The notes below the pieces were generated by a model. The model did no database searches. It was not told the DNA's origin and worked only from the letters and a program-made list of their open reading frames with translations. Below, piece after piece: positions 1-64,000 of a stretch of 64,000 nucleotides of DNA. A program made the translations under genes and the position numbers. The stretch covers positions 124,001-188,000 of the forward strand of contig NZ_FTMS01000003.1 of the NCBI RefSeq assembly GCF_900156105.1, in the 5' to 3' direction. Within the stretch, counting starts at the first letter, position 1. Every line of letters starts with the position of its first letter. The DNA comes from Alkalispirochaeta americana (GTDB lineage: Bacteria > Spirochaetota > Spirochaetia > DSM-27196 > Alkalispirochaetaceae).

Positions 1-1283
1 AGGTGGAAGAGGAGGTGGCCGAACTGCGTCATCGCCGGGACGAGATGCACCTGCGGTGGAAAAACGAGAAGGACGTGATCGACCGGATTCGCGATTTGAA
101 GGTTCGCCTGGAGCAGCTCTCAATCGAGGAGACCCAGCACGAACGGGAAGGAAATCTTGCCAAGGCCGCCGAGATCAAGCACGGCACGATTCCCCAGCTC
201 AATCAGGAGATCCAGCGCCTCAGTGACCGCCTGCGCGAGCTTCAGAGCGAGGAGTCCCTTCTGCGGGAAGAAGTCACCCACGAAGATATCGCCCGGGTCG
301 TCTCGTCCTGGACGGGTATCCCCGTGAGCAAGATGATGTCCAGCGAGGTCCAAAAGTTGCTTCAGCTTGAATCGATCCTGGAAGAGCGTGTTGTGGGGCA
401 ACCCCGGGCGATCGAGGCGGTAAGTGATGCGATCCGGCGCAACAAGAGCGGTATTGGTGATGAGAACCGCCCCACGGGAACGTTCCTCTTTCTGGGGCCG
501 ACGGGGGTGGGCAAGACCGAGCTGGCCAAGACGATCGCCTCGTTTCTCTTCGATGATGAACGGGCTCTTACCCGGATTGATATGAGCGAGTATATGGAGC
601 GCCACGCCGTGAGTCGTCTTATCGGGGCTCCTCCGGGATATGTGGGCTACGACCAGGGGGGGCAGCTCACCGAGGTGGTTCGGCGCAGGCCCTATTCGGT
701 GTTGCTCTTCGACGAGGTTGAGAAGGCCCACCCCGATGTGTTCAATATCTTTTTGCAGCTTCTCGACGAGGGGCGACTCACTGACGGTCAGGGGCGGCTG
801 GTAGATTTCCGTCACACCATCGTGATCATGACCAGCAACGTTGGCAGCGATCTTATTCTTGCCGCCGATGACCTCGATTCCATCACCGATCAGGTCCAGG
901 ACCGGCTTCGGCAGGTTTTTAAACCCGAGTTTCTCAACCGCCTCGACGAGGTGATCACCTTCAGGAGACTCGATCAGAATCACATTCGGCGTATCGTTTC
1001 GCTGGAGCTGGAACGTTTGAACCGGCGTGTGGCAGACCGGGGAATTTCCATCGAGTTTACCCCCCAGGCGCTAACCCGTCTTGCTGCTATCGGCTACGAT
1101 CCTGCCTATGGAGCCCGGCCCCTGAAACGGGCGGTCCAGCAGTACATCCAGAATCCTCTGGCCAAGCGGCTTCTGGGGGAGTCCTTTTCCCAGGGAGGGG
1201 TGGTCCTGGTGGACGCGGTCCCGGGGGAGGGGGCTCCTGTCAGGGGGGAGGAGGCCTTCTCCTTTGCCCTTCGGCCTGCCTGA
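1..1283 (+). CDS. clpB: ClpB disaggregase, C-terminal part (5' end outside window)
   Basis: This is the C-terminal half of the ATP-dependent protein disaggregase ClpB (Hsp104 family), which works with DnaK in the cytoplasm to resolubilise aggregated proteins. The frame is open from base 1, so the gene starts upstream. The visible 426 residues begin in the charged coiled-coil M-domain (roughly residues 1-90). The second AAA+ module follows, with Walker A GPTGVGKT near residue 165, Walker B LLFDEVEKAH near 235, the pore-loop region GAPPGYVGYDQGG and the C-terminal domain with GYDPAYGARPLKR. The spacing to argH is about 90 bases and contains a strong inverted repeat. The M-domain favours ClpB over ClpA or ClpC. 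Confidence 0.95.
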   Translation, partial: VEEEVAELRHRRDEMHLRWKNEKDVIDRIRDLKVRLEQLSIEETQHEREGNLAKAAEIKHGTIPQLNQEIQRLSDRLRELQSEESLLREEVTHEDIARVVSSWTGIPVSKMMSSEVQKLLQLESILEERVVGQPRAIEAVSDAIRRNKSGIGDENRPTGTFLFLGPTGVGKTELAKTIASFLFDDERALTRIDMSEYMERHAVSRLIGAPPGYVGYDQGGQLTEVVRRRPYSVLLFDEVEKAHPDVFNIFLQLLDEGRLTDGQGRLVDFRHTIVIMTSNVGSDLILAADDLDSITDQVQDRLRQVFKPEFLNRLDEVITFRRLDQNHIRRIVSLELERLNRRVADRGISIEFTPQALTRLAAIGYDPAYGARPLKRAVQQYIQNPLAKRLLGESFSQGGVVLVDAVPGEGAPVRGEEAFSFALRPA

Positions 1284-1308
1284 GCTGGTCCGGGAGCCTC
1301 GTGAGTGC

Positions 1309-1334
1309 CCCGGGAGCTTCTGGAAGCTCCCGGG
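1309..1334. terminator. 12-bp perfect inverted repeat between clpB and argH
   Basis: CCCGGGAGCTTC and its exact complement are separated by two bases, giving a very stable hairpin just after the clpB stop. Only a short T-poor tail follows (AGTTTG), so it may be a weak terminator or an mRNA 3'-end stabiliser rather than a full intrinsic terminator. Confidence 0.45.
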
Positions 1335-1373
1335 AGTTTGACCCGCCCGGCGTTGCTGGAGTACTCTCGCGTT

Positions 1374-2756
1374 ATGGCAAAACTCTGGGAAAAAGGCTAC
1401 AGCCTTGACGATGCGGTGGAGTGTTTCACCGTGGGACGGGACTATCTGCTGGATTTGAACTTGATAACCGCCGACGCCGTGGCGAGCATCGCCCATGTGC
1501 GGATGCTTGCCTCTACGGGACTGCTTGAGAACGACCAAGCCCGAGCCCTGGAGGAGGAGCTCCGGCAGATCGCCCGCGACGGAGTTGCCGGAAAGGTAAG
1601 GATCTCCCGGGAGGACGAGGACTGTCATACCGTCCTGGAGGCGCTCCTGACGGAACGCCTGGGAGACGCGGGCAAACGGGTTCACACCGGGCGAAGCCGG
1701 AACGATCAGGTCACGGTTGCCACCAGGCTCTTCTCCCGGGAATCGCTTCTGACGATTACCACAGACACGATAACCCTCGTTGAACGGCTTCTTGACCGGG
1801 CCCGGGAGGAAAGCTCCACGGTTATGCCCGGCAGAACTCACCTGCAGATCGCCATGCTCTCCACCTTCGGCCTCTGGCTTGCTTCCTGGGCGGAACAGCT
1901 CCTGGATGATCTGGAACTCCTCGAGACAGCGGCTCGTCTGAACGACCGGTCTCCTCTGGGGTCAGCCGCAAGTTACGGAGTTCCCCTGCCGCTGGACCGG
2001 GAGATGGTGGCCGATGTACTGGGGTTTTCGGGGGTCCAGAACAACGTTCTGGCGGTGCAACATTCCCGGGGAACTCTGGATGGTCATATTGCGGGAGCCC
2101 TGGCGGCGATCGCAACAACTCTGGGACGCATGGCCCAGGATCTGATCCTCTTTTCTCTCCCCGAAGTCGGCTACGTGCGCTTGCCCTCGGCTCTCTGCAG
2201 CGGGTCCAGCATCATGCCCCAGAAACAGAATCCCGATGCTCTGGAGCTGCTGCGGTCCCGGGCGTCTCTGGTGGAGGGGTGGGCTGCTCAGTGTCGAGGC
2301 GTGGTGAGGGGATTACCCTCGGGCTACAATCGGGATTTGCAGGATACCAAGGAACCCCTTTTGAGATCCCTGGCCACAGTTCGTGAGGAGCTGGCCGTTG
2401 CCCTGGTTCTGGTGGACCGTCTGGAGCCGCAGCGGGACCGCATGGCCAAGGCCCTGAACGCCGAGGTCTTTGCCACGGACTACGCCTATCAACTGGTTCT
2501 GGAAGGAGTCCCCTTTCGGGAGGCCTATCAGCGGGCTGCCCGGGATTACGGTCAGCAAGAGCTCCCCGATCCCCGGGAGGCCCTGGCCCGGCGGACCAGC
2601 ACGGGAACCCCGGGCAACCTTAACCTGGAGGCCCCCCTGCGGCGCCTGGCCGGGCACAAGGAGCGTGTTTTGGAGGGGTTCAAACGGCACCAGCGGGCTC
2701 TGAAGGACCTTCTGGGCCAGGAACTCTCCCTTTTGCCACAGGACGAATCCCGGTAA
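1374..2756 (+). CDS. argH: Argininosuccinate lyase
   Basis: Cytoplasmic enzyme of arginine biosynthesis that cleaves argininosuccinate to arginine and fumarate. The 460-residue product has the usual length. The fumarase/aspartase superfamily signature GSSIMPQKQNPDA lies near residue 280, and the substrate-binding stretch HTGRSRNDQV near 100. ATG 1374 was chosen because homologues begin with M-x-K-L-W-x-K-G; the frame extends upstream to 1305, but that part looks like read-through of the intergenic hairpin. No other arg genes are in the window. The gene converges on the nucleoside transporter genes. Confidence 0.95.
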   Translation: MAKLWEKGYSLDDAVECFTVGRDYLLDLNLITADAVASIAHVRMLASTGLLENDQARALEEELRQIARDGVAGKVRISREDEDCHTVLEALLTERLGDAGKRVHTGRSRNDQVTVATRLFSRESLLTITTDTITLVERLLDRAREESSTVMPGRTHLQIAMLSTFGLWLASWAEQLLDDLELLETAARLNDRSPLGSAASYGVPLPLDREMVADVLGFSGVQNNVLAVQHSRGTLDGHIAGALAAIATTLGRMAQDLILFSLPEVGYVRLPSALCSGSSIMPQKQNPDALELLRSRASLVEGWAAQCRGVVRGLPSGYNRDLQDTKEPLLRSLATVREELAVALVLVDRLEPQRDRMAKALNAEVFATDYAYQLVLEGVPFREAYQRAARDYGQQELPDPREALARRTSTGTPGNLNLEAPLRRLAGHKERVLEGFKRHQRALKDLLGQELSLLPQDESR

Positions 2757-2783
2757 ACCCGGGGAGGGTCTGCTCCTGCCGGG

Positions 2784-3599
2784 CTAGGCCCGGCGCCGGA
2801 AAAAGGCACAATAGGCCACAAAGGCGATCACCGTGAGCAGATAGGGCAGGGCCAGGAGAACTGTGGGAGAAACCCCCGCCGTTGCCTGGGCCCGCACCGC
2901 CACGGCCTCCAGGAGGCCAAAAAGGAGCGCCGCTCCAGCGAGCCCCCAGGGGCGACGGTAGCCCAGGTAGATGATCACCAGAGCGATCCAGCCCCGGCCG
3001 GCGCTGATCCCCGGAAGATAGGCGCCAATTCGCAGTGCCAGGAGCGCCCCCGCCAGAGCAGAGAAAATCCCGCTGACGATCAGTCCCAGGAGCTGATACG
3101 GAGCAACCCCGACGTGGTTGGCCCGGAGCCACCGGGGTTCTTCCCCGGCCACACGCAGACGCAGACCGGGAACGGTGTAGAAGAGGCCTCCCCAGACAAG
3201 AATCAGAACAATCAGAGCCCAGACCGGCACCGCCTGGATCGGTATTCCGCCCCCCGAGGGAAGGCGGATCGATCCTCGTGTCCCCAGAAGCGTTTCCGAG
3301 AGGAGGGGGATCGTTCCTGCCGAGAGAAGGTTGATCGCCAGCCCCACGATGAAGGGGTTTGCCCGCCAGCGAAGGACAAAGTGACCGAAGATCAGCGCTG
3401 GCACCACCCCCGCCAGGGTTGCCGCCAGGATAGACCCCAGGGGACCGAGCCCGGCCAGATGGGCTGCCACGGCCGTGAAGGCCCCCAGGGCGATCATGCC
3501 TTCGAGACCGATGTTCAGGATGCCGCTCCGCTCGGCCACAAGCCCCCCCAGGGCCGCTATCAGGAGAAAGGAGCTGCTTTGAAGAACCTGGGCGATCAT
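2784..3599 (-). CDS. Nucleoside-type ABC transporter permease (second permease)
   Basis: Integral inner-membrane permease of the branched-chain amino acid/monosaccharide permease superfamily, in the subgroup that pairs with Bmp-type nucleoside-binding lipoproteins (NupQ-like). The 271 residues form about eight hydrophobic segments. The early motif GILNIGLEGMIALGAF is the conserved N-terminal signature of these permeases. The start is ATG 3599, which overlaps the upstream permease stop as ATGA; a longer frame to 3818 only shadows that neighbour. It is the last gene of the importer operon and ends facing argH. Confidence 0.9.
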   Translation of the reverse strand: MIAQVLQSSSFLLIAALGGLVAERSGILNIGLEGMIALGAFTAVAAHLAGLGPLGSILAATLAGVVPALIFGHFVLRWRANPFIVGLAINLLSAGTIPLLSETLLGTRGSIRLPSGGGIPIQAVPVWALIVLILVWGGLFYTVPGLRLRVAGEEPRWLRANHVGVAPYQLLGLIVSGIFSALAGALLALRIGAYLPGISAGRGWIALVIIYLGYRRPWGLAGAALLFGLLEAVAVRAQATAGVSPTVLLALPYLLTVIAFVAYCAFFRRRA

Positions 3600-4657
3600 G
3601 AGGCCTCCCGGTTTTGCCGGACCCGGGGGAACCCCGCGATCCGGGCCGTTACAAAGAGAAAAATGACTCCCTGAATGAGAGATCCCAGCTCCCACGTGGT
3701 CTGATCCTGCAGCACCGCCGCCCGGGCGCCCCCATCGAGAAAGGCAAAAAAGAGCGCTGCCGGGACCACCAGGAGAGGGTTGTTTCGGGCGATCAGAGCC
3801 ACGGCGATTCCGTTCCACCCCAAATTCCCCGAAAAACCGGTGATGCTCCTGCCGTGAACCCCCAGGACCAGGGCGCTTCCGGCGATCCCGTGAAGGGCCC
3901 CCGAGATCGCCAGGGGAATCACGGTGTATCGTCCAACCGGTATGCCTGCATACCGTGCCAACTCCCGGTTATAGGCGGTAATACGCATCTCGTACCCAAA
4001 GAGGGTCCACCGCAGGACAACCGTCAGGGTCGCCGCCGCCAGAAGCGCCCAGATCAGGCTGCTGTTGAGCGTCGACGGGGGCAGGAATCGGGCAAGTCGC
4101 ACCGACGCGGGCACGAAGGGCGTGGCCAGGAGGTTGCTCGTCTGATCTCGCAGGGGGCCAAGAATCAGATAATCACCCACAGGGAGCACCGCTGCGGCCA
4201 GAAGGAAGGTCGTGATCAGCTCGTCGGCCCCCGTGAGGTGGCGCAACCATCCCGAGAGCCCTGCCATCGTCCCGGCTGCCATTGCGGCAATGGCAACTCC
4301 CGCCAGGGCAACTGCGCCGGCGGCGAGGCCGGGGTTTTCGGCATACCCTGCCAGGGGCGAGGTCGTGAGAACCGCCGTCAGGACAATTGCTCCCAGGTAG
4401 GTCTGGCCCTCACCCCCCAGATTAAACACACCAGCCCGGAAGGCCCAGATTACTCCCGTTCCTGTCAGGGTGAGCAGTGAGGCCCGGGCCAGGGTATTGC
4501 CCAGGGCGTAGGAGTTGGACCAGGGGCCGGTAAGAAAGGTTGTAATCGTCCGCAGGGGGTGGGGCGACGAGAGGAGAATCACCACCAGAACCGTTGCAAC
4601 CGCTGCTGCAGCAGCCAGAAACGGACCCCGCCGGGAGGCCCCTGCGGCACCGGTCAT
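3596..4657 (-). CDS. Nucleoside-type ABC transporter permease (first permease)
   Basis: Inner-membrane permease subunit (NupP-like) of the same importer. It has 353 residues, an N-terminal membrane anchor, then about ten hydrophobic stretches, with the family motif FNLGGEGQTYLGA near residue 77 and GADELITTFLLA near 143. The start ATG overlaps the ATPase gene stop by four bases (ATGA) and its own stop overlaps the next permease in the same way, so translation of the three genes is likely coupled. Substrate by analogy: purine nucleosides or a related sugar-containing compound; the exact ligand is an inference. Confidence 0.9.
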   Translation of the reverse strand: MTGAAGASRRGPFLAAAAAVATVLVVILLSSPHPLRTITTFLTGPWSNSYALGNTLARASLLTLTGTGVIWAFRAGVFNLGGEGQTYLGAIVLTAVLTTSPLAGYAENPGLAAGAVALAGVAIAAMAAGTMAGLSGWLRHLTGADELITTFLLAAAVLPVGDYLILGPLRDQTSNLLATPFVPASVRLARFLPPSTLNSSLIWALLAAATLTVVLRWTLFGYEMRITAYNRELARYAGIPVGRYTVIPLAISGALHGIAGSALVLGVHGRSITGFSGNLGWNGIAVALIARNNPLLVVPAALFFAFLDGGARAAVLQDQTTWELGSLIQGVIFLFVTARIAGFPRVRQNREAS

Positions 4658-6162
4658 GAGGATATCCCCGCAAAGGCCCGGGCGATAGCGCCCTCCTGGT
4701 GGGGCAGAAAGTCGCCCTGGACCAGGCCGTGGTGAAGCACTACAACCCTGCTTGCCAGGGACGTCACGGCATCAATGCTGGAACTCAGGAGCAGCACCGC
4801 AGCCCCCGTTGCGGCAATCTCCCGCAGCGACTCCAGCAGGATGTGCTGGCTCTGGAGATCGAGTCCCGCCGTGGGCTCGGCGATGATACATATCCGGGGG
4901 TTTGTATCCAGTTCCCGGGCAAGGATCAGCTTCTGGATCATCCCGCCCGAGAGCGACCCCAGCGGCATATGCCGGTGAGTGCGGATATCGAAGCGTTTCA
5001 GAAGGCGGTTCGTCACGTGTTTTGCCTCGCCGGGGGTGCGGAACCCCCGTTGATAGACCTGGTTTCTGTCGATCACCGTGGCGTTCTCTTCCACGCTCCC
5101 CTCCAGGGCTGCGGCCCGGTCAAAGCGATCCGAGGGAATGAAGGCGATCCCCCGCTGGCGCAGAAGACCCGGCACGATCCGGGCCGGAACACGTTGCCCC
5201 GCCGCCGAGAGAGCCCCTGCGGCCAGAGTGCTCTGCCCCCCCAGATACTGTTCCAGGAGGTCCAGCCCCGATTCGCGCACCCCCGTGAGAGCCGTTATCG
5301 TTCCTCGGGGTGCTTTGAAGGAGAGGGGGCCCACGGTTCGTCCCGTCGGGGCGTCGTGGAGGAGGAGTTCCTCGCAGACCAGCCCCGCCTCATCGGAAGA
5401 GGCCGGGGACTGTTGCCTTTTCTCCTGGTGCGTGTTCCCGTGGATCGTCTCCCGGTGGTGATCAAAGAGCTGCGCTGCCAGTTCCTCTGCCGGGGGAACC
5501 GGGCTGGAAGAGGTCGATGTGGAGCCCTGGCGGAGCAGGGTGACCCGATCTGCCAGGCCACTTATCTCTCCCAGATCGTGGGAAATATAGAGAATTGCCA
5601 CTCCTTGCTCCCGGAGCGTCCGCATGGCCCGAAGGATTCGCTCCTGATCGGGCCGTGCCAGCCCCACGGTGGGCTCGTCCAGGATAAGGACCTTGGGGTG
5701 CTGGGCAAGAGCCGCCAGGAGCGAGGCCAGGCGCAGCTCCGTTCCGTTCAGGCTGCCCGCGGGCTTGTTTGTGTCCAGATCGATGCCGAAGCGCTTTGCC
5801 CGACCTGTGATGATCCGGGCCGCTTCACGCCTGTTCAGGAAGAGCGAGACCCCCGGGAGCCTGCCCAGGCGGGGTTCCCTGCCAACGATGAGGTTTTCCA
5901 TCACCGGCAGGGAGGACGCCATCCGGGGATATTGAGGAACCACAGCGCAGTGTCCCGGGGAACATCCCCTGAGATATCCCCGGTCGGGCGACTCGATACC
6001 CGCCAGGATCCTCACGAAGGTGGATTTCCCTGCGCCGTTTTCTCCGGCTAACCCGTGGATCTCTCCCGGAAAGAGAGAGATCGATGCGTTCTGCAGCGCC
6101 TGGACCGCGCCGTACCGCTTTCCTATGTGTTCCGCCGTGAGAACCGGCTCCAGAGCCGTCAC
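4654..6162 (-). CDS. ABC transporter ATPase with two nucleotide-binding domains (nucleoside/sugar type)
   Basis: Cytoplasmic ATPase (502 residues) that drives the two permeases; tandem NBD layout as in RbsA/MglA/NupO. NBD1 has Walker A GENGAGKST and Walker B VLILDEPTVGL, but its signature reads LNGTE where the family normally has LSVGE. NBD2 has a good signature LSGGMIQK and EPTAGLD, but its P-loop is GVRESGLDLLE, without the Lys and Ser/Thr; degeneracy there is common in this family, while the altered NBD1 signature is less usual. The start is GTG 6162, one base after the lipoprotein gene stop; the ATG in that overlap is out of frame. Confidence 0.9.
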   Translation of the reverse strand: MTALEPVLTAEHIGKRYGAVQALQNASISLFPGEIHGLAGENGAGKSTFVRILAGIESPDRGYLRGCSPGHCAVVPQYPRMASSLPVMENLIVGREPRLGRLPGVSLFLNRREAARIITGRAKRFGIDLDTNKPAGSLNGTELRLASLLAALAQHPKVLILDEPTVGLARPDQERILRAMRTLREQGVAILYISHDLGEISGLADRVTLLRQGSTSTSSSPVPPAEELAAQLFDHHRETIHGNTHQEKRQQSPASSDEAGLVCEELLLHDAPTGRTVGPLSFKAPRGTITALTGVRESGLDLLEQYLGGQSTLAAGALSAAGQRVPARIVPGLLRQRGIAFIPSDRFDRAAALEGSVEENATVIDRNQVYQRGFRTPGEAKHVTNRLLKRFDIRTHRHMPLGSLSGGMIQKLILARELDTNPRICIIAEPTAGLDLQSQHILLESLREIAATGAAVLLLSSSIDAVTSLASRVVVLHHGLVQGDFLPHQEGAIARAFAGISS

Positions 6163-6163
6163 A

Positions 6164-7252
6164 TCACGTCCCCGGCGGGGTCATCTCCAGGCGGAGCTCC
6201 CCCTGACGCAACAGTTCAAGCTTGGCCTCCATAGCCTGGATCATCTCGGAGGGAATCAGCTCCCGGAAGGCGGGATGCTCCGTATCAAAGCCCACGGCCC
6301 CGTCGGCCACACCCAGAATGCGAGCGCTCCCCCAGGGAGTCTCTCCCCGCAGAGCCTCTTTCGTGGCCTGGTAGGTCATCGTATCCTGATGAACCAGCGA
6401 GGAACCGGCCACCACGCCCGGCCCCTCGTCGTAGCCGGAATCGTCGTACCAGAGAACGTAGGTCCCTCGTTCCCGTGCTGCCGAGAGGGCCCCCTGATTT
6501 CCGCCACCGGCGATAGTCAGAATTGTATCGCTTCCGCTACGGATCATGTCTGCGGCGATCTCCTGGGCCTTGCCTGCATCGAACCAGTTGCCCAGAACCC
6601 GGAAGTCCAGGGTTATTTCCTCCGATATCTGGCGGGCTCCCTCGCGGTAGCCCGGCAGAATGACCTCGTTCATAATGGGGAACTCCTGGCCAGCCAGGAG
6701 CCCGATCCGTGGCCGGGCAGTAGCTCCTGGAAGATCGCTGGTGGTAAGGAGGCCCGCAAAATACCCCGAGAGATACGCCTGCTCCCGCTGGTTAAAGAGG
6801 ATCGAGTGCACCCCTTCGTGGTCTGGCAGATAGGCATCCATCAGGAGGAATCGAACCCCGGGAACGGCCTGGGCAACCTCCAGAATAATCTCGGGCATGC
6901 TGGGGTTGGAGGTCACGATAAGATCGTACCGGCCCGACGCGGCCATGGACATGACCCCTTCAAGCCATCCGGCCTGGTTGAACCCGCCCTCGACCACCGT
7001 GGCCGATGCGCCGGGAAAATCTGCCACGGCCCTGCGGACGCCCCTGACGAGCATCTCGTAGGTGGGGCTCCCGTCAACCACGCCGGGGACAAAGACGCCG
7101 ATCGCTGATTTTTCGGTACCCCGGGTTTCGTCCCCCCCGTATCCGGACGGAGAGTGACGGGTGTCGCTGGAAGAATCTCCTCCGCAGGAGACGAAGCCCG
7201 TCATGGCCAGAAGGGCCAGGGGCGCCAGGAGGGCGGTATATAACGCTTTCAT
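6164..7252 (-). CDS. Bmp/Med-type substrate-binding lipoprotein
   Basis: Periplasm-facing substrate-binding protein of the basic membrane protein (BmpA/PnrA/TmpC) family, which binds purine nucleosides in Treponema and Borrelia. The 362 residues start with a lipoprotein signal peptide with lipobox FVSC-G near residue 23 and a Ser/Gly/Asp-rich linker. The mature part begins with the typical SAIGVFVPGVVDG and contains VTSNPSMPEIILEVA. It is the first gene of the importer operon. There is no Shine-Dalgarno sequence before ATG 7252, and a promoter places the transcription start at or next to the ATG. Confidence 0.9.
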   Translation of the reverse strand: MKALYTALLAPLALLAMTGFVSCGGDSSSDTRHSPSGYGGDETRGTEKSAIGVFVPGVVDGSPTYEMLVRGVRRAVADFPGASATVVEGGFNQAGWLEGVMSMAASGRYDLIVTSNPSMPEIILEVAQAVPGVRFLLMDAYLPDHEGVHSILFNQREQAYLSGYFAGLLTTSDLPGATARPRIGLLAGQEFPIMNEVILPGYREGARQISEEITLDFRVLGNWFDAGKAQEIAADMIRSGSDTILTIAGGGNQGALSAARERGTYVLWYDDSGYDEGPGVVAGSSLVHQDTMTYQATKEALRGETPWGSARILGVADGAVGFDTEHPAFRELIPSEMIQAMEAKLELLRQGELRLEMTPPGT

Positions 7253-7258
7253 GGGCCT

Positions 7259-7288
7259 ATTCTAACGGGAAGAGTCGGCCTTTCTCAA
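7259..7288 (-). promoter_or_regulatory. sigma70-type promoter of the Bmp importer operon (leaderless start)
   Basis: On the minus strand TTGAGA (7288-7283), an 18-base spacer and TAGAAT (7264-7259) precede ATG 7252 by six bases. The predicted transcription start therefore coincides with the start codon, which agrees with the missing Shine-Dalgarno sequence. Confidence 0.6.
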
Positions 7289-7351
7289 TCGCCTTTGGCG
7301 CCTTTGGTGACGAGTGACTGCAGAGATCTCTTTTCCGGGAAGATCCTGCCG

Positions 7352-7380
7352 TTGACCGCCGGTGATCCTCTTGGTAGCTT
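7352..7380 (+). promoter_or_regulatory. sigma70-type promoter of the FGGY kinase gene (leaderless start)
   Basis: TTGACC (7352-7357), 17 bases and TAGCTT (7375-7380) lie eight bases before ATG 7389. The promoter shares the 136-base divergent region with the Bmp operon promoter. Confidence 0.55.
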
Positions 7381-7388
7381 CTGGGAGT

Positions 7389-8783
7389 ATGACAACAGCA
7401 GCGGTGGATCACACACGATACCTGGTGATAGACATCGGCACCTCCAGCCTGAAGGCGGCCGTGGTAACAACCTCCGGGGAGCTCCTCTCCTTTATCCGGC
7501 GGCCCGTCATGGGCCCCTCCGATTCAGCATCGGCCTTCGACGGCCACCGCTGGCTTGAAGCGTTGAGGGAAACCGTTCCCACCGTGGCAGGCCACTACAG
7601 GATCGACGCTGTGGTGATCAGCGGAAACGGCCCCACCGTGGTTGCTGTAGACGAGGAGGGGCGCATTCTGGGGCAGCCCCTGCTCTGGCTGGACCCCCGG
7701 GCTGAGGTCCTGCCAGAGAGCGTCTCGTTCTATCTTCCAAAAATCCTCTGGTTTCACCGCAACGACCCCCACGCCGATCAGGTTCGGTGGTACCTTCCCT
7801 TCCCGGAGTATCTCCTCTTTTATCTCACCGGTGAGGCCGTGGCCGTAACCCCGGGCGAGGAGTTCTCCCCCTACATCTGGAATACCGACGACGCCTCGGC
7901 AGCGGGGCTGGATACCCGAAAGCTGCCGCCCTTCGTTCAGGTGGGTTCCGTGGCAGGTCAGGTGGCGCGTCACCGCAGTGTCGAGCTGGGGCTCCCCCCG
8001 GGAACCCCCGTGGTGGCGGCGGGGTCGGACTTCCTCATGAGCCTGATCGGTACCAACTGCCTTCAGCCGGGCATGACCTGCGATCGGGCCGGAACATCCG
8101 AAGGAATCAACTATTGTTCGGCCCACCCCCGCCAGGCCGAGCACCTGCGGACCCTGCCGCATGTTATCCCGGGGCTGTACAACGTGGCGGGCATCCTCTC
8201 CTCCACGGGGCTGCTCTTCGAATGGTTTCGCGAGATCAGCGGTCAGAGGGGTCGTGATTACGGTGACATGATGCTGGAAATTCTGCGATTGTCCGAGGAT
8301 GCTGACCTGCCCTGGTTTTTCCCCTCCCTCCAGCGGCCCGGGGCGTGGCAGTTTCGACGGGGCATGTTTATCGGCCTGGGAGCGCAGCACAGCCGGGCCG
8401 AGATGGGCCGGGCCGTGGTCCTCTCCATCGGCTTTGCCGTGCGGGAGGCCTTGGAGTTGCTCGAGGGGGCGGGATGCTCCGTGACGGAGCTTGTAGCATG
8501 CGGGGGCCAGGCTCGAAACGGGCTGTGGACCCAAATGAAGGCCGATATGACAGGAGTCCCCGTGAGCGTTCCCGCCGTGGCCGACGCTGAATTGATTGGA
8601 AACCTCTGCTGTGGCATGGTAGCTCTGGGAGAAGCCTCCTCCCTGCAAGCGGCCGCCGCCAGGGCAGTTCACATCGTCCACACCTATCATCCCGATCCTG
8701 CAGGGGCCCTTCGCTACGCCGAGCAGCATCACCGGTATCAGGCTCGTTTCCGGCGGTTTCAGGAAGCCCTGGAAGGGTGCTGA
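7389..8783 (+). CDS. FGGY-family carbohydrate kinase
   Basis: Cytoplasmic ATP-dependent sugar or polyol kinase of the FGGY family (xylulokinase/gluconate kinase-like). It has 464 residues. The N-terminal phosphate-1 motif is LVIDIGTSSLKAAVV, the central region DRAGTSEGINY resembles the conserved Gly-Thr-Ser region, and VACGGQARNGLWTQMKADMTGVPV near the C-terminus is the adenosine-binding signature region. ATG 7389 is preferred over GTG 7362, which would lie between the promoter elements. It is divergent from the importer operon, so it may phosphorylate the sugar moiety of the imported compound; that link is an inference. The exact substrate cannot be read from sequence. Confidence 0.88.
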   Translation: MTTAAVDHTRYLVIDIGTSSLKAAVVTTSGELLSFIRRPVMGPSDSASAFDGHRWLEALRETVPTVAGHYRIDAVVISGNGPTVVAVDEEGRILGQPLLWLDPRAEVLPESVSFYLPKILWFHRNDPHADQVRWYLPFPEYLLFYLTGEAVAVTPGEEFSPYIWNTDDASAAGLDTRKLPPFVQVGSVAGQVARHRSVELGLPPGTPVVAAGSDFLMSLIGTNCLQPGMTCDRAGTSEGINYCSAHPRQAEHLRTLPHVIPGLYNVAGILSSTGLLFEWFREISGQRGRDYGDMMLEILRLSEDADLPWFFPSLQRPGAWQFRRGMFIGLGAQHSRAEMGRAVVLSIGFAVREALELLEGAGCSVTELVACGGQARNGLWTQMKADMTGVPVSVPAVADAELIGNLCCGMVALGEASSLQAAAARAVHIVHTYHPDPAGALRYAEQHHRYQARFRRFQEALEGC

Positions 8784-8786
8784 TAA

Positions 8787-8854
8787 GGAGTTCCTCCGCA
8801 GGCTGGGGAACTCCGGCACGCTCCCGATGGCTGCCCTGTCAGGCAGCCATCGGG
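8787..8854. terminator. Two tandem hairpins between convergent genes
   Basis: GGAGTTCC/GGAACTCC (8787-8814) is followed by a perfect 13-bp inverted repeat CCCGATGGCTGCC with a six-base loop (8823-8854). They fill the gap between the kinase stop and the P-II gene stop and probably act as a bidirectional terminator, although T-tracts are poor on both sides. Confidence 0.6.
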
Positions 8855-8861
8855 CTGTTAA

Positions 8862-9203
8862 TCAGCCGATCGCGTCGTTCCCCGTCTCCCCGGTGCGAAT
8901 GCGGATCACCTCCGCCAGGGGGACAACAAAGATCTTTCCGTCGCCTATCGTGTCCGTTCTCGCTCCACGAAGGATCGCCTCAATGGTGACATCGGTAAAC
9001 TCGTCGTTCACAGCGATCTCCAGGCGAACCTTCTTCAGAAGATTTACCTCGATATCGATCCCCCGGTATACTTCGTGGTAGCCCTTCTGCTGCCCCGCTC
9101 CCAGGGCGTTGGTGATCGAAAGTTTGAAAACCTTCGCCTTGTAGAGCTCTTCCTTCACGTTATTCAGTCGGTGGGGCTGTATGTAGGCAATAATCAGTTT
9201 CAT
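8862..9203 (-). CDS. glnB: Nitrogen regulatory P-II protein
   Basis: Small trimeric cytoplasmic signal protein (113 residues) that senses 2-oxoglutarate and ATP/ADP and controls the adjacent ammonium transporter. The T-loop is [14 protein letters not shown], the ATP-binding region has IGDGKIFV with Lys90, and the C-terminal EVIRIRTGE carries Arg101/Arg103. Tyr46 is present, but the position of the uridylylated Tyr51 is Ile (codon 9051-9053), so classical GlnD control is unlikely. It lies 24 bases after amt in the same operon, which suggests a GlnK-type role. Confidence 0.93.
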
Positions 9204-9227
9204 GGCGTTCTGCTCCTTTCTAAGCGA

Positions 9228-10547
9228 TCACACGTTGGAGAAAATCTGGAAACCTGCGTAGGATTCAGTCCCGTGCTCGGAGATATCGAGACCCAGAAGT
9301 TCATCTTCCGGCGATACTCGCAGGAGGCCCCAGGTCTTTAGCAGGTAGAAAAGGATGAACGATGTGCTGAGAACCCACAAAAGGACAGCGCCGATACCGA
9401 TCAGCTGAACCCCTATCTGACCTCCCCGGGTGAGACCGCTGCCGATCAGTTCGAGGTCGCCGAAGAGCCCCACCGCCAGGGTTCCCCAGATTCCTGTGAT
9501 ACCGTGGACACTGATCGCACCCACAGGATCGTCCACATGGAGAACCTTATCGATAATTTCAACGGAGATCACCACAATTACTCCGCCGAGGGCCCCCACC
9601 AGGAGTGATAATCCGGGGCTTATCACCCAGGTTCCAGCGGTGATCGCCACGAGCCCCGCCAACGCTCCGTTCAGGGACATGGAGGGATCGGGTTTCCCGA
9701 ACCACTTCCAGCTGGTAACCATGGCGGCAATCGCGCCTGCCGAGGCAGCCAGGGTAGTGGTTGTTGCCACGTAGGCGATATCCAGATCCGTTCCGGAAAG
9801 GGTGCTTCCCGCGTTGAAACCGTACCATCCAAACCACAGGATAAAGACTCCCAGTGCTGCCAGGGGCATGTTGTGGCCCTGAATTGCCTTCACTGTCACC
9901 ACATCTCCAACCTTGACGTATTTTCCTCGCCGGGCTCCTATCATGATGGCTCCGGCCAGGGCTGCCCAGGCACCTACAGAGTGGACCACGGTAGATCCTG
10001 CAAAATCATGGAATCCCATCCCGGCGAGCCAGCCCGCATCGGACCATATCCAGTGGCCGCTGACAGGGTAGATAAGGCCTGACACAACCGCCGAGTAGAG
10101 GAGATAGCCCGAATACTTGGTTCGTTCTGCCATGGCTCCGCTCACAATGGTTGCTGCCGTGGCGGCAAAGACTACCTGGAAGAACCAGTCGCGAAAGTCT
10201 GCCGAATCTGCTCCGGCGAGAAAGAACTGATCCGTTCCCACCAGGCCGGCGGCGCTGGCGCCGTACATGATGGCCCAGCCCACGGCAAAATACGCGATAG
10301 CCCCCATGGAGAAATCCATCAGATTCTTCATGATGATGTTCCCGGCGTTTTTGGCGCGGGTGAGGCCGGTTTCGACCATGGCAAAACCGGCTTGCATCAG
10401 AAAGACCAGCGCTCCTGCCAGGGTGAGCCATATCATGTCAAAGGCCTGGCTGTAGAGTTCCAGTACCGCTTCCACATCTTGCGCTGCTACGTGTGTCAGG
10501 GAGATCGCAGTCATCAAGAGAACCAGCAAAAAAGTCCGTCGTCCCAT
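9228..10547 (-). CDS. amt: Ammonium transporter
   Basis: Trimeric inner-membrane ammonium channel (Amt/MEP/Rh family), 439 residues. An N-terminal signal-like segment ending at VAAQ is followed by eleven hydrophobic segments. Landmarks are MQAGFAMVETGLTRAKN, the DFAGSTVVHSVGAWAALAG signature, HNMPLAALGVFILWFGWYGFN, and HGITGIWGTLAVGLFG. ATG 10547 is chosen because GAGGAGG lies upstream of it; an extension to 10583 would start at the predicted transcription start. It forms an operon with the P-II gene and sits behind a sigma54 promoter. Confidence 0.96.
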   Translation of the reverse strand: MGRRTFLLVLLMTAISLTHVAAQDVEAVLELYSQAFDMIWLTLAGALVFLMQAGFAMVETGLTRAKNAGNIIMKNLMDFSMGAIAYFAVGWAIMYGASAAGLVGTDQFFLAGADSADFRDWFFQVVFAATAATIVSGAMAERTKYSGYLLYSAVVSGLIYPVSGHWIWSDAGWLAGMGFHDFAGSTVVHSVGAWAALAGAIMIGARRGKYVKVGDVVTVKAIQGHNMPLAALGVFILWFGWYGFNAGSTLSGTDLDIAYVATTTTLAASAGAIAAMVTSWKWFGKPDPSMSLNGALAGLVAITAGTWVISPGLSLLVGALGGVIVVISVEIIDKVLHVDDPVGAISVHGITGIWGTLAVGLFGDLELIGSGLTRGGQIGVQLIGIGAVLLWVLSTSFILFYLLKTWGLLRVSPEDELLGLDISEHGTESYAGFQIFSNV

Positions 10548-10593
10548 AGTGTTTTTCCTCCTCACAGGATGGGGTCGTATCAATCACTGTTCA

Positions 10594-10609
10594 AGCAAAA
10601 GGTGTGCCA
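10594..10609 (-). promoter_or_regulatory. sigma54 (-24/-12) promoter of amt-glnB
   Basis: The minus strand reads TGGCAC-ACCTT-TTGCT, a full match to the sigma54 consensus TGGCAC-N5-TTGCW. The predicted start is near 10583, giving a 36-base leader to ATG 10547. The adjacent upstream gene encodes a sigma54-dependent activator, so direct activation is likely. No TGT-N10-ACA NifA site was seen in the 150 bases upstream. Confidence 0.9.
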
Positions 10610-10762
10610 GTTTTTCCGATGAGGAGGATTTGATGGGGAGCTGCGGGCACATCTTTCACCTTTGTAAGGAAATAGAAAGATGCGCCCCTGCGGGATCTTT
10701 GATGACAATAAGGGTGTTTATGCGGTTGGCGACTACTTTTATGTATGAATATGCTTATAAGC

Positions 10763-12325
10763 CTACATTCTTGTTCTATAATTCCTCGGGTCGATGCCGT
10801 GTTTTTTGACTCGCAGGCCCATGATGCGCTCGGTTATATCCAGGATGCGCGCCGCCTTGGCCATGTTCCCCTTGGTCGATTTCAGGGCGTCCATGAGCAG
10901 TTCCCGTTCCAGGTTGTCCAGGGAATCCTGGAGCGATCCGTGAATCTGGGTGTTGGTGCTCTCGGCGGACTGAAGGCTTGGAGGCAGATGGTGCGAATGG
11001 ATCACCCCGTCGGCGCTCAACAGGACAGCCCGCTCGATGCAGTTTTCCAGCTCCCTCACGTTCCCGGGCCAGTGATAATTGCTCAGCAAGTCGATAGCGG
11101 GCGTAGAGATTCGCTGGATAGGTTTGTGATTCTCCTCGCGGTACTTTGCAATGAAGTGATCAGCCAGGAGGAGGATGTCGTTTCGCCGCTCCCGCAGGGG
11201 AGGAATATGAATAGGAAAGACGTTGAGCCGGTAGTACAGGTCTTCCCGAAAGAGCCCTTCTTCCATGGCTCGCTCCAGATCCCGGTTGGTGGCTGCGATA
11301 ACACGGACGTTGGTGCGAATCGTCTCGTTTCCTCCCACACGCTCAAACTCCTTCTCCTGAAGCACCCTGAGAAGCTTGACCTGGGTCATGGCCGAGAGAT
11401 CGCCGATTTCGTCGAGAAAGATTGTTCCCCCGTTGGCCATCTCGAAGCGCCCCTTGCGGGTGCTGATGGCGCCGGTGAAGGCTCCTTTCTCGTGGCCAAA
11501 GAGTTCGCTCTCGATCACCGTCTCCGGAAGAGCGGCGCAGTTCACCTTGATAAGAGGTTTTGCCGCCCGGGCGCTGTTATAGTGGATCGCCTGGGCCACC
11601 AGTTCCTTCCCTGTTCCGCTTTCCCCGCGGATAAGGACCGTGGCGTCGCTGCGAGAGACCTGGGCCATCATATCAAAAACGTGTTGCATGGCCTTGCTGT
11701 TGCCAATGATATTGGAGGGACGGAACTTTTCTTCCAGCTCTCGGTGGAGGCGGGAGTTCTCCTCCAGAAGTTGTTCTCTCTCCTCCATAACGGTCTGTCG
11801 GATCTTTACGGCCTGAGCGATCAGGGACGCCACAACCGTAAGGATACGCAGATCCTCCTGAAGCGCCTCTTCGCCGGGAAAACTGCGGTCCACGCTCAAC
11901 GCGCCGATCGTCTCGGGGCCGATCTTGACGGGGACACAGATGAAGGAGACCTCCTCGGAGGGTTTGCCCCGGCGCGCTCCGGTGCGATTGAGGAACTCCG
12001 GTTCTTCGTCTATGCGGGGAATGATCTTTGACCGACCGCTTTGAACGACCTTCCCCGTGATTCCTTCGCCAAGCTTGTAGCGGCCCCGCTTCCGCTCTGC
12101 TGGCGAGAGGCCGTAGGCTGCTTCGATAAGAATCTCGCCGCTCTTGCGGTTGAGAAGGGTGATCGTCCCGCGGAGCATTCCCAGGTGGTCTGTAACCGCT
12201 GTCAGGACAGGCTGGATCACCTGCTTGAGATCCATGCTTTGATCCAGGATCTGGCTTATTTCAAAGAGGAGCGAGAGTTCTTCCAGTTTTCCTCTTGTAT
12301 GGTTGTCGGAATGTGTGGTGTTCAT
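10763..12325 (-). CDS. NifA-family sigma54-dependent transcriptional activator
   Basis: Cytoplasmic enhancer-binding protein (520 residues) that remodels sigma54-RNA polymerase. It has an N-terminal GAF domain (about residues 20-185), a short coiled linker [20 protein letters not shown], an AAA+ domain with Walker A GESGTGKE, the sigma54-contact loop GAFTGA and the arginine-finger region [14 protein letters not shown], and a C-terminal Fis-type helix-turn-helix ([13 protein letters not shown]). ATG 12325 is chosen for its AGGGAG site seven bases upstream; the ATG at 12343 lies inside a palindrome. Its position upstream of amt-glnB marks it as a nitrogen regulator of the NifA type, though no nif genes are visible here. 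Confidence 0.92.
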
Positions 12326-12341
12326 GGCGTACTCCCTGGGC

Positions 12342-12367
12342 ATTACCCTACATCATTGTAGGGTAAT
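12342..12367. promoter_or_regulatory. Perfect 11-bp palindrome upstream of the NifA-like gene
   Basis: ATTACCCTACA and TGTAGGGTAAT are separated by TCAT, a perfect dyad that ends 16 bases before start codon 12325. Its size and position fit an operator of a dimeric regulator controlling this gene. No second copy was seen upstream of amt. Confidence 0.55.
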
Positions 12368-12442
12368 ACACAAGAGAGGCTTTTTTAGACCAATCCATAC
12401 AATCCGGTAGGTCTTTCTTGTGCCAGGGGCGGCCGTCTTCTG

Positions 12443-12916
12443 TCAGGTCGCGCCCTGCTCTGTATCATCGGGGTCGCTCGCCAGGAGAAAGCTGAACTCC
12501 TCGGAAGAGACGATCGACGACGATGAGTCCTCCTCGGGTTCAACCTTATCCAGGTGGGCCTCCACCTCACGAAGCAGTGCTTCTTCCTCCTCTTTGATTG
12601 TTGCCAGCCGTTCCAGGTACGGTGCAAAGGCATCCTGAAAGGCGGTTTCTCCCTCAAGGATGAGCGACAGAAAAGCCTTGTAGGCCAGGGCTGTCCTGCG
12701 GAGGGCTCGCAGATAGGTTGTCCGGTTTATGAGCTGTTCCTGCTCCTGCAGGACGCGGTGCTTGCGCTGAAGCACGGCGTGGACGAAAAAAATATCCTCC
12801 AGGATTTTGTCCCGGAAATATTCCGGATCAATATCCAGGCGCAACCCGGACTCTACGGTACGGATGATTGAGTGGAGAAAAAAAAGATTATCCTGATAAT
12901 GAATTTTTGCGGGCAA
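12443..12916 (-). CDS. Hypothetical acidic coiled-coil protein next to rpsF
   Basis: Predicted protein of 157 residues that I do not recognise. It is mainly helical, with basic middle parts (TYLRALRRTALAYK), a Glu-rich helix (IKEEEEALLREVEAHLDK) and a very acidic Ser-rich tail. The start is TTG 12916 with GGAGGA six bases upstream; the longer frame to 13198 would run across rpsF in antisense and has no good start. It is divergent from rpsF. Treponema genomes also carry a small hypothetical gene next to rpsF, so it may be a spirochaete family. Confidence 0.65.
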   Translation of the reverse strand: MPAKIHYQDNLFFLHSIIRTVESGLRLDIDPEYFRDKILEDIFFVHAVLQRKHRVLQEQEQLINRTTYLRALRRTALAYKAFLSLILEGETAFQDAFAPYLERLATIKEEEEALLREVEAHLDKVEPEEDSSSSIVSSEEFSFLLASDPDDTEQGAT

Positions 12917-12931
12917 GGGATTCCTCCGATA

Positions 12932-12960
12932 TTGACACAGACCGTGGAGCGTGGTAACGT
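12932..12960 (+). promoter_or_regulatory. sigma70-type promoter of the rpsF operon
   Basis: TTGACA (12932-12937), 17 bases and TAACGT (12955-12960) give a predicted start near 12967 and a leader of about 60 bases before rpsF. A leader of this length could hold an autoregulatory S6:S18 site, but I did not identify one. Confidence 0.7.
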
Positions 12961-13027
12961 CCTCCGACCTTCTTGCTGCCTTTGATGGTATCAAAATGGT
13001 AGTCGCAAGTCCAGAAGGAGGAATAAT

Positions 13028-13309
13028 TTGCGAACATACGAAGCGATGTGTGTGTTCCGCTCCGACCAGGAAACATTCAATGCCGGGGTCGTTGCGGTAC
13101 GGGAAGAGTTGGAAAAGCTGGGAGCCCAGATCGAAAAAGAAGAAGACATGGGCTTGAGAACCTTGGCGTATCCTATCAAAAACCAGATCCAGGCTCACTA
13201 TTTTTACTACGTGTGCACCATGGATCCCGAGAAAGCCAAGCAGATTGAACGCCCCCTGCGCTTGCGCAGTGAGCTTCTGCGGTTTTTGATGGTGCGGCGG
13301 GACGATTAA
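13028..13309 (+). CDS. rpsF: 30S ribosomal protein S6
   Basis: Small-subunit protein that forms a dimer with S18 on the platform of the 30S subunit. It has 93 residues, with the N-terminal MRTYEAMCVFRSD and the conserved LAYPIKNQIQAHYFYY. The start is TTG 13028, preceded by AAGGAGGA. It is first in the rpsF-ssb-rpsR-DUF2232-rplI-dnaB operon, an order typical of spirochaetes and many other bacteria. Confidence 0.96.
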   Translation: MRTYEAMCVFRSDQETFNAGVVAVREELEKLGAQIEKEEDMGLRTLAYPIKNQIQAHYFYYVCTMDPEKAKQIERPLRLRSELLRFLMVRRDD

Positions 13310-13354
13310 GGATCACCTTGAAAGAGCTGTTCCAAACCAGGGGATCGAGGAAAC

Positions 13355-13843
13355 ATGGCTGATATCAACCACGTCGTCTTGGTGGGGCGTCTTGTTCGGG
13401 ATGCCCAGCTGAAATATACCGGTGGAGGACTTGCTATCTGCGAGTTCTCCCTGGCTATCAATAATCGCCGAAAGCAGGGCGATCAATGGGTGGATGAACC
13501 CAGTTTTTTTGATGTGACGTTGTTCGGTCGACAGGGCGAAGCAATTCAGCGCTATCTCACGCAGGGCAAGCAAATTGGCGTTGACGGCCAGTTGCGGCAG
13601 GACCGATGGCAGACTCCCGAAGGGCAGAATCGCAGCAAGGTGGTGGTAATCGCCAACAATGTGATGCTTCTCGGTGGTGCCGGCGCCGGCGCCGGTGGCG
13701 GATCAGGCGAAGGAGGCGGTTTTGGCTCCTCCCGATCTGATCGCGAGGGTTCTGGCGGGTCAGGAGCACCCCGTGGGGGTGGTGGCCCCGGCGGCGATGA
13801 TGGCTTTGGCTCGGATGATTTTCCCGATAACATTCCCTTTTGA
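13355..13843 (+). CDS. ssb: Single-stranded DNA-binding protein
   Basis: Binds single-stranded DNA during replication and repair. The 162 residues have an OB-fold (about 1-105; starts MADINHVVLVGRLVRD), a flexible Gly-rich linker and the acidic protein-interaction tail ending DDFPDNIPF, which docks partner enzymes. It lies between rpsF and rpsR, the standard arrangement. Confidence 0.96.
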   Translation: MADINHVVLVGRLVRDAQLKYTGGGLAICEFSLAINNRRKQGDQWVDEPSFFDVTLFGRQGEAIQRYLTQGKQIGVDGQLRQDRWQTPEGQNRSKVVVIANNVMLLGGAGAGAGGGSGEGGGFGSSRSDREGSGGSGAPRGGGGPGGDDGFGSDDFPDNIPF

Positions 13844-13909
13844 GCACCTCTTGTACAGGCGTCTTTGATCGGATAGGGAACGAAGGAAACAAGTAACCAG
13901 GAGGACCAT

Positions 13910-14218
13910 GTGTCTGACGAAATGAAACGAAGCGGTGATTCAAGAGGCCGCGATGGTGGCCGTGACGGCCGGGATGATCGTGACGGTGGACGGGGATTTC
14001 GACCCCGTGGACGGAGTCACTTTCGAAAAAAAGTAGACAAGATCAAGGTTCACAACCTTGTGGTTGACTATAAGAGGCCTGACGTCCTGCGTCGGTTCCT
14101 GACGGAAAACGGAAAGATTCTGCCCCGCCGAATAACCGGTACGTCTGCCAAAAATCAGCGCAAGCTGGTTCGCGAGATCAAGCGTGCCCGTTATCTGGGC
14201 ATGTTGAAGATGGGTTGA
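13910..14218 (+). CDS. rpsR: 30S ribosomal protein S18 with RGD-rich N-terminal extension
   Basis: Partner of S6 in the 30S platform. The C-terminal about 70 residues are standard S18 ([32 protein letters not shown]). Roughly 30 residues at the N-terminus are added and consist almost only of Arg, Gly and Asp. The start is GTG 13910, with AGGAGG upstream; the overlapping ATG at 13908 is out of frame. Confidence 0.95.
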
Positions 14219-14230
14219 TTCGCCTTCGTG

Positions 14231-15172
14231 ATGATGCTCATCCGGGATAATCGAGAGCACTGGTTGCCGCTTCTTGCGGCAGCTCTCGTGAGTGCAGTGC
14301 TCTTTTATTCCGGATTTTTCACCTTTTTGTTTGCCGTGCCGGTGCAGGTGATTTTTTCGCGGCGGGGAGGCGAGCGAGGCCTTCTGGCGGCGGGAATAAC
14401 GGTTCTGTTGATCCTGGTGGTCCATACCGTGCAGGCAGTCCGGTTTTCCGGGCCTGCGGGATACGTCCTGCTGGATGTTCTTACTCCTGTGGGACTGCTG
14501 GCGGGGCTTGCGTTTTTTAACCTTGCCCGGCGTTACCCCTGGTGGTTGCGCCTGATCGCCGGAGGAGGGATCGCCCTTGTTGCGGCCTTTCCCGGTCTCC
14601 GGGCGTTGCTCCTGGCCGGGAGCGGTGAGGGGGAGCTGAGCGAGCAGTTCCGCTCAATGTTTGCCATGATGGGCGTCAACCAGGACTGGGAGCTCTGGGT
14701 CGATCTGATCACCCGGATTGTGCTCAGTTCGGTTGGTCTGGCCCTGACGGCGGGGATTGCTGCAAACTGGTGGTTGGGAAACGGAATCGTTTTACGGGGA
14801 GCCGGGGCGGTTCAGACCTTGCGTCACGCCCGTGTTCCCGATCAGCTGATCTGGATGGTGATCATCGGCCTTGCGGTCATCATTGCCTCCTGGGTTTCGG
14901 ATGTTGGCACCTACGCTCCGGTGGGATGGAACCTCGCCCTGGTGGGAGGGTTCCTCTTTTCCATTCAGGGGATTGGCCTGATTCAGCACCTGCTTCATCT
15001 TCGGGGAGTTTCTCCTCAGGGAGAGCGCTGGGTTTTGACAGTCGTGCTGATCGCGTTCTTTGTTCCCGGAATGAATATACTCGTTGCGGGAGGGTTGCCC
15101 TTGCTCGGCATGAGTGAATTGTGGATAGATTATAGAAGGGGAGATCGATATGAAGGTCATACTGAACAGTGA
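14231..15172 (+). CDS. DUF2232 (YybS-like) integral membrane protein
   Basis: Predicted inner-membrane protein (313 residues) with about eight hydrophobic segments and a short basic C-terminus (DYRRGDRYEGHTEQ). Its place between rpsR and rplI matches the DUF2232 protein found there in Firmicutes (YybS) and spirochaetes; the function is unknown. The exact start is uncertain (GTG 14228, ATG 14231 or ATG 14234) and no clear Shine-Dalgarno is present. Its last 23 bases overlap the start of rplI. Confidence 0.8.
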   Translation: MMLIRDNREHWLPLLAAALVSAVLFYSGFFTFLFAVPVQVIFSRRGGERGLLAAGITVLLILVVHTVQAVRFSGPAGYVLLDVLTPVGLLAGLAFFNLARRYPWWLRLIAGGGIALVAAFPGLRALLLAGSGEGELSEQFRSMFAMMGVNQDWELWVDLITRIVLSSVGLALTAGIAANWWLGNGIVLRGAGAVQTLRHARVPDQLIWMVIIGLAVIIASWVSDVGTYAPVGWNLALVGGFLFSIQGIGLIQHLLHLRGVSPQGERWVLTVVLIAFFVPGMNILVAGGLPLLGMSELWIDYRRGDRYEGHTEQ

Positions 15173-15818
15173 TGTTACAAATCTTGGCGAAGAAGGTGAT
15201 ATCTGCACCGTAGCTCCGGGCTACGCCCGTAACTTCCTCCTGCCCAAAGGGCTGGTGATGGAGTACAGCGAGCGCAATCTGGCCAGCATCGAGGAGCGGC
15301 GCTCCGAGATTGAGGCACGACGCGAGCAGAAGCGCAAGGATGCAGCCAGTGTGAAGGAGCGGCTCGAGGCAGAAGCGCTGGTAATTTCCATGACGGCAGG
15401 GATCAACGGAAAACTCTTTGGTTCCGTAACGAACGCTACCATTGCCGAGCAGCTGGCTGCTCAGGGTATCGAAGTTGAGCGCAAGCGCATCGATGTCCCC
15501 GAACACAGCCTGAAAGCCGTGGGAACCTACAAGGTCCGGGTAAAACTCTACGCCGACGAAGAAGCTCTGCTGGTGGTGCAGGTTGTGGCAAGCAACGCCC
15601 AGGAGCTGGAAGAAAAGCGGAGCCGCTTGGCCGGAGCTGCTGGCCAAATGAAACCGTCGAAGGAAGAGACACCGGAAGCAGCTGAAGGCTCGGCTGACGC
15701 TCCCGAGGGAGACCAGGAGTCGGATCAGACGTCTCTTGACCCCGAGGTGATCGCCATGCAGCAGGCCCTTGAAGAAGAAGCTGCTCAAGAGGACGCGGAC
15801 CGGTCGAGTCCGGAGTAA
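15150..15818 (+). CDS. rplI: 50S ribosomal protein L9 with long acidic tail
   Basis: Large-subunit protein with an N-terminal RNA-binding domain (MKVILNSDVTNLGEEGD, GYARNFLLPKGL) joined by a long helix to the C-terminal domain. At 222 residues it is about 70 longer than usual; the extra part is a Glu/Asp/Ser-rich tail after residue 165. It overlaps the DUF2232 gene and is followed nine bases later by dnaB. Confidence 0.95.
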   Translation: MKVILNSDVTNLGEEGDICTVAPGYARNFLLPKGLVMEYSERNLASIEERRSEIEARREQKRKDAASVKERLEAEALVISMTAGINGKLFGSVTNATIAEQLAAQGIEVERKRIDVPEHSLKAVGTYKVRVKLYADEEALLVVQVVASNAQELEEKRSRLAGAAGQMKPSKEETPEAAEGSADAPEGDQESDQTSLDPEVIAMQQALEEEAAQEDADRSSPE

Positions 15819-15826
15819 TTCCGGCC

Positions 15827-17152
15827 ATGGAAGGGCGTCTGCCCCCACATAATCTCGATGCCGAGGTAGCAACCCTCGGCGCCGTTCTTCTCGATGCCTC
15901 ATCGGTTCCCCGGGTTATGGAGTTCGTCCGTCCCGAGGATTTCTACCGCAGATCCCACGGCTCCATATTTGAAGCTGTTCTGACTCTTTGGGATCGCGGG
16001 GAGAGCATCGACCTCATAACGCTTACCAACGAGCTCCAGTCTACAGGCGTCCTGGAGCGCGTCGGTGGTGCCTCGTACATCTCCTCGCTGACCACGGCCG
16101 TTCCCACCAGCGCAAACGTTGAGTACTACGCTCAGATTGTCCGTCAGACCGCCCTGCGGCGACGGCTCATTACCATCGCGGCGGAGCTCACCGAGAGTTG
16201 TTTCGACGATACGATTCCCACACGCCAGTTGCTTGAGGATGCGGAGCGTCGTATCTTCGAGCTGGCCGAGACAAATCAGACCCAATCGTTTCAGCCTGCC
16301 AAAGAAGTGGTTCGCCGAACCATTACGGCAATCGAAAAGCTCTATCATAATCAAGACGCCTTCACCGGTGTTCCTTCGGGGTTCTCGGATCTGGACAGCA
16401 TGACCAGCGGGTTTCAGGCCAGCGAATTTATCGTTGTTGGCGCGCGTCCTTCGGTGGGAAAGACAGCGTTGGCCCTCTCCATGGCGGCCCACATGGCGGT
16501 GGGCCAGAAAATACCCGTGGGATTCTTCACCCTCGAAATGAGCGATATGGCGCTTATGCAACGTCTTGTAGCCAGCGAGGCCCGCATCGGAAGTCAGACC
16601 ATCCGGACCGGAATGCTTCGGTCCTCGGACTTTGCAAACCTTACCCATGCAGCGGGGCGCCTCTACGACGCGCCTCTGTGGATATCGGATTCTCCGGGAA
16701 TGCGCCTTCTGGACCTGCGGGCCCAGGCGCGGCGCATGGTAGGGCAACACGGAGTCAAGGTGATCTTCGTGGACTACATTACCCTCATCACCAACGAGAA
16801 TCGGGAGCTGGCGCGGCACGAGCAGATCGCCGAGATATCCCGCTCCCTGAAGGCGCTGGCCCGGGAATTGGACGTTCCCGTCATTGCACTTTCCCAGGTA
16901 TCGCGCGACACTGAAGGTAAGAGGCCCATGCTCTCGAGTATTCGGGAATCAGGAAGTATTGAGCAGGACGCCGACGTGGTCATCTTCCTTCACCGGGAGC
17001 GAAACCTCGAGGAGTCCTCCACGGAGAACATGAACGTCATCAAGACAGAGCTGATCGTGGCAAAGCAGCGGAACGGTCCGGTAGGAACGATCGAGATTGC
17101 CTTTGTTCCGCGCTATACCAAGTTCGAGAATCTGTCTCATGATATGAAGTAG
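15827..17152 (+). CDS. dnaB: Replicative DNA helicase DnaB
   Basis: Hexameric 5'-3' helicase at the replication fork. The 441 residues begin with PHNLDAEVATLGAVLLD (N-terminal primase-interaction domain). After a linker comes the RecA-like domain with Walker A GARPSVGKTALAL near residue 210, GFFTLEMS, the Walker B region VIFVDYI and ALSQVSRDTEGK. No intein is present. It ends the ribosomal/replication operon. Confidence 0.96.
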   Translation: MEGRLPPHNLDAEVATLGAVLLDASSVPRVMEFVRPEDFYRRSHGSIFEAVLTLWDRGESIDLITLTNELQSTGVLERVGGASYISSLTTAVPTSANVEYYAQIVRQTALRRRLITIAAELTESCFDDTIPTRQLLEDAERRIFELAETNQTQSFQPAKEVVRRTITAIEKLYHNQDAFTGVPSGFSDLDSMTSGFQASEFIVVGARPSVGKTALALSMAAHMAVGQKIPVGFFTLEMSDMALMQRLVASEARIGSQTIRTGMLRSSDFANLTHAAGRLYDAPLWISDSPGMRLLDLRAQARRMVGQHGVKVIFVDYITLITNENRELARHEQIAEISRSLKALARELDVPVIALSQVSRDTEGKRPMLSSIRESGSIEQDADVVIFLHRERNLEESSTENMNVIKTELIVAKQRNGPVGTIEIAFVPRYTKFENLSHDMK

Positions 17153-17221
17153 ACTGAATGAAACAGGTGGCATTGCACGCAAGGTGTTGTGTCACGGGAC
17201 TGAGAAACGGGGGGATGAACC

Positions 17222-17503
17222 ATGGATTTCAGAGATCTCTACGCCTTTGATGAACTGGCAAATGAGGCCGAACGGCTTGTGATTGATGAACTGGAGCGGC
17301 AGCTGGAAGGGGAGAATGCCCCCGATCTTGGCGAGGACGCCGATGGAATCGTCCTGGACATTGCCGCCTATGCCTTGAATCGAGTCCCTCCCCTGTACCG
17401 GGCAAACCTGCTGGGAAGGCTCTACGCAGATTCTCTCAAGGACGAACACGAAAAAACGGTGCGCGAGGCCGTAGCTGACGCGATAGCAAAGGTTATCGGC
17501 TAA
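17222..17503 (+). CDS. ComFB-like late competence development protein
   Basis: Small cytoplasmic protein of 93 residues. The core VLDIAAYALNRVPPLYRANLLGRL matches the ComFB family (late competence development protein ComFB), members of which bind cyclic dinucleotides in cyanobacteria. It is acidic and helical, lies 69 bases after dnaB, and converges on the WD40-like gene. Its role here is unknown; no competence genes are nearby. Confidence 0.75.
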   Translation: MDFRDLYAFDELANEAERLVIDELERQLEGENAPDLGEDADGIVLDIAAYALNRVPPLYRANLLGRLYADSLKDEHEKTVREAVADAIAKVIG

Positions 17504-17584
17504 ATCATTACCGTCTTCCGAGCCCCGTCCTCCCGTCCCCCTCGGCCCCGGTCTAGCCAGGGCCTCATCGATCAGATAAAGGGG

Positions 17585-19837
17585 TCAGGATGAAGGGGCT
17601 GGATCCCCCGATTCAGGGTCAAAATAGTCCGTCTCTTCGTCTATGAGGGAATCATGGAACCGGCCGCTTTCGAACCGGCTTGCCTCATCTTCTTCTTTCT
17701 CCTCATCCTCGGGAAGTTCTTTCTCGGGTTCTTCCTCCCGGACGATCAGATCTTCCAGGGTCGTTCGTGAGTCGTTGACACTGATTATGTAAGGATCTGC
17801 CAAAGCCGGGTGGGAGGTGTGGAACAGGCCGTCCGGCCGCTGGGCAATCCAGGCCGCGCCCGAAGCGGTACGCACCACCGTGATATCCAGAACGGATTCC
17901 TCGGAGAACCGGCTGATAAGAGAGAGGGTGCCGTCCCAGTTCACGGAGAAAACGTAATGGTCGTTCAGAACCAGCCGTCGCGGCATGTGCGCCTGATTCC
18001 GGGATAGTTCGCTCACCCGGGATCCGTCCCACCGAAGGACTCCCCCCCGATCATCAAGGGTTGTGTAGACGGCGCCCCGCAGAGGATCCACGGTTATTCG
18101 CGCATCAAGATATTCCCCGGGAATTTCCAGAATTGTTCGGCGACGGCTATAGTTGGGGCCGTCGAAAACCTCGATCACCGTGGCGGTCTCTCCCCCCTGG
18201 CTATTGCTGATGCCCGTTGCGAAGAGTCTGCCCCGTCTGGGATCATAAGTTAGTGAAAAGATCAGTCGGGCATCTGTCTCCATGGGTACCGTCTGACCCG
18301 TCCGGGGATCTATGCGCAGGAGCGCTGAATCAAGAAACCCTCCTGTATAGGCCTTGCCCAGGAAAATATCCCGGTCGGTGCGCATGGCCGTCTGGAATCC
18401 CGTACCACGGTAGGAGAAGGTCTCGTTTCCGCTATCCAGATTGACCATGGCCAGTTCTCCCGCTCTTGAGAGGGTCAGAATTTCGTTGCCATGAGCGTAA
18501 ATGGATCGGACTCCCGAAGAGAGGCGGATAGGAAGATCGGTCACCTCGCCGGTGAGCCCGTCTATCCGTTTCAGGGGAGAGCGGGAATCTTCGGGAGACC
18601 AGAGGAGCAATTTTTCGCCGTCATGGTTGCCGGGCACAATGCGGGCCCCTTTCCCCATGGCAACGGAAAAGGATGTCGCCCCCACGGGAGAAATAGGCTG
18701 ACCCGGCCGGGCTCTTCGCATGTCTGCCAAAAATTGTGTGGGAAGCGAGAGAAGCTCCTCCTGTGTGAAAATCCAGAGCCGGTCATTGCTGGTGGCAATC
18801 GTCGTGATCGGTTCAATGATTGACTCGGCAAAGAGGGTTGGGTCATCACCCTGGTGGGGTAACAGAAAGAGTCGTCCTTCCAGATCAGAGCCGTAGAGCA
18901 GGCGATCCAGAGATGCAATATTGTTTATGGTATGCTGAGGGAGCCTCATCGCAGGCGAGGTTTCTTCCAGGCGGCCCTGGTGGAATCGGAAGCGCCGGAT
19001 CTCGGGCATTCTGCCCGATGTCTGGGAGAGGACCAGGATCTCCTCCCTCAGGGCATCGTGGTGAATCTTTCTGATTCTCCCCGCTTCTGCCTGATCAACC
19101 ACATTGCCCGAGAGCAGGTCCACCACGGCAAGCGTCCCCGTAGCGGTCTCGGCGGCGGCAAAGCGACGCTGGGAGAGAAGGTGTAAATTGCTCAGGTCCG
19201 AGGGGCCCTCAAACTCCCCCTCAACTCTGCCGTTGGCGATATTTCGGTATACGATGTTTCCCGACGAGGGCGAGTAGGTCATGACCCGCTCTTCGCTACC
19301 GGCTGTAACAAACCAGCTTACAATGCTGGTGGCTTGCTGAAGAAAAGGAAGCCTCCTCCCCGAGGATGCCCGGAGTATTCGCATGCTCCTGAGTCCCGGC
19401 ACGGAATAAAGGAGATAGGATCCCCGGGGAGATGCCTCCATCCAGAGAACCTCTCCGTCGGGGGTGTGCAGATAGCGGCGCTGACCGGTTTTCCAGTTCC
19501 AGAGAGAAATCCGGTGGAGGCGGTTTCCGTCGGAGCTGTAGAGTGCCACCTCGTTTCCGTTCGGGAAGGGCGCGATAGCACGAACGGGGAAGCGGTCAGC
19601 CCGGATGCTTTGCAAAAGGGCTTCGGTCCGGGTGTCCCAGACCATGAGTTTTCCGTCTTCCCCTGCCGTAAAGAGAAGGTTCTCTCCCGGGAGCGTTGCC
19701 ATGGCGGTTATCTCGTCGGTATGACCCGATCGAACCAGGGCACGAGGCTGAGCCAGCAGGGTATCGGCCTGAGAGAAGGCAACAACCAGGGTCAGCACAA
19801 AGGGGATCGTCCAGGCACGTTTCGTATGTATCTTCAT
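17585..19837 (-). CDS. Exported WD40-like beta-propeller protein
   Basis: Predicted secreted or periplasmic protein of 750 residues. A signal peptide (MKIHTKRAWTIPFVLTLVVA, cleavage near LLAQ) is followed by WD40-type blades, the clearest being HTDEITAMATLPGENLLFTA and KLMVWDTRTE, and ends in a Glu-rich tail. ATG 19837 is chosen because it follows the rseP stop by four bases and starts the signal peptide; the frame extends upstream into rseP. It is probably a scaffold or adhesion-type protein. Its tight coupling to rseP is unusual. Confidence 0.75.
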   Translation of the reverse strand: MKIHTKRAWTIPFVLTLVVAFSQADTLLAQPRALVRSGHTDEITAMATLPGENLLFTAGEDGKLMVWDTRTEALLQSIRADRFPVRAIAPFPNGNEVALYSSDGNRLHRISLWNWKTGQRRYLHTPDGEVLWMEASPRGSYLLYSVPGLRSMRILRASSGRRLPFLQQATSIVSWFVTAGSEERVMTYSPSSGNIVYRNIANGRVEGEFEGPSDLSNLHLLSQRRFAAAETATGTLAVVDLLSGNVVDQAEAGRIRKIHHDALREEILVLSQTSGRMPEIRRFRFHQGRLEETSPAMRLPQHTINNIASLDRLLYGSDLEGRLFLLPHQGDDPTLFAESIIEPITTIATSNDRLWIFTQEELLSLPTQFLADMRRARPGQPISPVGATSFSVAMGKGARIVPGNHDGEKLLLWSPEDSRSPLKRIDGLTGEVTDLPIRLSSGVRSIYAHGNEILTLSRAGELAMVNLDSGNETFSYRGTGFQTAMRTDRDIFLGKAYTGGFLDSALLRIDPRTGQTVPMETDARLIFSLTYDPRRGRLFATGISNSQGGETATVIEVFDGPNYSRRRTILEIPGEYLDARITVDPLRGAVYTTLDDRGGVLRWDGSRVSELSRNQAHMPRRLVLNDHYVFSVNWDGTLSLISRFSEESVLDITVVRTASGAAWIAQRPDGLFHTSHPALADPYIISVNDSRTTLEDLIVREEEPEKELPEDEEKEEDEASRFESGRFHDSLIDEETDYFDPESGDPAPSS

Positions 19838-19841
19838 TGTC

Positions 19842-21197
19842 TTAGCTCCGGGCAAAGAAAAGAATATCATTAAAGACAGCGAAAAACATAAGGCCGACAA
19901 TAATGATGTTTCCTGCAACCTGATAGTGGTAGACCAGTCTGGGATGCAGGGGTTTTCTTGTGATGATCTCCACACCCGTCAGGAGAATCTGGCCTCCGTC
20001 GAGGGCGGGAATGGGCAAGAGGTTCATGAAAAAGAGGGTTATGCTGATGAGGCTGAGAAAGTTAAAGAATGAGAATAACCCTGCTCCGAGTCCTGCCCGA
20101 AACCCTTCAGCGGCAACCTCTCCTACCATATAGGTGATCCGCGCAGGTCCCATGAGGGCCTGGTTCAGATCGATTCCGGAGAAGAGCAAGCTGATGCTCC
20201 GGAGGGTGAGGTGAAGGATCTCCAGGGATTGATCGAAGCCTGTTTTAAGTCCCCCCAGAGGCCCTATCGTGCCGGAGGAGACCTCCATCGCTTTGTATCC
20301 AATACCCAGGGAGGGTGTGCCCTCATCGGTATGGCCGGGAACGATCCTGAGGCTGATGATCTCCCCGTCGCGGCTGATCTCGGCCGTGACGGGAGCGCTG
20401 GCACGGGTCTGCAGGAGTGCTTCCAGGGCGATGCTGTGGGGTATCTCCTGGCCTTCCACGGCAAGAATCCTGTCACCCGGTCGCAGCCCGGCCATATCAG
20501 CGGGGGATCCGGGTATCACCTGGGAAATCACCGGTTCTATCCAGGGATAGATTCCTATATATCCAGCTCCCGTGGAGGGGTTCAGGGCGGGAACCAGGGT
20601 CGTGGAGAACTCCTGATCCTCCCGTTGATATTTCAGGGAGAGATCTTGCTGGGCCGAGCGGCTTACCAGAGACTGGATATCCCGAAATGATTCGACCCTT
20701 TGTGAGTCGATCTGAACAATCAGGTCGCCTGTCTGAAGACCTGCCTGGGCTGCAGGGCCTTGTCGATCGGGGTGGTAATCATCGGCCAAAATGATCTTGT
20801 TGGGAAAGGTAAAAAAGGAATAGCCGATCATGGCGATGATCCCCAGAACGACTACGGCAAAGAAAAAGTTAACCGCCGGTCCCGCCAGGAGAACCAGTAT
20901 GCGCTGCCAGGGGCGGGCGGCGTAAAAATCGCCCTTTTCAACGGTGATGGAAGAGCTCTTTTCCTGCCATGCCTTCAAGAGGGCGTGCTCCCCTTGCATT
21001 TTGCAGTATCCGCCGATGGGGAGCCAGCTTATTCGGTACTCGGTCCCTCCCCGGGTGACAGACCATATCTTGCGGCCCCAGCCAACGCTGAAGGCCTCGA
21101 CGGCTATTCCCATCTTCTTGGCCACCAGAAGGTGTCCAAGTTCATGGACGAACACCACCAGGCCCAGTCCAAACAAGCCCACAACAACATTTATCAT
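19842..21197 (-). CDS. rseP: RIP zinc metalloprotease RseP
   Basis: Site-2-type intramembrane protease that cleaves transmembrane anti-sigma factors and signal-peptide remnants. It has 451 residues, the zinc motif HELGH near residue 18, GGYCKMQGE, two PDZ regions (GLQTGDLIVQIDSQRV and GLRPGDRILAVEGQEI), and the third metal ligand in MNLLPIPALDGG near the C-terminus. It is downstream of cdsA with a 51-base gap; dxr, often found between them, is absent here. Confidence 0.95.
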   Translation of the reverse strand: MINVVVGLFGLGLVVFVHELGHLLVAKKMGIAVEAFSVGWGRKIWSVTRGGTEYRISWLPIGGYCKMQGEHALLKAWQEKSSSITVEKGDFYAARPWQRILVLLAGPAVNFFFAVVVLGIIAMIGYSFFTFPNKIILADDYHPDRQGPAAQAGLQTGDLIVQIDSQRVESFRDIQSLVSRSAQQDLSLKYQREDQEFSTTLVPALNPSTGAGYIGIYPWIEPVISQVIPGSPADMAGLRPGDRILAVEGQEIPHSIALEALLQTRASAPVTAEISRDGEIISLRIVPGHTDEGTPSLGIGYKAMEVSSGTIGPLGGLKTGFDQSLEILHLTLRSISLLFSGIDLNQALMGPARITYMVGEVAAEGFRAGLGAGLFSFFNFLSLISITLFFMNLLPIPALDGGQILLTGVEIITRKPLHPRLVYHYQVAGNIIIVGLMFFAVFNDILFFARS

Positions 21198-21248
21198 GAA
21201 GAAACCTCGCAGAAATACCCTGTGGAATGTCCCCAGGAAGATACCCTT

Positions 21249-22133
21249 CTAGGGGACCAGAAAGAATAGCACATAGCCATAGTAGAAAAATGGCGCTGCA
21301 AAGATGGGAGAGTCAATCGAATCAAGGAGTCCTCCGCGACCTGGGATGAGCTGTCCTGAATCCTTGATCTCGGCGGAGCGTTTCATGGCAGATTCTACAA
21401 GATCGCCCAGGATAGTGGCTACGCCAATGATGGCACCGAAGGCGATATGGGCAAAAATGGACCCGGGAAGAATCTCCGGGAACACCAGGCCTGCCACAAC
21501 TACAACGGCGGGGGTGGTGCAAAACCCTCCCACGAATCCTGCCACCGATTTATTGGGGCTGATCGCCACCGGAGGGGCAGCCCCGGCAGGGGTGGTGATC
21601 TTTCCCAGAAGTCTGCCAAAGAACCAGGCCGCGCTATCGTTCAGGTAGGTGCAGAGCAGAAAGAGAACCACCAGATGCGAAGGGTGGGGCAACTCTGTCA
21701 GACGAAGAGCGTGCCAGAGAAAAAGCCCGGGATAGAGGAGTACAAAGGTGTGGGTAGTTATCGAGGGGATGATTCCAGAGAAATCCCCGTGATGGCTCCG
21801 AAAAACCTGGATGGCCATAACCAGGGAGAGTCCCAGAATGATCACGCCCACCACGGCAAAAGAGGGCGAGCAGTCGCCGGGAAGCCAGTGAGCACTATAG
21901 CCCGCACCAGGGACGAGGGCTCCCATGAGAGGGATCACCAGCCAGCTGTGGCGATAGGAACAGGTCTGTTCCGGGAAAAATCGTGCAGTTTCGCGTGCTC
22001 CCAGAGCGGATGCCGCGATTGCAAGAAAAGCAAAGGCAGGGAGACCCGCCTGGGGCAGGAGCAACGCACTTGCTGCCAGAAGGGGGATGCCGATAAAGAA
22101 AACCAGAAGTCGAAAAATTGTGTTTTGTGTCAT
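21249..22133 (-). CDS. cdsA: Phosphatidate cytidylyltransferase
   Basis: Inner-membrane enzyme that makes CDP-diacylglycerol from phosphatidic acid and CTP. The 294 residues contain about eight hydrophobic segments and the family signature near the C-terminus (SAMKRSAEIKDSGQLIPGRG, then GLLDSIDS; the usual HGG is RGG). ATG 22133 overlaps the uppS stop as ATGA; the longer frame to 22256 only shadows uppS. Confidence 0.93.
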   Translation of the reverse strand: MTQNTIFRLLVFFIGIPLLAASALLLPQAGLPAFAFLAIAASALGARETARFFPEQTCSYRHSWLVIPLMGALVPGAGYSAHWLPGDCSPSFAVVGVIILGLSLVMAIQVFRSHHGDFSGIIPSITTHTFVLLYPGLFLWHALRLTELPHPSHLVVLFLLCTYLNDSAAWFFGRLLGKITTPAGAAPPVAISPNKSVAGFVGGFCTTPAVVVVAGLVFPEILPGSIFAHIAFGAIIGVATILGDLVESAMKRSAEIKDSGQLIPGRGGLLDSIDSPIFAAPFFYYGYVLFFLVP

Positions 22134-22870
22134 CCTGTACCGCCGAAGTTTCGTTTGCGCAACCCGAAGTCGTGAATTGCCTTTCGGAGATCTTTTCCTG
22201 TCCACTCGGGCCAGAAACGATTGCTGAAATACAGCTCTGCGTAGGCACTTTCCCAAATGAGGAAATTGCTGATACGTCGATGCCCTCCGGTTCTGATAAT
22301 CAAGTCAGGATCGGGGAGGTCCGGCAGATCCAGATGGTGCTGAATATCCTCCTCCGTCAGGAGAAGAGCTGCCTCGTCCAGGGGCTCTCCGCAGGAGCCC
22401 AGTTTGTGTTGCAGCGCCCGGTTTGCAGCGCGAGCGATCTCATCCCTCCCGCCGTAATTCACAGCCAGGTTTACGGTGATCGCCGTGTTGTTGCGGGTCT
22501 CTTCGGTAACCCGGTGAATCTCATCCCGAACTTGGGAGGGGAGGCCCTCCAGGTTGCCGCTGTGTCGGACGCAGACGTTGTTGTCCCGGTAGAACGAATA
22601 CTGGCTGCGCAGATTTTTTGCCACCAAAGCCAGAATGAACGAAACCTCTTCCTCGGTGCGACGCCAGTTTTCGGTGGAAAATGCGTAGAGCGAGAGGTAC
22701 CCGATGTTTTGTTCGATCGCTTCCAGAACGATCCGCTTCGCCGCCTCGATTCCCTTTGTATGGCCCCGGGTGCGGCGAAGTCTTCGTCGGGTGGCCCAGC
22801 GTCCGTTGCCGTCCATGATAATGCCAATGTGCCGCGGAACGGCCGCTGAGGGTTTCTCTCCGCTCCCCAT
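22130..22870 (-). CDS. uppS: Isoprenyl (undecaprenyl) diphosphate synthase
   Basis: cis-Prenyltransferase that makes the C55 lipid carrier for peptidoglycan and other envelope polymers. It has 246 residues, the catalytic Asp motif IIMDGNGRWA near residue 17, FSTENWRR, NYGGRDEI, and the C-terminal DLIIRTGGHRRISNFLIW (the family more often has RTSGEQRISNF). It overlaps frr by one base (TGATG) and cdsA by four. Confidence 0.95.
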   Translation of the reverse strand: MGSGEKPSAAVPRHIGIIMDGNGRWATRRRLRRTRGHTKGIEAAKRIVLEAIEQNIGYLSLYAFSTENWRRTEEEVSFILALVAKNLRSQYSFYRDNNVCVRHSGNLEGLPSQVRDEIHRVTEETRNNTAITVNLAVNYGGRDEIARAANRALQHKLGSCGEPLDEAALLLTEEDIQHHLDLPDLPDPDLIIRTGGHRRISNFLIWESAYAELYFSNRFWPEWTGKDLRKAIHDFGLRKRNFGGTG

Positions 22871-23424
22871 CAGATCTCCAGGATCTCAGTCTCCTTGGCT
22901 GCCAGCACCGTATTGATCTCTTCGATGCGCTGATCGGTCAGCTTCTGGATTTTTTCCTCGCCGCGCTTCAGATCATCCTCGCTGATCTCGCTGTTTTTCT
23001 CCAGCTTTTTGAGCTCGTCGTTGGCATCCCGGCGGATGTTCCGTACCGCTACCCGGCCTTGTTCTGCAGCGTTTTTGGCGAGTTTTACCACCTCTTTGCG
23101 CCGCTCTTCTGTCATGGGGGGGATGCTGATACGGATTACTTTTCCGTCGTTGCTGGGGTTCAGGGACAGTTCCGATGCGTAGATCGCCTTTTCAATGTCG
23201 CCCAGGGCACCCTTATCCCAGGGTTGGATGACCACCAGCCGGGGTTCGGGGACGCTCACGCTGGCTACCTGATTCAGTGGCGTAGGCGTCCCGTAGTACT
23301 GAACCCGGACCTTGTCAAACATCGCGGCGGAGGCCCGGCCGGTGCGCAATCCTGCCAGCTCCTCTTCCAGGGCGGCGACGCTTTTCTTCATTCGCTCTTG
23401 TGCATCCGTGATAATTGCTTCCAT
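22870..23424 (-). CDS. frr: Ribosome recycling factor
   Basis: Splits post-termination ribosomes together with EF-G. The 184-residue product has the usual length, with the conserved LRTGRASAAMFDKVRVQYYG and the C-terminal coiled-coil domain. The start is ATG 23424 with a good AGGAGG-like site upstream. It is part of the rpsB-tsf-frr-uppS-cdsA-rseP block. Confidence 0.96.
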   Translation of the reverse strand: MEAIITDAQERMKKSVAALEEELAGLRTGRASAAMFDKVRVQYYGTPTPLNQVASVSVPEPRLVVIQPWDKGALGDIEKAIYASELSLNPSNDGKVIRISIPPMTEERRKEVVKLAKNAAEQGRVAVRNIRRDANDELKKLEKNSEISEDDLKRGEEKIQKLTDQRIEEINTVLAAKETEILEI

Positions 23425-23454
23425 AGCTCGTTCCTCCTTGCAATGGTTGGGTGG

Positions 23455-24300
23455 TTAGGCCTCTTCTCCCACAGCGTATACCAGGTATCCGCTCAGGGAA
23501 AGAGACGTTCCGGCTGTTTTGGAGAGCTCCTGTGCCACGGTAGAGACGCTCTTTTTCTCGTCCTTTACAAAACCCTGATCAAGGAAGCAGATCTCGGCCA
23601 GGTGCTTCTTGAGTTTCCCCTGGGCGATTCCCTGGAGCACCTTCTCGGGCTTGTCCATGTTTTTTGCCTGGGTCATGAAAATTTCTTTCTGCTCCGCCAG
23701 GTATTCGGGATCGACGGAATCTTCCGAGAGATAGGTGGGCCGGAAGGCAACGGCATGAAGGGCGCAGTCGAAGGCAAAATCCTTCACGTCCTGACGCTCC
23801 AGGGCAGCCGGGTCTTCAGCGCCCAGGGCCACAATGCACCCCAGTCGGCCGGAATCGCCATGAATGTAGGAAGCGAAAATCTCGTTATCTTTTTTCTCGA
23901 TACGGCTGAAGCGGCGGAGACTCATGTTTTCCTTGATGGTGCTGATCGCGTCCCTGATACGGTTTTCGATGGCCTCGTCGGCTTCGGTGAGGTTCCGTTC
24001 GAGGATCTCCTGAGCCAGGCTCTCTCCCAGGGCGACAAAGGTCTCGTTGCGGGCAACGAAGTCGGTCTCGCAGGCCAGCTCCAGTACCAGACCGGTGTTA
24101 CCTTCGGTGCGGGTAAAGATTCGCCCCTCGTTGGTGGCCCGGCCACTCCGCTTTGCAGCTGCGGCCTTGCCCAGTTCCTTGAGAATGCGCTCGGCCTTTG
24201 CGAAGTCGCCTTCGGCTTCGGTGAGTGCATTCTTACAATCCATCATGCCGGCTCCTGTTTTGTCACGGAGCTTTTTTACGTCGGCTGCGGTTATTGCCAT
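23455..24300 (-). CDS. tsf: Elongation factor Ts
   Basis: Nucleotide exchange factor for EF-Tu. It has 281 residues, the N-terminal UBA-like region with LRDKTGAGMMDCKNALTEA, the core ELACETDFVARNE, and the C-terminal QGKLKKHLAEICFLDQGFVKD. The start is ATG 24300. It lies between rpsB and frr. Confidence 0.97.
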   Translation of the reverse strand: MAITAADVKKLRDKTGAGMMDCKNALTEAEGDFAKAERILKELGKAAAAKRSGRATNEGRIFTRTEGNTGLVLELACETDFVARNETFVALGESLAQEILERNLTEADEAIENRIRDAISTIKENMSLRRFSRIEKKDNEIFASYIHGDSGRLGCIVALGAEDPAALERQDVKDFAFDCALHAVAFRPTYLSEDSVDPEYLAEQKEIFMTQAKNMDKPEKVLQGIAQGKLKKHLAEICFLDQGFVKDEKKSVSTVAQELSKTAGTSLSLSGYLVYAVGEEA

Positions 24301-24431
24301 TATGGTTATTTCCTCCTGAAGATATGGTTCAAGTGCATTAACGGCGACAAGGGTGGGGAGGGGGGTTCCCCTATGTACCCATCCCTATCTGGTCGCCTGG
24401 AGGAGGCCCCGCCGGGGGCCTCCCGGTGAGA

Positions 24432-25388
24432 TCAGCTCTGGTAGAGCGTTTCCTCGTCAAGGCCGGCTTCTTTTGCAACGGCTTCCTCGGGCGTTGTCTC
24501 GTCGGCGGGAAGCTCCGGATCGTTTCCGGGTTCGTAGTCGGAGTAGTCCTCCGTGGTAAAGCCCTTATCGGAGTCTTCCGAGGAACCGACCGCCTCGGCC
24601 AGGCGAATCTTTTCTGCGTCATCGCTTCCGGGTTTTGCTGCAGAGGGCGAGGTGAAATCGTCCTCGGTCTCATCATCCTGGAGGTTTTCGATAACTTCCA
24701 GGCCGATCTCGTTGTCCGCCTCGATTACCGCTTTGGAGATAATCTGGGTAAAGAGGGTGATTGCCCGAATGGCGTCGTCGTTTCCGGGGATCGGGTAGTC
24801 GATATCGGTGGGATCGCAGTTGGTGTCCACCACAGCAACGATGGGAATCCCCATGCGTTTTGCCTCGGCAATAGCGATCGCTTCGCTTCGTGTGTCTATG
24901 ATGAAGATCGCTCCCGGGAGCTCTTTCATCTCTTTGATTCCGCCCAGGTTTTTCTCGAGCTTCTGTCGCTCTTTGTTCAGGCGGGAAATCTCTTTCTTGG
25001 TAAGGCTGTCAAAGGTTCCATCCACTTCCATCTTTTCCAGCTTTTTGAGCCGGAGCAAGGACTTTTTGATGGTGGAGAAGTTGGTAAGCATGCCGCCCAG
25101 CCAGCGGTTGTTTACGTAGTACATGCCACAGGCTGTTGCTTCGGCCTCAATGGCCTGCTGTGCCTGCTTCTTGGTGCCCACAAAGAGCACGCTCTTGCCT
25201 TCAAGCACGGTCTGGCGGATCATCTCGTAGGCATCCTTGATCGCCACAATCGTCTTTTGAAGGTCGATGATGTGAATTCCATTCCGCTCGGCGAAGATAA
25301 ACTTCTTCATCCGGGGATCCCAGCGCTTGGTCTGGTGCCCAAAATGTACACCGGACTCCAACAAATTTTTCATCGTAACTACGGCCAC
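24432..25388 (-). CDS. rpsB: 30S ribosomal protein S2 with acidic C-terminal extension
   Basis: 30S head protein. It begins [19 protein letters not shown] and includes [13 protein letters not shown] and [14 protein letters not shown]. The start is GTG 25388 behind GAGGAGG. At 318 residues it is about 60-70 longer than typical S2; the extra C-terminus after residue 245 is rich in Asp, Glu and Ser, similar in character to the extra tail of L9 in this genome. Confidence 0.96.
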
Positions 25389-25471
25389 GATTCCTCCTCT
25401 TGCAGGCCCTCAAGGCCCGCCCCTTCGCTTTGTCTCGAACGGTTTTTCTTACAGAAAAACACGCCGGAAGA

Positions 25472-26137
25472 TTATGATTCTTTAGCCTGAATTACCCGGG
25501 ATTCGTCCCGAAAATTGGTAAAAAATCGTTTGATAGTAGAATATACCTGGTGTATTGGCAAGCCCATCACGGCATCGTAGCTTCCTTCCAGATGGCTGAC
25601 AAAAGCAGCGGCACGGCCCTGAATTCGGTATCCGCCGGCAACATCGCGCCATTCCTCGCTGGTGAAGTACCACTCCAGATCAGCCCGGGAAAGGGGCGCA
25701 AAGGTTACCTTGCTTGTGACAACCTCCTCCATCCAGCTTTCGGGATCTGTCGGGTCCTGGTAGAGGATTATTGCCGTATGAACGCGGTGAGTGATTCCCG
25801 AGAGGTTTTGCAGCATCGTCCGGGCCTCGTCGATGCTATGGGGTTTGTCCAAAAGCATTCCTCCTGCATCGACCGTGGTATCGGCGGCCAGGGCAAGATG
25901 CGATGGGGGGAGAGGGGCCACGGCGGCTGCTTTCAGCCGGGTCCGTTCGAGCGCTATCTGCCGGCAGATCTGATCGGGAGGGGTGTCGGGGTGAATGGTA
26001 TCGGGCCCGCAGGAGGCTTCGTCGGCCTGGGAGGGGCACACCAGGGGCTCTATCCCCATGCGGCGCAGCAACTCTTGCCTCCGGGGGCTTGCGCTGGCCA
26101 GGGTTATGCAGAGATGTTCAGGAAGTGAAAGATTCAT
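25472..26137 (-). CDS. maf: Maf-family nucleotide pyrophosphatase
   Basis: House-cleaning nucleoside triphosphate pyrophosphatase (septum formation inhibitor Maf family) acting on dTTP/UTP or modified nucleotides. It has 221 residues, the N-terminal LASASPRRQELLRRMG, LAADTTVDAGGMLLDKP, and the C-terminal GSYDAVMGLPI. ATG 26137 is chosen because homologues begin near this point; the frame extends to 26173. It lies 84 bases downstream of rpsB. Confidence 0.9.
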   Translation of the reverse strand: MNLSLPEHLCITLASASPRRQELLRRMGIEPLVCPSQADEASCGPDTIHPDTPPDQICRQIALERTRLKAAAVAPLPPSHLALAADTTVDAGGMLLDKPHSIDEARTMLQNLSGITHRVHTAIILYQDPTDPESWMEEVVTSKVTFAPLSRADLEWYFTSEEWRDVAGGYRIQGRAAAFVSHLEGSYDAVMGLPIHQVYSTIKRFFTNFRDESRVIQAKES

Positions 26138-26173
26138 GAAAGAAACGCTATCACAGGCACCGGCGGAGAGCAA

Positions 26174-26209
26174 CCTGAAGAAGTCCCTGAAGAAGTCCCT
26201 GAAGAAGGG
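26174..26209. repeat. Three tandem 12-base repeats upstream of tRNA-Arg
   Basis: The unit CCTGAAGAAGTC is repeated nearly exactly three times between maf and the tRNA promoter. It has no clear coding role; a short plus-strand frame through it (Lys-Lys-Ser-Leu repeats) runs into the tRNA and is not convincing. Confidence 0.5.
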
Positions 26210-26231
26210 AGGAATATTTTCTCCCCATGCG

Positions 26232-26261
26232 TTGACTTTTTCTGGGGTCTGCGCGTACTAT
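26232..26261 (+). promoter_or_regulatory. Promoter of tRNA-Arg
   Basis: TTGACT (26232-26237), an 18-base spacer and TACTAT (26256-26261) lie 11 bases upstream of the mature tRNA 5' end. Confidence 0.7.
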
Positions 26262-26272
26262 GCTGTCCAGAC

Positions 26273-26346
26273 GGACACGTAGCTCAGCTGGATAGAGCGT
26301 CGGCCTCCGGAGCCGAAGGTCGTGGGTTCGAATCCCGCCGTGTTCA
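26273..26346 (+). tRNA. tRNA-Arg (anticodon CCG)
   Basis: Complete cloverleaf of 74 bases: acceptor GGACACG/CGTGTTC with one G-U pair, D-arm GCTC/GAGC, anticodon stem TCGGC/GCCGA with loop CTCCGGA (anticodon CCG, reads CGG), T-loop TTCGAAT, and discriminator A. CCA is not encoded. Confidence 0.95.
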
Positions 26347-26674
26347 TTCCTATCTGCTTTTCATACAATAAGTTGGAAAATACCGGCGATAGCCGGGCGG
26401 AGAAAATCCGACAGGAATCCGACAAAAATCGCACATGAAAAAATACAGTATAGTCTTGTCCGGAGACCGCGAAACTCTCGGGGGCAAGCTGTTCCCCGCC
26501 AGCCGCTCCTTCCGGTAAACCTGCAAATTTGCCGATAGTGCTTTTCGTGGTGTTTTGTGCAAGATATTCGACACTAACACTGGTTAAAAAAGCTTGCCAC
26601 TTTCATCGGGCCAGGATTTGCCAAGGCATGTGCCGGCATGGGGGGCGGAGGCGGTCCCAATGCTATGGTTCTCT
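26347..26674. other. Non-coding stretch between tRNA-Arg and the A/T-richer gene pair
   Basis: No supportable gene was seen in these 328 bases. A 76-codon minus-strand frame (26350-26580) and a short plus-strand frame starting MKKYSIVLSGDRETLGGK near 26435 exist, but neither has a family match that I recognise. The base composition changes here toward A/T. No second copy of the tRNA 3' end was found, so there is no direct sign of an attachment site. Confidence 0.4.
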
Positions 26675-27262
26675 TTAAGAAATATCCCAATCCGTATGTC
26701 TATTCCTTGACCAGCGGATATACTTCATCAACTCCCGATTTACTGTGCTACAATCAAATTTTTCACTATCAAAATCGCCGTCGGACCATTGCATATAGTG
26801 ATCATGTTCCTCGTGATCAGGGTCTTTTATCGCGTCGCAGAATTCAAGGTAGCCGGGGACGCTGCCGACATCTTCCGGCGGACAAGCTCGCATGCCCTCA
26901 AGGCACACGATCTCTGTAGGTAATTCCGGATTAAAATAGTTGCTTTTCTCAAGAACCACTTCATGTCTCCAGCTGTCCCCGAAGTCATAGAGATAGTGAA
27001 ACCTGCGTCCGCTCTGTTTTATAAGATTGCCAAGATGATATCTGCCGCATGTCAGCCCGTCTTCTTTCGATTCCGGATACTCGGTATATCTTTTTTGGCC
27101 TATGGTGAATTCGTGCAGATGACTGTCGGTCCAGCCCATAATGATCTGAATAACATCATGGAGCCGGTCCAAAGTTATGTTTGACGGCACAACAAAACGC
27201 CGCCATATTGCAGGCTCGATATCAAGAAGTTGTATTTTTAGCAGATAATTTCTTTCGCTCAT
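26675..27262 (-). CDS. Plasmid pRiA4b ORF-3-like protein
   Basis: Protein of 195 residues in the plasmid pRiA4b ORF-3-like family (also found as a passenger in IS1096-type elements). Recognisable parts are LLDIEPAIWRRFVVPSNIT, LHDVIQIIMGWTDSHLHEF and the YDFGDSWRHEVVLE motif, with a conserved CPPEDVGSVPGY region after it. Its function is not known. It overlaps the preceding gene by four bases (ATGA), so the two are co-translated. Codon use and base composition are more A/T-rich than in the surrounding genes, which suggests horizontal acquisition. Confidence 0.85.
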   Translation of the reverse strand: MSERNYLLKIQLLDIEPAIWRRFVVPSNITLDRLHDVIQIIMGWTDSHLHEFTIGQKRYTEYPESKEDGLTCGRYHLGNLIKQSGRRFHYLYDFGDSWRHEVVLEKSNYFNPELPTEIVCLEGMRACPPEDVGSVPGYLEFCDAIKDPDHEEHDHYMQWSDGDFDSEKFDCSTVNRELMKYIRWSRNRHTDWDIS

Positions 27263-28626
27263 TTCTTCTCCTCATATTTCGACCAAAAGCTGTGTTTGCG
27301 GGCATGGTTCTGCATAATCTGCTTTTTAAACTCGACATGGCGATTGAAATTCTTCCAGTCGTCAACATATTTTGCCATCTTGTTCAACTTCTTTAGATAT
27401 CTGACACCATGGGGATAGGATTTAGTATAGCCCCGATCCAGAATAGATACCAGCAAACTCCGGTAAATGAGGCTGGCCGCAAGATGTCGTTCTTCTGATT
27501 CCATGTTTTCTGCCAAGGGGATCAGACTTCCGTAAAAGTTCCCGTCAAGCTGTCCGGCTCGCTCCATGAGGTATTCCTCGGCTTCCTTGATTTTTCCGAT
27601 TTCGATCAGAAACCCGGCATCCGATGTGGAAAGGGTCTCGTTTTTTAGGATTTGTGTCACCTCGGCGGTAATGACCTCGTCCCTTCTGTCATGACCAATC
27701 ACATCAAGAAGAGCCTGCAGGGTATCCGTGGAATGGAAGGATTTGAATTTCCTGTAAAGAATTTCTGTCAGTTTTTCTGAGTCGCCCTGCCTCTCATAAA
27801 TTTCCAGCAGAATTTTTTCCCGCTCATATGCCTGAAATGTTTCCTCCTCCGAGACCTTTTTAAGCCATGAATGAGCTGCTTCAACATCTCCGCTTTCCAG
27901 ATATACCCGGGCTATATCGATGAAAGCTGCCGTGGAGAGCTTGCCCCATGAAGCAATTCGGGTCTGTTCAAACAGTTTGGCATCTTTGATCTGTCTGGCC
28001 AGGGATTCAATAAGGATCAGGTGATGTCGCCTGTCATGTTCCTCATTTTCTTTATCAGCCCGCTGTTGAAGCGTGGAAATCATTTGTCGGATAGCATCTT
28101 CAGGCAAGCATTCTCTGGCGCAGTCAATCAAAATGTTCCTGATACCGTAATCATCGTTTTTATTCACTTTCAGAATGATTTCGACAACTTTATCCTTATC
28201 AGCACAACGTGAGGCATAATCAACAAAAAGATCTTTGGCATCAAAGCGGAAAATATCACCGATATGCCCATTGGAATCATCGCATATTTCAAAGATGGCA
28301 CTGTCAGCCTCAAAGAAAGAGGCAGCCATTTCCGTACCGGTAAGTGGATCCTCCACACCGGCTTTTAAATCCTGCAGAAGCATTCCAAGTTCCCTGGCAA
28401 ATCCGGCGGCACCGCGCCAATCGATAGAGCAGCTGAACCGCTTCAAATCTGATATTTTCTCCTTGAATCGCTGAGTGTTTTCCTTCGGCGAGGCGATCAG
28501 TCGTTCTATTAAATCATCAGCTTCATCAGAACTGCCGGCAAGATCCAGGAGTGCGTCGGCAAGAACTTCAATCCCCTGATCAATCAATTTGTCCCTGCGG
28601 TTATCCCTTGAGTATTTCATCACCAT
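27259..28626 (-). CDS. DUF6880-like repeat protein
   Basis: Predicted cytoplasmic, all-helical protein of 455 residues resembling the family annotated as DUF6880. The N-terminal part (RDKLIDQGIEVLADALLDLA, ATDDLIERL-type helix) and FEADSAIFEICDDSNGHIGD with FRFDAKDLFVDYASRC are the regions I recognise. The rest looks like TPR/HEAT-type helical repeats (ARVYLESGDVEAAHSWLKK). It has no catalytic motif. The start could be ATG 28626 or 28620, and no Shine-Dalgarno is evident. It is coupled to the pRiA4b-like gene and shares its A/T-rich composition. Confidence 0.75.
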   Translation of the reverse strand: MVMKYSRDNRRDKLIDQGIEVLADALLDLAGSSDEADDLIERLIASPKENTQRFKEKISDLKRFSCSIDWRGAAGFARELGMLLQDLKAGVEDPLTGTEMAASFFEADSAIFEICDDSNGHIGDIFRFDAKDLFVDYASRCADKDKVVEIILKVNKNDDYGIRNILIDCARECLPEDAIRQMISTLQQRADKENEEHDRRHHLILIESLARQIKDAKLFEQTRIASWGKLSTAAFIDIARVYLESGDVEAAHSWLKKVSEEETFQAYEREKILLEIYERQGDSEKLTEILYRKFKSFHSTDTLQALLDVIGHDRRDEVITAEVTQILKNETLSTSDAGFLIEIGKIKEAEEYLMERAGQLDGNFYGSLIPLAENMESEERHLAASLIYRSLLVSILDRGYTKSYPHGVRYLKKLNKMAKYVDDWKNFNRHVEFKKQIMQNHARKHSFWSKYEEKK

Positions 28627-28789
28627 TTTTATTATTCTGCTTCGGCATAAAATTTGTAAATCGGATTGATTTTATCATGGAAAGTCTTGTTGGCGAAGAA
28701 CAACGGGCTCTTGGATGACGTCCATTCCCTTGCGACTCGGGGCTGCGGATGTTTTCTTGTCCGCACAGCCTTTCTGTAATCCCTTCCGG

Positions 28790-28818
28790 TTGCCTGCCGT
28801 GTAACCCCATGGTAACGT
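28790..28818 (+). promoter_or_regulatory. tetR promoter with GTAAC-N6-GTAAC operator (leaderless start)
   Basis: TTGCCT (28790-28795), 17 bases and TAACGT (28813-28818) lie six bases before ATG 28825. GTAAC at 28801 and 28812 fills the spacer. The same geometry recurs at the nitroreductase promoter, so this is a likely autoregulatory operator. Confidence 0.65.
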
Positions 28819-28824
28819 GTTGTT

Positions 28825-29466
28825 ATGGCAACAGGAACACCGTCTTCATCAAACGGACGAAATCGAGTAGCCACGGAGCAACGGCTGGTACAGGCAACGA
28901 TCGATCTGATCCGCGATCGAGGTTTCGACGCAGTTGGCGTAAACGCTATAGCCGAACAGGCCGGGGTGAGTAAAGTGCTCATCTACCGGTATTTTGGAGA
29001 CTACTCCGGGCTGCTTCGTGCGGTGGCCGAAGAGCTTAAGGGCTTTGATCCGGACTTTGCATCGTCCGTGATGGAACGCCTTGGAGAGAACGCCACGCCC
29101 GGTTCCATCATGCATTCCACCGTGATGGCGCTTCGGGAAATGATCTCGCGCAACGAGATTATCAAGACCCTCCTGGTGTGGGAACTCTCTGCGAAAAATG
29201 AGTTAACCGACGCCCTCTGTGAAAGCCGGGAGAAGATCGGTCTGAAACAGACAGAACAGTTCGAGAAATTTCTCTCCTCCAATCGTCCCGATGAAGAAAT
29301 CGATCTCCAGGCACTCCTCGCCCTTGTTACTGCGGGAGTCTACTACCTGACCCTCCGGTCCGATACCGTGCAAGTCTTCAACGGTGTCGATATACAGAGC
29401 GATGAGGGCTGGCATCGTATCGCCCAGGTCATCAGCGACCTTATAAATCGACCTCCCTCGGATTGA
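28825..29466 (+). CDS. TetR-family transcriptional regulator
   Basis: Dimeric DNA-binding repressor of 213 residues. The N-terminal helix-turn-helix domain is typical (ATEQRLVQATIDLIRDRGFD, NAIAEQAGVSKVLIYRYFGD); the C-terminal ligand domain is divergent. No Shine-Dalgarno is present before ATG 28825 and the promoter puts the transcript start at the ATG. It is followed by the nitroreductase gene in the same direction, whose promoter carries the same operator motif, so it probably represses itself and that gene. The ligand is unknown. Confidence 0.9.
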   Translation: MATGTPSSSNGRNRVATEQRLVQATIDLIRDRGFDAVGVNAIAEQAGVSKVLIYRYFGDYSGLLRAVAEELKGFDPDFASSVMERLGENATPGSIMHSTVMALREMISRNEIIKTLLVWELSAKNELTDALCESREKIGLKQTEQFEKFLSSNRPDEEIDLQALLALVTAGVYYLTLRSDTVQVFNGVDIQSDEGWHRIAQVISDLINRPPSD

Positions 29467-29501
29467 GGAAATCTCCCCCAGCACGAAGGCAGGGACGACT
29501 C

Positions 29502-29555
29502 TTGACTAATTTGTAACCACCCGGTAACATATGGCGCAAGTAACTTGGTAGTAAC
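29502..29555 (+). promoter_or_regulatory. Nitroreductase promoter with two TetR-type operator sites
   Basis: TTGACT (29502-29507), 17 bases and TAACAT (29525-29530). GTAAC pairs spaced 11 bases apart occur at 29513/29524, inside the spacer, and at 29540/29551, just after the predicted start. The first pair sits at exactly the same distance from the -35 as the pair in the tetR promoter. Confidence 0.65.
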
Positions 29556-29568
29556 ATTTGGAGGGGGT

Positions 29569-30729
29569 ATGGCCAACGTATCGTTGAGAGGAGTTCTCCC
29601 GCTGTGTGCAATTCTGTGCATTCTGACGGTTGTGTTTGCAGGAGGGTGTGCCGGTTCACCAGATAAAATTGGAGAGGTTCTGGCGGACGATATCCGGGTG
29701 GAAACAGTGGAGTGGGCACGGCTCGCCCAGAGCGCTCATAACTATCAGCCCTGGCAGGTGAGGCTCGACCCACTTTTCCGCGATAGAATGAGGCTCTTCA
29801 TAGAACCTGATAGACTCCTGCCCGAAACCGACCCCCGGGGACGCCAGACCATGGTCTCGCTGGGGCACTTCCTCGCGGTGGTCGAGGCCCGCGCTGCGCA
29901 GCTTGGCTACCGTGCCGCGATTGATCTGTTTCCCAAGGGTGGCGAGAGCCTGTGTGATTTCTCGAGAGTGCCCGTTGCCCTCATTACCTTCACGCGCCTC
30001 GGGCAGGTCCATTCGGAACGTGCCGTTGCTGCCGACATCGACGCCCTGACCACGGCAACGGTGAAATATCGCTATCGCCCTGCCGCTCTCGGGCCAGAGC
30101 TTGTGGAAAGAATCACCTCCTATGCGGGCAGTGTGGAGTCTGGTCTGCGCGTGGATGTTGTAACGGACCCGGATAAGGTGGCCTGGCTGAATCGCCTGTC
30201 GATAGAGGCCTTCACCATTGAGATGGAGCATGAGGCTACCCTGATCGAGACCTACGAAAGCGTCCGTTGGAACGGCCGCGAACGGCGCCGGCACCCCTAC
30301 GGTCTGGCTTTCACCGCGAACTTTCCCCATCGCTCACTTTGGATGATTGACGCCCTGATGACGATCCGGTCCCAGAGACCGGAGGCCTTCGGGCGCAGCG
30401 GAGTCCGCATGTTCACCAGAGCACTGGAGGAGATCAACACCTACATCATTCTTGCTACTGAGGATAACAGCCGTCGTTCCCAGGTCGAGGCCGGAATGGT
30501 GCTGCAAGCCATGTGGATGGACCTGCACGCTACAGGTCATGTGGCGCTGGCGATTTCCCAGCCCCTGCAGGAATATGCAGAAGTGGCCGATCTCTATGCC
30601 GAGGTGCACCATCGGCTGGCCCCGGATGGAGAAACCCTGCAGTTGTTTCTGGCGGTGGCTCGCCCCCGGGGAGGGCAGCATCTGTTCAGTCCCCGATTTT
30701 CCGCCTCGGATATTATCATTCGGTCATAG
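29569..30729 (+). CDS. Acg-like nitroreductase-fold lipoprotein
   Basis: Predicted lipoprotein of 386 residues. A signal peptide with lipobox FAGGC-A near residue 28 is followed by a nitroreductase-fold domain of the Acg type: AQSAHNYQPWQVRL resembles the flavin-contact motif of the family, followed by RLLPETDPRGRQTMVSLGHF and RRRHPYGLAF. FMN-dependent reduction of nitro or quinone compounds is the family role, but Acg members may instead bind flavin without activity. Export is unusual for a flavin enzyme. ATG 29569 follows GGAGG. It is likely controlled by the upstream TetR protein. Confidence 0.8.
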   Translation: MANVSLRGVLPLCAILCILTVVFAGGCAGSPDKIGEVLADDIRVETVEWARLAQSAHNYQPWQVRLDPLFRDRMRLFIEPDRLLPETDPRGRQTMVSLGHFLAVVEARAAQLGYRAAIDLFPKGGESLCDFSRVPVALITFTRLGQVHSERAVAADIDALTTATVKYRYRPAALGPELVERITSYAGSVESGLRVDVVTDPDKVAWLNRLSIEAFTIEMEHEATLIETYESVRWNGRERRRHPYGLAFTANFPHRSLWMIDALMTIRSQRPEAFGRSGVRMFTRALEEINTYIILATEDNSRRSQVEAGMVLQAMWMDLHATGHVALAISQPLQEYAEVADLYAEVHHRLAPDGETLQLFLAVARPRGGQHLFSPRFSASDIIIRS

Positions 30730-30762
30730 CCTATGGCCCATAGCCCATAGCCCATAGCCCAA
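30728..30762. repeat. Tandem heptamer repeat after the nitroreductase gene
   Basis: CCCATAG is repeated three times, plus an inverted variant CTATGG, directly after the stop codon. CTATG and CATAG can pair, so it may form alternative small hairpins between the convergent genes. Confidence 0.6.
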
Positions 30763-30771
30763 GGGGGATCG

Positions 30772-33012
30772 CTACATGGAATCATCCAGGTCAGGGTGAT
30801 AATCTTTCCTGGGAGAGAGGTGTAGACGTAATGCGTCGTGGGTCTTCCCGGACTCAACGGGCTTGCTCAGAAAGTCATCTACGCCAGCGGCAAAACACTT
30901 TTCCTTTTCTTCTTTTAAGGCGCCGGCGGTCAGGGCGATGATGGGAACGTGCAATCCCGTTGCGGCTTCTATCTGTCGAATGCGTCGGGTTGCTCCCAGC
31001 CCGTCAAGCTCTGGCATCTGCACATCCATCAGAACCAAATCGGGCCCTTTGGTTTTATACAGTTCAACAGCTTCCAGGCCATTTGCCGCTTCAAAGATCT
31101 CTGCCCTGGGCATGATTCGTTCGATTATCCGCTTTATGAGAAGCATGTTCATTGAAACGTCTTCTGCAATCACTATCCTCACGGATTCCGTTATCTGGGT
31201 CTCTTGCGTTGCCCCCGAAACCTGTTGCGTCTGCTCGGAGATTTCCCTCTCCGGCTCATGCAGATTACGAAGGTAACTGAATAAATCGCTACTCTTCACC
31301 GGTTTGCTCAAGCGGTAGCGCACACCCAGTTCATCGCACGCCTTGTACATCTCTGGATCTTCCGAGGATGAGTGAAGCAGGATTATCGGCTGTTTTGTGG
31401 CGCTCAGCTCCAGTTTTTCACGAATCCTGCGGATAGTTTCAAGCCCGTCAATGTGGGGCATATTGTAATCACAGATGATCACATCAAAGGGCGGGGATGT
31501 TTCCAGTCGTTCGAGTGCCTCGAGGCCGTTATCGCAGGAGTCGGTTTCTATGTGCCACTGCTCCAGCATATGTTCCAGAATCAGCCGATTATTGGCATTG
31601 TCGTCGATGATTAAACATCGCTTCACCTGTTGAATCCGGGTAGCATCAAGCGGTTCGCCATCTTCAACGGCGGTGCAAATATCAAAAGAAAAGGTCGTGC
31701 CCACATCGGGTGTGCTCTTGACAGTAATTGTACTCCCCATCTTTCCGGCTATCATCTGGGAAATGATCAGCCCCAGCCCGGTGCCGCCGAAGGTGCGGGT
31801 GGTGGAGCTGTCGGCCTGGGAGAAGGCCTTGAAGAGCTTTTCCTGCTGAGTGTCGCTGATTCCAATGCCTGTATCCCGTACGGAAAAGAAAATTTGTCCC
31901 CTTCCGTGGTCCATCTTCTGGAATCCAACTTTGAGCTCAACTTCTCCTTCTTTAGTGAACTTGACCGCGTTCCCCAAGAGATTAGCCAGAATTTGTTTGA
32001 GGCGGACAGGATCAACAAGAGCAAAGCGGGGCATGGTCAGATCAATGTTCAGAAGCACCTCGAGATTCTTTTTTCCCGCGGCGAGTTTCACGATATCCAC
32101 GCTGTTTTCCAGAAGCTCAATCATGTCGGTTTTGACAGTTTCCAGTTCCAGCATACCCGCTTCTATTTTGGAGAAATCCAGAATGTCGTTGATGATCCCG
32201 AGCAGGGTGTGACCAGACACGTTGGCGCTGCTCACATACTGCTGCTGCACCGGGCTAAGCGGTGTATTTTTCAGCAGGTCAGTGAAGCCGATAACGCCAT
32301 TGAGGGGTGTGCGAATCTCATGGCTCATATTGGCCAGGAATTCCGATTTTGCCGTGCTGGCGGCCTCGGCCTGCTCCCTGGCGATTTGCAGGTCCATTTC
32401 CGCACGCTTGATTTTTCCGGTAAGGATAATCCCCAGAAAGGTGATGAAGAAGGCAAAAATGACAAGGGCAAGGTCTATCACCCGTTGACGGGCAATCATG
32501 GTGTCATTTCCCTGCTGATACAAACCCGTGACAAGGTGAAACTCGTCTTTCAGCGCCATGGCTGCATCGGTGATCCTTCGCAGATATTTCTCCTCCCCTG
32601 GTTCCTGGAGGAGCAGGATCGTGCTTTGAATGTAGGAACCTACCTGATCTTCCATGCCAATCAGGTAGTCCCGGATTTCCGGAAGGTGATTTGGTGCAAG
32701 CTGCAGCGCCCTGTCTCCGTACCTCAGGGCTCGGGCAAACTGCCGGTAGATGGAAATCTCCTCCTCCAGAATAGATGCCAGCGAGTGCTGAACCTCTGGA
32801 TGTTCCTCTGCCGTGGCGCTCGAGTGGAGTTGCTGGGCATAATTTGCGATCAGCATGGTGCGCATGCGCTGAGAACCAGCCATGTTAATCGCCTCGCTGA
32901 AGAAGGAGCGCTCCGGGCTTCTGTAAATCGAGTATCCGATGCCTGCAATGAAGGGTAAAAATGATAATACCAGAACCAGCAGGTTCTTTGTGGCAATTGA
33001 TTTATGTTTCAT
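30772..33012 (-). CDS. Hybrid sensor histidine kinase with PilJ-type sensor and two receiver domains
   Basis: Membrane-bound hybrid kinase of 746 residues. Order: TM segment (about 10-28); periplasmic PilJ-like four-helix sensor with [19 protein letters not shown] segment near 180-200; HisKA with [12 protein letters not shown]; HATPase_c with [16 protein letters not shown] and GGTGLGL; receiver 1 (phospho-Asp in [10 protein letters not shown]); and receiver 2 ([11 protein letters not shown]). No HPt domain is present, so phosphotransfer must use a separate protein. PilJ/NarX-like sensors often respond to nitrate, nitrite or pili-associated signals. No Shine-Dalgarno was seen at ATG 33012. It lies downstream of the spermidine-synthase-like gene on the same strand. 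Confidence 0.92.
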
Positions 33013-33090
33013 ACATCGTGTTTCATGGGGGAAAATCCTGATTTTTACAATCAGCCTAGTAAAGGTGGTGAGTATACTGCAATTTTTCCC

Positions 33091-35616
33091 TCATGGTAAC
33101 AGCTTTTTCGGCTTCTGTCCGTTCCCCCCACCCCCCCAGGCCGACACCGCCACAACCAGATAGGCGCCACAGGAAAGAAACCAGGCCCCTTCCAGGCCAA
33201 TCCGTGCACATACGAGGGTTGTCACCGCCGCAGCGGCCACGGAGCAGGAGCTGTCAATGGCGCAGGCCCAGGGAAGGTGGTCCGTGTGCGATACGGAAAG
33301 ACGCCGCAACCCCAGGGGAAAGATCATTCCCATCACCAACCCTGCCGGAACAAGAGCCGCTGCCAGAATGCCAAGCCCCAGCGCCGAAGATGAGCCCAGT
33401 GCAGCGGCTGTCGCGAACCTCCCCAGACGTGCCCGTACCAGGATGAGTCCTGCCGCAGCCAGAGCCGTCCCCGCCAGAACAGGTCGGGTGGGTTGTACAC
33501 GCCGGGAGAGAAAGCTTCCCGTTCCCGAGCTTGTCAGCAGGAGGGTGAGCACCACAGCGGTCGCTTCCAGGTGGTTTCCCAGGGGCAGCAGGGTCTCCTG
33601 GATCAGGGCGATTTCGGCGACAATGAAGCCTGTTCCTGTTCCTGCAAAATAAAGAAAGGTCCAGAATTTTCTCTCTGATCGCCAGCGTTTCCGTCCGCAC
33701 AGGGGGGCTGCCACCAGAATCAACGCCGCCACCACAGCCTGAAGAGCTGTGAGGAGGGCCACGAAAAATCCGAGCTCGAAGTAGGGGAGGGCCGCCGTAC
33801 CGGCGAAGGCCGCGAGGCGGGGAACTGCCCGAAAGTCGAGAAACTGAAAGAAGAACGGAGCTGTATCGCTTCGGGGCGAGATGTCGAACCAGTAATCCCT
33901 GAGCTCCGGGGACTCCCGAGAGTCCAGAATTGCATCAAGGTTCTCAAAGAAGCCCCCCTCTGCCCTCCGGTGAAACCGTCCGCGTTCACCTGGGTCCAGA
34001 CCGGACAGGATTAGCAGATCGAATCCAAGAGATTCTGCGGTGGTTCGCACTGCCTCTTTCTCCTCCGGGGAAAAGGGTTCTTTGCTGACCAGAACGGTGG
34101 CGGTGTTCCAGCTTTGAATCGCAGCGATGTGATCTGCTGCCGGGGTGTGTCCCTCCGCTTCCAGGGCCGCGACCCAGGTTGTCAACAACCGCAGGGAGAT
34201 CGAGGGAGGATCCTCCAGCCAGAGGGTTGTACTGACCATTCCCCGGGGACTCAGGCGGCGCAGCATCGCCTGAAGCGCCTCCCGGGTGTAGTCGTAGCGG
34301 GGGCTCATGGCTTCTGTTCCAGAGGTCCCCCCGAATCGTCCCAGGTGAGGCGTCACAATAAGATCGTAGTAATCTGTTTTCCGGTTTGGCGAGCTCTGGC
34401 CTGGCGGTTTCCGGCGCTCTAGCCAAGGTCGTATTGCCAGGGAGGTGGTGGATATTCGAGGGTCCTGGTAAAGGTGGTCTATCCATTGAGGGTGCGTTTC
34501 GCGCAGGAGGCGCAGAGCCGGTTTGTGGGATTCCTGGAGAGTGACCTCCTGAACCCCTCGTGCAAGGGCGTGGGCTGCATCGTTGCCTGTTCGCCCCCCC
34601 AGGAGTGCCACCCGCCGGGGAGGGCGAACCTCGTAGGGAATCACCCGGGTGGTGTAGTCCAGAAGGGTTCGGCTCTCTTCTCCTGTCTTTTCTGCGCCAG
34701 CGCTCCCGGCGGTTCCCGGAAGAGAGCCGAAATAGTCTCCGTCATTGAACAGTACCGGTCTTTGGGGCGGTTCATCCAGAAACTGAAGACTCAGTCCCGG
34801 AGCGTAGCGCAGGGCCGGGGCCTGGACCACTGTCAGGTGTCCCTGGGGGGTCGATTCGCTGTAGAGAATCCGGGCCTGAGGGAGCTGGAGTGCTGCACTG
34901 ATATCCTTGTATTGCGAGGGATCGGGAAGCCCGGGAAGGATCAGGGCTGTTCCTGTGAGGAGTATTGCCAGAGTTCCTGGCAGAAGCAAAGCCAGGGTCT
35001 GCGAACGCCTTTGGAGAGGGTGGTTTCCGGCAAGAGCGGCAGGCAGGAGCAGTATAGCGCCTGCCAAGGGAAGCAGCGCCGTGAGTCCCGGCAGCGAGGC
35101 CAGGGGAAACCACCCCAGGGCGGTCAATCCCAGGAGAGCTCCCGCAGCTGATCCTCCAAGATTGGTGGCGTAGAGCGCTCCGATTCGTTCCGGGGTGCGG
35201 AGGAACAAGAGCGTTATGGCCAGGCCTGCGAAGAAGAAGGGCAAGGCGTAGAGGATATAGGTTCCTGCCAGCAGGATTCCCTGGAAGGGATCAAAGAAGA
35301 TAAGGAAGAGATCGAAATGTCCCGAGACCCTGGTAAGGGGAGTGGTGGCAGCCATGGTTGAGCAGGCAAGAAACAGGAGACAGACCAGCGCTCGGGGGCA
35401 GGAACGAAGCAGGAAGGTCTTTCCCAGAAAGGCAACAGTCCCGGCTGCGCCGAAGCCCAGCATGGCCGCCGAGATAACCAGCCCCGTAAAAGGGGCCCCC
35501 TGGGCGGCAGAAAGGAGTCTCATCAGGACTAACTGAAAGGCGATTACCGCAGCCGAGAGAAGGGCCAGTGCGGGGAGTGCTCCGGGGATTTTATTCGGGA
35601 CGGACAAAGGGAACAA
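33091..35616 (-). CDS. Polytopic membrane protein with central spermidine-synthase-like domain
   Basis: Large inner-membrane protein (about 841 residues). About seven N-terminal transmembrane segments (10-230) are followed by a soluble domain (about 240-580) resembling spermidine synthase/class I methyltransferase folds, with the glycine loop VALLGGRTGNDAAHAL, the acidic contact LQESHKPAL, and YDYTREALQAMLRRLSPRG. A second membrane block of about seven segments follows. The function is unknown; fused spermidine-synthase-like membrane proteins are common in environmental bacteria. The start is uncertain: the frame opens with TTG 35616 inside the pcm 3' end (26-base overlap), without a Shine-Dalgarno. 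Confidence 0.75.
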   Translation of the reverse strand: MFPLSVPNKIPGALPALALLSAAVIAFQLVLMRLLSAAQGAPFTGLVISAAMLGFGAAGTVAFLGKTFLLRSCPRALVCLLFLACSTMAATTPLTRVSGHFDLFLIFFDPFQGILLAGTYILYALPFFFAGLAITLLFLRTPERIGALYATNLGGSAAGALLGLTALGWFPLASLPGLTALLPLAGAILLLPAALAGNHPLQRRSQTLALLLPGTLAILLTGTALILPGLPDPSQYKDISAALQLPQARILYSESTPQGHLTVVQAPALRYAPGLSLQFLDEPPQRPVLFNDGDYFGSLPGTAGSAGAEKTGEESRTLLDYTTRVIPYEVRPPRRVALLGGRTGNDAAHALARGVQEVTLQESHKPALRLLRETHPQWIDHLYQDPRISTTSLAIRPWLERRKPPGQSSPNRKTDYYDLIVTPHLGRFGGTSGTEAMSPRYDYTREALQAMLRRLSPRGMVSTTLWLEDPPSISLRLLTTWVAALEAEGHTPAADHIAAIQSWNTATVLVSKEPFSPEEKEAVRTTAESLGFDLLILSGLDPGERGRFHRRAEGGFFENLDAILDSRESPELRDYWFDISPRSDTAPFFFQFLDFRAVPRLAAFAGTAALPYFELGFFVALLTALQAVVAALILVAAPLCGRKRWRSERKFWTFLYFAGTGTGFIVAEIALIQETLLPLGNHLEATAVVLTLLLTSSGTGSFLSRRVQPTRPVLAGTALAAAGLILVRARLGRFATAAALGSSSALGLGILAAALVPAGLVMGMIFPLGLRRLSVSHTDHLPWACAIDSSCSVAAAAVTTLVCARIGLEGAWFLSCGAYLVVAVSAWGGGGNGQKPKKLLP

Positions 35617-36337
35617 ACCGCACGGGCAGAATCTGTTCGGTCCGAAAGGCCTCCCCCTCGCGGTGGACCAGGGTCAGAACTTGTGTGCGGAAGGGTGATC
35701 CCACGGGAATGATCATCGTTCCCCCCGGGGCCAGTTGGGAGAGCAGGGGAGGGGGAATGGAGGCCGCCGCAGCGGTGACCACGATCGAGTCGAAGGGAGC
35801 CGCCTCGTCCCAGCCGTAATAGCCGTCACCTCTGGCCGTTTTTACCTGGTGGTAGCCGGCGTTTCTCAGGTTGCCTGCTCCCCACTCTGCCAGGGCTTCC
35901 ACAATTTCGATGGTGTAGACGTGGTCGGTTATCTCCGCCAGGATCGCCGCCTGGTAGCCCGAACCGGTGCCGATTTCCAGTATCCGATGCCCCGGCTCGG
36001 GTTCGATAAGCTCCGTCATAAGCGCCACAATATAGGGTTGAGAGATCGTCTGGCCGTGGCCGATGGGCAACGGGCGGTCGTCGTAGGCTCGCTGGAGGTG
36101 TTCTTGCCGTACAAAGCGATGCCGGGGAACGCGGGAGAAGGCCTCCAGGGTTGGTTGATGCGTGATTCCCCGATCGATCAGTTGTGTGGTGACCATTTCT
36201 TCCCTCCGGGTGCGGTGGGGGTCTGCGGCTTGGGCTGAACCTTCTCCTGCCAGGGCAGAGAGCCCCGTCAGGACCAGAATAAGGGCGCGCCGCAACAGGG
36301 CCTGTTTGTGCTGGAGTATGGGAGCTGTGTTTGTCAC
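35591..36337 (-). CDS. pcm: Exported protein-L-isoaspartate O-methyltransferase-like protein
   Basis: SAM-dependent enzyme that methylates isoaspartyl residues in damaged proteins. The catalytic part is typical: REEMVTTQLIDRGI, PIGHGQTISQPYIVALM, the SAM loop LEIGTGSGYQAAILA, and IVVTAAAASIPPPLL. The 248-residue product from GTG 36337 (AGGGAGG upstream) has an added N-terminal signal peptide (RRALILVLTGLSALA, cleavage near AQA), so it is predicted to be exported, where SAM supply is unclear. The frame extends to 36715 but that part covers a structured RNA element. It overlaps the downstream membrane-protein gene. Confidence 0.85.
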   Translation of the reverse strand: MTNTAPILQHKQALLRRALILVLTGLSALAGEGSAQAADPHRTRREEMVTTQLIDRGITHQPTLEAFSRVPRHRFVRQEHLQRAYDDRPLPIGHGQTISQPYIVALMTELIEPEPGHRILEIGTGSGYQAAILAEITDHVYTIEIVEALAEWGAGNLRNAGYHQVKTARGDGYYGWDEAAPFDSIVVTAAAASIPPPLLSQLAPGGTMIIPVGSPFRTQVLTLVHREGEAFRTEQILPVRFVPFVRPE

Positions 36338-36420
36338 GCCGCCTCCCTGTGTGTTTCGGAGCGTCTTTGTTCCCGGGATCGGACGTTCCCGGGCCTGGAC
36401 GGTCCAGGGCTTGGACAAAA

Positions 36421-36556
36421 ACCAAAACAAAAGAAGTTGGCAGGTGCTCGTGGTGAGACACCTGCCAACCGGACCAACCTCAGGCAGCCCCCGCACGGCT
36501 GGAAGCGATCCCGCCTGAGGTGTACCAGCCACGTAGTCCCTTAAGGGCAACACCGA
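36421..36556 (-). ncRNA. Structured RNA element with intrinsic terminator upstream of pcm (unassigned)
   Basis: Read on the minus strand, a weak promoter (-10 TACACT at about 36560-36565) is followed by a long hairpin: GGACTA/TGGTCC outer pairing, then ACCTCAGGC/GCCTGAGGT with an inner AGCC/GGCT stem. A perfect 11-bp hairpin, GTTGGCAGGTG with its complement (36436-36469), follows with a T-rich tail TTCTTTTGTTTT. It is either a small RNA of about 120-130 nt or a leader attenuator/riboswitch of pcm. It does not match the motifs of SRP RNA, tmRNA, RNase P, TPP, cobalamin, S-box or FMN elements that I can recall. Confidence 0.55.
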
Positions 36557-36708
36557 AAAGTGTAGCACAGGATCGTCTTCATAACTACTGAAACCTGGAA
36601 GGCCTTTCGAAAAAACAAGAAACTTCTCACGGCCTCCGCCAGGGAACACCGCCAGGGCTGCCTTCGGAATTATCCCCGAATCACCCCGGGATAGTCCCTT
36701 CCGGGCTG

Positions 36709-36755
36709 TTGACACCTCCTCGTATTTGCGAGAGTATTAGCGCGGGCTAACTAAT
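36709..36755 (+). promoter_or_regulatory. Promoter and candidate DtxR/TroR-type operator of the feo operon
   Basis: TTGACA (36709-36714) is followed at about 18 bases by a modest -10 (AGTATT). At 36737-36755 TTAG-N4-GGCTAAC resembles the DtxR/IdeR box (TTAGGTTAGGCTAACCTAA; 12 of 19 positions match) and contains the dyad TTAGC-N4-GCTAA. A metal-responsive repressor would fit an iron operon. Confidence 0.45.
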
Positions 36756-36756
36756 T

Positions 36757-36951
36757 ATGGTAGCAGTAACATCAACGAATTCCAGCCGCACAGTTTTTTT
36801 TGCCCGCTTGATTCTCCGGACGGCAATAGGTCTGGTCTGGTTTCTCCACCACGGGAGAGTCGGTGCGAGAGGTGCCGGGGTTGCCCGGTGCGGGGGGTGT
36901 CCCCTGAAAAGCCAGTGTGGCCCCAAAGGAGCACCGCGGTGCCCATCATAA
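36757..36951 (+). CDS. Small Cys-rich membrane peptide heading the feo operon
   Basis: A 64-residue frame with one hydrophobic stretch (LILRTAIGLVWFLHHG) and a C-terminal Cys cluster (RCGGCPLKSQCGPKGAPRC). The layout is like FeoB-associated Cys-rich membrane proteins, which also combine one TM helix with a Cys tail, but no family match is claimed. Support: it directly follows the promoter, and its stop overlaps the next gene by 13 bases with that gene's AAAGGAG inside it, as in translational coupling. Against: no Shine-Dalgarno before ATG 36757. Confidence 0.5.
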   Translation: MVAVTSTNSSRTVFFARLILRTAIGLVWFLHHGRVGARGAGVARCGGCPLKSQCGPKGAPRCPS

Positions 36952-37553
36952 AACCTCTTGTTGCGGCCTTCGAAAAGCTCTGTGCCTCGTCGCGAACCCT
37001 CTTCTGGTGCTATGCGGCACCCTATCGCGGTGTGGTTTCCAGGGAAATATCCCTCTCGGGCATCGGGGAGGGAGATCGTGTTCTTGCCATCGGCTGCGGT
37101 TCGCTCCCTTTCACTGCGGTTCTTGTGGCCACCCTGGCCAAGGCGCAGGTGGTGGCCGTTGATATCGATCCCGTTTCGGTTCTCAAGGCCCGGGAGTTGA
37201 TACAACGGCTGGGGCTCTCTTCCCGGATCCAGGTTCTTGCCGGCGATGCTGCCTCCATCACGTTGCCCCAGGCCGAGGTCGCTCTCGTGGCACTCCAGGC
37301 GGCTCCCAAGAAGGAGATTCTTGATAACCTGGCCAGATCGCTTTCGGATACCTGCGGGCGGGTGCTCCTTCGTCTGCCCCGTCCAGGGCTTGAGGGACAG
37401 TACGGGCTGGATTCATCTGAGCGGTTTCTCTATTCCGCCCGGGCAGTATATCACTCCATGCCCACCTTCGATCGGTCGGTTATGGTCTCCTTCCCGTCAG
37501 AACCATCGCCTGAACAGTCGGTACAGTCGGAAAAACAGGCGGTTGTGGCGTGA
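36939..37553 (+). CDS. Nicotianamine-synthase-like SAM-dependent protein
   Basis: Cytoplasmic class I SAM-binding protein of 204 residues. GDRVLAIGCGSLPFTAVLVA, AVDIDPVSVLKARELIQRLG and VALVALQAAPKKEILDNLAR follow the pattern of nicotianamine synthases (GGPLPLT-type loop, ID(I/E)DP, AxxAxPK), including archaeal members. Those enzymes condense aminopropyl groups of SAM into metal chelators; whether this one does is an inference. The start is GTG 36939 with AAAGGAG upstream. It overlaps the next gene by four bases (GTGA). A related domain is repeated in the following fusion protein. Confidence 0.65.
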   Translation: MPIIKPLVAAFEKLCASSRTLFWCYAAPYRGVVSREISLSGIGEGDRVLAIGCGSLPFTAVLVATLAKAQVVAVDIDPVSVLKARELIQRLGLSSRIQVLAGDAASITLPQAEVALVALQAAPKKEILDNLARSLSDTCGRVLLRLPRPGLEGQYGLDSSERFLYSARAVYHSMPTFDRSVMVSFPSEPSPEQSVQSEKQAVVA

Positions 37554-39556
37554 GCGCACTATCTGTGAGGGTATCCTCTGAAAAAAGCAGACCGTTTCAG
37601 GGGTTGAAAGGCGGGGTGCTCCGGGGCGCCGTTCTTTTGGGGGGAGTCGCCGTACTCCCGTATCTGGTTTCACGGGAATCGCTCTGGTCGGCCCTCGAAA
37701 ACCTGGGGGCCCTCTCCTGGGTTGCTCTTGCAGCGTTGCTTCTTCTGCAGGTGCTGGTTCTGGGCGTGCTTTGCGTTCAGTGGAGCCTGCTTCTGGCGTC
37801 CCGGGCTCCTTCGGGAAAGGCTTCGTGGCTGTCGGTGGTTGCTCCCTATCTGGCGGGTTCCTTCGTTGAGTCCGTGACCCCTTCGGCAAAGCTGGGCGGG
37901 GGGCTCACGCGGGGCCTTCTCTTTCAGCGGCGTTTCGGAATTCCTCCCCGGGATGTGGCCCTGGTAATCGCCCTGCAGGCAACAGTCATGGTTCTGGGGG
38001 CAGTGGTTGTGCTGGTTCCTGCGGGAATGCTCCTGGGGCGGTCGGCGGTGAACCTTCTGGGAATCTCTTCCGGGATCTCTTCGGGAATTTCCGCACCAGC
38101 CCTGGGGCTCCTGCCCGGGCTGGGCATTCTTCTTCTTGCCTGCGGAGGGGGCGCTTTCTTCCTGGTTTCGGGTTCCTCCCGGCTGCAGCGACGGAATCAG
38201 AAAGGGGGCTCCCCGCGCGTGATTGCGAGAAGAACCCTGATGGTTGCAACGGCTCTGGCCGCCGCAGTGTGGGTGCTCTATCCCGTGAAGGTCTTTTGTG
38301 CTGCCTGGGCGCTGGGGGTTCCCGTTGCATTCTCGGTAATCCTGGTGGCCACGTTCAGCGCGTATCTGGCGGGGCTCCTTCCTCTCACGCCGGGAGGGTT
38401 GGGTAGCTACGAGGCGGTAATGACTCTGGTTCTGGTCCGGTCAGGGGTTCCAATGGATCGGGCGCTGGCCGTGACGATGCTTTCCCGTCTGGTGAGTTTC
38501 TGGTGGCCCCTGGCTCTCTCGGCTGTGGCGGGGGGCTTTCTTCTGATCAAGCCGGGGACCTTCCTTCCCACCGGAACAGAACGAACAATAGCTGAGACAA
38601 AGGAAGTGACAATGGGTTCTTTTTTTCTTCCTGCGGTGGTACGCTTGGAACGGCTCGCGGCTGGAAACAGTGTGGCCGGGGCCTTGTATCATCGGTGTTT
38701 CTACAGGAAAATCATCGATATCGAGATATCGGCTGCCCAGATGCGGCCCGGCTCGCGGGTGTTGCAGCTTGGTTGCGGGCCGTTTCCCATGACGGCGATC
38801 GCTCTGGCCGAGCGGGGGTATCGTGTTACCGCTGTGGACCGATGCGCCGAGACGGTGCACCGAGCCAGGCGGCTGGTCCCTCAGGCGGTACAGGTGCTCT
38901 GTGCCGACGGGTTACAACTTGATTATTCGGGCTACGATGCGGTCTTTGTGGCGTTGCACGTACAGCCCCGGCAAGATATCGTCCAACGCATTCTTGCAAC
39001 GGCAGATCCGGGAACGTCCGTGTTATGTCGCAACGGACGGGGTCCTCTCTGCCGGCCCTACGGGCGGGTGACGCCCGATATTACCGACGGTGCTGTGTCT
39101 GGCTGGAGCCGGCCGCTACCGGGAACAAAGGAGCTGGTGGTGCTCAAGAAGAAGCGATCTCAGGTGAAAGCCTATCCCAAGGTTAACAGCATGGAAGATA
39201 GTTGCCCGAAAAATAACGGGGATAATCATAACAGCACCTGCTGGAAGGAAGATCTTGCCAGTGTGTGCAGGCTCTGCGATCTGGCTCCCTGTCAGGGAGG
39301 GCAGATCGCGGCTATACCCGATTTACCCATGCTTGCTGCCATGGGGTTGCGTCCCGGCAAGGACTGTACCATTCTGGCTATCCAGCCCTGGGGTGGTCCC
39401 GTGATCTGCTCCATCGGGGGGCGCCATATTGCGCTGGAGCGGGCGGTTGCAGAAGACATCACCGTCTCCTCGGCCTCCGTATCGGCGGCGGACGCCGCAC
39501 GGGCCGGCTCATCGGGGGCTGATTCTGCCAGTCAGGAAGGATCTCTCGTCTCCTGA
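37550..39556 (+). CDS. Three-domain fusion: flippase-like membrane domain, NAS-like domain, FeoA domain
   Basis: One uninterrupted frame of 668 codons. Residues about 20-340 are a polytopic UPF0104/lysylphosphatidylglycerol-synthase-TM-type domain (hallmark LPLTPGGLGSYEA near 280). Residues about 355-540 are a second nicotianamine-synthase-like domain (SRVLQLGCGPFPMTAIALA, CADGLQLDYSGYDAVFVALH). Residues about 565-645 are a FeoA/SH3-like domain preceded by a Cys cluster (SVCRLCDLAPCQGG; LPMLAAMGLRPGKDC). ATG 38612 has AAAGGAAG five bases upstream, so an internal start could also give a separate NAS-FeoA protein. Its stop overlaps feoB (TGATG). The fusion implies that these activities serve iron uptake. 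Confidence 0.7.
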   Translation: MSALSVRVSSEKSRPFQGLKGGVLRGAVLLGGVAVLPYLVSRESLWSALENLGALSWVALAALLLLQVLVLGVLCVQWSLLLASRAPSGKASWLSVVAPYLAGSFVESVTPSAKLGGGLTRGLLFQRRFGIPPRDVALVIALQATVMVLGAVVVLVPAGMLLGRSAVNLLGISSGISSGISAPALGLLPGLGILLLACGGGAFFLVSGSSRLQRRNQKGGSPRVIARRTLMVATALAAAVWVLYPVKVFCAAWALGVPVAFSVILVATFSAYLAGLLPLTPGGLGSYEAVMTLVLVRSGVPMDRALAVTMLSRLVSFWWPLALSAVAGGFLLIKPGTFLPTGTERTIAETKEVTMGSFFLPAVVRLERLAAGNSVAGALYHRCFYRKIIDIEISAAQMRPGSRVLQLGCGPFPMTAIALAERGYRVTAVDRCAETVHRARRLVPQAVQVLCADGLQLDYSGYDAVFVALHVQPRQDIVQRILATADPGTSVLCRNGRGPLCRPYGRVTPDITDGAVSGWSRPLPGTKELVVLKKKRSQVKAYPKVNSMEDSCPKNNGDNHNSTCWKEDLASVCRLCDLAPCQGGQIAAIPDLPMLAAMGLRPGKDCTILAIQPWGGPVICSIGGRHIALERAVAEDITVSSASVSAADAARAGSSGADSASQEGSLVS

Positions 39557-41334
39557 TGGCCTGTCATACTCCAGCACGGCCAACTCCGCACGGTCACAAG
39601 GAGGTTCTGCTTATAGGGCCTCCCAACGTGGGAAAGAGTGTCATCTTTAATCAGCTCACCGGCATGAACGTCTCCATGGCAAATTACGCCGGGACAACTG
39701 TGGATATCGCCCGGGGAACGGGCCGGTTCGGTGAGTTTCCTGTTTCACTGGTGGATCTTCCCGGTACTTATACCCTGGCGGCTTCTAACCAGGCCGAAGA
39801 GGTTGCCACGGATATGCTGGCGGGTCCCGCCGACCTGGTGCTGATTGTGGCCGACGCAGTCCATCTGGAAAGCAGCCTTTTCCTCATCTTGCAAGTTCTG
39901 GAAGCCGGCCACCCCTCAATTGTGATCCTGAACCGCATTGATGTGGCTCTGCGTCGGGGAATCTCGGTTGACGCCGGGCTTCTGGCGGAGCGTCTGGGGG
40001 TGCCGGTGGTTCCCACCGTTGCGGTCCGGTCCGAAGGGTTCGATGCACTTCGTGAGGAGGTGGTTCAGATCCTGAGAGATCCCCGCGAGCCGAAGCCCCT
40101 GCAGGGAGACCCCTGGGAGATCGCCGAGGACCTCTGCCGTGTGGTACAGCACGCCCCGGCGGGGGACGATTCGGACCTCCACGATCTGCCGCCTCACGGT
40201 GCACCTCCGCACCCCCGGCGACGCATACGCTTTGGCGAGAACGCGCTGATCCAGCCCTGGCCTGGCCTCCTGATAGCGGCCGTGGCCCTTCTGACCGCCG
40301 TAGGAGTGATCGTCGGGCTTGGAATGGGGATGCGTCAGATTCTGCTCCTTCCCCTGGTGCGGGGGTATCTCTTTCCGTTCCTCCGGAGTCTGGTGACAGC
40401 TCTGGTGGGACAGGAGATGATCCGGAACATTCTTATTGGAGAATACGGGCTGCTGATCAAAGGCATTGAGTGGCCCTTCACGCTGGTGCTTCCCTACGTG
40501 ATCTCCTTCTATCTGGTAATCAGCATCATGGAGGACACGGGGTATCTGCCCCGTTTTGCCGTGCTCCTCGATGGAGCCTTTGGCAAGATCGGCCTTCGCG
40601 GGTCTCACAGTATTTCCCTTCTTCTGGGGTACGGTTGTGCGATTCCGGGGATACTTTCTTCCCGGGCCATGGGGTCCCGCAAGGAACGGATAATTCTTGC
40701 CACCATGATCTCCCTGGCGGTGCCCTGTATTTCCCAGACCGGAGCGATCTTCGCCCTCCTGGCGGAGGCGAGTCTTCTTCTTGTGCCAGTCATCTTTCTG
40801 CTCTCCTTTGCGGTGATGATCGGCGCGGGATTGATTCTGGATCGCCTCGTTCCGGGAACCCGATCCCGCCTGGTCTACGAGATGCCGGTTCTCCTGGTTC
40901 CTCAAAGGCGGGTAATCCTCCGCAAGATGATCGGACAAATCCGCCATTACATCATCGATGGGGCTCTGCCCATGGTTGTCGCTGTGGGGATCGCCTCGGT
41001 TCTCTACGAAACGGGAATCCTGGCCTACTTGGGACGGTTCTTTGCTCCCCTGGTCACGGGGTGGCTTCGCCTTCCCGAAGAGGCTGCCGTGCCGCTTGTG
41101 CTTGGGGTGGTCCGTCGGGAGCTCACGGTATTGCCCTTGCTGGACATGGGATTATCGCCGGTGCAACTTCTGGTGGGAGCCTCGGTGGGGCTTTTCTACG
41201 TGCCCTGCATAGCTGTTGTTGCCACCTTGAGCAGGGAGTTCGGGGTCAGGATTGCCTTCGGCCATCTCCTTCTGACGGTGGCCACGGCCTTTCTGGTGGG
41301 AGGGTTCATCGCCCGGGTGGGGGCGCTTTTTTAG
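39556..41334 (+). CDS. feoB: Ferrous iron transporter FeoB (short form)
   Basis: Inner-membrane Fe(II) transporter with an N-terminal G domain. G1 is GPPNVGKS near residue 22, followed by NYAGTTVDIARG (G2), DLPGTYTL (G3) and NRID (G4, usually NMxD). The membrane part has the two gate motifs: GYGCAIPGILSSRAM and the second repeat containing VRRELTVL. At 592 residues it is shorter than the common 650-770, mainly in the linker after the G domain. ATG 39556 overlaps the fusion gene stop by one base, so FeoA and FeoB are coupled. It converges with cobC seven bases away. Confidence 0.94.
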   Translation: MACHTPARPTPHGHKEVLLIGPPNVGKSVIFNQLTGMNVSMANYAGTTVDIARGTGRFGEFPVSLVDLPGTYTLAASNQAEEVATDMLAGPADLVLIVADAVHLESSLFLILQVLEAGHPSIVILNRIDVALRRGISVDAGLLAERLGVPVVPTVAVRSEGFDALREEVVQILRDPREPKPLQGDPWEIAEDLCRVVQHAPAGDDSDLHDLPPHGAPPHPRRRIRFGENALIQPWPGLLIAAVALLTAVGVIVGLGMGMRQILLLPLVRGYLFPFLRSLVTALVGQEMIRNILIGEYGLLIKGIEWPFTLVLPYVISFYLVISIMEDTGYLPRFAVLLDGAFGKIGLRGSHSISLLLGYGCAIPGILSSRAMGSRKERIILATMISLAVPCISQTGAIFALLAEASLLLVPVIFLLSFAVMIGAGLILDRLVPGTRSRLVYEMPVLLVPQRRVILRKMIGQIRHYIIDGALPMVVAVGIASVLYETGILAYLGRFFAPLVTGWLRLPEEAAVPLVLGVVRRELTVLPLLDMGLSPVQLLVGASVGLFYVPCIAVVATLSREFGVRIAFGHLLLTVATAFLVGGFIARVGALF

Positions 41335-41341
41335 TCTTGTG

Positions 41342-41983
41342 CTACCGCTCCACATGGAAAGAGAACCTGGAGGGAGCAGCTTGGGAGGAACAGCACAGAG
41401 GCAGAGGATAGCGCCGGATCACCCCAAAGGGCAGGGGCCGCTCAAAAAAATTCTCCAGGCCAGCGCCGGCTCCTGATCCCGCAAAGAGATACTCCAGACA
41501 CCGCAATACCCCCTCGTGGGTAACCGCCAGGGTCGGGGTGTCTCCGGGAAGATCGGCGCAGAAGGCGCGCACCCGTTCAATCATCATCGGCAAACTTTCT
41601 CCTCCAGGGGTTGGATGGGTCTGCCAGTTCTCCATCCAGGGGTGCGTCTCCTCCCGGGGAATATCCTCCCAGGGGCGGCCATCCCAGAGGCCGTAGTCAA
41701 ACTCCAGGAGCTGGGGATCTTCCTGTACAGCGTACCCCAGGGCTGATCCAAGATCACCTGCGAGGATGCGGCACCGTTCCAGGGGGCTGGTATGGATGAT
41801 CGCCCCTGCCAGGGGGATTTTTCGCAGGTTTTCCAGGATCACCTTTCGTTCCTGATCATAACTTTCTGCCAGAGGAAGGGGCGTGCGCCCCAGGCACATC
41901 CCTGGGGGTTTCTCCACCCGGGTATGCCTGATCGCAACCAAAAGGGGGGATTCATCCTGGCGGGGGTGGATTGGGGTGTTCAC
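41342..41983 (-). CDS. cobC: Histidine phosphatase, probable alpha-ribazole phosphatase
   Basis: Phosphoglycerate-mutase-like histidine phosphatase of 213 residues. The catalytic N-terminal motif is AIRHTRVEKPPG (RHT for the usual RHG), with HTSPLERCRILA, the acidic LLEFDYGLWDGRPW and the C-terminal LAVTHEGVLRCL. Its position directly after cobS (GTGA overlap at 41980-41983) points to CobC, which removes the phosphate of adenosylcobalamin phosphate or alpha-ribazole phosphate. GTG 41983 is the only start that avoids overlap with cobS. Confidence 0.85.
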   Translation of the reverse strand: MNTPIHPRQDESPLLVAIRHTRVEKPPGMCLGRTPLPLAESYDQERKVILENLRKIPLAGAIIHTSPLERCRILAGDLGSALGYAVQEDPQLLEFDYGLWDGRPWEDIPREETHPWMENWQTHPTPGGESLPMMIERVRAFCADLPGDTPTLAVTHEGVLRCLEYLFAGSGAGAGLENFFERPLPFGVIRRYPLPLCCSSQAAPSRFSFHVER

Positions 41984-42756
41984 AGGAGCAATGCCGCCGC
42001 CAGGAGGGTCAGCTCCGAGACCTGCTCGGTTGCGCCCAGGGTATCTCCCGTGTATCCGCCCAGATGCTTTCGAAAGAAGAGGGCGGCCAGGGGGACCAGA
42101 AGCATCAATGTGCAGAGGCCCAGGAGCCCCGCGCGTCCCCTCAAAGCCATCGTGACTCCCGTGGTAATAGCCAGGGCCAGGAGGACGCTCGTGGGGCTGA
42201 CTCCTTTGCTGATCGGTTTCGCCTTGCTCAGCTCGTCGGCCCGGACATAGGGAAGGAGGGCGATCACCAGGACAGGCGCAAACCGTGCGCCCACGTGGAC
42301 CGCGATAATTGTCTGGACCATGCCCTCGGCGGGCAGTGCCAGAAGCAGATGGAAGCGCAGAAGCAGGGCCAGAACCAGCGTGATAAGCCCGTAGGTTCCC
42401 ACACGGCTGTCCTTCATGATTTCCAGCTTCTGTTCCACCGTCCAGCCGCCGCCAAAGCCATCGGCGGTGTCGGCCAGGCCGTCCTCGTGAAACGCGCCGG
42501 TGCAGAGGACCGCGGCGGCCATGCTCAGGAGAATCGCCACGGCGGGAGGAAAGAAAAGATGAGCTCCCCACCAGACAGCGGCGGCCAGGCCTCCCGTGAT
42601 CAGCCCCATGGCGGGGAAGTAGGCCGTGGCCGGGCCCAGGAGGTGTGTCTCGGCCATCACCCGTGACGAGACGGGAATGCGCGTGTAAAACCCCAGGGCA
42701 ACGAGAAACAGTTTTAGCTGCCGAGGCAGCCGCACGGGACGATCGTAGCGGTTCAT
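41980..42756 (-). CDS. cobS: Adenosylcobinamide-GDP ribazoletransferase
   Basis: Inner-membrane cobalamin synthase that joins adenosylcobinamide-GDP to alpha-ribazole. It has 258 residues and about six hydrophobic segments, with the conserved metal-binding motif GAFHEDGLADTADGFGGG near residue 85 and GGYTGDTLGA near the C-terminus. It lies 28 bases after hydF on the same strand, so it may be co-transcribed with the hydrogenase maturation genes. No other cobalamin genes are in the window. Confidence 0.94.
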   Translation of the reverse strand: MNRYDRPVRLPRQLKLFLVALGFYTRIPVSSRVMAETHLLGPATAYFPAMGLITGGLAAAVWWGAHLFFPPAVAILLSMAAAVLCTGAFHEDGLADTADGFGGGWTVEQKLEIMKDSRVGTYGLITLVLALLLRFHLLLALPAEGMVQTIIAVHVGARFAPVLVIALLPYVRADELSKAKPISKGVSPTSVLLALAITTGVTMALRGRAGLLGLCTLMLLVPLAALFFRKHLGGYTGDTLGATEQVSELTLLAAALLL

Positions 42757-42784
42757 GCCTCAGGAGTATAGCAGGTTTCGCGGC

Positions 42785-44029
42785 TCAGGCCGACCGGGCG
42801 GCCCCATTCAGGTTAAACGGTTCCAGGACTCGTTCCAGGACTCCCTGCATGTGCGATATGGCCACCCCGTAATTTGTCACGCCCACTCCGGCCAGGCGGG
42901 CATCTTCCAGGCGGGCCAGCATCTGTGGCCGGGTAATCATGCACCCCCCGCAATGGATGATCAGATCGTAGCAATCAAGCTCTTCGGGGAAGGTTCCGCC
43001 CGTTACTTCCAGGTGATGCTCTTTCCCGGTGTAGGCCCGTATCCATTTGGGCAGCTTCACCCGGCCGATGTCGTCGCACTGAACCTGGTGGCTGCAGCTC
43101 TCGGTGATAAGGATTCGTGAGCCTGCGGGAAGACGATCCAGAAGATAGACGCTCTCCACAAAAGCGGGGAGGTCTCCCTTGAGACGGGAAAAGAGGATCG
43201 AGAAGGTGGTGAGGGGCACCTCGGGAGGGAGTAGCGCTGCTGCCCGGTCCACCACCTGGGAATCGGTTATCGCCAGATCGGGGGGGTGCTTCAGCTGGTC
43301 CAGCACCCAGGGCAGCTCCTGATCCTTCACCACCAGTGTTGCAGCGTTTCCGTCGAGGACCTCGCGGATCGTCTGGACCTGAGGCAGAATGAGGCGTCCC
43401 GCCGGAGCCTCCAGATCGATGGGGACGATCAGAAGCACCAGGCGAGCAGGCCCGATCAGCCCCTCCAGAAGCTGCCGGCCCCCTCGCTTCTCCTCTTTTT
43501 GCCGGGCAGATTCAAGAATTCGGGCCAGCTCATCCCGGAGCTCCCATACTCCCTCGCCCGAAGCTGAGGAAACTACGGCGGGCGGGCGGCCGGTGATCCG
43601 CTGCAACTCCCGAAGAAACTCCTGTCCGGGTCTGGTGGTGTCGCTGTGGGTCACCACCGCCAGGGTAGTCCGCTGGCTCGCGCAGGATACGAGATGGTCC
43701 AGATCTTCCGTGTCCCAGCGGTCGGGGTGTATCGTGTAGAGCGTCAGATCGCTCCCTGCCACGGCGGTACGGGTTTTTTTGTTCCTGGCAGACCCCAGGG
43801 CACCTCGATCGTCCAGACCGGCCGTATCCACATACACCACGGGTCCAAAGGGCAGAAGTTCCGACGAGCGGAGTACGGGATCCGTTGTGGTTCCTCGGGT
43901 GGGCGAGACAATAGCCAGATCCTGACCCACCAGGGCGTTCATCAGAGCCGATTTTCCGGCGTTGCACTTTCCTGCCAGGACAATGTGGGGCCGCATGGCC
44001 CTGGGAGTTCCCTGTGGTCCTCTGCTCAT
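42785..44029 (-). CDS. hydF: [FeFe]-hydrogenase maturation GTPase HydF
   Basis: Scaffold that receives the [2Fe] subcluster from HydE/HydG and transfers it to the hydrogenase. It has 414 residues. The N-terminal GTPase has GKCNAGKSALMNAL, GTTTDP, YVDTAGLDD and THSD. The C-terminal part carries the cluster-binding motif Cys-x-His (ESCSHQVQC) and CGGCM. The start ATG overlaps the TM1266-type gene stop by four bases. No hydA is visible in the window. Confidence 0.95.
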   Translation of the reverse strand: MSRGPQGTPRAMRPHIVLAGKCNAGKSALMNALVGQDLAIVSPTRGTTTDPVLRSSELLPFGPVVYVDTAGLDDRGALGSARNKKTRTAVAGSDLTLYTIHPDRWDTEDLDHLVSCASQRTTLAVVTHSDTTRPGQEFLRELQRITGRPPAVVSSASGEGVWELRDELARILESARQKEEKRGGRQLLEGLIGPARLVLLIVPIDLEAPAGRLILPQVQTIREVLDGNAATLVVKDQELPWVLDQLKHPPDLAITDSQVVDRAAALLPPEVPLTTFSILFSRLKGDLPAFVESVYLLDRLPAGSRILITESCSHQVQCDDIGRVKLPKWIRAYTGKEHHLEVTGGTFPEELDCYDLIIHCGGCMITRPQMLARLEDARLAGVGVTNYGVAISHMQGVLERVLEPFNLNGAARSA

Positions 44030-44325
44030 GGGGTTTCCTCGGTGAGGGCCGTGCCGGGAAGACTCTGAAGCCCCGTTTTCACCGTCACACCGGGCAACGC
44101 TCCAAGCTTTCCGCTGAGAGAGCCCATCTCGTCGGTGGTGGCGCGAACGATGAGGGTTATGATCGAGATTGATCCTTCCTCAAGGTTGGGAAGACCCAGA
44201 CGTCCAACAATGCAGTCGGCATGAGCCGAAAGGATCTGGTTTATCCGTGCTCCCAGGCGGTGGCGGTTTTCTACGATAATGCCCACAAAGCCGTAGCGCT
44301 TGTTTTGTTCAGCCCTTGTTTCCAT
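44026..44325 (-). CDS. TM1266-family iron-only hydrogenase system regulator
   Basis: Small ACT-like protein of 99 residues. KRYGFVGIIVENRHRLGARINQIL and the LPNLEEGSISIITLIVRATTDEMGSLSGKLGAL region match the family called iron-only hydrogenase system regulator (TM1266), usually next to hyd maturation genes. ATG 44325 is preceded by GGAGGGAG; the frame to 44454 is a shadow of the upstream gene. It likely senses a small molecule, but no DNA-binding domain is visible. Confidence 0.85.
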   Translation of the reverse strand: METRAEQNKRYGFVGIIVENRHRLGARINQILSAHADCIVGRLGLPNLEEGSISIITLIVRATTDEMGSLSGKLGALPGVTVKTGLQSLPGTALTEETP

Positions 44326-44911
44326 GGTGGCTCCCTCCTGTTCGGGATGGTTCAGGTGATGTCTGATCCTTGAGTGATTCATCTTCATTGGAGGCTCCGG
44401 ATTCAGCAGGAGATTCTTCCCGCAGAACCTGATAATCCCGGGTTTGCACGCCAAGGAGAGCTGCTACTGCAGCGGTCCAGGTCGAGACGTTCCGGGGATC
44501 TTCAACCAAAGGAGACGAGTGGGGAAGAGGATAGTGGTTGCCCAGGACACCTGTAGCGTAGGCGTCAAAGAGATCGCCTTCTCTCCGGAGCGGCAACCCG
44601 GCAATCTCTTCCAGGTGGTTTAGAAAATTCTCCGCCTCTGGTGGCGTCTTCCGGGGCTGCCAGAACGAGCAGTGACCCACTGGAAAGGGAGTATCGGGCG
44701 AGTAGAGGAGATCCTGAAGAAACTCAAGTCCCGCCGAATCCCCCCCGGGAGGAACCCGGTAAAAGAGAATCGGTTTGGCAGGATCAAGGAACCGGAGTAT
44801 TACCCCGGGGATCGTCTCCGAGGGCTCCCTGGCTGCGGGTATCCTCTCCATCATCACTAAATCACCTGTTTCCAGAGAGGGGGCAAAGAGGGTGAACTCG
44901 AGCTCAGTCAT
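44309..44911 (-). CDS. Unknown protein within the hydrogenase maturation operon
   Basis: A 200-residue protein that I do not recognise. It starts MTELEFTLFAPSLETGDLVM (ATG 44911 with AAGGAG upstream), contains VGHCSFWQPRKTPPEAENFL and ends in a Ser/Glu/Pro-rich tail after about residue 165. There is no signal peptide and no clear catalytic motif; a His/Cys pair (GHCSFW) is the most distinctive feature. It overlaps hydE by eight bases and the TM1266-type gene by 17, so it is part of the operon and probably serves hydrogenase assembly or regulation. Confidence 0.7.
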   Translation of the reverse strand: MTELEFTLFAPSLETGDLVMMERIPAAREPSETIPGVILRFLDPAKPILFYRVPPGGDSAGLEFLQDLLYSPDTPFPVGHCSFWQPRKTPPEAENFLNHLEEIAGLPLRREGDLFDAYATGVLGNHYPLPHSSPLVEDPRNVSTWTAAVAALLGVQTRDYQVLREESPAESGASNEDESLKDQTSPEPSRTGGSHHGNKG

Positions 44912-46034
44912 GGAATACTCCTTCCTTCCGCCGGGCGTGGGGGGCGTCTCCCCAGGAATGATACGACACAGGGCGCCGGGCCCAGGCCGCACGGCGGGGA
45001 GTACAGGAAATGCACTCCCGAGCCGTCTCCTCCACGCAGGGTTTTCCCTGGTAGAGCTGGTAGGCCCTGCGCTGACCACCGGGAGTAACGATTGGCATTA
45101 GTACGTTGGCGCCAAAGGCGAGTCCCTGTTCCCGTCCTGTCGGTGAAAGGGCCTGCAGGGCCGTGGCGGCAGCGATATTCACATCCCTCAAAACGAGTCG
45201 TGTGGCGGCGATCATCCGCAGGGAGAGGCGCAATCGTTCTGCACCGCTGGTGTCGGGCAAAAGTCCCTGGCGGTGCATCTCCTCCCGGGCGCTGCCTGCA
45301 GCCTCAATATAGGGCCCCATGCCGATCATGTCGGCATCGATCTCCCGGAAAAACATGATATCCCGGGCCAGATCCCGTGAGGTTTGGCCCGGAATGCCGA
45401 TCATCACGCCCGTTCCAACCTGGAACCCTTCGGCCCTGAGATCTTCCAGTGCCTGGAGTCGCCGCTCCAGGGGCTGTTCCGGGGGGTGGAGTCGGGCAAA
45501 GAGGCGAGGGTTGCTGGTCTCGACCCGCAGGAGATAGCGGTGTGCTCCGGCGTCAAAAAAACGCCGGTAGGTCTCCCGGGTTTGCTCTCCCACGGAGAGG
45601 GTAATTCCCAGCCCCCGGGGAAGATCGGGAGTGACCGTTTCCTCCTTTATCCGTCGCAACACCCCTTCGACAAAATCGATAAAAGGTCGGTCCCGGCGTT
45701 CTCCTGCCTGGAGGGTCATGGAGCCGTATCCCTCCTGCAGGCAGAGACGAGCCCCTTCCAGGATTGCCTCCTCGGAAAGATCGAACCGGACAAGAGGGGC
45801 TCCCTGGTCATCGCTCCTGCTGGAGCGACGAATCCCGCAGTAGTAGCAGTCGCTGGTGCACCGGTTGGAAAACTCCAGGAGCCCCCGAAGGCGGACCTCT
45901 TCTCCCACCTCATCGGCCATGACCTGCCGTGCCCGGGCTGCCAGGGCGGCGTCTCCTCCCGGCCAGCGGCCCAGAAGAAGTTCTTCCAGCTCCTCCAGGG
46001 AGAAGGTTCCCCGGGGAACAATCGTATCAGACAT
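44904..46034 (-). CDS. hydE: [FeFe]-hydrogenase maturation radical SAM protein HydE
   Basis: Radical SAM enzyme needed to build the H-cluster from the HydG product. It has 376 residues, with the CX3CX2C cluster motif in FSNRCTSDCYYCGIR near residue 60, ITLSVGEQTRETYRRFFDAG, YLLRVETSNPRLF and GTGVMIGIPGQTSRDLA. The extra C-terminal Cys pattern (CVEETARECISC) is also seen in some HydE proteins. The start overlaps hydG by eight bases. Confidence 0.94.
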   Translation of the reverse strand: MSDTIVPRGTFSLEELEELLLGRWPGGDAALAARARQVMADEVGEEVRLRGLLEFSNRCTSDCYYCGIRRSSRSDDQGAPLVRFDLSEEAILEGARLCLQEGYGSMTLQAGERRDRPFIDFVEGVLRRIKEETVTPDLPRGLGITLSVGEQTRETYRRFFDAGAHRYLLRVETSNPRLFARLHPPEQPLERRLQALEDLRAEGFQVGTGVMIGIPGQTSRDLARDIMFFREIDADMIGMGPYIEAAGSAREEMHRQGLLPDTSGAERLRLSLRMIAATRLVLRDVNIAAATALQALSPTGREQGLAFGANVLMPIVTPGGQRRAYQLYQGKPCVEETARECISCTPRRAAWARRPVSYHSWGDAPHARRKEGVFHD

Positions 46035-47598
46035 AGAGATCCCTCGCGCCTTCGCTGGTTCGCTTGTAATAGTCCAGAAACTTTGTGTGCAACGCAGGCG
46101 TCCTTTGTTTTGCTCCCGCCAGCTCCTGCTGGATCAATGCCTCGCCGATCTTTCTCGTTTCGGGGGTAGCGAAATCGTCGAGCCACTCCCGGAAGGTTAT
46201 AATCGCGTTGAGTTTACAGTAGTTTCCCTCGCTGCAGCTCCGCAGAAGACGCATGATTCGCTCTCCCCGGCGGCCGATCCGGTATCCGGCGGTGCAGAAG
46301 CTGCTGATGAACCCCAGGGAGGCCAGATCCCGAACCAGCTCCTCCACCGTGCGGGGGTCCCCCAGGAGAAACTGCTGTTCTTCTTCTTTTTGGCTGTAGG
46401 CGTCCCGGCCGGCCTGATCTCCCTTTGCAGGCTGCTCCGAGGGGATCGCCCCGAGGTCATTCTGGTGGCCGGAGCTGTAGGCTCCCAACCCTATTCTGGT
46501 GGAGGCATCCATCTGGGTTATGCCCCGAAGCACCGCCTGATTCCGGATGTCCCGGGTTTCCCGGGCGGTACAGATGAGCCCTGTGTAGGGCACGGCCAGG
46601 CGAAGGACGGTGATGATCTTCAGAAAATCGGCATCGCTCACGGCGTAGCGGCTTGAGCGAGTCAGGGGCGCGTTATGAGCCGGTTCAAGACGGGGAAAAC
46701 TGATGGTGTGCGCGCCGATCCCGCAGTCGGTGCTTTCCAGGGCCCGGACATGGCTCAGGAGCCCCATAACCTCGAACTTCCAGTCGTAGAGGCCGAAAAG
46801 CACGCCCAGCCCCACATCGTCCACCTGGGCATCCTGCGCCCGGTGCATCGCGTAGAGCCTCCAGCGGTAGTCTGCCTTGAGACTCTTCGTTCCGTGAACG
46901 CGGCGGTAGGTGTCGCGGTGGTAGGACTCCTGAAAGACCTGGTACGTTCCCAGGCCGACCTCGCGGAGCCGTTTCAGGGAGGTGATATCCAGAGGCGCGC
47001 AGTTCACGTTTACCCGGCGGATATTGGCGTGGCCCCGACGAGTAGGGACGCGCACACCATAGACGGCGTTGATGCTTTCCTCAAGATAGTCGATGTCGGT
47101 GAGGGGGTGCTCGCCGTAGACCACGACCAACCGCTTGTGGCCGAAAGACCCCGCCAGGGCCGATGCCTCGCGGCGAATCTCTTCCATGGTCAGGTGCCGC
47201 CGGTGCATCTCGGTGTTTTCCCGGCGAAAGCCGCAGTAGCTGCAGCTGTTCACGCAGTGGTTTGCCATATAGAGGGGCGCAAAGGTGACGATCCGGTTGT
47301 CGTAGACCTTGAGTTTTATCTCCAGCCCGGTCTGGGCCATCTCTTCCAGCATCTCCGGGTCTTCCACGTTCAGAAGAACCGCCGTTTCCCGGGGTGTCAG
47401 GGTCTGAATAGCCCGGGACTTGTCCAGGATATCTCGCACGGTCCGGGGATCGGGGTTTCGCGTCTCTTCCAGGGCACGAAAGATCGCCTGCTCATCAATA
47501 AAGTCCTGGCCCTGGCTGTCCAGGTATTTCTCTACTTCTTGGGGTTTTACAATGCTCCGGGACCACTGGAGGTCGCGGGCTGGGGCTGAGATCGCCAT
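46027..47598 (-). CDS. hydG: [FeFe]-hydrogenase maturation radical SAM protein HydG, auxiliary-cluster Cys missing
   Basis: Tyrosine lyase that makes the CO and CN ligands of the H-cluster. It has 523 residues with the radical SAM motif NHCVNSCSYCGFR. The C-terminal motif that normally binds the auxiliary [4Fe-5S] cluster is CX2CX22C; here it reads C435-T-A-G438 and C461, so the middle Cys is Gly, and an extra Cys lies at 455 (LLRSCSEGNYC). The residue after C461 is also changed (CKLNA for CHPNA). ATG 47598 has GAGAGGA upstream. It is first in the operon. Everything else looks intact. Confidence 0.93.
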   Translation of the reverse strand: MAISAPARDLQWSRSIVKPQEVEKYLDSQGQDFIDEQAIFRALEETRNPDPRTVRDILDKSRAIQTLTPRETAVLLNVEDPEMLEEMAQTGLEIKLKVYDNRIVTFAPLYMANHCVNSCSYCGFRRENTEMHRRHLTMEEIRREASALAGSFGHKRLVVVYGEHPLTDIDYLEESINAVYGVRVPTRRGHANIRRVNVNCAPLDITSLKRLREVGLGTYQVFQESYHRDTYRRVHGTKSLKADYRWRLYAMHRAQDAQVDDVGLGVLFGLYDWKFEVMGLLSHVRALESTDCGIGAHTISFPRLEPAHNAPLTRSSRYAVSDADFLKIITVLRLAVPYTGLICTARETRDIRNQAVLRGITQMDASTRIGLGAYSSGHQNDLGAIPSEQPAKGDQAGRDAYSQKEEEQQFLLGDPRTVEELVRDLASLGFISSFCTAGYRIGRRGERIMRLLRSCSEGNYCKLNAIITFREWLDDFATPETRKIGEALIQQELAGAKQRTPALHTKFLDYYKRTSEGARDLYV

Positions 47599-47756
47599 GG
47601 CACATCCTCTCGATAAAACTGTTGTGTGTTTCAGGAGAGTCCCTTTTCCCTTGGGGATGCCCCGTGGGATCAGTACAATCCAGACGCCTTGGAGCTGTTC
47701 CTGGCAACTTCGGCGCACCGGAGTCGGAACGGTTCCTCAGCTATTCCTCTTCGATC

Positions 47757-47785
47757 ATTACACCATCCATCGAAGGTATTGTCAA
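47757..47785 (-). promoter_or_regulatory. Promoter of the hyd maturation operon
   Basis: On the minus strand TTGACA (47785-47780), 17 bases and TGTAAT (47762-47757), with a predicted start near 47750. The -35 lies in the dyad ATTGACAAT. Confidence 0.65.
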
Positions 47786-47788
47786 TAG

Positions 47789-47804
47789 TTTATATAGATA
47801 TAAA
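47789..47804. promoter_or_regulatory. A/T palindrome directly upstream of the hyd promoter
   Basis: TTTATAT-AG-ATATAAA is a perfect 7-bp dyad ending four bases upstream of the -35 on the hydG side, a usual place for an activator or repressor site. Confidence 0.4.
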
Positions 47805-47926
47805 AAGCCCTGTTTATCCAGGGAGATCCGCTGGCTAGAAAATTTCCCGCTTGATCGGGTTTATTGAGGTTAATCGGGGTTAATCGATCTTCGTGCATTC
47901 TGGTTGGGGATGTGGTAAATTCGCCC

Positions 47927-49033
47927 ATGATGCTTTTCTGCAGCCACCGCTTCATCAGAGTTGGTCTCACCCGATTCAGGCCCGTCCTGGAGCTCTCCCT
48001 GATCCTCTTCCTCACCAGCCTGCCCGCCGTGGCCGGGGAATCCCCGCAGTCTGCTCCCGAGCCCGATTCCCGGGTCAGACAGGAGATGCTTCTGGCTCCC
48101 CTGGTGGGCCGGAACATGCATCCTCTCTTTCTTGCCGTGCCCCCTCTCCCTGCCCGCCGGTCGGCACTCCTGGAGCCGGGAGAGCAGGAGATATCCTCCG
48201 CTGTTCATTGGGGGAACAACTTCACCATGGAAGGGCTTCAGAGTGATCGAACCACGGTAGATCTGGAGCTGGATTCGGAAGCCCTCTACAGCGGGATAGC
48301 CTGGGCTCAAGGTCTTCCGGGCGGCAGGGAGGCTCACCTCGGGTTTGACATCTCCTGGCATTTTGGAGGGGCCATGGACCCCCATATCTCGAACTTCCAT
48401 CATTTCTTCGGGTTTCCCGACGGAAGCCGGGAAATACGCCCTCACTATAGTTGCAGGATGGTGGTTTTTCAGGATGACGAGCGAATACTCGACGAGAAAG
48501 GCCCTCTCTTGCCTCTGGTTCACCTTTCGGTGGAGGTTCGCCAGGCGATCCTCTCGCGAAGGTCGCTGGGGCCGGGGGTTTTTCACCTCTCCCTGGGGGT
48601 TCTGGGAGCGCAGCCGGTTCCCGTGGGCGAGAGAAGGCATCCCCTTTCGGCAAACTTCCCCTCGGGGGCTTTTCGCCTCTACGGAGGATATCAAAGTGGT
48701 CCCTGGACAGGGGAGTTTGCCGGAGGGGTTGCTGCCGTCTCCCGGCCCGCCTACCTGGGGTCCGGCAACTTTCACCCCCTGATCGTTCCCTTCGATGCAA
48801 CCCTTGGGCGGGCCTTGGGGAATCGCGCTTCCCTGGTTGTGACTGTCTCCGGTTCAACCAGTCCTTTCCGTCTCGGCTATGACCGAACGGACCGCCATAG
48901 CGCGACAGTGAATGTGGGAACCCGTCTGGCCCTGTCAGAGAGGGATGTTCTGCAGCTGAGTTTTACCGAAGAGTTTTTTACCTTCGCGGCCACGGATATC
49001 GGGTTTCACCTTGGATGGAATCGGAGAATATAA
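47927..49033 (+). CDS. DUF3187-like outer-membrane protein
   Basis: Predicted exported beta-rich protein of 368 residues. The signal peptide includes FRPVLELSLILFLTSLPAVA. RRSALLEPGEQEISSAVHWG with NNFTM and LDLELDSEALYSG-like strands resemble the DUF3187 family of outer-membrane proteins, and the C-terminus shows alternating strands (QLSFTEEFFTFAATDIGFHL). The function is unknown. ATG 47927 or 47930 are both possible; the frame extends up to 47864. It stands alone before the sugar transporter operon. Confidence 0.7.
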   Translation: MMLFCSHRFIRVGLTRFRPVLELSLILFLTSLPAVAGESPQSAPEPDSRVRQEMLLAPLVGRNMHPLFLAVPPLPARRSALLEPGEQEISSAVHWGNNFTMEGLQSDRTTVDLELDSEALYSGIAWAQGLPGGREAHLGFDISWHFGGAMDPHISNFHHFFGFPDGSREIRPHYSCRMVVFQDDERILDEKGPLLPLVHLSVEVRQAILSRRSLGPGVFHLSLGVLGAQPVPVGERRHPLSANFPSGAFRLYGGYQSGPWTGEFAGGVAAVSRPAYLGSGNFHPLIVPFDATLGRALGNRASLVVTVSGSTSPFRLGYDRTDRHSATVNVGTRLALSERDVLQLSFTEEFFTFAATDIGFHLGWNRRI

Positions 49034-49050
49034 TTTGTGAAAACCTTTTC

Positions 49051-49079
49051 TTGACAGGTCGGTAAAAGCGGTTTACCGT
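49051..49079 (+). promoter_or_regulatory. Promoter and operator of the sugar/nucleoside ABC operon
   Basis: TTGACA (49051-49056) is followed by a perfect dyad CGGTAAA-N5-TTTACCG (49060-49078) that covers the spacer and -10 region, typical of a repressor operator. The regulator is not encoded in the window. Confidence 0.65.
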
Positions 49080-49108
49080 CATACTAGAAAAAAACAGGAG
49101 GAGTGTGT

Positions 49109-50428
49109 ATGGCAAAAAAATTATTCTGTATGGTCGCCGTTGCTGTTGTTGGCTTCGGGTTCCCGGCGTTTTCCGGAGGGCGGGCCGAGGCGCCGGCTCC
49201 AGCAGAAAAACCCGAGAAGCTAACGATCATCGCCCTGGACATTGACGTGGTTCAATTTGGCCCGGCGGCGCAGGTTTTCGAGGATACCTATGGGATCGAA
49301 GTGGAATGGCTGGAGTTCCCCTATGGTCAGCTCTGGAGTCAGATCACAACGGGTATCACAGCGGGAACTCCCATAGATCTCTACATGATGAGCAACTCCT
49401 GGCACGCCGAGCTGGGTGGGGTCGGAATGGCTATCCCTTTGAACGATCTGGCCACCGATGCCGAGCTTGATGCGATGACCGAGAAATATTTCGATATTAC
49501 CCGGGAGTTTCTTACATCCCACGACGGCAAGCTCTGGGGGCTTCCCAGTACCGCAGCATCGGTCTCTTTCTTCTACAACGCAGCAATGTTGAAAGAACTT
49601 GGCTACAACGAGCCTCCCGCCACATTCGACGAGATGCTGCAGATCTCCCGGGAAGCAATCGACCAGGGCCTTGCAAGTTACGGGTTTTTCCCCGGCTGGA
49701 TTGCCGGCGGCGAATGCGGTATGGTTCAGTTTGATATCATGCTGAAACTGTTCGGCGGCGAGTGGATGAACGAAGATCGCACTGAGTTCACCTTCAACAG
49801 CGAAGCCGGAATCAACGCCCTTACCTACATGAAGGAAATCCTGGACGAAGGAATTGTGCCACGGGCAGCCCTGGAGACCAGCGACTGGGACAACTTCCAT
49901 TTCTTCCTCGCCGGTGATCAGCCTTTCGAGATCAACTGGAACTTCATCTGGGGCAGGGCAACAGATCCCGAGCAATCGTCTATTGTGAACGATGTGGCTG
50001 TGGCCCCGATTCCGTCGATTGTGCGGGAGGCCTATACCGTTCTTGGTGGCGGAGGGTATGCAATTTCTCCCACTTCCCGCTCCCCCGAATGGGCGTTCAA
50101 GCTTTTGCAGTACATGAAGGGCGAGGAAGGAGCCCGTGGAGTCATGCGCCAGCAGGGTGGTGCAGAGGGAACAATCAAGGCGCTCTATCAGCCCCCGCTG
50201 GTTAACGAGTTTCCCCCGGAAGAGTATCCCCTGGTGGAGACGTTCCAGCGGCAGATCCAGGAAGCAGGCCTCAGGCCAAGTCACTTCCTGACCTGGTACT
50301 CCGAGTTCCGGAATAACATCTTTACACCGGCTATGCATCTGGCTCTTCTTGGCGACCGATCCCCCGAGGAAGCGCTGAATCAGGCCCAGGCAGCCGCTCA
50401 GCGGATGCTTGACAGGGAAGGCCTCTGA
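49109..50428 (+). CDS. Sugar-type ABC transporter substrate-binding protein
   Basis: Periplasmic solute-binding protein (family 1, carbohydrate type) of 439 residues. A signal peptide ends near SGGRAEA, a leader style common in spirochaetes. Landmarks are GIEVEWLEFPYGQLWSQI, KLWGLPSTAASVSFFYNA, and SRSPEWAFKLLQYMKG. ATG 49109 has AGGAGG upstream. With two MalF/MalG-type permeases and a nucleoside hydrolase downstream, the ligand may be a nucleoside or nucleoside-like sugar, which is an inference. Confidence 0.92.
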   Translation: MAKKLFCMVAVAVVGFGFPAFSGGRAEAPAPAEKPEKLTIIALDIDVVQFGPAAQVFEDTYGIEVEWLEFPYGQLWSQITTGITAGTPIDLYMMSNSWHAELGGVGMAIPLNDLATDAELDAMTEKYFDITREFLTSHDGKLWGLPSTAASVSFFYNAAMLKELGYNEPPATFDEMLQISREAIDQGLASYGFFPGWIAGGECGMVQFDIMLKLFGGEWMNEDRTEFTFNSEAGINALTYMKEILDEGIVPRAALETSDWDNFHFFLAGDQPFEINWNFIWGRATDPEQSSIVNDVAVAPIPSIVREAYTVLGGGGYAISPTSRSPEWAFKLLQYMKGEEGARGVMRQQGGAEGTIKALYQPPLVNEFPPEEYPLVETFQRQIQEAGLRPSHFLTWYSEFRNNIFTPAMHLALLGDRSPEEALNQAQAAAQRMLDREGL

Positions 50429-50508
50429 GGTCACGCCGGGGGAAGCTCTTTTGGGCTCATCCCGTGTAAAACAAGTATTAGGACAGAAGTAAATTGTACT
50501 GTCTTCGG

Positions 50509-50526
50509 CACCTCTTCCGGGAGGTG
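50509..50526 (+). other. Intercistronic hairpin after the binding-protein gene
   Basis: CACCTC-N6-GAGGTG, extendable by one or two pairs, lies in the 157-base gap before the first permease. Without a T-tract it is more likely an mRNA stabiliser or processing site, which would keep the binding protein more abundant than the permeases. Confidence 0.4.
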
Positions 50527-50585
50527 TCGGAGATATCTTCTTCCAGCCGGGGACATTTCCCGGCTCTCATCCAGAGGTGGCGCTT

Positions 50586-51467
50586 TTGAAAACCAAGGAT
50601 CTTTCGGAACGACAGCTTGGTGCAGTAATGATGGCTCCCACGTTCATCCTGATCCTCTGTACAGCTGTTCTGCCCATATTGTACGTCCTGTTTCTCAGTA
50701 CGCAGGATATTCGCGGTCTTATGAACCGCGGCTTCGTTGGGTTCCAGAATTATGTGACAATCTTTGAGTCAGGGCATCTTCAGGCTGCCTTGGGAGCAAC
50801 CCTTTATTTTGCCCTGGGAACGATCGTTTTTCAGATGGTTATAGGAATGATCGTTGCCCTCTCTCTCAATGTGGACTTTGCCGGAAAAAACTTTGTAAGA
50901 TCCCTCATTCTCATCCCCTGGGCGATACCGACCTCCCTGGTGGGTATCATGTGGAGTCGATTTCTTTCCTCCACCGATGGGTATTTTAACGCGACCCTGA
51001 GACTTCTGGGGTTAGTGCAGGGTGAGATGAACTGGTTTCTTGACCGGTTTCTCGCGATAACCATGGTGGTTCTGGTCGATTCCTGGAAGTTTACGCCCAT
51101 CACGGTAATGATCTTTCTCGCCGGCCTGCAGGCGATCCCGCGTTCCATGTACGAAGCTGCGCTGGTGGATGGTGCAAACCGGTGGAAACAGTTCTTGTAT
51201 GTTACCCTTCCCGTTATGAAGCCCGTTGTACTGGTCGCGCTGATCATGCGCACCATTTTTGTCTTTCACGCCTTTGATCTCATCTTCATTCTTACAAAAG
51301 GTGGCCCTGGTGATTCCACCCGGGTGCTCTCGTACTATGCCTATCAGGAGTCGTTTATCTTCCTTCGTCACGGTCGGGGTGCGGCGGTGGCGTTCATACT
51401 TTTTCTTTTCACGGCTCTCATAACCGTGGGGTATGTGCGAATGTTGCGCGAGAAGAAGCCTGCCTGA
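50586..51467 (+). CDS. Sugar ABC transporter permease (MalF type)
   Basis: Inner-membrane permease of 293 residues with six hydrophobic segments. The EAA loop is YEAALVDGANRWKQFLYVTLP near residue 200. TTG 50586 fits the GAGGTGG site five bases upstream better than GTG 50577. It is second in the operon; the ATPase is not encoded here, so a shared MsmK/UgpC-type ATPase elsewhere is expected. Confidence 0.9.
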   Translation: MKTKDLSERQLGAVMMAPTFILILCTAVLPILYVLFLSTQDIRGLMNRGFVGFQNYVTIFESGHLQAALGATLYFALGTIVFQMVIGMIVALSLNVDFAGKNFVRSLILIPWAIPTSLVGIMWSRFLSSTDGYFNATLRLLGLVQGEMNWFLDRFLAITMVVLVDSWKFTPITVMIFLAGLQAIPRSMYEAALVDGANRWKQFLYVTLPVMKPVVLVALIMRTIFVFHAFDLIFILTKGGPGDSTRVLSYYAYQESFIFLRHGRGAAVAFILFLFTALITVGYVRMLREKKPA

Positions 51468-51532
51468 TCCTGGGGCTGGTCCCGGGGATGTGTGGCGGCA
51501 CATCAATTTTTACACACAAGGCGAAGGAATTC

Positions 51533-52411
51533 ATGAATACACAGAAATTGTCAGGTTGGCTAAAGGTCGTACATCGGCTGATTATTGTTGGAATCGTTCT
51601 GGCGGTCTTGCTTCCGTTCTATTGGATAGGGGTGATGAGTGTCACGCCTCAACGCCATATTGCAGGGAAAATGATCCCCACCATGGTTCCTCGCGATGCA
51701 TCGCCGATTGCCTACGCCCAGGTTTTGGGGTTTGCCGAGGTCCAGGGTGCTACGGGACGCAGTGCAGCCCAAATGTACCGGCGTTCCCTCATGAACAGCA
51801 TCATTGTTGCGGCAACCTCAACCCTTCTGGCCCTTGTTCTTGGAACTGTCGCGGCCTACGCGCTTGCCCGGCTTGATTTTCCCGGAAAAAACGTCGCCTA
51901 TGTACTCATTCTGGGCAGCCGCTTGCTGGCGCAGGTCACGCTGGCGGTGCCCATGTTCATCCTCTTTCATCGATTGCGGATTCTGGACACCTACTTACCC
52001 CTGATTATCATGAACACGTCTTTTTGTATGGCCTGGGTGACGCTGATCATGAATAATTACTTCGATATGATCGATAAGGAGATGGAAGATTCCGCGCGGG
52101 TTGACGGCTGTACACGGTTCGGAGCATTTTGGCGAATTCTTCTTCCCATGGCGATTCCCGGGGTCATCTCGGTGATGCTGATATCCTTTCTCTTCTCCTG
52201 GGGGGAGTTTCTCTATGCGTTGCTCTTCACCAGTACCGCCGCTGCCCGCACCATGCCGGTAGTAATGTCCATGTTCCTCGGGCAGTTTGCAATCGAGTAT
52301 CGCCTGCTGGCGGCCGGGCTTGCTGTGGGGGTCCTCCCTCCGGTATTGCTCGCTCTTGTGTTTCAGCGGTTCATTATTAGTGGTCTCACACAGGGTGGGA
52401 TGAAAGGGTAG
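51533..52411 (+). CDS. Sugar ABC transporter permease (MalG type)
   Basis: Inner-membrane permease of 292 residues with six hydrophobic segments. The EAA loop is DSARVDGCTRFGAFWRILLP near residue 195. ATG 51533 has GAAGGA upstream; the frame to 51488 lacks such a site. It follows the first permease by 65 bases and completes the membrane complex. Confidence 0.9.
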   Translation: MNTQKLSGWLKVVHRLIIVGIVLAVLLPFYWIGVMSVTPQRHIAGKMIPTMVPRDASPIAYAQVLGFAEVQGATGRSAAQMYRRSLMNSIIVAATSTLLALVLGTVAAYALARLDFPGKNVAYVLILGSRLLAQVTLAVPMFILFHRLRILDTYLPLIIMNTSFCMAWVTLIMNNYFDMIDKEMEDSARVDGCTRFGAFWRILLPMAIPGVISVMLISFLFSWGEFLYALLFTSTAAARTMPVVMSMFLGQFAIEYRLLAAGLAVGVLPPVLLALVFQRFIISGLTQGGMKG

Positions 52412-52480
52412 GGCCTCTGGCTCTTGCTGAAGCCTTCGCTGAAGCTTTGGCCAGACCCCTGGAAAGGAACGTATAGAACA

Positions 52481-53437
52481 GTGAATCCAAAACCAATAAT
52501 CATCGACTGTGATCCCGGACACGACGACATGGTGGCTATTATGCTGGCCTGCGCCAGCAAATCCATCAAGTTATTGGGGGTAACTACCGTCGCCGGTAAT
52601 CAGGAGGGTCACAAGACCTTCGAGAACGCCCTGCGGGTGCTCACGCTGATCAACCGGGGGGATATTCCTGTTGCCCGGGGCGCTGACAAACCCCTTCTGC
52701 GGGATCTGATAATTGCCCCCGAGATCCATGGCTCTTCAGGACTGGATGGTGCAGAACTCCCCCTTCCCGGGGTGGAGCCCTGGCCAGGCCATGCCCTGGA
52801 TCTTCTGGAAAAATTGATACTTGAATCCCCCGAAAAGGTGACCCTCGTTCCCACAGGGCCTCTGACAAACATCGCGCTCCTGTTTCTCAAGAACCCTGCT
52901 ATCAAGGAACGGATTGAGCAGATCGTTCTCATGGGGGGCGCTGCCCTGGACTCCAATTTCACTCCCGCTGCAGAGTTCAATATCTTTGTTGATCCCGAAG
53001 CCGCCGACGTTGTCTTTTCTGCGGGGCTGCCTCTCACTATGGTGGGGCTCGATGTCACCAACAAGGCAGTGATGACCTTCAGCGAGATAGAGGAACTGGC
53101 TCGCCTGGGAGGTCCCGTTTCGTCCGTAGCCGCTCCTCTGCTGGAGTTTTTTGCACAAGCCAACAAGGATGTGTTCGGGATCGAGGGCGCTCCCATCCAC
53201 GATGCACTGGCTGTGGCCTCTGTGATCGACCCCTCGCTTCTGAAGGCAGGCCATCATCATGTAGCGATCGAAACACAGGGCACCCACACCCGGGGACGGA
53301 CTGTGGTGGACCTCTATAATATTACCGGAGAGGAGCCAAACGTTGCGGTCGCCCTGGAAGTGAATACCCCGGCCTTCATCGCGATGCTCCGCAGAGCCTT
53401 CATCACCCTGGACGAGGCGGTTCAGGGAAAAGGGTAG
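52481..53437 (+). CDS. Inosine-uridine-type nucleoside hydrolase
   Basis: Cytoplasmic N-ribohydrolase that splits nucleosides to base and ribose. It has 318 residues, the N-terminal Ca-binding motif IDCDPGHDD, VPTGPLTNIALL, FNIFVDPEAAD and the C-terminal catalytic GAPIHDALAVA. GTG 52481 is the start that places the DxDPGxDD motif at residue 8-16, as in homologues. It is the last gene of the importer operon, 69 bases after the permease, and followed by a terminator. Confidence 0.93.
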   Translation: MNPKPIIIDCDPGHDDMVAIMLACASKSIKLLGVTTVAGNQEGHKTFENALRVLTLINRGDIPVARGADKPLLRDLIIAPEIHGSSGLDGAELPLPGVEPWPGHALDLLEKLILESPEKVTLVPTGPLTNIALLFLKNPAIKERIEQIVLMGGAALDSNFTPAAEFNIFVDPEAADVVFSAGLPLTMVGLDVTNKAVMTFSEIEELARLGGPVSSVAAPLLEFFAQANKDVFGIEGAPIHDALAVASVIDPSLLKAGHHHVAIETQGTHTRGRTVVDLYNITGEEPNVAVALEVNTPAFIAMLRRAFITLDEAVQGKG

Positions 53438-53440
53438 AGG

Positions 53441-53479
53441 AAGCCCCTCCCGCAGCAAAAGGAGGGAGGGGCTTTTTTT
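53441..53479 (+). terminator. Strong intrinsic terminator of the ABC/nucleoside hydrolase operon
   Basis: The 11-bp stem AAGCCCCTCCC/GGGAGGGGCTT (53441-53474) with a 12-base loop is followed by seven T. Confidence 0.92.
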
Positions 53480-53487
53480 ATTCCATC

Positions 53488-53532
53488 AGTTAGTCTTGAC
53501 AAACAATAAGAATCTCTTTAAACAAAGTTAGT
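53488..53532 (+). promoter_or_regulatory. Promoter of the siderophore-type ABC operon with flanking direct repeats (leaderless)
   Basis: TTGACA (53496-53501), 17 bases and TAAACA (53519-53524) lie eight bases before ATG 53533. AGTTAGT occurs at 53488-53494 and again at 53526-53532, flanking the promoter. No Shine-Dalgarno is present. Confidence 0.6.
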
Positions 53533-54429
53533 ATGTTGCACGATCCTGGCGATATTCATGTTCCCGAGTCCCGGGAAGAGCCCCTGCTCTTTCGTTGCCG
53601 GGACATCTCCTTTTCCTATGGACGAAAAAACGTTCTCCACCAGATTTCTCTCTCCGCCGGAAGAGGGGAGATCATTGGATTGCTGGGCCCTAACGGGTGC
53701 GGAAAATCCACCCTTCTACGGTGTATTGCGGGAGTCCTGAAGTCTCACCAGGGCTCACTTCACTATGGGTCCTCATCAAAGTCCGGGCTTGCACCGCGGG
53801 AACGGGCTCGGCATGTGAGTTTTCTTCCCCAGCATCAGCTTGATGTGCCGGGAATCACCGTAAGAAAGCTGGTTATTTTGGGAAGGAATCCCTATTCGGT
53901 CACGGGGTGGCATCAGTCAGCAGAGGACCGCCGGGCAGTACACCAGGCCTTGGAGCAGTTACAGCTTCTGGATCTCCAGCACAAGCCCCTGGATCAACTC
54001 TCGGGAGGGGAACGTCAGCGGGCCTGGATCGCCATGACCATAGCCCAGGATACGCCCCTCATTCTTCTGGACGAACCGGTGAGTTATCTCGATCTGCGTC
54101 ACCAATGGGCGGTCCTGGAGGTGCTCACCGAGCTGAAACGGACGATGGGGAAAACCCTGATTGCCGTTTTCCACGATGTAAATCACGCCATGGCCGTGTG
54201 CGACCGCGTGTATGTCATGAAAGAGGGACGAATTTACAGCCGGGGGTGTCCCGAGAGCGTTCTCAACGAGGATTGCCTCCAGGAGGTTTACGGGGTCCGC
54301 ACCTGTCTCTGTTCTGTCGGAGAGGGAGAGCGATCGGTGGTGGTTCCCCTGTGCCCCTGCAAGATGAGAAGGACCGGGCCTTCAAGCTCAGTCAAAACCA
54401 CAACAGAGAAAGAAGGAGTGCTATCATGA
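53533..54429 (+). CDS. Siderophore/cobalamin-type ABC transporter ATPase
   Basis: ATPase subunit of 298 residues in the FepC/BtuD group. It has Walker A GPNGCGKST, QHQLDVPGITVRKLVILGR, the signature LSGGERQR, and Walker B LILLDEPVSYLDL, with the FHDVNHAM switch region. The C-terminus after 275 adds a Cys-containing tail (VPLCPCKMRR). Start ATG 53533 probably begins the transcript. It overlaps the binding-protein gene by four bases (ATGA). First gene of a six-gene operon. Confidence 0.92.
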   Translation: MLHDPGDIHVPESREEPLLFRCRDISFSYGRKNVLHQISLSAGRGEIIGLLGPNGCGKSTLLRCIAGVLKSHQGSLHYGSSSKSGLAPRERARHVSFLPQHQLDVPGITVRKLVILGRNPYSVTGWHQSAEDRRAVHQALEQLQLLDLQHKPLDQLSGGERQRAWIAMTIAQDTPLILLDEPVSYLDLRHQWAVLEVLTELKRTMGKTLIAVFHDVNHAMAVCDRVYVMKEGRIYSRGCPESVLNEDCLQEVYGVRTCLCSVGEGERSVVVPLCPCKMRRTGPSSSVKTTTEKEGVLS

Positions 54430-55397
54430 CCAAGACCCATCAGAAAAAGAGGACGCCCCTCTGGGTAATCCTGGCGACGGTGATTCTCACAGTGACACTT
54501 TTCAGTTCCTTCGGCCGAACAGAATCGGCAGAAGATTCTCTCGGGGAAGGGGGGCTTCAGGGATGGGTTGTCACAGACCATCTGGGTCGGGACGTTTATC
54601 TGAAAGCTCCTCCCCAGCGGATCGTGGGACTCTCCCGACAGTTTATGGAAGAGTTGTATGCCATCGGCCTTGTTCCCGTGGGAAAAGTGGAGGAGTACAA
54701 TAACCGTCCCGAAATGAACGCCCTCCCCAGCTTGGGGCGTCAGGGAAGCCCCGATATCGAGGCGATCCTGGCCCTTGAACCGGATCTGATTATTGCAAAT
54801 GTGCGGCAGCATTCAGAAATGACGGAAATGCTGGAATCAATGGGAGCAACTGTTGCCTTTGTTGACCCCTCCTTTGAGGGTGACAATTTTTTCACCGATC
54901 GGATTCTTCTCTTTGCCCAGTTGACAGGGCGGGAACAGGAGGCTGCTGTCTATTGTGAACACATCACGGCGGTCCTCGAGGAGGTCCAGCAGCAGATTGC
55001 TCCCCTGGGTTACGAGCGGGGAATAATTGTCCAGGGCGGAAGCGAGATGATTCAGGCGGCTCAGCCCACTGGTCTCTACGGAGCGCTGCTTCCTTCGCTG
55101 GGAATACAGAATGTGGTTCCCGCGAACCTCCCCGGCTCTGGCCGGTCCACCTTTGTCACCTACGATATCGAGGCCATAACCGAGGCTGATCCCGATATTC
55201 TGGTGATTCGGTCGGCCGGAAGTGGTGAACGGAATCTGGAGTGGCTTCGCACCTATTACCTGGATAATCCTCTCTGGCAGGGGGTAAGAGCTGTCCGGCA
55301 GGGTCAGGTCTTTGTTTTGCCCCAACGCGTGAACCCGGGCAACCTTTCCAGCGAAGAAGCCCTGCGGATCACCGCTGATGTTATCAGCAACAACTGA
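54426..55397 (+). CDS. Siderophore/cobalamin-type substrate-binding protein
   Basis: Exported periplasmic binding protein (class III, FecB/BtuF type), 323 residues. An N-terminal membrane or signal segment (LWVILATVILTVTLFSSFG, no lipobox) is followed by TDHLGRDVYLKAPPQRIVGL, EAILALEPDLIIANV and FVTYDIEAITEADPDILVI. ATG 54426 has AAGGAG upstream. It ends 20 bases inside the permease gene. The ligand is probably a metal chelate. Confidence 0.9.
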   Translation: MTKTHQKKRTPLWVILATVILTVTLFSSFGRTESAEDSLGEGGLQGWVVTDHLGRDVYLKAPPQRIVGLSRQFMEELYAIGLVPVGKVEEYNNRPEMNALPSLGRQGSPDIEAILALEPDLIIANVRQHSEMTEMLESMGATVAFVDPSFEGDNFFTDRILLFAQLTGREQEAAVYCEHITAVLEEVQQQIAPLGYERGIIVQGGSEMIQAAQPTGLYGALLPSLGIQNVVPANLPGSGRSTFVTYDIEAITEADPDILVIRSAGSGERNLEWLRTYYLDNPLWQGVRAVRQGQVFVLPQRVNPGNLSSEEALRITADVISNN

Positions 55398-56421
55398 TCC
55401 CAGGTCGTTCGGGCTGGCTTTCACAGCGCTGCTTCTGGCCACCGGGCTGGCAGTGGCGCTCAGCCTGAACTCCGGAACGATCAGTTTTACCGTTTCCGAG
55501 GTGGTTCGTGCCCTCTTTGGTCAGGCTCAGGGCCCGCAGATCCTGGCATTCCAGGTTATCAGAAATATCCGGTTGCCCAGAGCCCTGGTGGCAGCCCTCT
55601 GCGGGATGAATCTGGCCGTGGCGGGCTGTCTCCTGCAGGCGGTGTTGAGAAACCCCCTGGCCTCACCCAACATCATCGGTGTCTCGGCGGGGGCGGGGTT
55701 CTTTGCTGTTCTGGTGATGGTGGTGTTGCCGGGACACCTTCATTTTGTTCCTCCGGCAGCTTTCGCAGGAGCCTTGGGAGCGGCCGCCCTGGTGTATGCC
55801 CTGGCTGCCTGGCCCAGAGCGCTCGATGCAGGAGGGGGAACAGTAACGATCATCCTGGCGGGAGTCGCCATTTCGGCCCTTTTGAACGCGATCACCTCGG
55901 GAATCATGGTGCTTCACAGCGATGACCTGGACGTAACCTACACCTGGCTCATTGGAGGCCTTTCGGGACGCAGTTGGAACCATGTCGCTCTTGTCGCTCC
56001 CTACAGCTTGCCGGGAATTGTCCTGGCAATTTTTCTGAGCCCCAAACTGAACCTGTTCCCCCTGGGGGACGAGATGGGATCCGGTCTGGGGAGCAACATA
56101 GGGGCCTTGCGATTTCTCTTTATTGCTCTGGCGGCGGCTTTGGCCGGAAGTGCTGTCAGTGTGGCAGGAACAATCGGTTTCGTCGGTCTGGTGGCCCCCC
56201 ATATCAGTCGCCTTGTCGTGGGCAATGACAGTCGGGTGCTTCTGCCCTTTTCGGCTCTCATGGGAGCCTTTCTGCTTCTGGTGGCTGACCTCTGCGCCAG
56301 AACTGTCTTTATGCCCGTTGAGCTTCCCGTGGGGGTGGTCACGGCGGCGTTGGGAGCTCCCTTCTTTATCCTTCTTTTGGTCCATCGAGGACGGGAAGGC
56401 GGCCACGGCAGCACACAATAG
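55378..56421 (+). CDS. FecCD/BtuC-type permease
   Basis: Inner-membrane permease of 347 residues with about ten hydrophobic segments. Motifs are RLPRALVAALCGMNLAVAGC, LLQAVLRNPLASPNIIGVSAG and, near the C-terminus, AGTIGFVGLVAPHISRL. It starts within the binding-protein gene (ATG 55378). Together with the two preceding products it forms a complete type II importer. Confidence 0.93.
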   Translation: MLSATTDPRSFGLAFTALLLATGLAVALSLNSGTISFTVSEVVRALFGQAQGPQILAFQVIRNIRLPRALVAALCGMNLAVAGCLLQAVLRNPLASPNIIGVSAGAGFFAVLVMVVLPGHLHFVPPAAFAGALGAAALVYALAAWPRALDAGGGTVTIILAGVAISALLNAITSGIMVLHSDDLDVTYTWLIGGLSGRSWNHVALVAPYSLPGIVLAIFLSPKLNLFPLGDEMGSGLGSNIGALRFLFIALAAALAGSAVSVAGTIGFVGLVAPHISRLVVGNDSRVLLPFSALMGAFLLLVADLCARTVFMPVELPVGVVTAALGAPFFILLLVHRGREGGHGSTQ

Positions 56422-56505
56422 ATGCAGGAGCCTGTAGAGAGTAGCAAGAGACAAAGCAAAACTCGCGAAAAACCCGCGAGAAAAAATCAGATCAAGGAGT
56501 GTGTG

Positions 56506-57468
56506 ATGGCCTTTAAAGATGGATATATTTCTATTTTATGTATTATCCCCTGTCCCCTGCGGCCCCGATTCAATCGGATCTTCGAGGAGTATCTGGAAGA
56601 GTACAACCGCAGCGCTTCCCTGCCGATCTATTGCCCCAGTCTTGAGGGTATGAGTTGCGATGATGCCGAGGAGTTGCTCGAAGGAGCCCGCACGCGGGAG
56701 GATTTGCCGGAGCTGATCGTTGCAACGGCAGGACACGGGACGTTCAGCCACAATTTTCGCAGCCGCTTTGTAGAAACAGGCTTGTATGAGCCCTGCGTGC
56801 CCGAGGGGTTCCACACATCCCTGCCGGTTTCTCTGAAAGGAGAGATGGATCGGCACAAGATAGGGCTTCTGGCGGCAAGCGGATGGTCTTGCCTGCTGGA
56901 TCAATCCGTGGACAGTGAGAGTCCTCTCCCCGGCTCGTGGCTTGATCTTGCCGATCCGTGCTACGCCGGGGAGATCTGTTTGCACGGCTGTGACGAAACA
57001 GTTTCAAACACAGCTCTTCTCTACCGGATACTCAAGGCCCGGGGAGAGGCCGGGCTGGAGCAGTTCGCCCGGAATGTAACGGGGGTCAAGCATTTCTCCC
57101 GAATCATCAAGGCTATGGATAGTTCTTCGCCGGAGCGGAGCCGTTTCAGCATTATGCCCGGGGCGGCAGCCACGCAGATTCCCCGACACAAACGGGTGGC
57201 TATGCTCGATTTCGCCGAGGGGCCTCTCTTTGCTCCTCTGCAGGTTCTGGCCGCAAGGGAAACGAGGGGGTGTCGGGAAGAGCCGCTGGCCTTCTTCTAC
57301 GGTGAAGACTTCAGGAAGCTGCTCACCTTGGGGGGGTATATCATGGCTGACGAGATATCTCCGGACCATTCCTTTGTTCTTCCCGACTACGACCACATCC
57401 TTTCCCGGGGGTATGAGGATGAGACGGAAGAGCTGAAGCGGCGTTTCTCGGGATACCTTGTGTCATGA
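56506..57468 (+). CDS. Cytosolic, Cys-rich solute-binding-like protein
   Basis: Protein of 320 residues without signal peptide, so predicted cytoplasmic. SWLDLADPCYAGEICLHGCD and PRHKRVAMLDFAEGPLFAPL are in the style of class II (Fe3+/polyamine) solute-binding proteins, but the conserved positions are embedded in about ten Cys residues (ILCIIPCP, YCPSLEGMSC, DPCYAGEICLHGC). It may bind a metal or metal chelate delivered by the importer; this is an inference. ATG 56506 has AAGGAG upstream. It overlaps the GTPase gene (ATGA). Confidence 0.65.
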   Translation: MAFKDGYISILCIIPCPLRPRFNRIFEEYLEEYNRSASLPIYCPSLEGMSCDDAEELLEGARTREDLPELIVATAGHGTFSHNFRSRFVETGLYEPCVPEGFHTSLPVSLKGEMDRHKIGLLAASGWSCLLDQSVDSESPLPGSWLDLADPCYAGEICLHGCDETVSNTALLYRILKARGEAGLEQFARNVTGVKHFSRIIKAMDSSSPERSRFSIMPGAAATQIPRHKRVAMLDFAEGPLFAPLQVLAARETRGCREEPLAFFYGEDFRKLLTLGGYIMADEISPDHSFVLPDYDHILSRGYEDETEELKRRFSGYLVS

Positions 57469-58148
57469 AGCTTGTCACCGTCTCGGGGCCTCCCTCGTCG
57501 GGGAAAACGGCGGTCATGCTGAAAGTTCTCAAGGTTTTGCAGGATCAGGGCCACCGCACCGGGGTGGTCAAGTTTGACTGCCTCACAACGCACGATAAGG
57601 AACTCTACCAGGAGCTGGAAATCCCCGTGAAGGTTGGGCTGTCGGGAAACCTTTGTCCCGACCACTATTTTGTCAGCAACATAGAGGATTGTCTGAACTG
57701 GGGACTTCAGGAGAACCTGGACTATCTTGTTTCCGAGAGCGCCGGTCTCTGCAACCGTTGTTCTCCCCATATAAAAAATGTCCTGTCCCTTTGCGTCATC
57801 GACAACCTCATGGGAATCCACACGCCACGGAAGATAGGGCCCATGCTCAAACTTGCAGATCTTGTGGTGATAACCAAAGGGGACATTGTCTCCCAGGCGG
57901 AGCGGGAGGTCTTCTCCTTCAAGGTCCGCCAGGCCAACGCCGGTGCCCGGATTCTCTTTGTGAACGGCATAACCGGTCAGGGGGCCTATGAGCTATCCCG
58001 ACTGATAGCCGATGCCCCTGATCAAACGAGCCTGCAGGGAGGGCGCTTGCGCTTTCCCATGCCAGCGGCGCTCTGCTCCTACTGTCTGGGGGAAACCCAA
58101 ATTGGAGAGCAGTATCAGGTCGGAAATACCCGAAAGATCAAGGTGTGA
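57465..58148 (+). CDS. HypB/UreG-like GTPase with Cys metal sites
   Basis: Small G3E-type GTPase of 227 residues. P-loop GPPSSGKT at residues 8-15, the switch region FDCLTTHD, and the G4 motif VITKGD. Candidate metal ligands are GNLCPDH, SAGLCNRCSPH and a C-terminal LCSYCLGE pair. HypB and UreG use GTP to insert nickel; CobW-like members act on other metals. It is coupled to its neighbours (ATGA before, three bases after). Its metal and client protein are unknown; it is not in a hyp or ure cluster here. Confidence 0.8.
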   Translation: MKLVTVSGPPSSGKTAVMLKVLKVLQDQGHRTGVVKFDCLTTHDKELYQELEIPVKVGLSGNLCPDHYFVSNIEDCLNWGLQENLDYLVSESAGLCNRCSPHIKNVLSLCVIDNLMGIHTPRKIGPMLKLADLVVITKGDIVSQAEREVFSFKVRQANAGARILFVNGITGQGAYELSRLIADAPDQTSLQGGRLRFPMPAALCSYCLGETQIGEQYQVGNTRKIKV

Positions 58149-58151
58149 ACC

Positions 58152-59201
58152 ATGAACCAGTGTGATTATTTGTTATCCCTCTCCTGGGAAGAGCTTTGCA
58201 GCGAGGCTCCCCAGCTGATCGATTTTTTCAGGGGGTACGGGATAGATTCGGCCCCCGGAGCTCCATCTCCAGGTCATCAGATAGAAGCCATGGGGGAGGA
58301 TGACTTTCTCGACATCGGTCTCACCAAGGGACAGCTTCTGCGAAACCTGAGAGACTTTCTGGAGAAGATCGATGACATGACCCGGGCCGGACAGAAGGAT
58401 GTGCGGGAACTATCCCTCCTGGGAGGTCACGACAAGGACGGAATTCCGGAAGATCTTGTTATCACCCTGAGGCGGGGCGAGATTACGGGGATCGTGGGGC
58501 CCACGGGGTCAGGAAAAAGCAGGCTCCTGGCCGATATCGAGTGGCTTGCCCAGGAAGACACCCCCACGGGGCGACGAGTCCTTATCAACGGGGAGCCTCC
58601 CGACCCGGAGTTGCGTTTTTCCATCGAGCATCGGATCGTTGCACAGCTCTCGCAGAACATGAACTTCGTCATGGATACCACGGTGGGAGAGTTTCTGAAA
58701 CTTCACGCCGAGAGCAGAATGATCGACGAGCCCCGTATCATCGAGAATATAATCACCATGGCCAATGAGTTGGCGGGAGAGCCCTGTACGGCAGAAACGG
58801 CTGTCACGGCTCTGTCAGGAGGGCAGAGCAGGGCCCTGATGATCGCCGACACAGCATACTTGAGCACCTCGCCTATCGTTCTCATCGACGAGATAGAAAA
58901 CGCCGGGATCGACAAGCGCAAGGCCCTTGATCTTCTGTGCAGCCGGGAGAAAATTGTCTTGATCGCCACCCACGATCCGCTCCTGGCCCTGATGTGTTCC
59001 CAGCGCCTGGTGATCCGCAACGGCGCGGTCCAAAAAATCATTGCTGCCGATCGTGACGAACAGGACCAGCTGGAATCACTTCTGCAAATCGATAGCGTTA
59101 TTCAGGAATTACGGCGCAGGATCAGAGCGGGCGAGCGAATCCGAGAGGGGGCGCCCGGTATCCTTCCGGATATTCTGGGGAAACCTCTTCACGAAGGATA
59201 G
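58152..59201 (+). CDS. Soluble ABC ATPase with N-terminal DUF1858/ScdA-like domain
   Basis: Predicted soluble protein of 349 residues. Residues about 1-85 form a small helical domain (LIDFFRGYGIDSAPGAPSPG, LTKGQLLRNLRDFLEKID) resembling DUF1858/ScdA_N domains. From about 105 there is an ABC domain with Walker A GPTGSGKSR, signature ALSGGQSRALMIADT and Walker B IVLIDEIENAG, and a His switch (LIATHDPLL). No permease remains unpaired in the operon, so it is not a simple importer subunit; an energised metal-transfer or disassembly role is possible but inferred. Confidence 0.75.
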   Translation: MNQCDYLLSLSWEELCSEAPQLIDFFRGYGIDSAPGAPSPGHQIEAMGEDDFLDIGLTKGQLLRNLRDFLEKIDDMTRAGQKDVRELSLLGGHDKDGIPEDLVITLRRGEITGIVGPTGSGKSRLLADIEWLAQEDTPTGRRVLINGEPPDPELRFSIEHRIVAQLSQNMNFVMDTTVGEFLKLHAESRMIDEPRIIENIITMANELAGEPCTAETAVTALSGGQSRALMIADTAYLSTSPIVLIDEIENAGIDKRKALDLLCSREKIVLIATHDPLLALMCSQRLVIRNGAVQKIIAADRDEQDQLESLLQIDSVIQELRRRIRAGERIREGAPGILPDILGKPLHEG

Positions 59202-59444
59202 TCTGTGCGTGCCCGGATTTATGTACTCTTCTCAGGAGGTTCGTTTATTCCAGTTTTCTCATATTGAATTCGTTTATTTCTTTTTTGCTTTTAAAAAGTA
59301 TTTTTTTGAGGCGTTTTGTTTTCACTATTTTCATATTTGCCGGAATCGTGAAGTGACAACCGCTGGATGCTACAATTTTTCTTGACACGTGGACAAACGC
59401 AGGATACCATCTCCCTTCGTTTCGATAAGAAAAGAGGAGGACGA
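59202..59444. other. A/T-rich intergenic region before the TRAP operon
   Basis: About 180 bases (59220-59400) are strikingly T-rich for this genome. The region holds the dctP promoter at its right end. No terminator-like hairpin with clear arms was found after the ABC ATPase gene. Confidence 0.5.
59382..59410 (+). promoter_or_regulatory. Promoter of the TRAP transporter operon
   Basis: TTGACA (59382-59387), 17 bases and TACCAT (59405-59410) lie 34 bases before dctP. Confidence 0.7.
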
Positions 59445-60467
59445 ATGAACAAAATGAAAACCCTTGGTTTGGTGGCTCTTATGGTTTGTGCTGCAACCAC
59501 AGCACTCTACGCAGGCGGTAAGGCCGAGGCAAAAGATGGTGACGATTACAAGCTGGTGCTTCGGCTCAGCCACGTTTTCAACCCCGTGGAGCAGCTCTCC
59601 CAATCCATGGACTGGGTGGCCGAGCGCATCTACGAGCGGACCGACGGAGCTATCGAGATTCAGACCTTTCCCCAGGCGCAGCTTGCTGCTTACAAGGAAG
59701 GTGTCGAGCAGGTTGTGCGCGGAGCCAACTTCATCTCCGTGGAAGACCCCTCGTTCATCGGTGACTACGTACCGGACATGAAGGCTCTCTACGCTCCCAT
59801 GCTCTACCAGAGCTTTGACGAGTATGTGGAACTGGTGCGGACCGATCTGGTTCAGGACATGATGGCCCGTGCCGAGGAGCAGGGTATCAAGATCCTCGCG
59901 CTGGATTACATCTACGGCTTTCGCAACCTGATGACCCGCCGCCCCGTGCGGACCCCTGAAGACCTGTCGGGTCTGCAGATTCGGGTTCCCGGAACGGATC
60001 TGTACATCAACACCCTGAACAACATGGGTGCTATTGCGAACCCCCTTCCCTGGGGCGAGACTCTTTCCGCAGTACAGCAGGGCGTCGTTGACGGGCTCGA
60101 AGGTTCAGAGTTCACCAACATCGGAAACAAGGTCTTCGAGACCGGTGCGACCCACGTAGGTCTCTCACGGCACATCCTGGGAACCTGTGGTGTCTACATC
60201 AACATCGATGTCTGGAACAGCATCCCCGAGCAGTACCGGGAGATCATCCAGGAAGAGTTCACCAAAGGCGCCGCCGAGGGGAACGCGATCCTCATGGCCA
60301 ACCACGCCGACGTTGTGGCTGAGCTCGAGGCAAACGGTGTGCAGTTCCACGAAGTGGACGGCGAGGCTTTCCGTGCCCGTCTGGCTCCCATGTATCGGGA
60401 ACAGGCCGGCATGACCCCCGGAATCTTCGATGCCGTATTTGCTGAGCTCGACGCGATCAGGAACTAA
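59445..60467 (+). CDS. dctP: TRAP transporter solute-binding protein (DctP family)
   Basis: Periplasmic binding protein of a TRAP importer, 340 residues. The signal peptide MNKMKTLGLVALMVCAATTA ends near LYAGGKAEA. The family core includes RIYERTDGAIEIQTFPQAQL, DLSGLQIRVPGTDLY and the strongly conserved GETLSAVQQGVVDGLEGSEF. ATG 59445 follows GAGGAGG. The substrate is probably an organic acid (dicarboxylate, keto acid or sugar acid); the sequence alone does not decide. Confidence 0.94.
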   Translation: MNKMKTLGLVALMVCAATTALYAGGKAEAKDGDDYKLVLRLSHVFNPVEQLSQSMDWVAERIYERTDGAIEIQTFPQAQLAAYKEGVEQVVRGANFISVEDPSFIGDYVPDMKALYAPMLYQSFDEYVELVRTDLVQDMMARAEEQGIKILALDYIYGFRNLMTRRPVRTPEDLSGLQIRVPGTDLYINTLNNMGAIANPLPWGETLSAVQQGVVDGLEGSEFTNIGNKVFETGATHVGLSRHILGTCGVYINIDVWNSIPEQYREIIQEEFTKGAAEGNAILMANHADVVAELEANGVQFHEVDGEAFRARLAPMYREQAGMTPGIFDAVFAELDAIRN

Positions 60468-60494
60468 TCTCTTGCGTTCCTGAGAAAAATCTCG

Positions 60495-60530
60495 ACCGGG
60501 GCCTGTGCGTTGGCGCAGCGCCCCGGTTTT
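60495..60530 (+). terminator. Intercistronic attenuator between dctP and dctQ
   Basis: ACCGGGGC/GCCCCGGT stem with a 17-base loop and TTTT tail lies 15 bases before dctQ. It would let most transcripts stop after dctP, giving more binding protein than membrane subunits. Confidence 0.75.
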
Positions 60531-60545
60531 CAGTGAGTACAAATC

Positions 60546-61061
60546 ATGAAAAACAAGCTTTCAACTATTTTATTCCACGCCGAGGAGATCGTGAGTGCGC
60601 TCTTTCTCTCGGTAACAGTTTCAGTTGTTATTCTCAACGTAATTTTGCGCTATGGCTTCAGAAGCGGTCTTTTCTGGGTTGAGGAAATCGCCACCACGGC
60701 CTTTATCTGGAGCGTCTTCATCGGCGCAGCCGCCGTCTATAAACGGAGGATGCATATCGGGATTGATCTGATTACGCGTCTCTTTCCGGAGTCCTTTCAG
60801 CGTGTTATTGCCGTGATTATCGATCTGATGATGGTTCTAATCAACGGATATGTCTGTTATCTGAGTGTCCTGATGATCCAGTCTAACCGGCTCAAGACTA
60901 CACCGGTCCTCAACATTCCCTCGATCTATGTGAATCTGGCAATTACTATCGGTTTCGGGCTCATCATGCTCCACGCCATAGGGTTCGTGTACCAGGACAT
61001 AAAACTCATTGTGCAGGCCGGTCTCTCGTCAGAGCCGCCAGCGGAAATCGCGTCCGAATAG
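60546..61061 (+). CDS. dctQ: TRAP transporter small membrane subunit (DctQ family)
   Basis: Inner-membrane protein of 171 residues with four transmembrane segments and the family motif LRYGFRSGLFWVEEIATTAF near residue 35, then HIGIDLI. It bridges DctP and DctM in the importer. It lies between dctP and dctM. Confidence 0.93.
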   Translation: MKNKLSTILFHAEEIVSALFLSVTVSVVILNVILRYGFRSGLFWVEEIATTAFIWSVFIGAAAVYKRRMHIGIDLITRLFPESFQRVIAVIIDLMMVLINGYVCYLSVLMIQSNRLKTTPVLNIPSIYVNLAITIGFGLIMLHAIGFVYQDIKLIVQAGLSSEPPAEIASE

Positions 61062-61097
61062 ATTTCTGATACATCTGTATAGAAAGGACTTAATTTT

Positions 61098-62378
61098 ATG
61101 GCACTTTTCCCCATCGTTATCGTGATGGTGCTGTACTTCTCGAGTATTCCCATCGCTTTTGCGCTAATCGGCGCCACTCTGGCCTATTTTACCTTTGGTG
61201 ATGTCGGGTCTCCGCCCGATCTTGTTCTCCAGAGTTTTATCACCTCGGCCTCGTCGTTTCCGCTCCTGGCCGTGCCCTTCTTCATCATGGTTGGCGAAAT
61301 CATGAACTACTCCGGGATCAGTGCCAGCCTCATGCGCATGGCTGATGTGCTCACGGGGCATATGAAAGGCGGTCTGGCCCAGGTAAACGTGGTGCTGAGC
61401 ACCCTCATGGGCGGCATCTCCGGTTCTGCCAACGCCGATGCGGCGATGCAGTCAAAAATCCTGGTGCCGGAGATGGAAAAACGCGGTTATAGTGCCGAGT
61501 TTTCCACGGCGATCACCGCAGCCTCTTCCTCGATCGCCCCGGTGATCCCTCCGGGAATCAACCTGATTATCTACGCCCTCATAGCCCAGGTCTCGGTGGC
61601 CCGAATGTTTATCGGTGGCTATATGCCAGGCATCCTGATGGCCCTGGCGTTGATGGTCACGGTCCACATTATTTCCGTGCGGCGTGGCTACAAACCAGTG
61701 AGAGAGAAGATGTCTTCCCCCAAAGAGATTCTCCTGCAACTCAAGGAGTCTATCTGGGCGTTGCTCATGCCCTTTGGAATCATTCTTGGTATCCGCTTTG
61801 GTATTTTTACCCCCACCGAAGCCGGGGCGATCGCTGTGGTCTTCTGCACCGTCGTGGGAGTGTTCTTCTACAAGGAGCTCAAATGGCACCACTTCCCGAT
61901 CATCATGAAAAACACCGTCCAGGCCACAAGCGCCGTTATCCTGATCATCGTGGCAGCTTCGATTTTCGGACGGTACCTCAGCTGGGAGAGAATCCCCTTT
62001 TTGCTGACTCAGTCGCTGATGCAGTTTGCCGATAATCCCTGGATCATGCTGGTAGCGATAAATATCTTCCTCCTCCTTATGGGAATGTTCCTTGAGGGTG
62101 GGGCGGTGCTGATCATTGTTGCCCCCTTGCTGGTGCCTGTGGTTACCGCCATGGGAATGCATCCCGTACATTTCGGTCTGGTGATCATTGTAAATATCAT
62201 GATCGGCGGCATCACGCCCCCCTTCGGGTCCATGATGTTTACCACCTGTTCGATTACAGGTGTTTCCATTGGCTCCTTCATAAAAGAGGTTTATCCCTTC
62301 ATCATCGCACTTCTTCTGGTGCTGATTGTGGTTACCTATGTGCCCTCGCTGATGATGTTCTTGCCAAACCTTTTGTAG
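61098..62378 (+). CDS. dctM: TRAP transporter large membrane subunit (DctM family)
   Basis: Ion-driven transport subunit of 426 residues with about twelve hydrophobic segments. Motifs are LLAVPFFIMVGEIMNYSGIS, GGISGSANADAAMQSKILVP, FSTAITAASSSIAPVIPPG and GGITPPFGSMMFTT. ATG 61098 has GAAAGGA upstream. It completes the TRAP operon. Confidence 0.95.
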   Translation: MALFPIVIVMVLYFSSIPIAFALIGATLAYFTFGDVGSPPDLVLQSFITSASSFPLLAVPFFIMVGEIMNYSGISASLMRMADVLTGHMKGGLAQVNVVLSTLMGGISGSANADAAMQSKILVPEMEKRGYSAEFSTAITAASSSIAPVIPPGINLIIYALIAQVSVARMFIGGYMPGILMALALMVTVHIISVRRGYKPVREKMSSPKEILLQLKESIWALLMPFGIILGIRFGIFTPTEAGAIAVVFCTVVGVFFYKELKWHHFPIIMKNTVQATSAVILIIVAASIFGRYLSWERIPFLLTQSLMQFADNPWIMLVAINIFLLLMGMFLEGGAVLIIVAPLLVPVVTAMGMHPVHFGLVIIVNIMIGGITPPFGSMMFTTCSITGVSIGSFIKEVYPFIIALLLVLIVVTYVPSLMMFLPNLL

Positions 62379-62392
62379 ATGCAGGATTGGCT

Positions 62393-62440
62393 CCGGTCAG
62401 ATCCTGCGGGGTCTGACCGGAATACCCCGCGCCGGGGTAT
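62393..62440 (+). terminator. Two tandem hairpins after dctM
   Basis: A 12-bp hairpin CCGGTCAGATCC with GGGTCTGACCGG (62393-62420) is followed by ATACCCCG/CGGGGTAT (62422-62440). No T-tract follows, so termination strength is uncertain. sbcD starts 22 bases later. Confidence 0.55.
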
Positions 62441-62461
62441 GCTTGAAGGGAGCGCAGAATC

Positions 62462-63733
62462 ATGCGAGTTCTCCATACAGCCGACTGGCATATCGGCCGG
62501 GCCCTCTATGGCCGGCAGCGCTACCAGGAGTTTGAAGCATTCCTGGATTGGCTGGTAACGGCCATTGCCGATCACCGGATCGATCTCCTTCTGGTAGCGG
62601 GGGATATCTTTGATACCACTGCGCCGAGCCATCGGGCGCAACAGCTGTATTACCAGTTCCTCTGTCGGGTCGCGGCCTCTTCCTGCCGTCATGTGGTGAT
62701 TGTTGCAGGGAATCACGATTCTCCCTCCTTCCTGAACGCTCCCCGGGAGCTCCTGAAAACACTCTCCGTTCATGTTGTGGGCCGGGCCGAAACTCCCGAA
62801 GAGGAAGTTCTCGTTCTGGACGATCCCGAGGGATCGCCGGAACTCATCGTGTGCGCCGTGCCGTATCTTCGCGATCGGGATCTTCGCACCGCCGAAGCCG
62901 GCGAGAGTCTGGAGGACAAGGAGCGAAAGCTGCTGAAAGGGTTGTGCGATCACTACACTGCTGTGGCCGATGTAGCTCTGGAAAAGCGGAGCGCCCTGGG
63001 AGTGCCTGTTCCGATCATCGCTACGGGTCATCTTTTTGCCGCAGGAGGAACCACCCTGGAGGGTGACGGCGTGCGGGACCTCTATGTAGGAACTCTGGCG
63101 CAGGTTACGGCCGGGATATTTCCTCCCTCCTTCAGTTATGTTGCCCTGGGGCATCTCCACGTCCCCCAGACGGTGGGCGGTCTGGAAACCTGCCGCTACA
63201 GTGGCTCCCCCCTGCCCATGGGATTCGGCGAAGCAAAACAGCAGAAAAGCCTCTGTCTGGTCGTGCTCTCCGGACCCGGGAATCATCCTGAGGCAAAGGA
63301 CGACAAAGACACTCTCTATCCGCCCGCATCGGTGGAGTTAATTCCCGTTCCGGTCTTTCAGAAACTCCGGCGTCTTCAGGGAGACTGGCCGGCTCTGGAA
63401 GAAGCGATCCCTGCCCTGGCTGCAGAGAAATGCCCGGTGTGGCTGGAGGTCATCTACGAGGGTCATGATAGCTCGGGTGACCTTCGGGGGCGTCTGGAGA
63501 GTCTGCTGGAGGGGACACCCCTGGAGGTTCTCAGGGTGAAAAATACCGGTGTCGTCGATCGTGTGCTGGAACAAGCCGGTCAGGATGAGGAGCTGGGTGA
63601 TCTCGACGTGCAGGAGGTATTCCTTCGCTGCCTGAAGCTTCACGAGATTTCCCCTGACCGCCATCGGGAACTCCTGCGTACCTACGGGGAAGCGCTCACC
63701 TCACTCTATGAGGCGGACCTCCAGGCAGAATGA
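62462..63733 (+). CDS. sbcD: Exonuclease subunit SbcD (Mre11-like)
   Basis: Nuclease subunit of the SbcCD complex, which cuts DNA hairpins and blocked double-strand ends. It has 423 residues and the phosphodiesterase motifs HTADWHIGR, VAGDIFDTTAPS, VAGNHDSPS, and ATGHLF and LGHLHVPQ. The start is ATG 62462. It precedes sbcC by 13 bases, the usual pair. Confidence 0.95.
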   Translation: MRVLHTADWHIGRALYGRQRYQEFEAFLDWLVTAIADHRIDLLLVAGDIFDTTAPSHRAQQLYYQFLCRVAASSCRHVVIVAGNHDSPSFLNAPRELLKTLSVHVVGRAETPEEEVLVLDDPEGSPELIVCAVPYLRDRDLRTAEAGESLEDKERKLLKGLCDHYTAVADVALEKRSALGVPVPIIATGHLFAAGGTTLEGDGVRDLYVGTLAQVTAGIFPPSFSYVALGHLHVPQTVGGLETCRYSGSPLPMGFGEAKQQKSLCLVVLSGPGNHPEAKDDKDTLYPPASVELIPVPVFQKLRRLQGDWPALEEAIPALAAEKCPVWLEVIYEGHDSSGDLRGRLESLLEGTPLEVLRVKNTGVVDRVLEQAGQDEELGDLDVQEVFLRCLKLHEISPDRHRELLRTYGEALTSLYEADLQAE

Positions 63734-63746
63734 CCAGGGGAGACTC

Positions 63747-64000
63747 ATGCGAATACTACAGATACGCTTCAAAAACCTGAACTCCCTGGTGGGGGAGTGG
63801 CAGATCGATCTTGATCATCCCGACTTCGTTTCGGACGGGATCTTTGCCATTACCGGCCCCACGGGAGCAGGAAAAAGCACCATTCTCGATGCACTCTGCC
63901 TGGCCCTGTACGGCCAGACGCCCCGTCTGAGCAGGATCAGCAAAAGCGGGAACGAGATCATGTCCCGCCAGACCGGCGAGTGCTTCGCCGAGGCAACCTT
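63747..64000 (+). CDS. sbcC: Exonuclease subunit SbcC, N-terminal part (3' end outside window)
   Basis: Start of the SMC-like ATPase partner of SbcD (Rad50-like). The visible 84 codons include MRILQIRFKNLNSLVGEWQI and Walker A GPTGAGKSTILDALCLALYG. ATG 63747 has AGGGGAG upstream. The frame is open to the end of the window. Confidence 0.95.
   Translation, partial: MRILQIRFKNLNSLVGEWQIDLDHPDFVSDGIFAITGPTGAGKSTILDALCLALYGQTPRLSRISKSGNEIMSRQTGECFAEAT

Follow-up and report, generated by a model that had tools for sequence, protein, structure and literature searches.

The window analysed here, a stretch of 64,000 nucleotides from Alkalispirochaeta americana, carries on its plus strand (36939–41334) three overlapping genes: one for a stand-alone nicotianamine-synthase-like (NAS-like) protein, NAS1; one for a fusion of a flippase-like membrane domain, a second NAS-like domain (NAS2) and FeoA; and feoB (Table 1). 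We are somewhat more confident than not in reading this operon, for which no metabolite or enzyme assay exists, as a self-contained Fe(II)-acquisition module, in which a ligand made by the NAS-like enzymes would be transported by the flippase-like protein and FeoAB would import the metal. We found the module at 58 named loci, spread over at least 13 phyla of bacteria and archaea. Fe(II) acquisition by anaerobes at pH 9–11, where carbonate and sulfide hold iron as solids, is poorly understood, and the module suggests an undescribed iron route at very high pH.

Table 1. Positions of the operon's features in the window, and of phosphatidyltransferase genes at other module loci (locus:positions)
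Feature	Position	Strand	Basis or remark
Weak DtxR/IdeR-like iron box, TTAGCGCGGGCTAA	36737..36750	.	2 mismatches to TTAGGNNNNCCTAA; ~190 bp upstream of NAS1
NAS1, stand-alone NAS-like aminocarboxypropyl transferase (putative), 204 aa	36939..37553	+	Profile, model and motif evidence
Flippase-NAS2-FeoA fusion protein, 668 aa	37550..39556	+	ORF; same fusion in L044, L054, L055, L056
LPG_synthase_TM / UPF0104 flippase-like membrane domain, residues 25-323	37622..38518	+	PF03706 E 8.7e-29; TIGR00374 E 9.1e-22
NAS2 domain, residues 357-540	38618..39169	+	Class I SAM fold; profile, model, residues
CRLC motif, NAS2-FeoA linker	39266..39277	+	CxxCxLC in spirochaete homologues
FeoA domain, residues 574-640	39269..39469	+	PF04023 E 5.2e-12
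FeoB, 592 aa	39556..41334	+	PF02421 E 3.4e-46, PF07670, PF07664
CDP-alcohol phosphatidyltransferase genes	L088:434-967, L092:1704-2384, L093:3895-4428, L098:2704-3273	-	Adjoin NAS2/flippase

The NAS1 gene most likely starts at a GTG (36939) preceded by AAAGGAG, which yields the same protein length as the first-pass annotation had given; the start that it had placed at 36757 lies within the leader. The fusion frame overlaps the NAS1 stop upstream and touches feoB downstream, and the open reading frames and their overlaps agree with the earlier account of a fusion that runs into feoB behind a stand-alone SAM paralogue. Domain searches likewise recover its membrane domain, class I SAM fold and FeoA within one 668-codon frame. 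That frame is not three genes whose stops were lost to sequencing errors, because the triple fusion recurs in Alkalispirochaeta alkalica DSM 8900 (L044) and in three metagenome-assembled genomes (MAGs; L054, L055 and L056). The Feo components are all present, with the G and Gate domains of FeoB (PF02421, PF07670, PF07664) and FeoA (PF04023); the FeoB score is 3.7 bits short of the TIGR00437 cut-off, and the protein is the sole FeoB_C match in this genome (95.6% complete). The cysteine motif in the NAS2-FeoA linker, a possible metal site, is kept only in spirochaete fusions; the full CxxCxLC is confined to the spirochaete group and is ruled out as a general module feature.

Upstream of the operon lies a divergent protein-L-isoaspartate methyltransferase gene. 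It is adjoined by a gene (33091–35616, minus strand) for an 841-aa multi-pass membrane protein that has no Pfam match at 1e-5 and by eye resembles a membrane-bound spermidine-synthase-like protein. Downstream of feoB are opposite-strand genes, cobS among them; adjoining cobS, near the 3′ side of feoB (42785–46034, minus strand), are HydF, recognised by its HydF domains, and a HydE-looking radical SAM protein, both of [FeFe]-hydrogenase maturation.

For the two SAM domains, single-sequence Pfam searches returned generic methyltransferase models together with NAS, and Methyltransf_25 scored above NAS; NAS1 alone exceeded the Pfam NAS cut-off (30.7 versus 27.1 bits) and the NAS2 domain alone fell under it (20.1 versus 27.1 bits). 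Such scores, on a generic class I fold, would also suit ordinary or repurposed SAM methyltransferases that lie beside feoAB by chance. Since these searches favoured the generic models, we built family profiles from 54 NAS1 and 42 NAS2 sequences. The NAS1 profile matched CntL and the archaeal enzyme MtNAS at E ~2e-16, the next match being a methyltransferase at 6.5e-9; the NAS2 profile matched MtNAS at 7.5e-24 and CntL at 1.2e-16, followed by a methyltransferase at 1.4e-7. AlphaFold (AF2) models (pLDDT 90.9 for NAS1 and 89.1 for NAS2) ranked MtNAS first in both structure comparisons: Z 20.5 over 186 residues (rmsd 3.0) for NAS1, with the best non-NAS structure at Z 18.8, and Z 19.3 over 178 residues (rmsd 6.1) for NAS2, with a second MtNAS entry at Z 19.1 (rmsd 3.7) and the best non-NAS structure at Z 17.4. 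The structural margin over non-NAS folds is small, and the profiles and residues therefore carry the weight. Profiles and structure matches alike group both domains with archaeal NAS and CntL, bearing out the first-pass annotation, which had called both NAS-like and proposed comparison with these structures. Together with the catalytic dyad described below and a feo linkage kept across bacteria and archaea, they leave chance methyltransferases a very improbable explanation.

NAS1 and NAS2 are not canonical NAS, however. Full-length NAS has a complete N-terminal helical domain that covers the active site, whereas the models place only two helices ahead of the Rossmann fold, and most of that domain is absent. 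As modelled, the two proteins are for this reason a short subfamily of the NAS/CntL superfamily (PF03059), and with the N-terminal bundle down to two helices their activity could differ or be lost.

The catalytic residues are conserved. MtNAS deprotonates its acceptor amine via Glu81 and Tyr107 (PMC10491745), and mutagenesis data on catalytic residues exist for plant NAS (PMC10248798). Four residues ahead of the Rossmann fold (Glu, Tyr, Tyr, Glu) are invariant in 56 of 56 aligned NAS1 sequences, and three (Glu, Tyr, Glu) in 43 of 43 NAS2 sequences. The window's NAS1 has E12 (the catalytic Glu equivalent), Y25, Y29 (the Y107 equivalent), E36 and a GCGSLPFTA SAM loop; its NAS2 has E367 (equivalent to CntL E84), Y385 (equivalent to MtNAS Y107), E392, a GCGPFPMTA loop and R494. 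The NAS2 profile aligns the catalytic Glu with the CntL Glu, at precisely the position where the crystal structure of the CntL E84Q mutant has Gln, and the Tyr with the MtNAS Tyr at chain index 107; when archaeal NAS were aligned independently with MAFFT, the catalytic residues fell in the same columns. The catalytic Glu that the earlier proposal had wanted checked (CntL E84, MtNAS E81) is accordingly found in both proteins, with the Tyr beside it. What the enzymes do with these residues is inferred from sequence: SAM would donate its 3-amino-3-carboxypropyl (ACP) group to an amine, MTA would be released, and such transfer could build a nicotianamine-like Fe(II) ligand.

We scanned one genome per species with motifs from the NAS1 alignment, which derive from spirochaetes, and obtained the 58 loci; an earlier contig scan with the whole fusion as query gave no matches, probably because its patterns lay in variable parts. 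FeoA is present at 48 of the loci, FeoB at 46, and NAS2 and the flippase at 43 each, with many of the absences at contig ends. Most relatives encode the flippase on its own, and their NAS2 and FeoA are either fused or separate; in the nearest relatives the flippase is often its own gene, and NAS2-FeoA stays fused in spirochaetes. Fusion of NAS2 to FeoA occurs at 25 of the 58 loci and includes the flippase at four of these. Because the parts are adjacent genes outside the fusions, we regard NAS1, flippase, NAS2, FeoA and FeoB as the constant unit. The domain order that the first-pass annotation had stressed is thus real and recurrent, but it represents just one variant of a widespread, soda-lake-linked module that had been missed.

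Linkage within the unit is tight: the flippase follows NAS1 or NAS2 at 37 of 43 loci, and in 35 of 39 cases it abuts or overlaps the module gene ahead of it. No gene beyond the module recurs in more than three phyla or five loci of its neighbourhoods, where no opine dehydrogenase (CntM) or dedicated metal-complex importer recurs either, and the window's operon comprises its three genes only. Some otherwise complete modules lack the flippase (e.g., L045, L058 and L076), and some carry one NAS only, which rules out NAS1 and NAS2 as an obligate pair. A related single-NAS version is found in G449, presumably the soda-lake methanogen Methanosalsum zhilinae. In its simplest form (L114–L117, from methanogen-class genomes), the module runs FeoA-FeoB, then a single short NAS, then the flippase, with L114 mirrored. 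A genome of the class of G061 has two canonical NAS genes in tandem (L123:169-2512).

Within Spirochaetota only 3 of 393 sampled genomes have the module: this one, G006 of the same genus, and G012 of the same order, which we take to be Spirochaeta africana DSM 8902. A search of plasmids for the module gave no match. Profile searches add carriers of unknown habitat, 24 of 98 genomes in the class of G661 and 11 of 296 in that of G646. Distances among NAS1, NAS2, FeoB and flippase sequences correlate even between phyla (rho 0.19–0.43), as expected if the parts move as a set. A joint tree has a branch (support 90) that separates NAS1 from the rest; NAS2 comes close to such a separation, and another branch (support 100) sets canonical archaeal NAS apart; because the tree separates the three, the NAS1/NAS2 pair probably diverged before it spread. 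In the NAS1 tree Thermoplasmata neighbour spirochaetes, methanogens neighbour a clostridium, and Spirochaetota fall into two separate groups. Horizontal transfer of the module is likely on this tree, but not proven.

Sample codes of two surveys of Siberian (Kulunda) soda lakes, with sets of 871 and 1032 MAGs (PMC6146748, PMC6704655), are borne by 46 of the 58 named loci. Five more have PLM2, DLM2 or GEM2 codes, which we infer to denote Cariboo soda-lake mats, although the codes are absent from the text of PMC6748926. The Kulunda surveys make up at most 2.2% of the 84,980 genomes in the collection, and a naive binomial gives P ~1e-64 for the enrichment, with the reservation that related loci are not independent draws. 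The A. alkalica and Methanocrinis natronophilus loci belong to soda-lake organisms. Counting these and the inferred Cariboo codes, about 53 of the 58 loci come from soda lakes; the other five are HAP27, which is near-identical to a Bitter-1 lake MAG, a Desulfotomaculum MAG, Methanocalculus chunghsingensis, Herbivorax ANBcel31 and Halanaerobium polyolivorans. The bias to soda lakes embraces nearly all of the named loci, bearing in mind the spirochaete origin of the motifs and the unknown habitat of the additional carriers.

In the 12.4 kb counted upstream of modules, exact TTAGGNNNNCCTAA is present 11 times, against 5 times in 501 kb elsewhere (89-fold); of these 5 copies, four precede spirochaete modules and fall just past the counted stretch. 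The sequence corresponds to the left 14 bases of the DtxR/IdeR operator. Enrichment drops to 2.5-fold for boxes with two mismatches, which are hardly informative, and the window's own box is weak alone because the copy is degenerate. We consider TTAGGTAAGCCTAA a putative DtxR target, and going by this enrichment a DtxR/IdeR-type iron repressor probably controls the module in many hosts. Both the conservation of the Feo link and the enrichment of the iron box favour an iron role for the module; specificity for iron remains an inference.

Taken together, these observations would fit a mechanism in which a flippase-like protein, fused to a NAS or translated right after it, carries the ligand through the cytoplasmic membrane, Fe(II) in alkaline water rich in carbonate and sulfide is thereby kept accessible to FeoB, and FeoA/FeoB import it. 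The cargo, presumed to be the ligand, whether soluble or on lipid, and the direction of its movement are inferred, as is the existence of a chelator. The membrane domain matches PF03706 clearly, and lipid flipping is deduced from the family only. PF03706 proteins are known as lipid flippases and not as exporters of soluble metallophores. This counts against our preferred explanation, as do the lack of any importer for a metal–ligand complex in the module, the modules without a flippase or with one NAS, and the degenerate iron box of the window.

A rival reading is a lipid-anchored chelator: NAS1 and NAS2 would modify an amino-phospholipid by adding ACP units to its head group, and the flippase would bring the resulting chelating lipid to the outer leaflet, from where it would supply FeoB with Fe(II). 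MprF, of the same family, likewise has a head-group enzyme joined to its flippase; little is left of the NAS lid domain; and module neighbourhoods lack a recurrent transporter for a soluble metallophore. A CDP-alcohol phosphatidyltransferase lies beside NAS2 or the flippase in four Mollicutes/Izimaplasma modules (Table 1), with a similar gene in a fifth such genome, and its best match is phosphatidylserine/archaetidylserine synthase. These matches are under the curated cut-offs and limited to one lineage, though, and several module genomes, this one included, have no clear PssA; this weakens the lipid version, and phosphatidylserine is ruled out as a general acceptor. BtaA, the ACP transferase known to act on lipids, has moreover no homology to NAS (PMC10491745). 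We rate the lipid anchor a serious alternative, though clearly less likely than our preferred explanation, and it seems to us similarly doubtful that soda-lake anaerobes, bacterial and archaeal, share a membrane-anchored metallophore by horizontal transfer as their iron strategy.

Alternatively, the NAS product could stay inside, taking Fe(II) from FeoB via FeoA and buffering or trafficking it, with the flippase serving something else or moving excess out. NAS2 is often fused to FeoA, which is presumably cytosolic, the flippase is missing from some complete modules, and plant nicotianamine is established to act largely within the plant. The tight translational coupling of flippase and NAS and the bias to alkaline water fit an extracellular problem better, and we judge a purely cytosolic ligand or sensor distinctly unlikely.

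If the Fe(II)-acquisition module is what we propose, nicotianamine chemistry extends to many phyla; FeoB, part of a system usually seen as a carrier of free Fe(II), gains a dedicated ligand supply; and soda-lake life has a genetic marker common to bacteria and archaea. With A. alkalica and S. africana in culture, the module is directly testable. Literature searches, from which subscription papers were excluded, found no paper joining nicotianamine synthase with FeoA/FeoB and none linking nicotianamine with soda lakes; papers matching nicotianamine and ferrous iron transport were plant or general ones. The module is undescribed in the searchable literature, and a prior description behind subscription cannot be excluded.

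Among known systems, MtNAS (PDB 3FPE, 3O31) is the best sequence and structure match of NAS1 and NAS2 and shares the Rossmann core, the G-x-G-P-x-P loop, the catalytic Glu and Tyr, and the PK and R motifs; its N-terminal helical domain of ~110 aa is reduced to two helices in the module proteins, which come as two divergent partners and have feo and flippase genes as neighbours. The staphylopine and pseudopaline operons also place a NAS-type ACP transferase, CntL, in a metal-uptake operon, and the E84 equivalent is kept, but they serve zinc and other divalent metals through ABC transport, whereas the module is tied to Fe(II) and Feo and has no recurrent CntM, ABC or TonB importer. With ordinary Feo it has in common the FeoA domain and the FeoB GTPase permease, to which it adds two NAS-like enzymes and a flippase, in an operon or fused to FeoA; an evolutionary survey of Feo mentions no NAS or flippase link, only unspecified extra FeoA domains (PMC8749426). 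A parallel in architecture is MprF, the lysyl-phosphatidylglycerol flippase/synthase, where a PF03706 domain is likewise followed by a soluble enzyme domain, the enzyme there being an aminoacyl-tRNA-dependent transferase and here a NAS-like one.

Follow-up and report, generated by a model that had tools for sequence, protein, structure and literature searches.

The hydG locus

The window (the whole 64,000-nucleotide stretch of DNA analyzed here) carries on its minus strand a hydG gene in an intact frame, running from an ATG at 47598 to a stop at 46027, together with its operon members hydE, an unnamed small open reading frame (ORF), the gene for a TM1266-family regulator and hydF (Table 1). 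The product passes the curated cut-off of TIGR03955, the NCBIfam equivalog model for HydG, and has the radical-SAM motif by which members of the HydG family are recognized. The top structure match of its AlphaFold model (pLDDT 90.4) is Thermoanaerobacter italicus HydG (4wcx; Z 55.0, rmsd 1.3 Å, 453 residues aligned), and the predicted fold is thus that of HydG. By alignment, H283 corresponds to the histidine that serves T. italicus HydG as dangler-iron ligand. Both hydE and hydF are intact, as a preliminary description of this DNA had said of the other maturation genes, and the association of the gene with hydE, hydF and HydA (see below) is likewise that of a hydG.

Table 1. Features of the hydG operon and of its HydG product (residue numbering throughout counts Met as 1)
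Feature	Coordinates	Strand	Basis or remarks
hydG	46027..47598	minus	523 aa with Met; TIGR03955 411.6 bits, cut-off 312.15
Radical-SAM CX3CX2C (C115, C119, C122)	47233..47256	minus	HydG alignments
H283	46750..46752	minus	His in 212/212 HydGs
Cys343	46570-46572		
Asp364	46507-46509		Position of S318 in TcThiH
C435, first auxiliary-cluster cysteine	TGC 46296-46294	minus	Cys in 212/212 HydGs
G438, site of canonical middle cysteine	GGA 46287-46285	minus	Codon and alignments
I441, replacement-cysteine site	ATC 46278-46276	minus	Cys in 113/122 Gly438 HydGs
C455, proposed third ligand	TGC 46236-46234	minus	Cys in 8/8 of window clade; Gly in 110/114 other Gly438 HydGs
E457, rival ligand or dangler-site residue	GAG 46230-46228	minus	Glu in 121/122 Gly438, 0/90 Cys438 HydGs
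C461, last auxiliary-cluster cysteine	TGT 46218-46216	minus	Cys in 212/212 HydGs
hydE	44904..46034	minus	TIGR03956 271.7 bits; overlaps hydG end; C-terminal CX7CX2C
Unnamed ORF	44312-44911		200 aa, between hydE and TM1266 gene
TM1266-family hydrogenase-system regulator	44026..44454	minus	
hydF	42785..44029	minus	TIGR03918 459.5 bits

The unnamed ORF, for which a Pfam search returned no match, has counterparts of 32-36% identity in three relatives (L036-L038). In L036 an ammonia-lyase/fumarase-type gene (8373-9773) lies between the TM1266 gene and hydF, and the corresponding interval is similarly widened in L037 and L038. The window operon has no such gene; two homologues of 36-37% identity lie elsewhere in its own genome. 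One source (PMC11736057) contains statements connecting ammonia-lyases with H-cluster ligand synthesis.

Relatives compared

A first search for relatives matched 68 of 198 genomes, from which only the loci of the best matches were used (L001, L007-L035). A genome collection was then scanned with the peptides SFCTAGYR and TFRE[WY]LDD (80 of 556 relatives kept), and a further pattern search required CTAGYR, plus GR and G just after position 441. Since these sets were selected wholly or partly on CTAGYR peptides, the frequency of Gly438 within them is uninformative; positions 441 and 455 were left free by the patterns (bar the GR and G just after 441). From searches with the HydG family model we took the best-scoring places and 35 more picked by hand, mostly lower scoring. 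Repeat loci (L001, L116-L122, L130-L134), a broken copy from genome G008 (L123, L144) and four duplicates were left out by hand, and a further 14 duplicates and two short rows (L159, L188) are absent from the final set of 212 HydGs. Trees were built by a quick method on subsets (57 HydGs with 4 ThiH; 69 HydGs) after removal of residues 435-461.

Gly438 marks a large clade of HydGs with a displaced cysteine

The cluster motif of the window HydG reads C435-T-A-G438-Y-R-I441-G ... S454-C455-S-E457-G-N-Y-C461. The minus-strand codons bear out what the preliminary description had read here, namely the spacing C435-T-A-G438-X22-C461 with a GGA codon at G438 and an additional cysteine at 455. That description had missed position 441, three residues on, where Gly438 HydGs usually have their replacement cysteine and where the window HydG has none either. 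The protein therefore belongs neither to the canonical CX2CX22C subgroup (Cys at 435, 438 and 461), on account of Gly438, nor by motif to the CX5CX19C subgroup (Cys at 435, 441 and 461), on account of Ile441, though the tree nests it within the latter clade.

In a first alignment of 30 sequences, Gly438 was present in the window HydG and 13 relatives and Cys438 in 16; the final set comprises 122 Gly438 and 90 Cys438 HydGs. Among the former, 113 have Cys441 (three of them also Cys455), eight combine Ile441 with Cys455, and one (L244) has neither, so that Cys441 or Cys455 is found in 121 of 122. The ordinary motif of a Gly438 HydG is accordingly CX5CX19C, formed by C435, C441 and C461. Ninety rows were added by searching two further phyla for the HydG family and were not picked for Gly438; they hold 17 Gly438 sequences, of which 16 have C441. 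The genome-collection scan found Gly438 HydGs under record titles such as Omnitrophota, Planctomycetota, Verrucomicrobia, Fibrobacter and WOR-3, and many of them adjoin hydF, hydE and TM1266 genes. Glu457, Ile448, Leu452 and Leu463 have shifted jointly with Gly438, and the whole cluster domain has thus been remodelled.

Gly438 had been taken for an anomaly in itself. It instead marks a large, multi-phylum clade whose alternative motif is in print: the Clostridium survey PMC9431212 names CX5CX19C for the Clostridium autoethanogenum HydG CLAU_RS03260, cites Duffus 2012 on variability of the HydG motif, and, having itself reported hydG as missing from several species, raises atypical motifs as one possible reason. 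Nor do Gly438 and Cys455 simply co-vary, as had been suggested for alignment, since most Gly438 HydGs have C441 and not C455.

The chance that Gly438 stems from a misread or misassembled codon at 46285-46287 is negligible. Nothing in favor of such an error was found among the 212 HydGs compared, 122 of which have the same glycine. Near relatives with the normal CTAC had been named as a possible refutation; the nearest relative, L007, from the same genus and 92% identical, also has Gly438. Because G438, I441 and C455 all recur in L007 and in six more distinct relatives, a base error is in practice ruled out.

The window HydG belongs to a nested Ile441/Cys455 branch

In the 57-HydG tree, rooted on ThiH and made without the motif residues, the Gly438 HydGs form one clade (support 97), whose sister group consists of three Cys438 HydGs. 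The Ile441/Cys455 sequences, eight of them distinct, make up a single branch (support 98) nested within the C441 clade. Seven belong to the order of the window, L015 belongs to a different order within its class, and by group code the eight span six genera. Beside the three radical-SAM cysteines, only C435, C455 and C461 are invariant cysteines in this window clade. Cys343 occurs in seven of its eight members and in 0/97 and 0/17 others.

States with two cysteines exist in the sample: C438 with C441 in L019, one of the three sister HydGs, and C441 with C455 in L011-L013, which form a branch separate from the window clade. Among the sequences in the trees, none with a double-cysteine state falls on the line leading to the window clade itself. 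The simplest order of states would be C438, then C438+C441, then C441, then C455. As the exchange of C441 for C455 is a single event on the tree, its presence in eight of eight members does not amount to eight independent tests. L244 lies outside the Gly438 clade in the wider tree of 69 HydGs and represents a separate change.

One genome of the same class, G050, holds both the Gly438 HydG L013 and a canonical HydG, L148; the two could be used as each other's natural control.

The window HydG is very probably functional

An impaired HydG was one of two readings offered in the preliminary description. In its full form this reading has HydG impaired or decaying and the organism making no H-cluster, and the lack of a cysteine at both 438 and 441, the sites of the middle cysteine elsewhere, would suit it. 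We regard it as highly improbable. A dN/dS of 0.083 between the window HydG and L007 (NG86, 522 codons) indicates purifying selection, and the same residue states recur in eight distinct sequences from six genera. Each of the eight window-clade genomes has one intact HydG and a group A HydA above the cut-off. The search for hydA that had been proposed yielded, in the genome of the window itself, two group A HydAs with H-cluster motifs (TSCSPGW or TSCCPSW, MPCTAKK, GGC/GGG), and no second hydG was found in that assembly, which is 95.6% complete. A truly broken copy looks different: genome G008 has, beside its intact L016, a second hydG (L144, 6434-7892) with frame breaks and with C435 lost. Together, purifying selection, the presence in 8/8 genomes of a single intact HydG along with group A HydA, the H-cluster motifs and the intact hydE and hydF make impairment unlikely, and, as judged from these comparisons, the window HydG very probably works.

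Candidate ligands of the auxiliary cluster

In canonical HydG, tyrosine is split at the radical-SAM cluster, and the Fe(CO)2CN synthon is put together at an auxiliary cluster in the C-terminal part, which carries a dangler iron. In line with this, PMC6212873 contains a description of the C-terminal cluster as bearing the dangler iron and as the site of Fe(CO)2CN formation. The relatives suggest that the middle cysteine of the cluster motif was relocated rather than lost, and of the readings considered here we think it probable that the enzyme works and that the third ligand of its auxiliary cluster has changed place two times, from C438 to C441 and from there to C455. Tyrosine would still be cleaved at the radical-SAM cluster, and the synthon would still be built at the C-terminal auxiliary cluster with its dangler iron, with the auxiliary cubane held by C435, C455 and C461; each move would leave the cluster with one open iron site. 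Because Cys455 stands in the window clade in place of the lost C441, the motif becomes CX19CX5C.

That C455 is the third sulfur ligand is what we infer from its presence in 8/8 clade members, its replacement of a near-invariant glycine and its occurrence where C441 is lost; the variant ligation first proposed for this protein, perhaps through C455, is thereby the best-supported reading. Four HydG-like paralogues (L250-L253), the only ones of the 90 Cys438 HydGs with Cys455, carry cysteines at 435, 438, 455 and 461, which hints that residue 455 lies close to the cluster. C455 could also be incidental, as other cysteines are common in this region of C441-type HydGs (Cys447 in 56/113, Cys454 in 12/113; Cys447 in 0/90 Cys438 HydGs), and it need not be a ligand, since three of the 113 C441-type HydGs (L011-L013) have it beside C441. 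L244, with neither C441 nor C455, is a counter-example to the rule that a Gly438 HydG keeps a third cysteine; it is the one exception among the 17 Gly438 sequences noted above, and genome G681 encodes it as a second HydG beside L177, which has the canonical CTAC.

The main rival is the carboxylate of Glu457, fixed across the Gly438 clade, which might be the third ligand if C455 is incidental. This residue lies four positions before C461, and its distribution (Table 1) follows Gly438 closely. However, E457 is present alongside C441 in C441-type HydGs and so leaves the disappearance of C441 unexplained, and C455 occurs exactly where C441 has been lost; we think this assignment unlikely. Equally hard to favor, and quite unlikely in our estimate, is an auxiliary cluster that still works with two protein cysteines plus water or the substrate cysteine, or as a smaller cluster. 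It would fit the observation that, of the canonical ligand sites, the first and the last alone (C435 and C461) are invariably cysteine across the 212 sequences. Against it, a third cysteine is kept in 121 of 122 Gly438 HydGs, and a mutational analysis mentioned in PMC9431212 showed the C-terminal cluster motif to be essential.

Altered residues in the tyrosine pocket

The tyrosine-phenolate crown is termed strictly conserved between ThiH and HydG in a passage of PMC9046217. At the equivalents of TcThiH T299, S318, S321 and R306, the window HydG departs from this crown with A345, D364 and T367 and keeps only R352. Asp364 is found in 105/105 Gly438 HydGs and the three sister Cys438 HydGs, with Ser in 14/14 others of that set; in the wider set it also occurs in several further Cys438 HydGs. 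Tyrosine may be held in this altered pocket in a different protonation state.

A broader, speculative possibility, to which we assign a rather low probability, is that the ligand shell of the synthon-building cluster is evolvable: as the third cysteine passed from 438 to 441 to 455, Glu457, fixed at the first step, would have joined the dangler-iron site, so that in one branch Fe(CO)2CN would be made at a chemically different auxiliary center, and the tyrosine pocket at the opposite end of the barrel would have been rebuilt (Asp364).

Comparison with known HydGs

The mechanism of HydG was worked out on CX2CX22C enzymes. The large clade whose third cysteine has shifted and the subclade in which it has apparently shifted again offer natural variants with which to probe what dangler binding and synthon release require of the cluster environment. 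They also illustrate that searches with a fixed motif can overlook real HydGs. CX5CX19C is already known from the text of PMC9431212 cited above; no mention of CX19CX5C for HydG was found in the literature searched (mainly titles and the openings of abstracts), and it may be in print elsewhere.

Compared with canonical CX2CX22C HydG (T. italicus 4WCX, Carboxydothermus hydrogenoformans 4RTB), the window HydG is alike in fold, radical-SAM motif, C435, C461, H283 and operon role; it differs in having Gly438 for the middle cysteine, Cys455 for Gly and Glu457 for Ile, and in its tyrosine-pocket residues. The paralogues L250-L253 resemble it in their cysteines at 435, 455 and 461, but they keep C438 and are distant from it, with HMM scores that lie close to the HydG cut-off or under it (three of the four under); all have Leu364. 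By motif alone, the C. autoethanogenum CX5CX19C enzyme belongs with the C441-type Gly438 HydGs, and it is within the clade of such HydGs that the tree nests the window HydG, but with Ile441 and Cys455, that is, with CX19CX5C.
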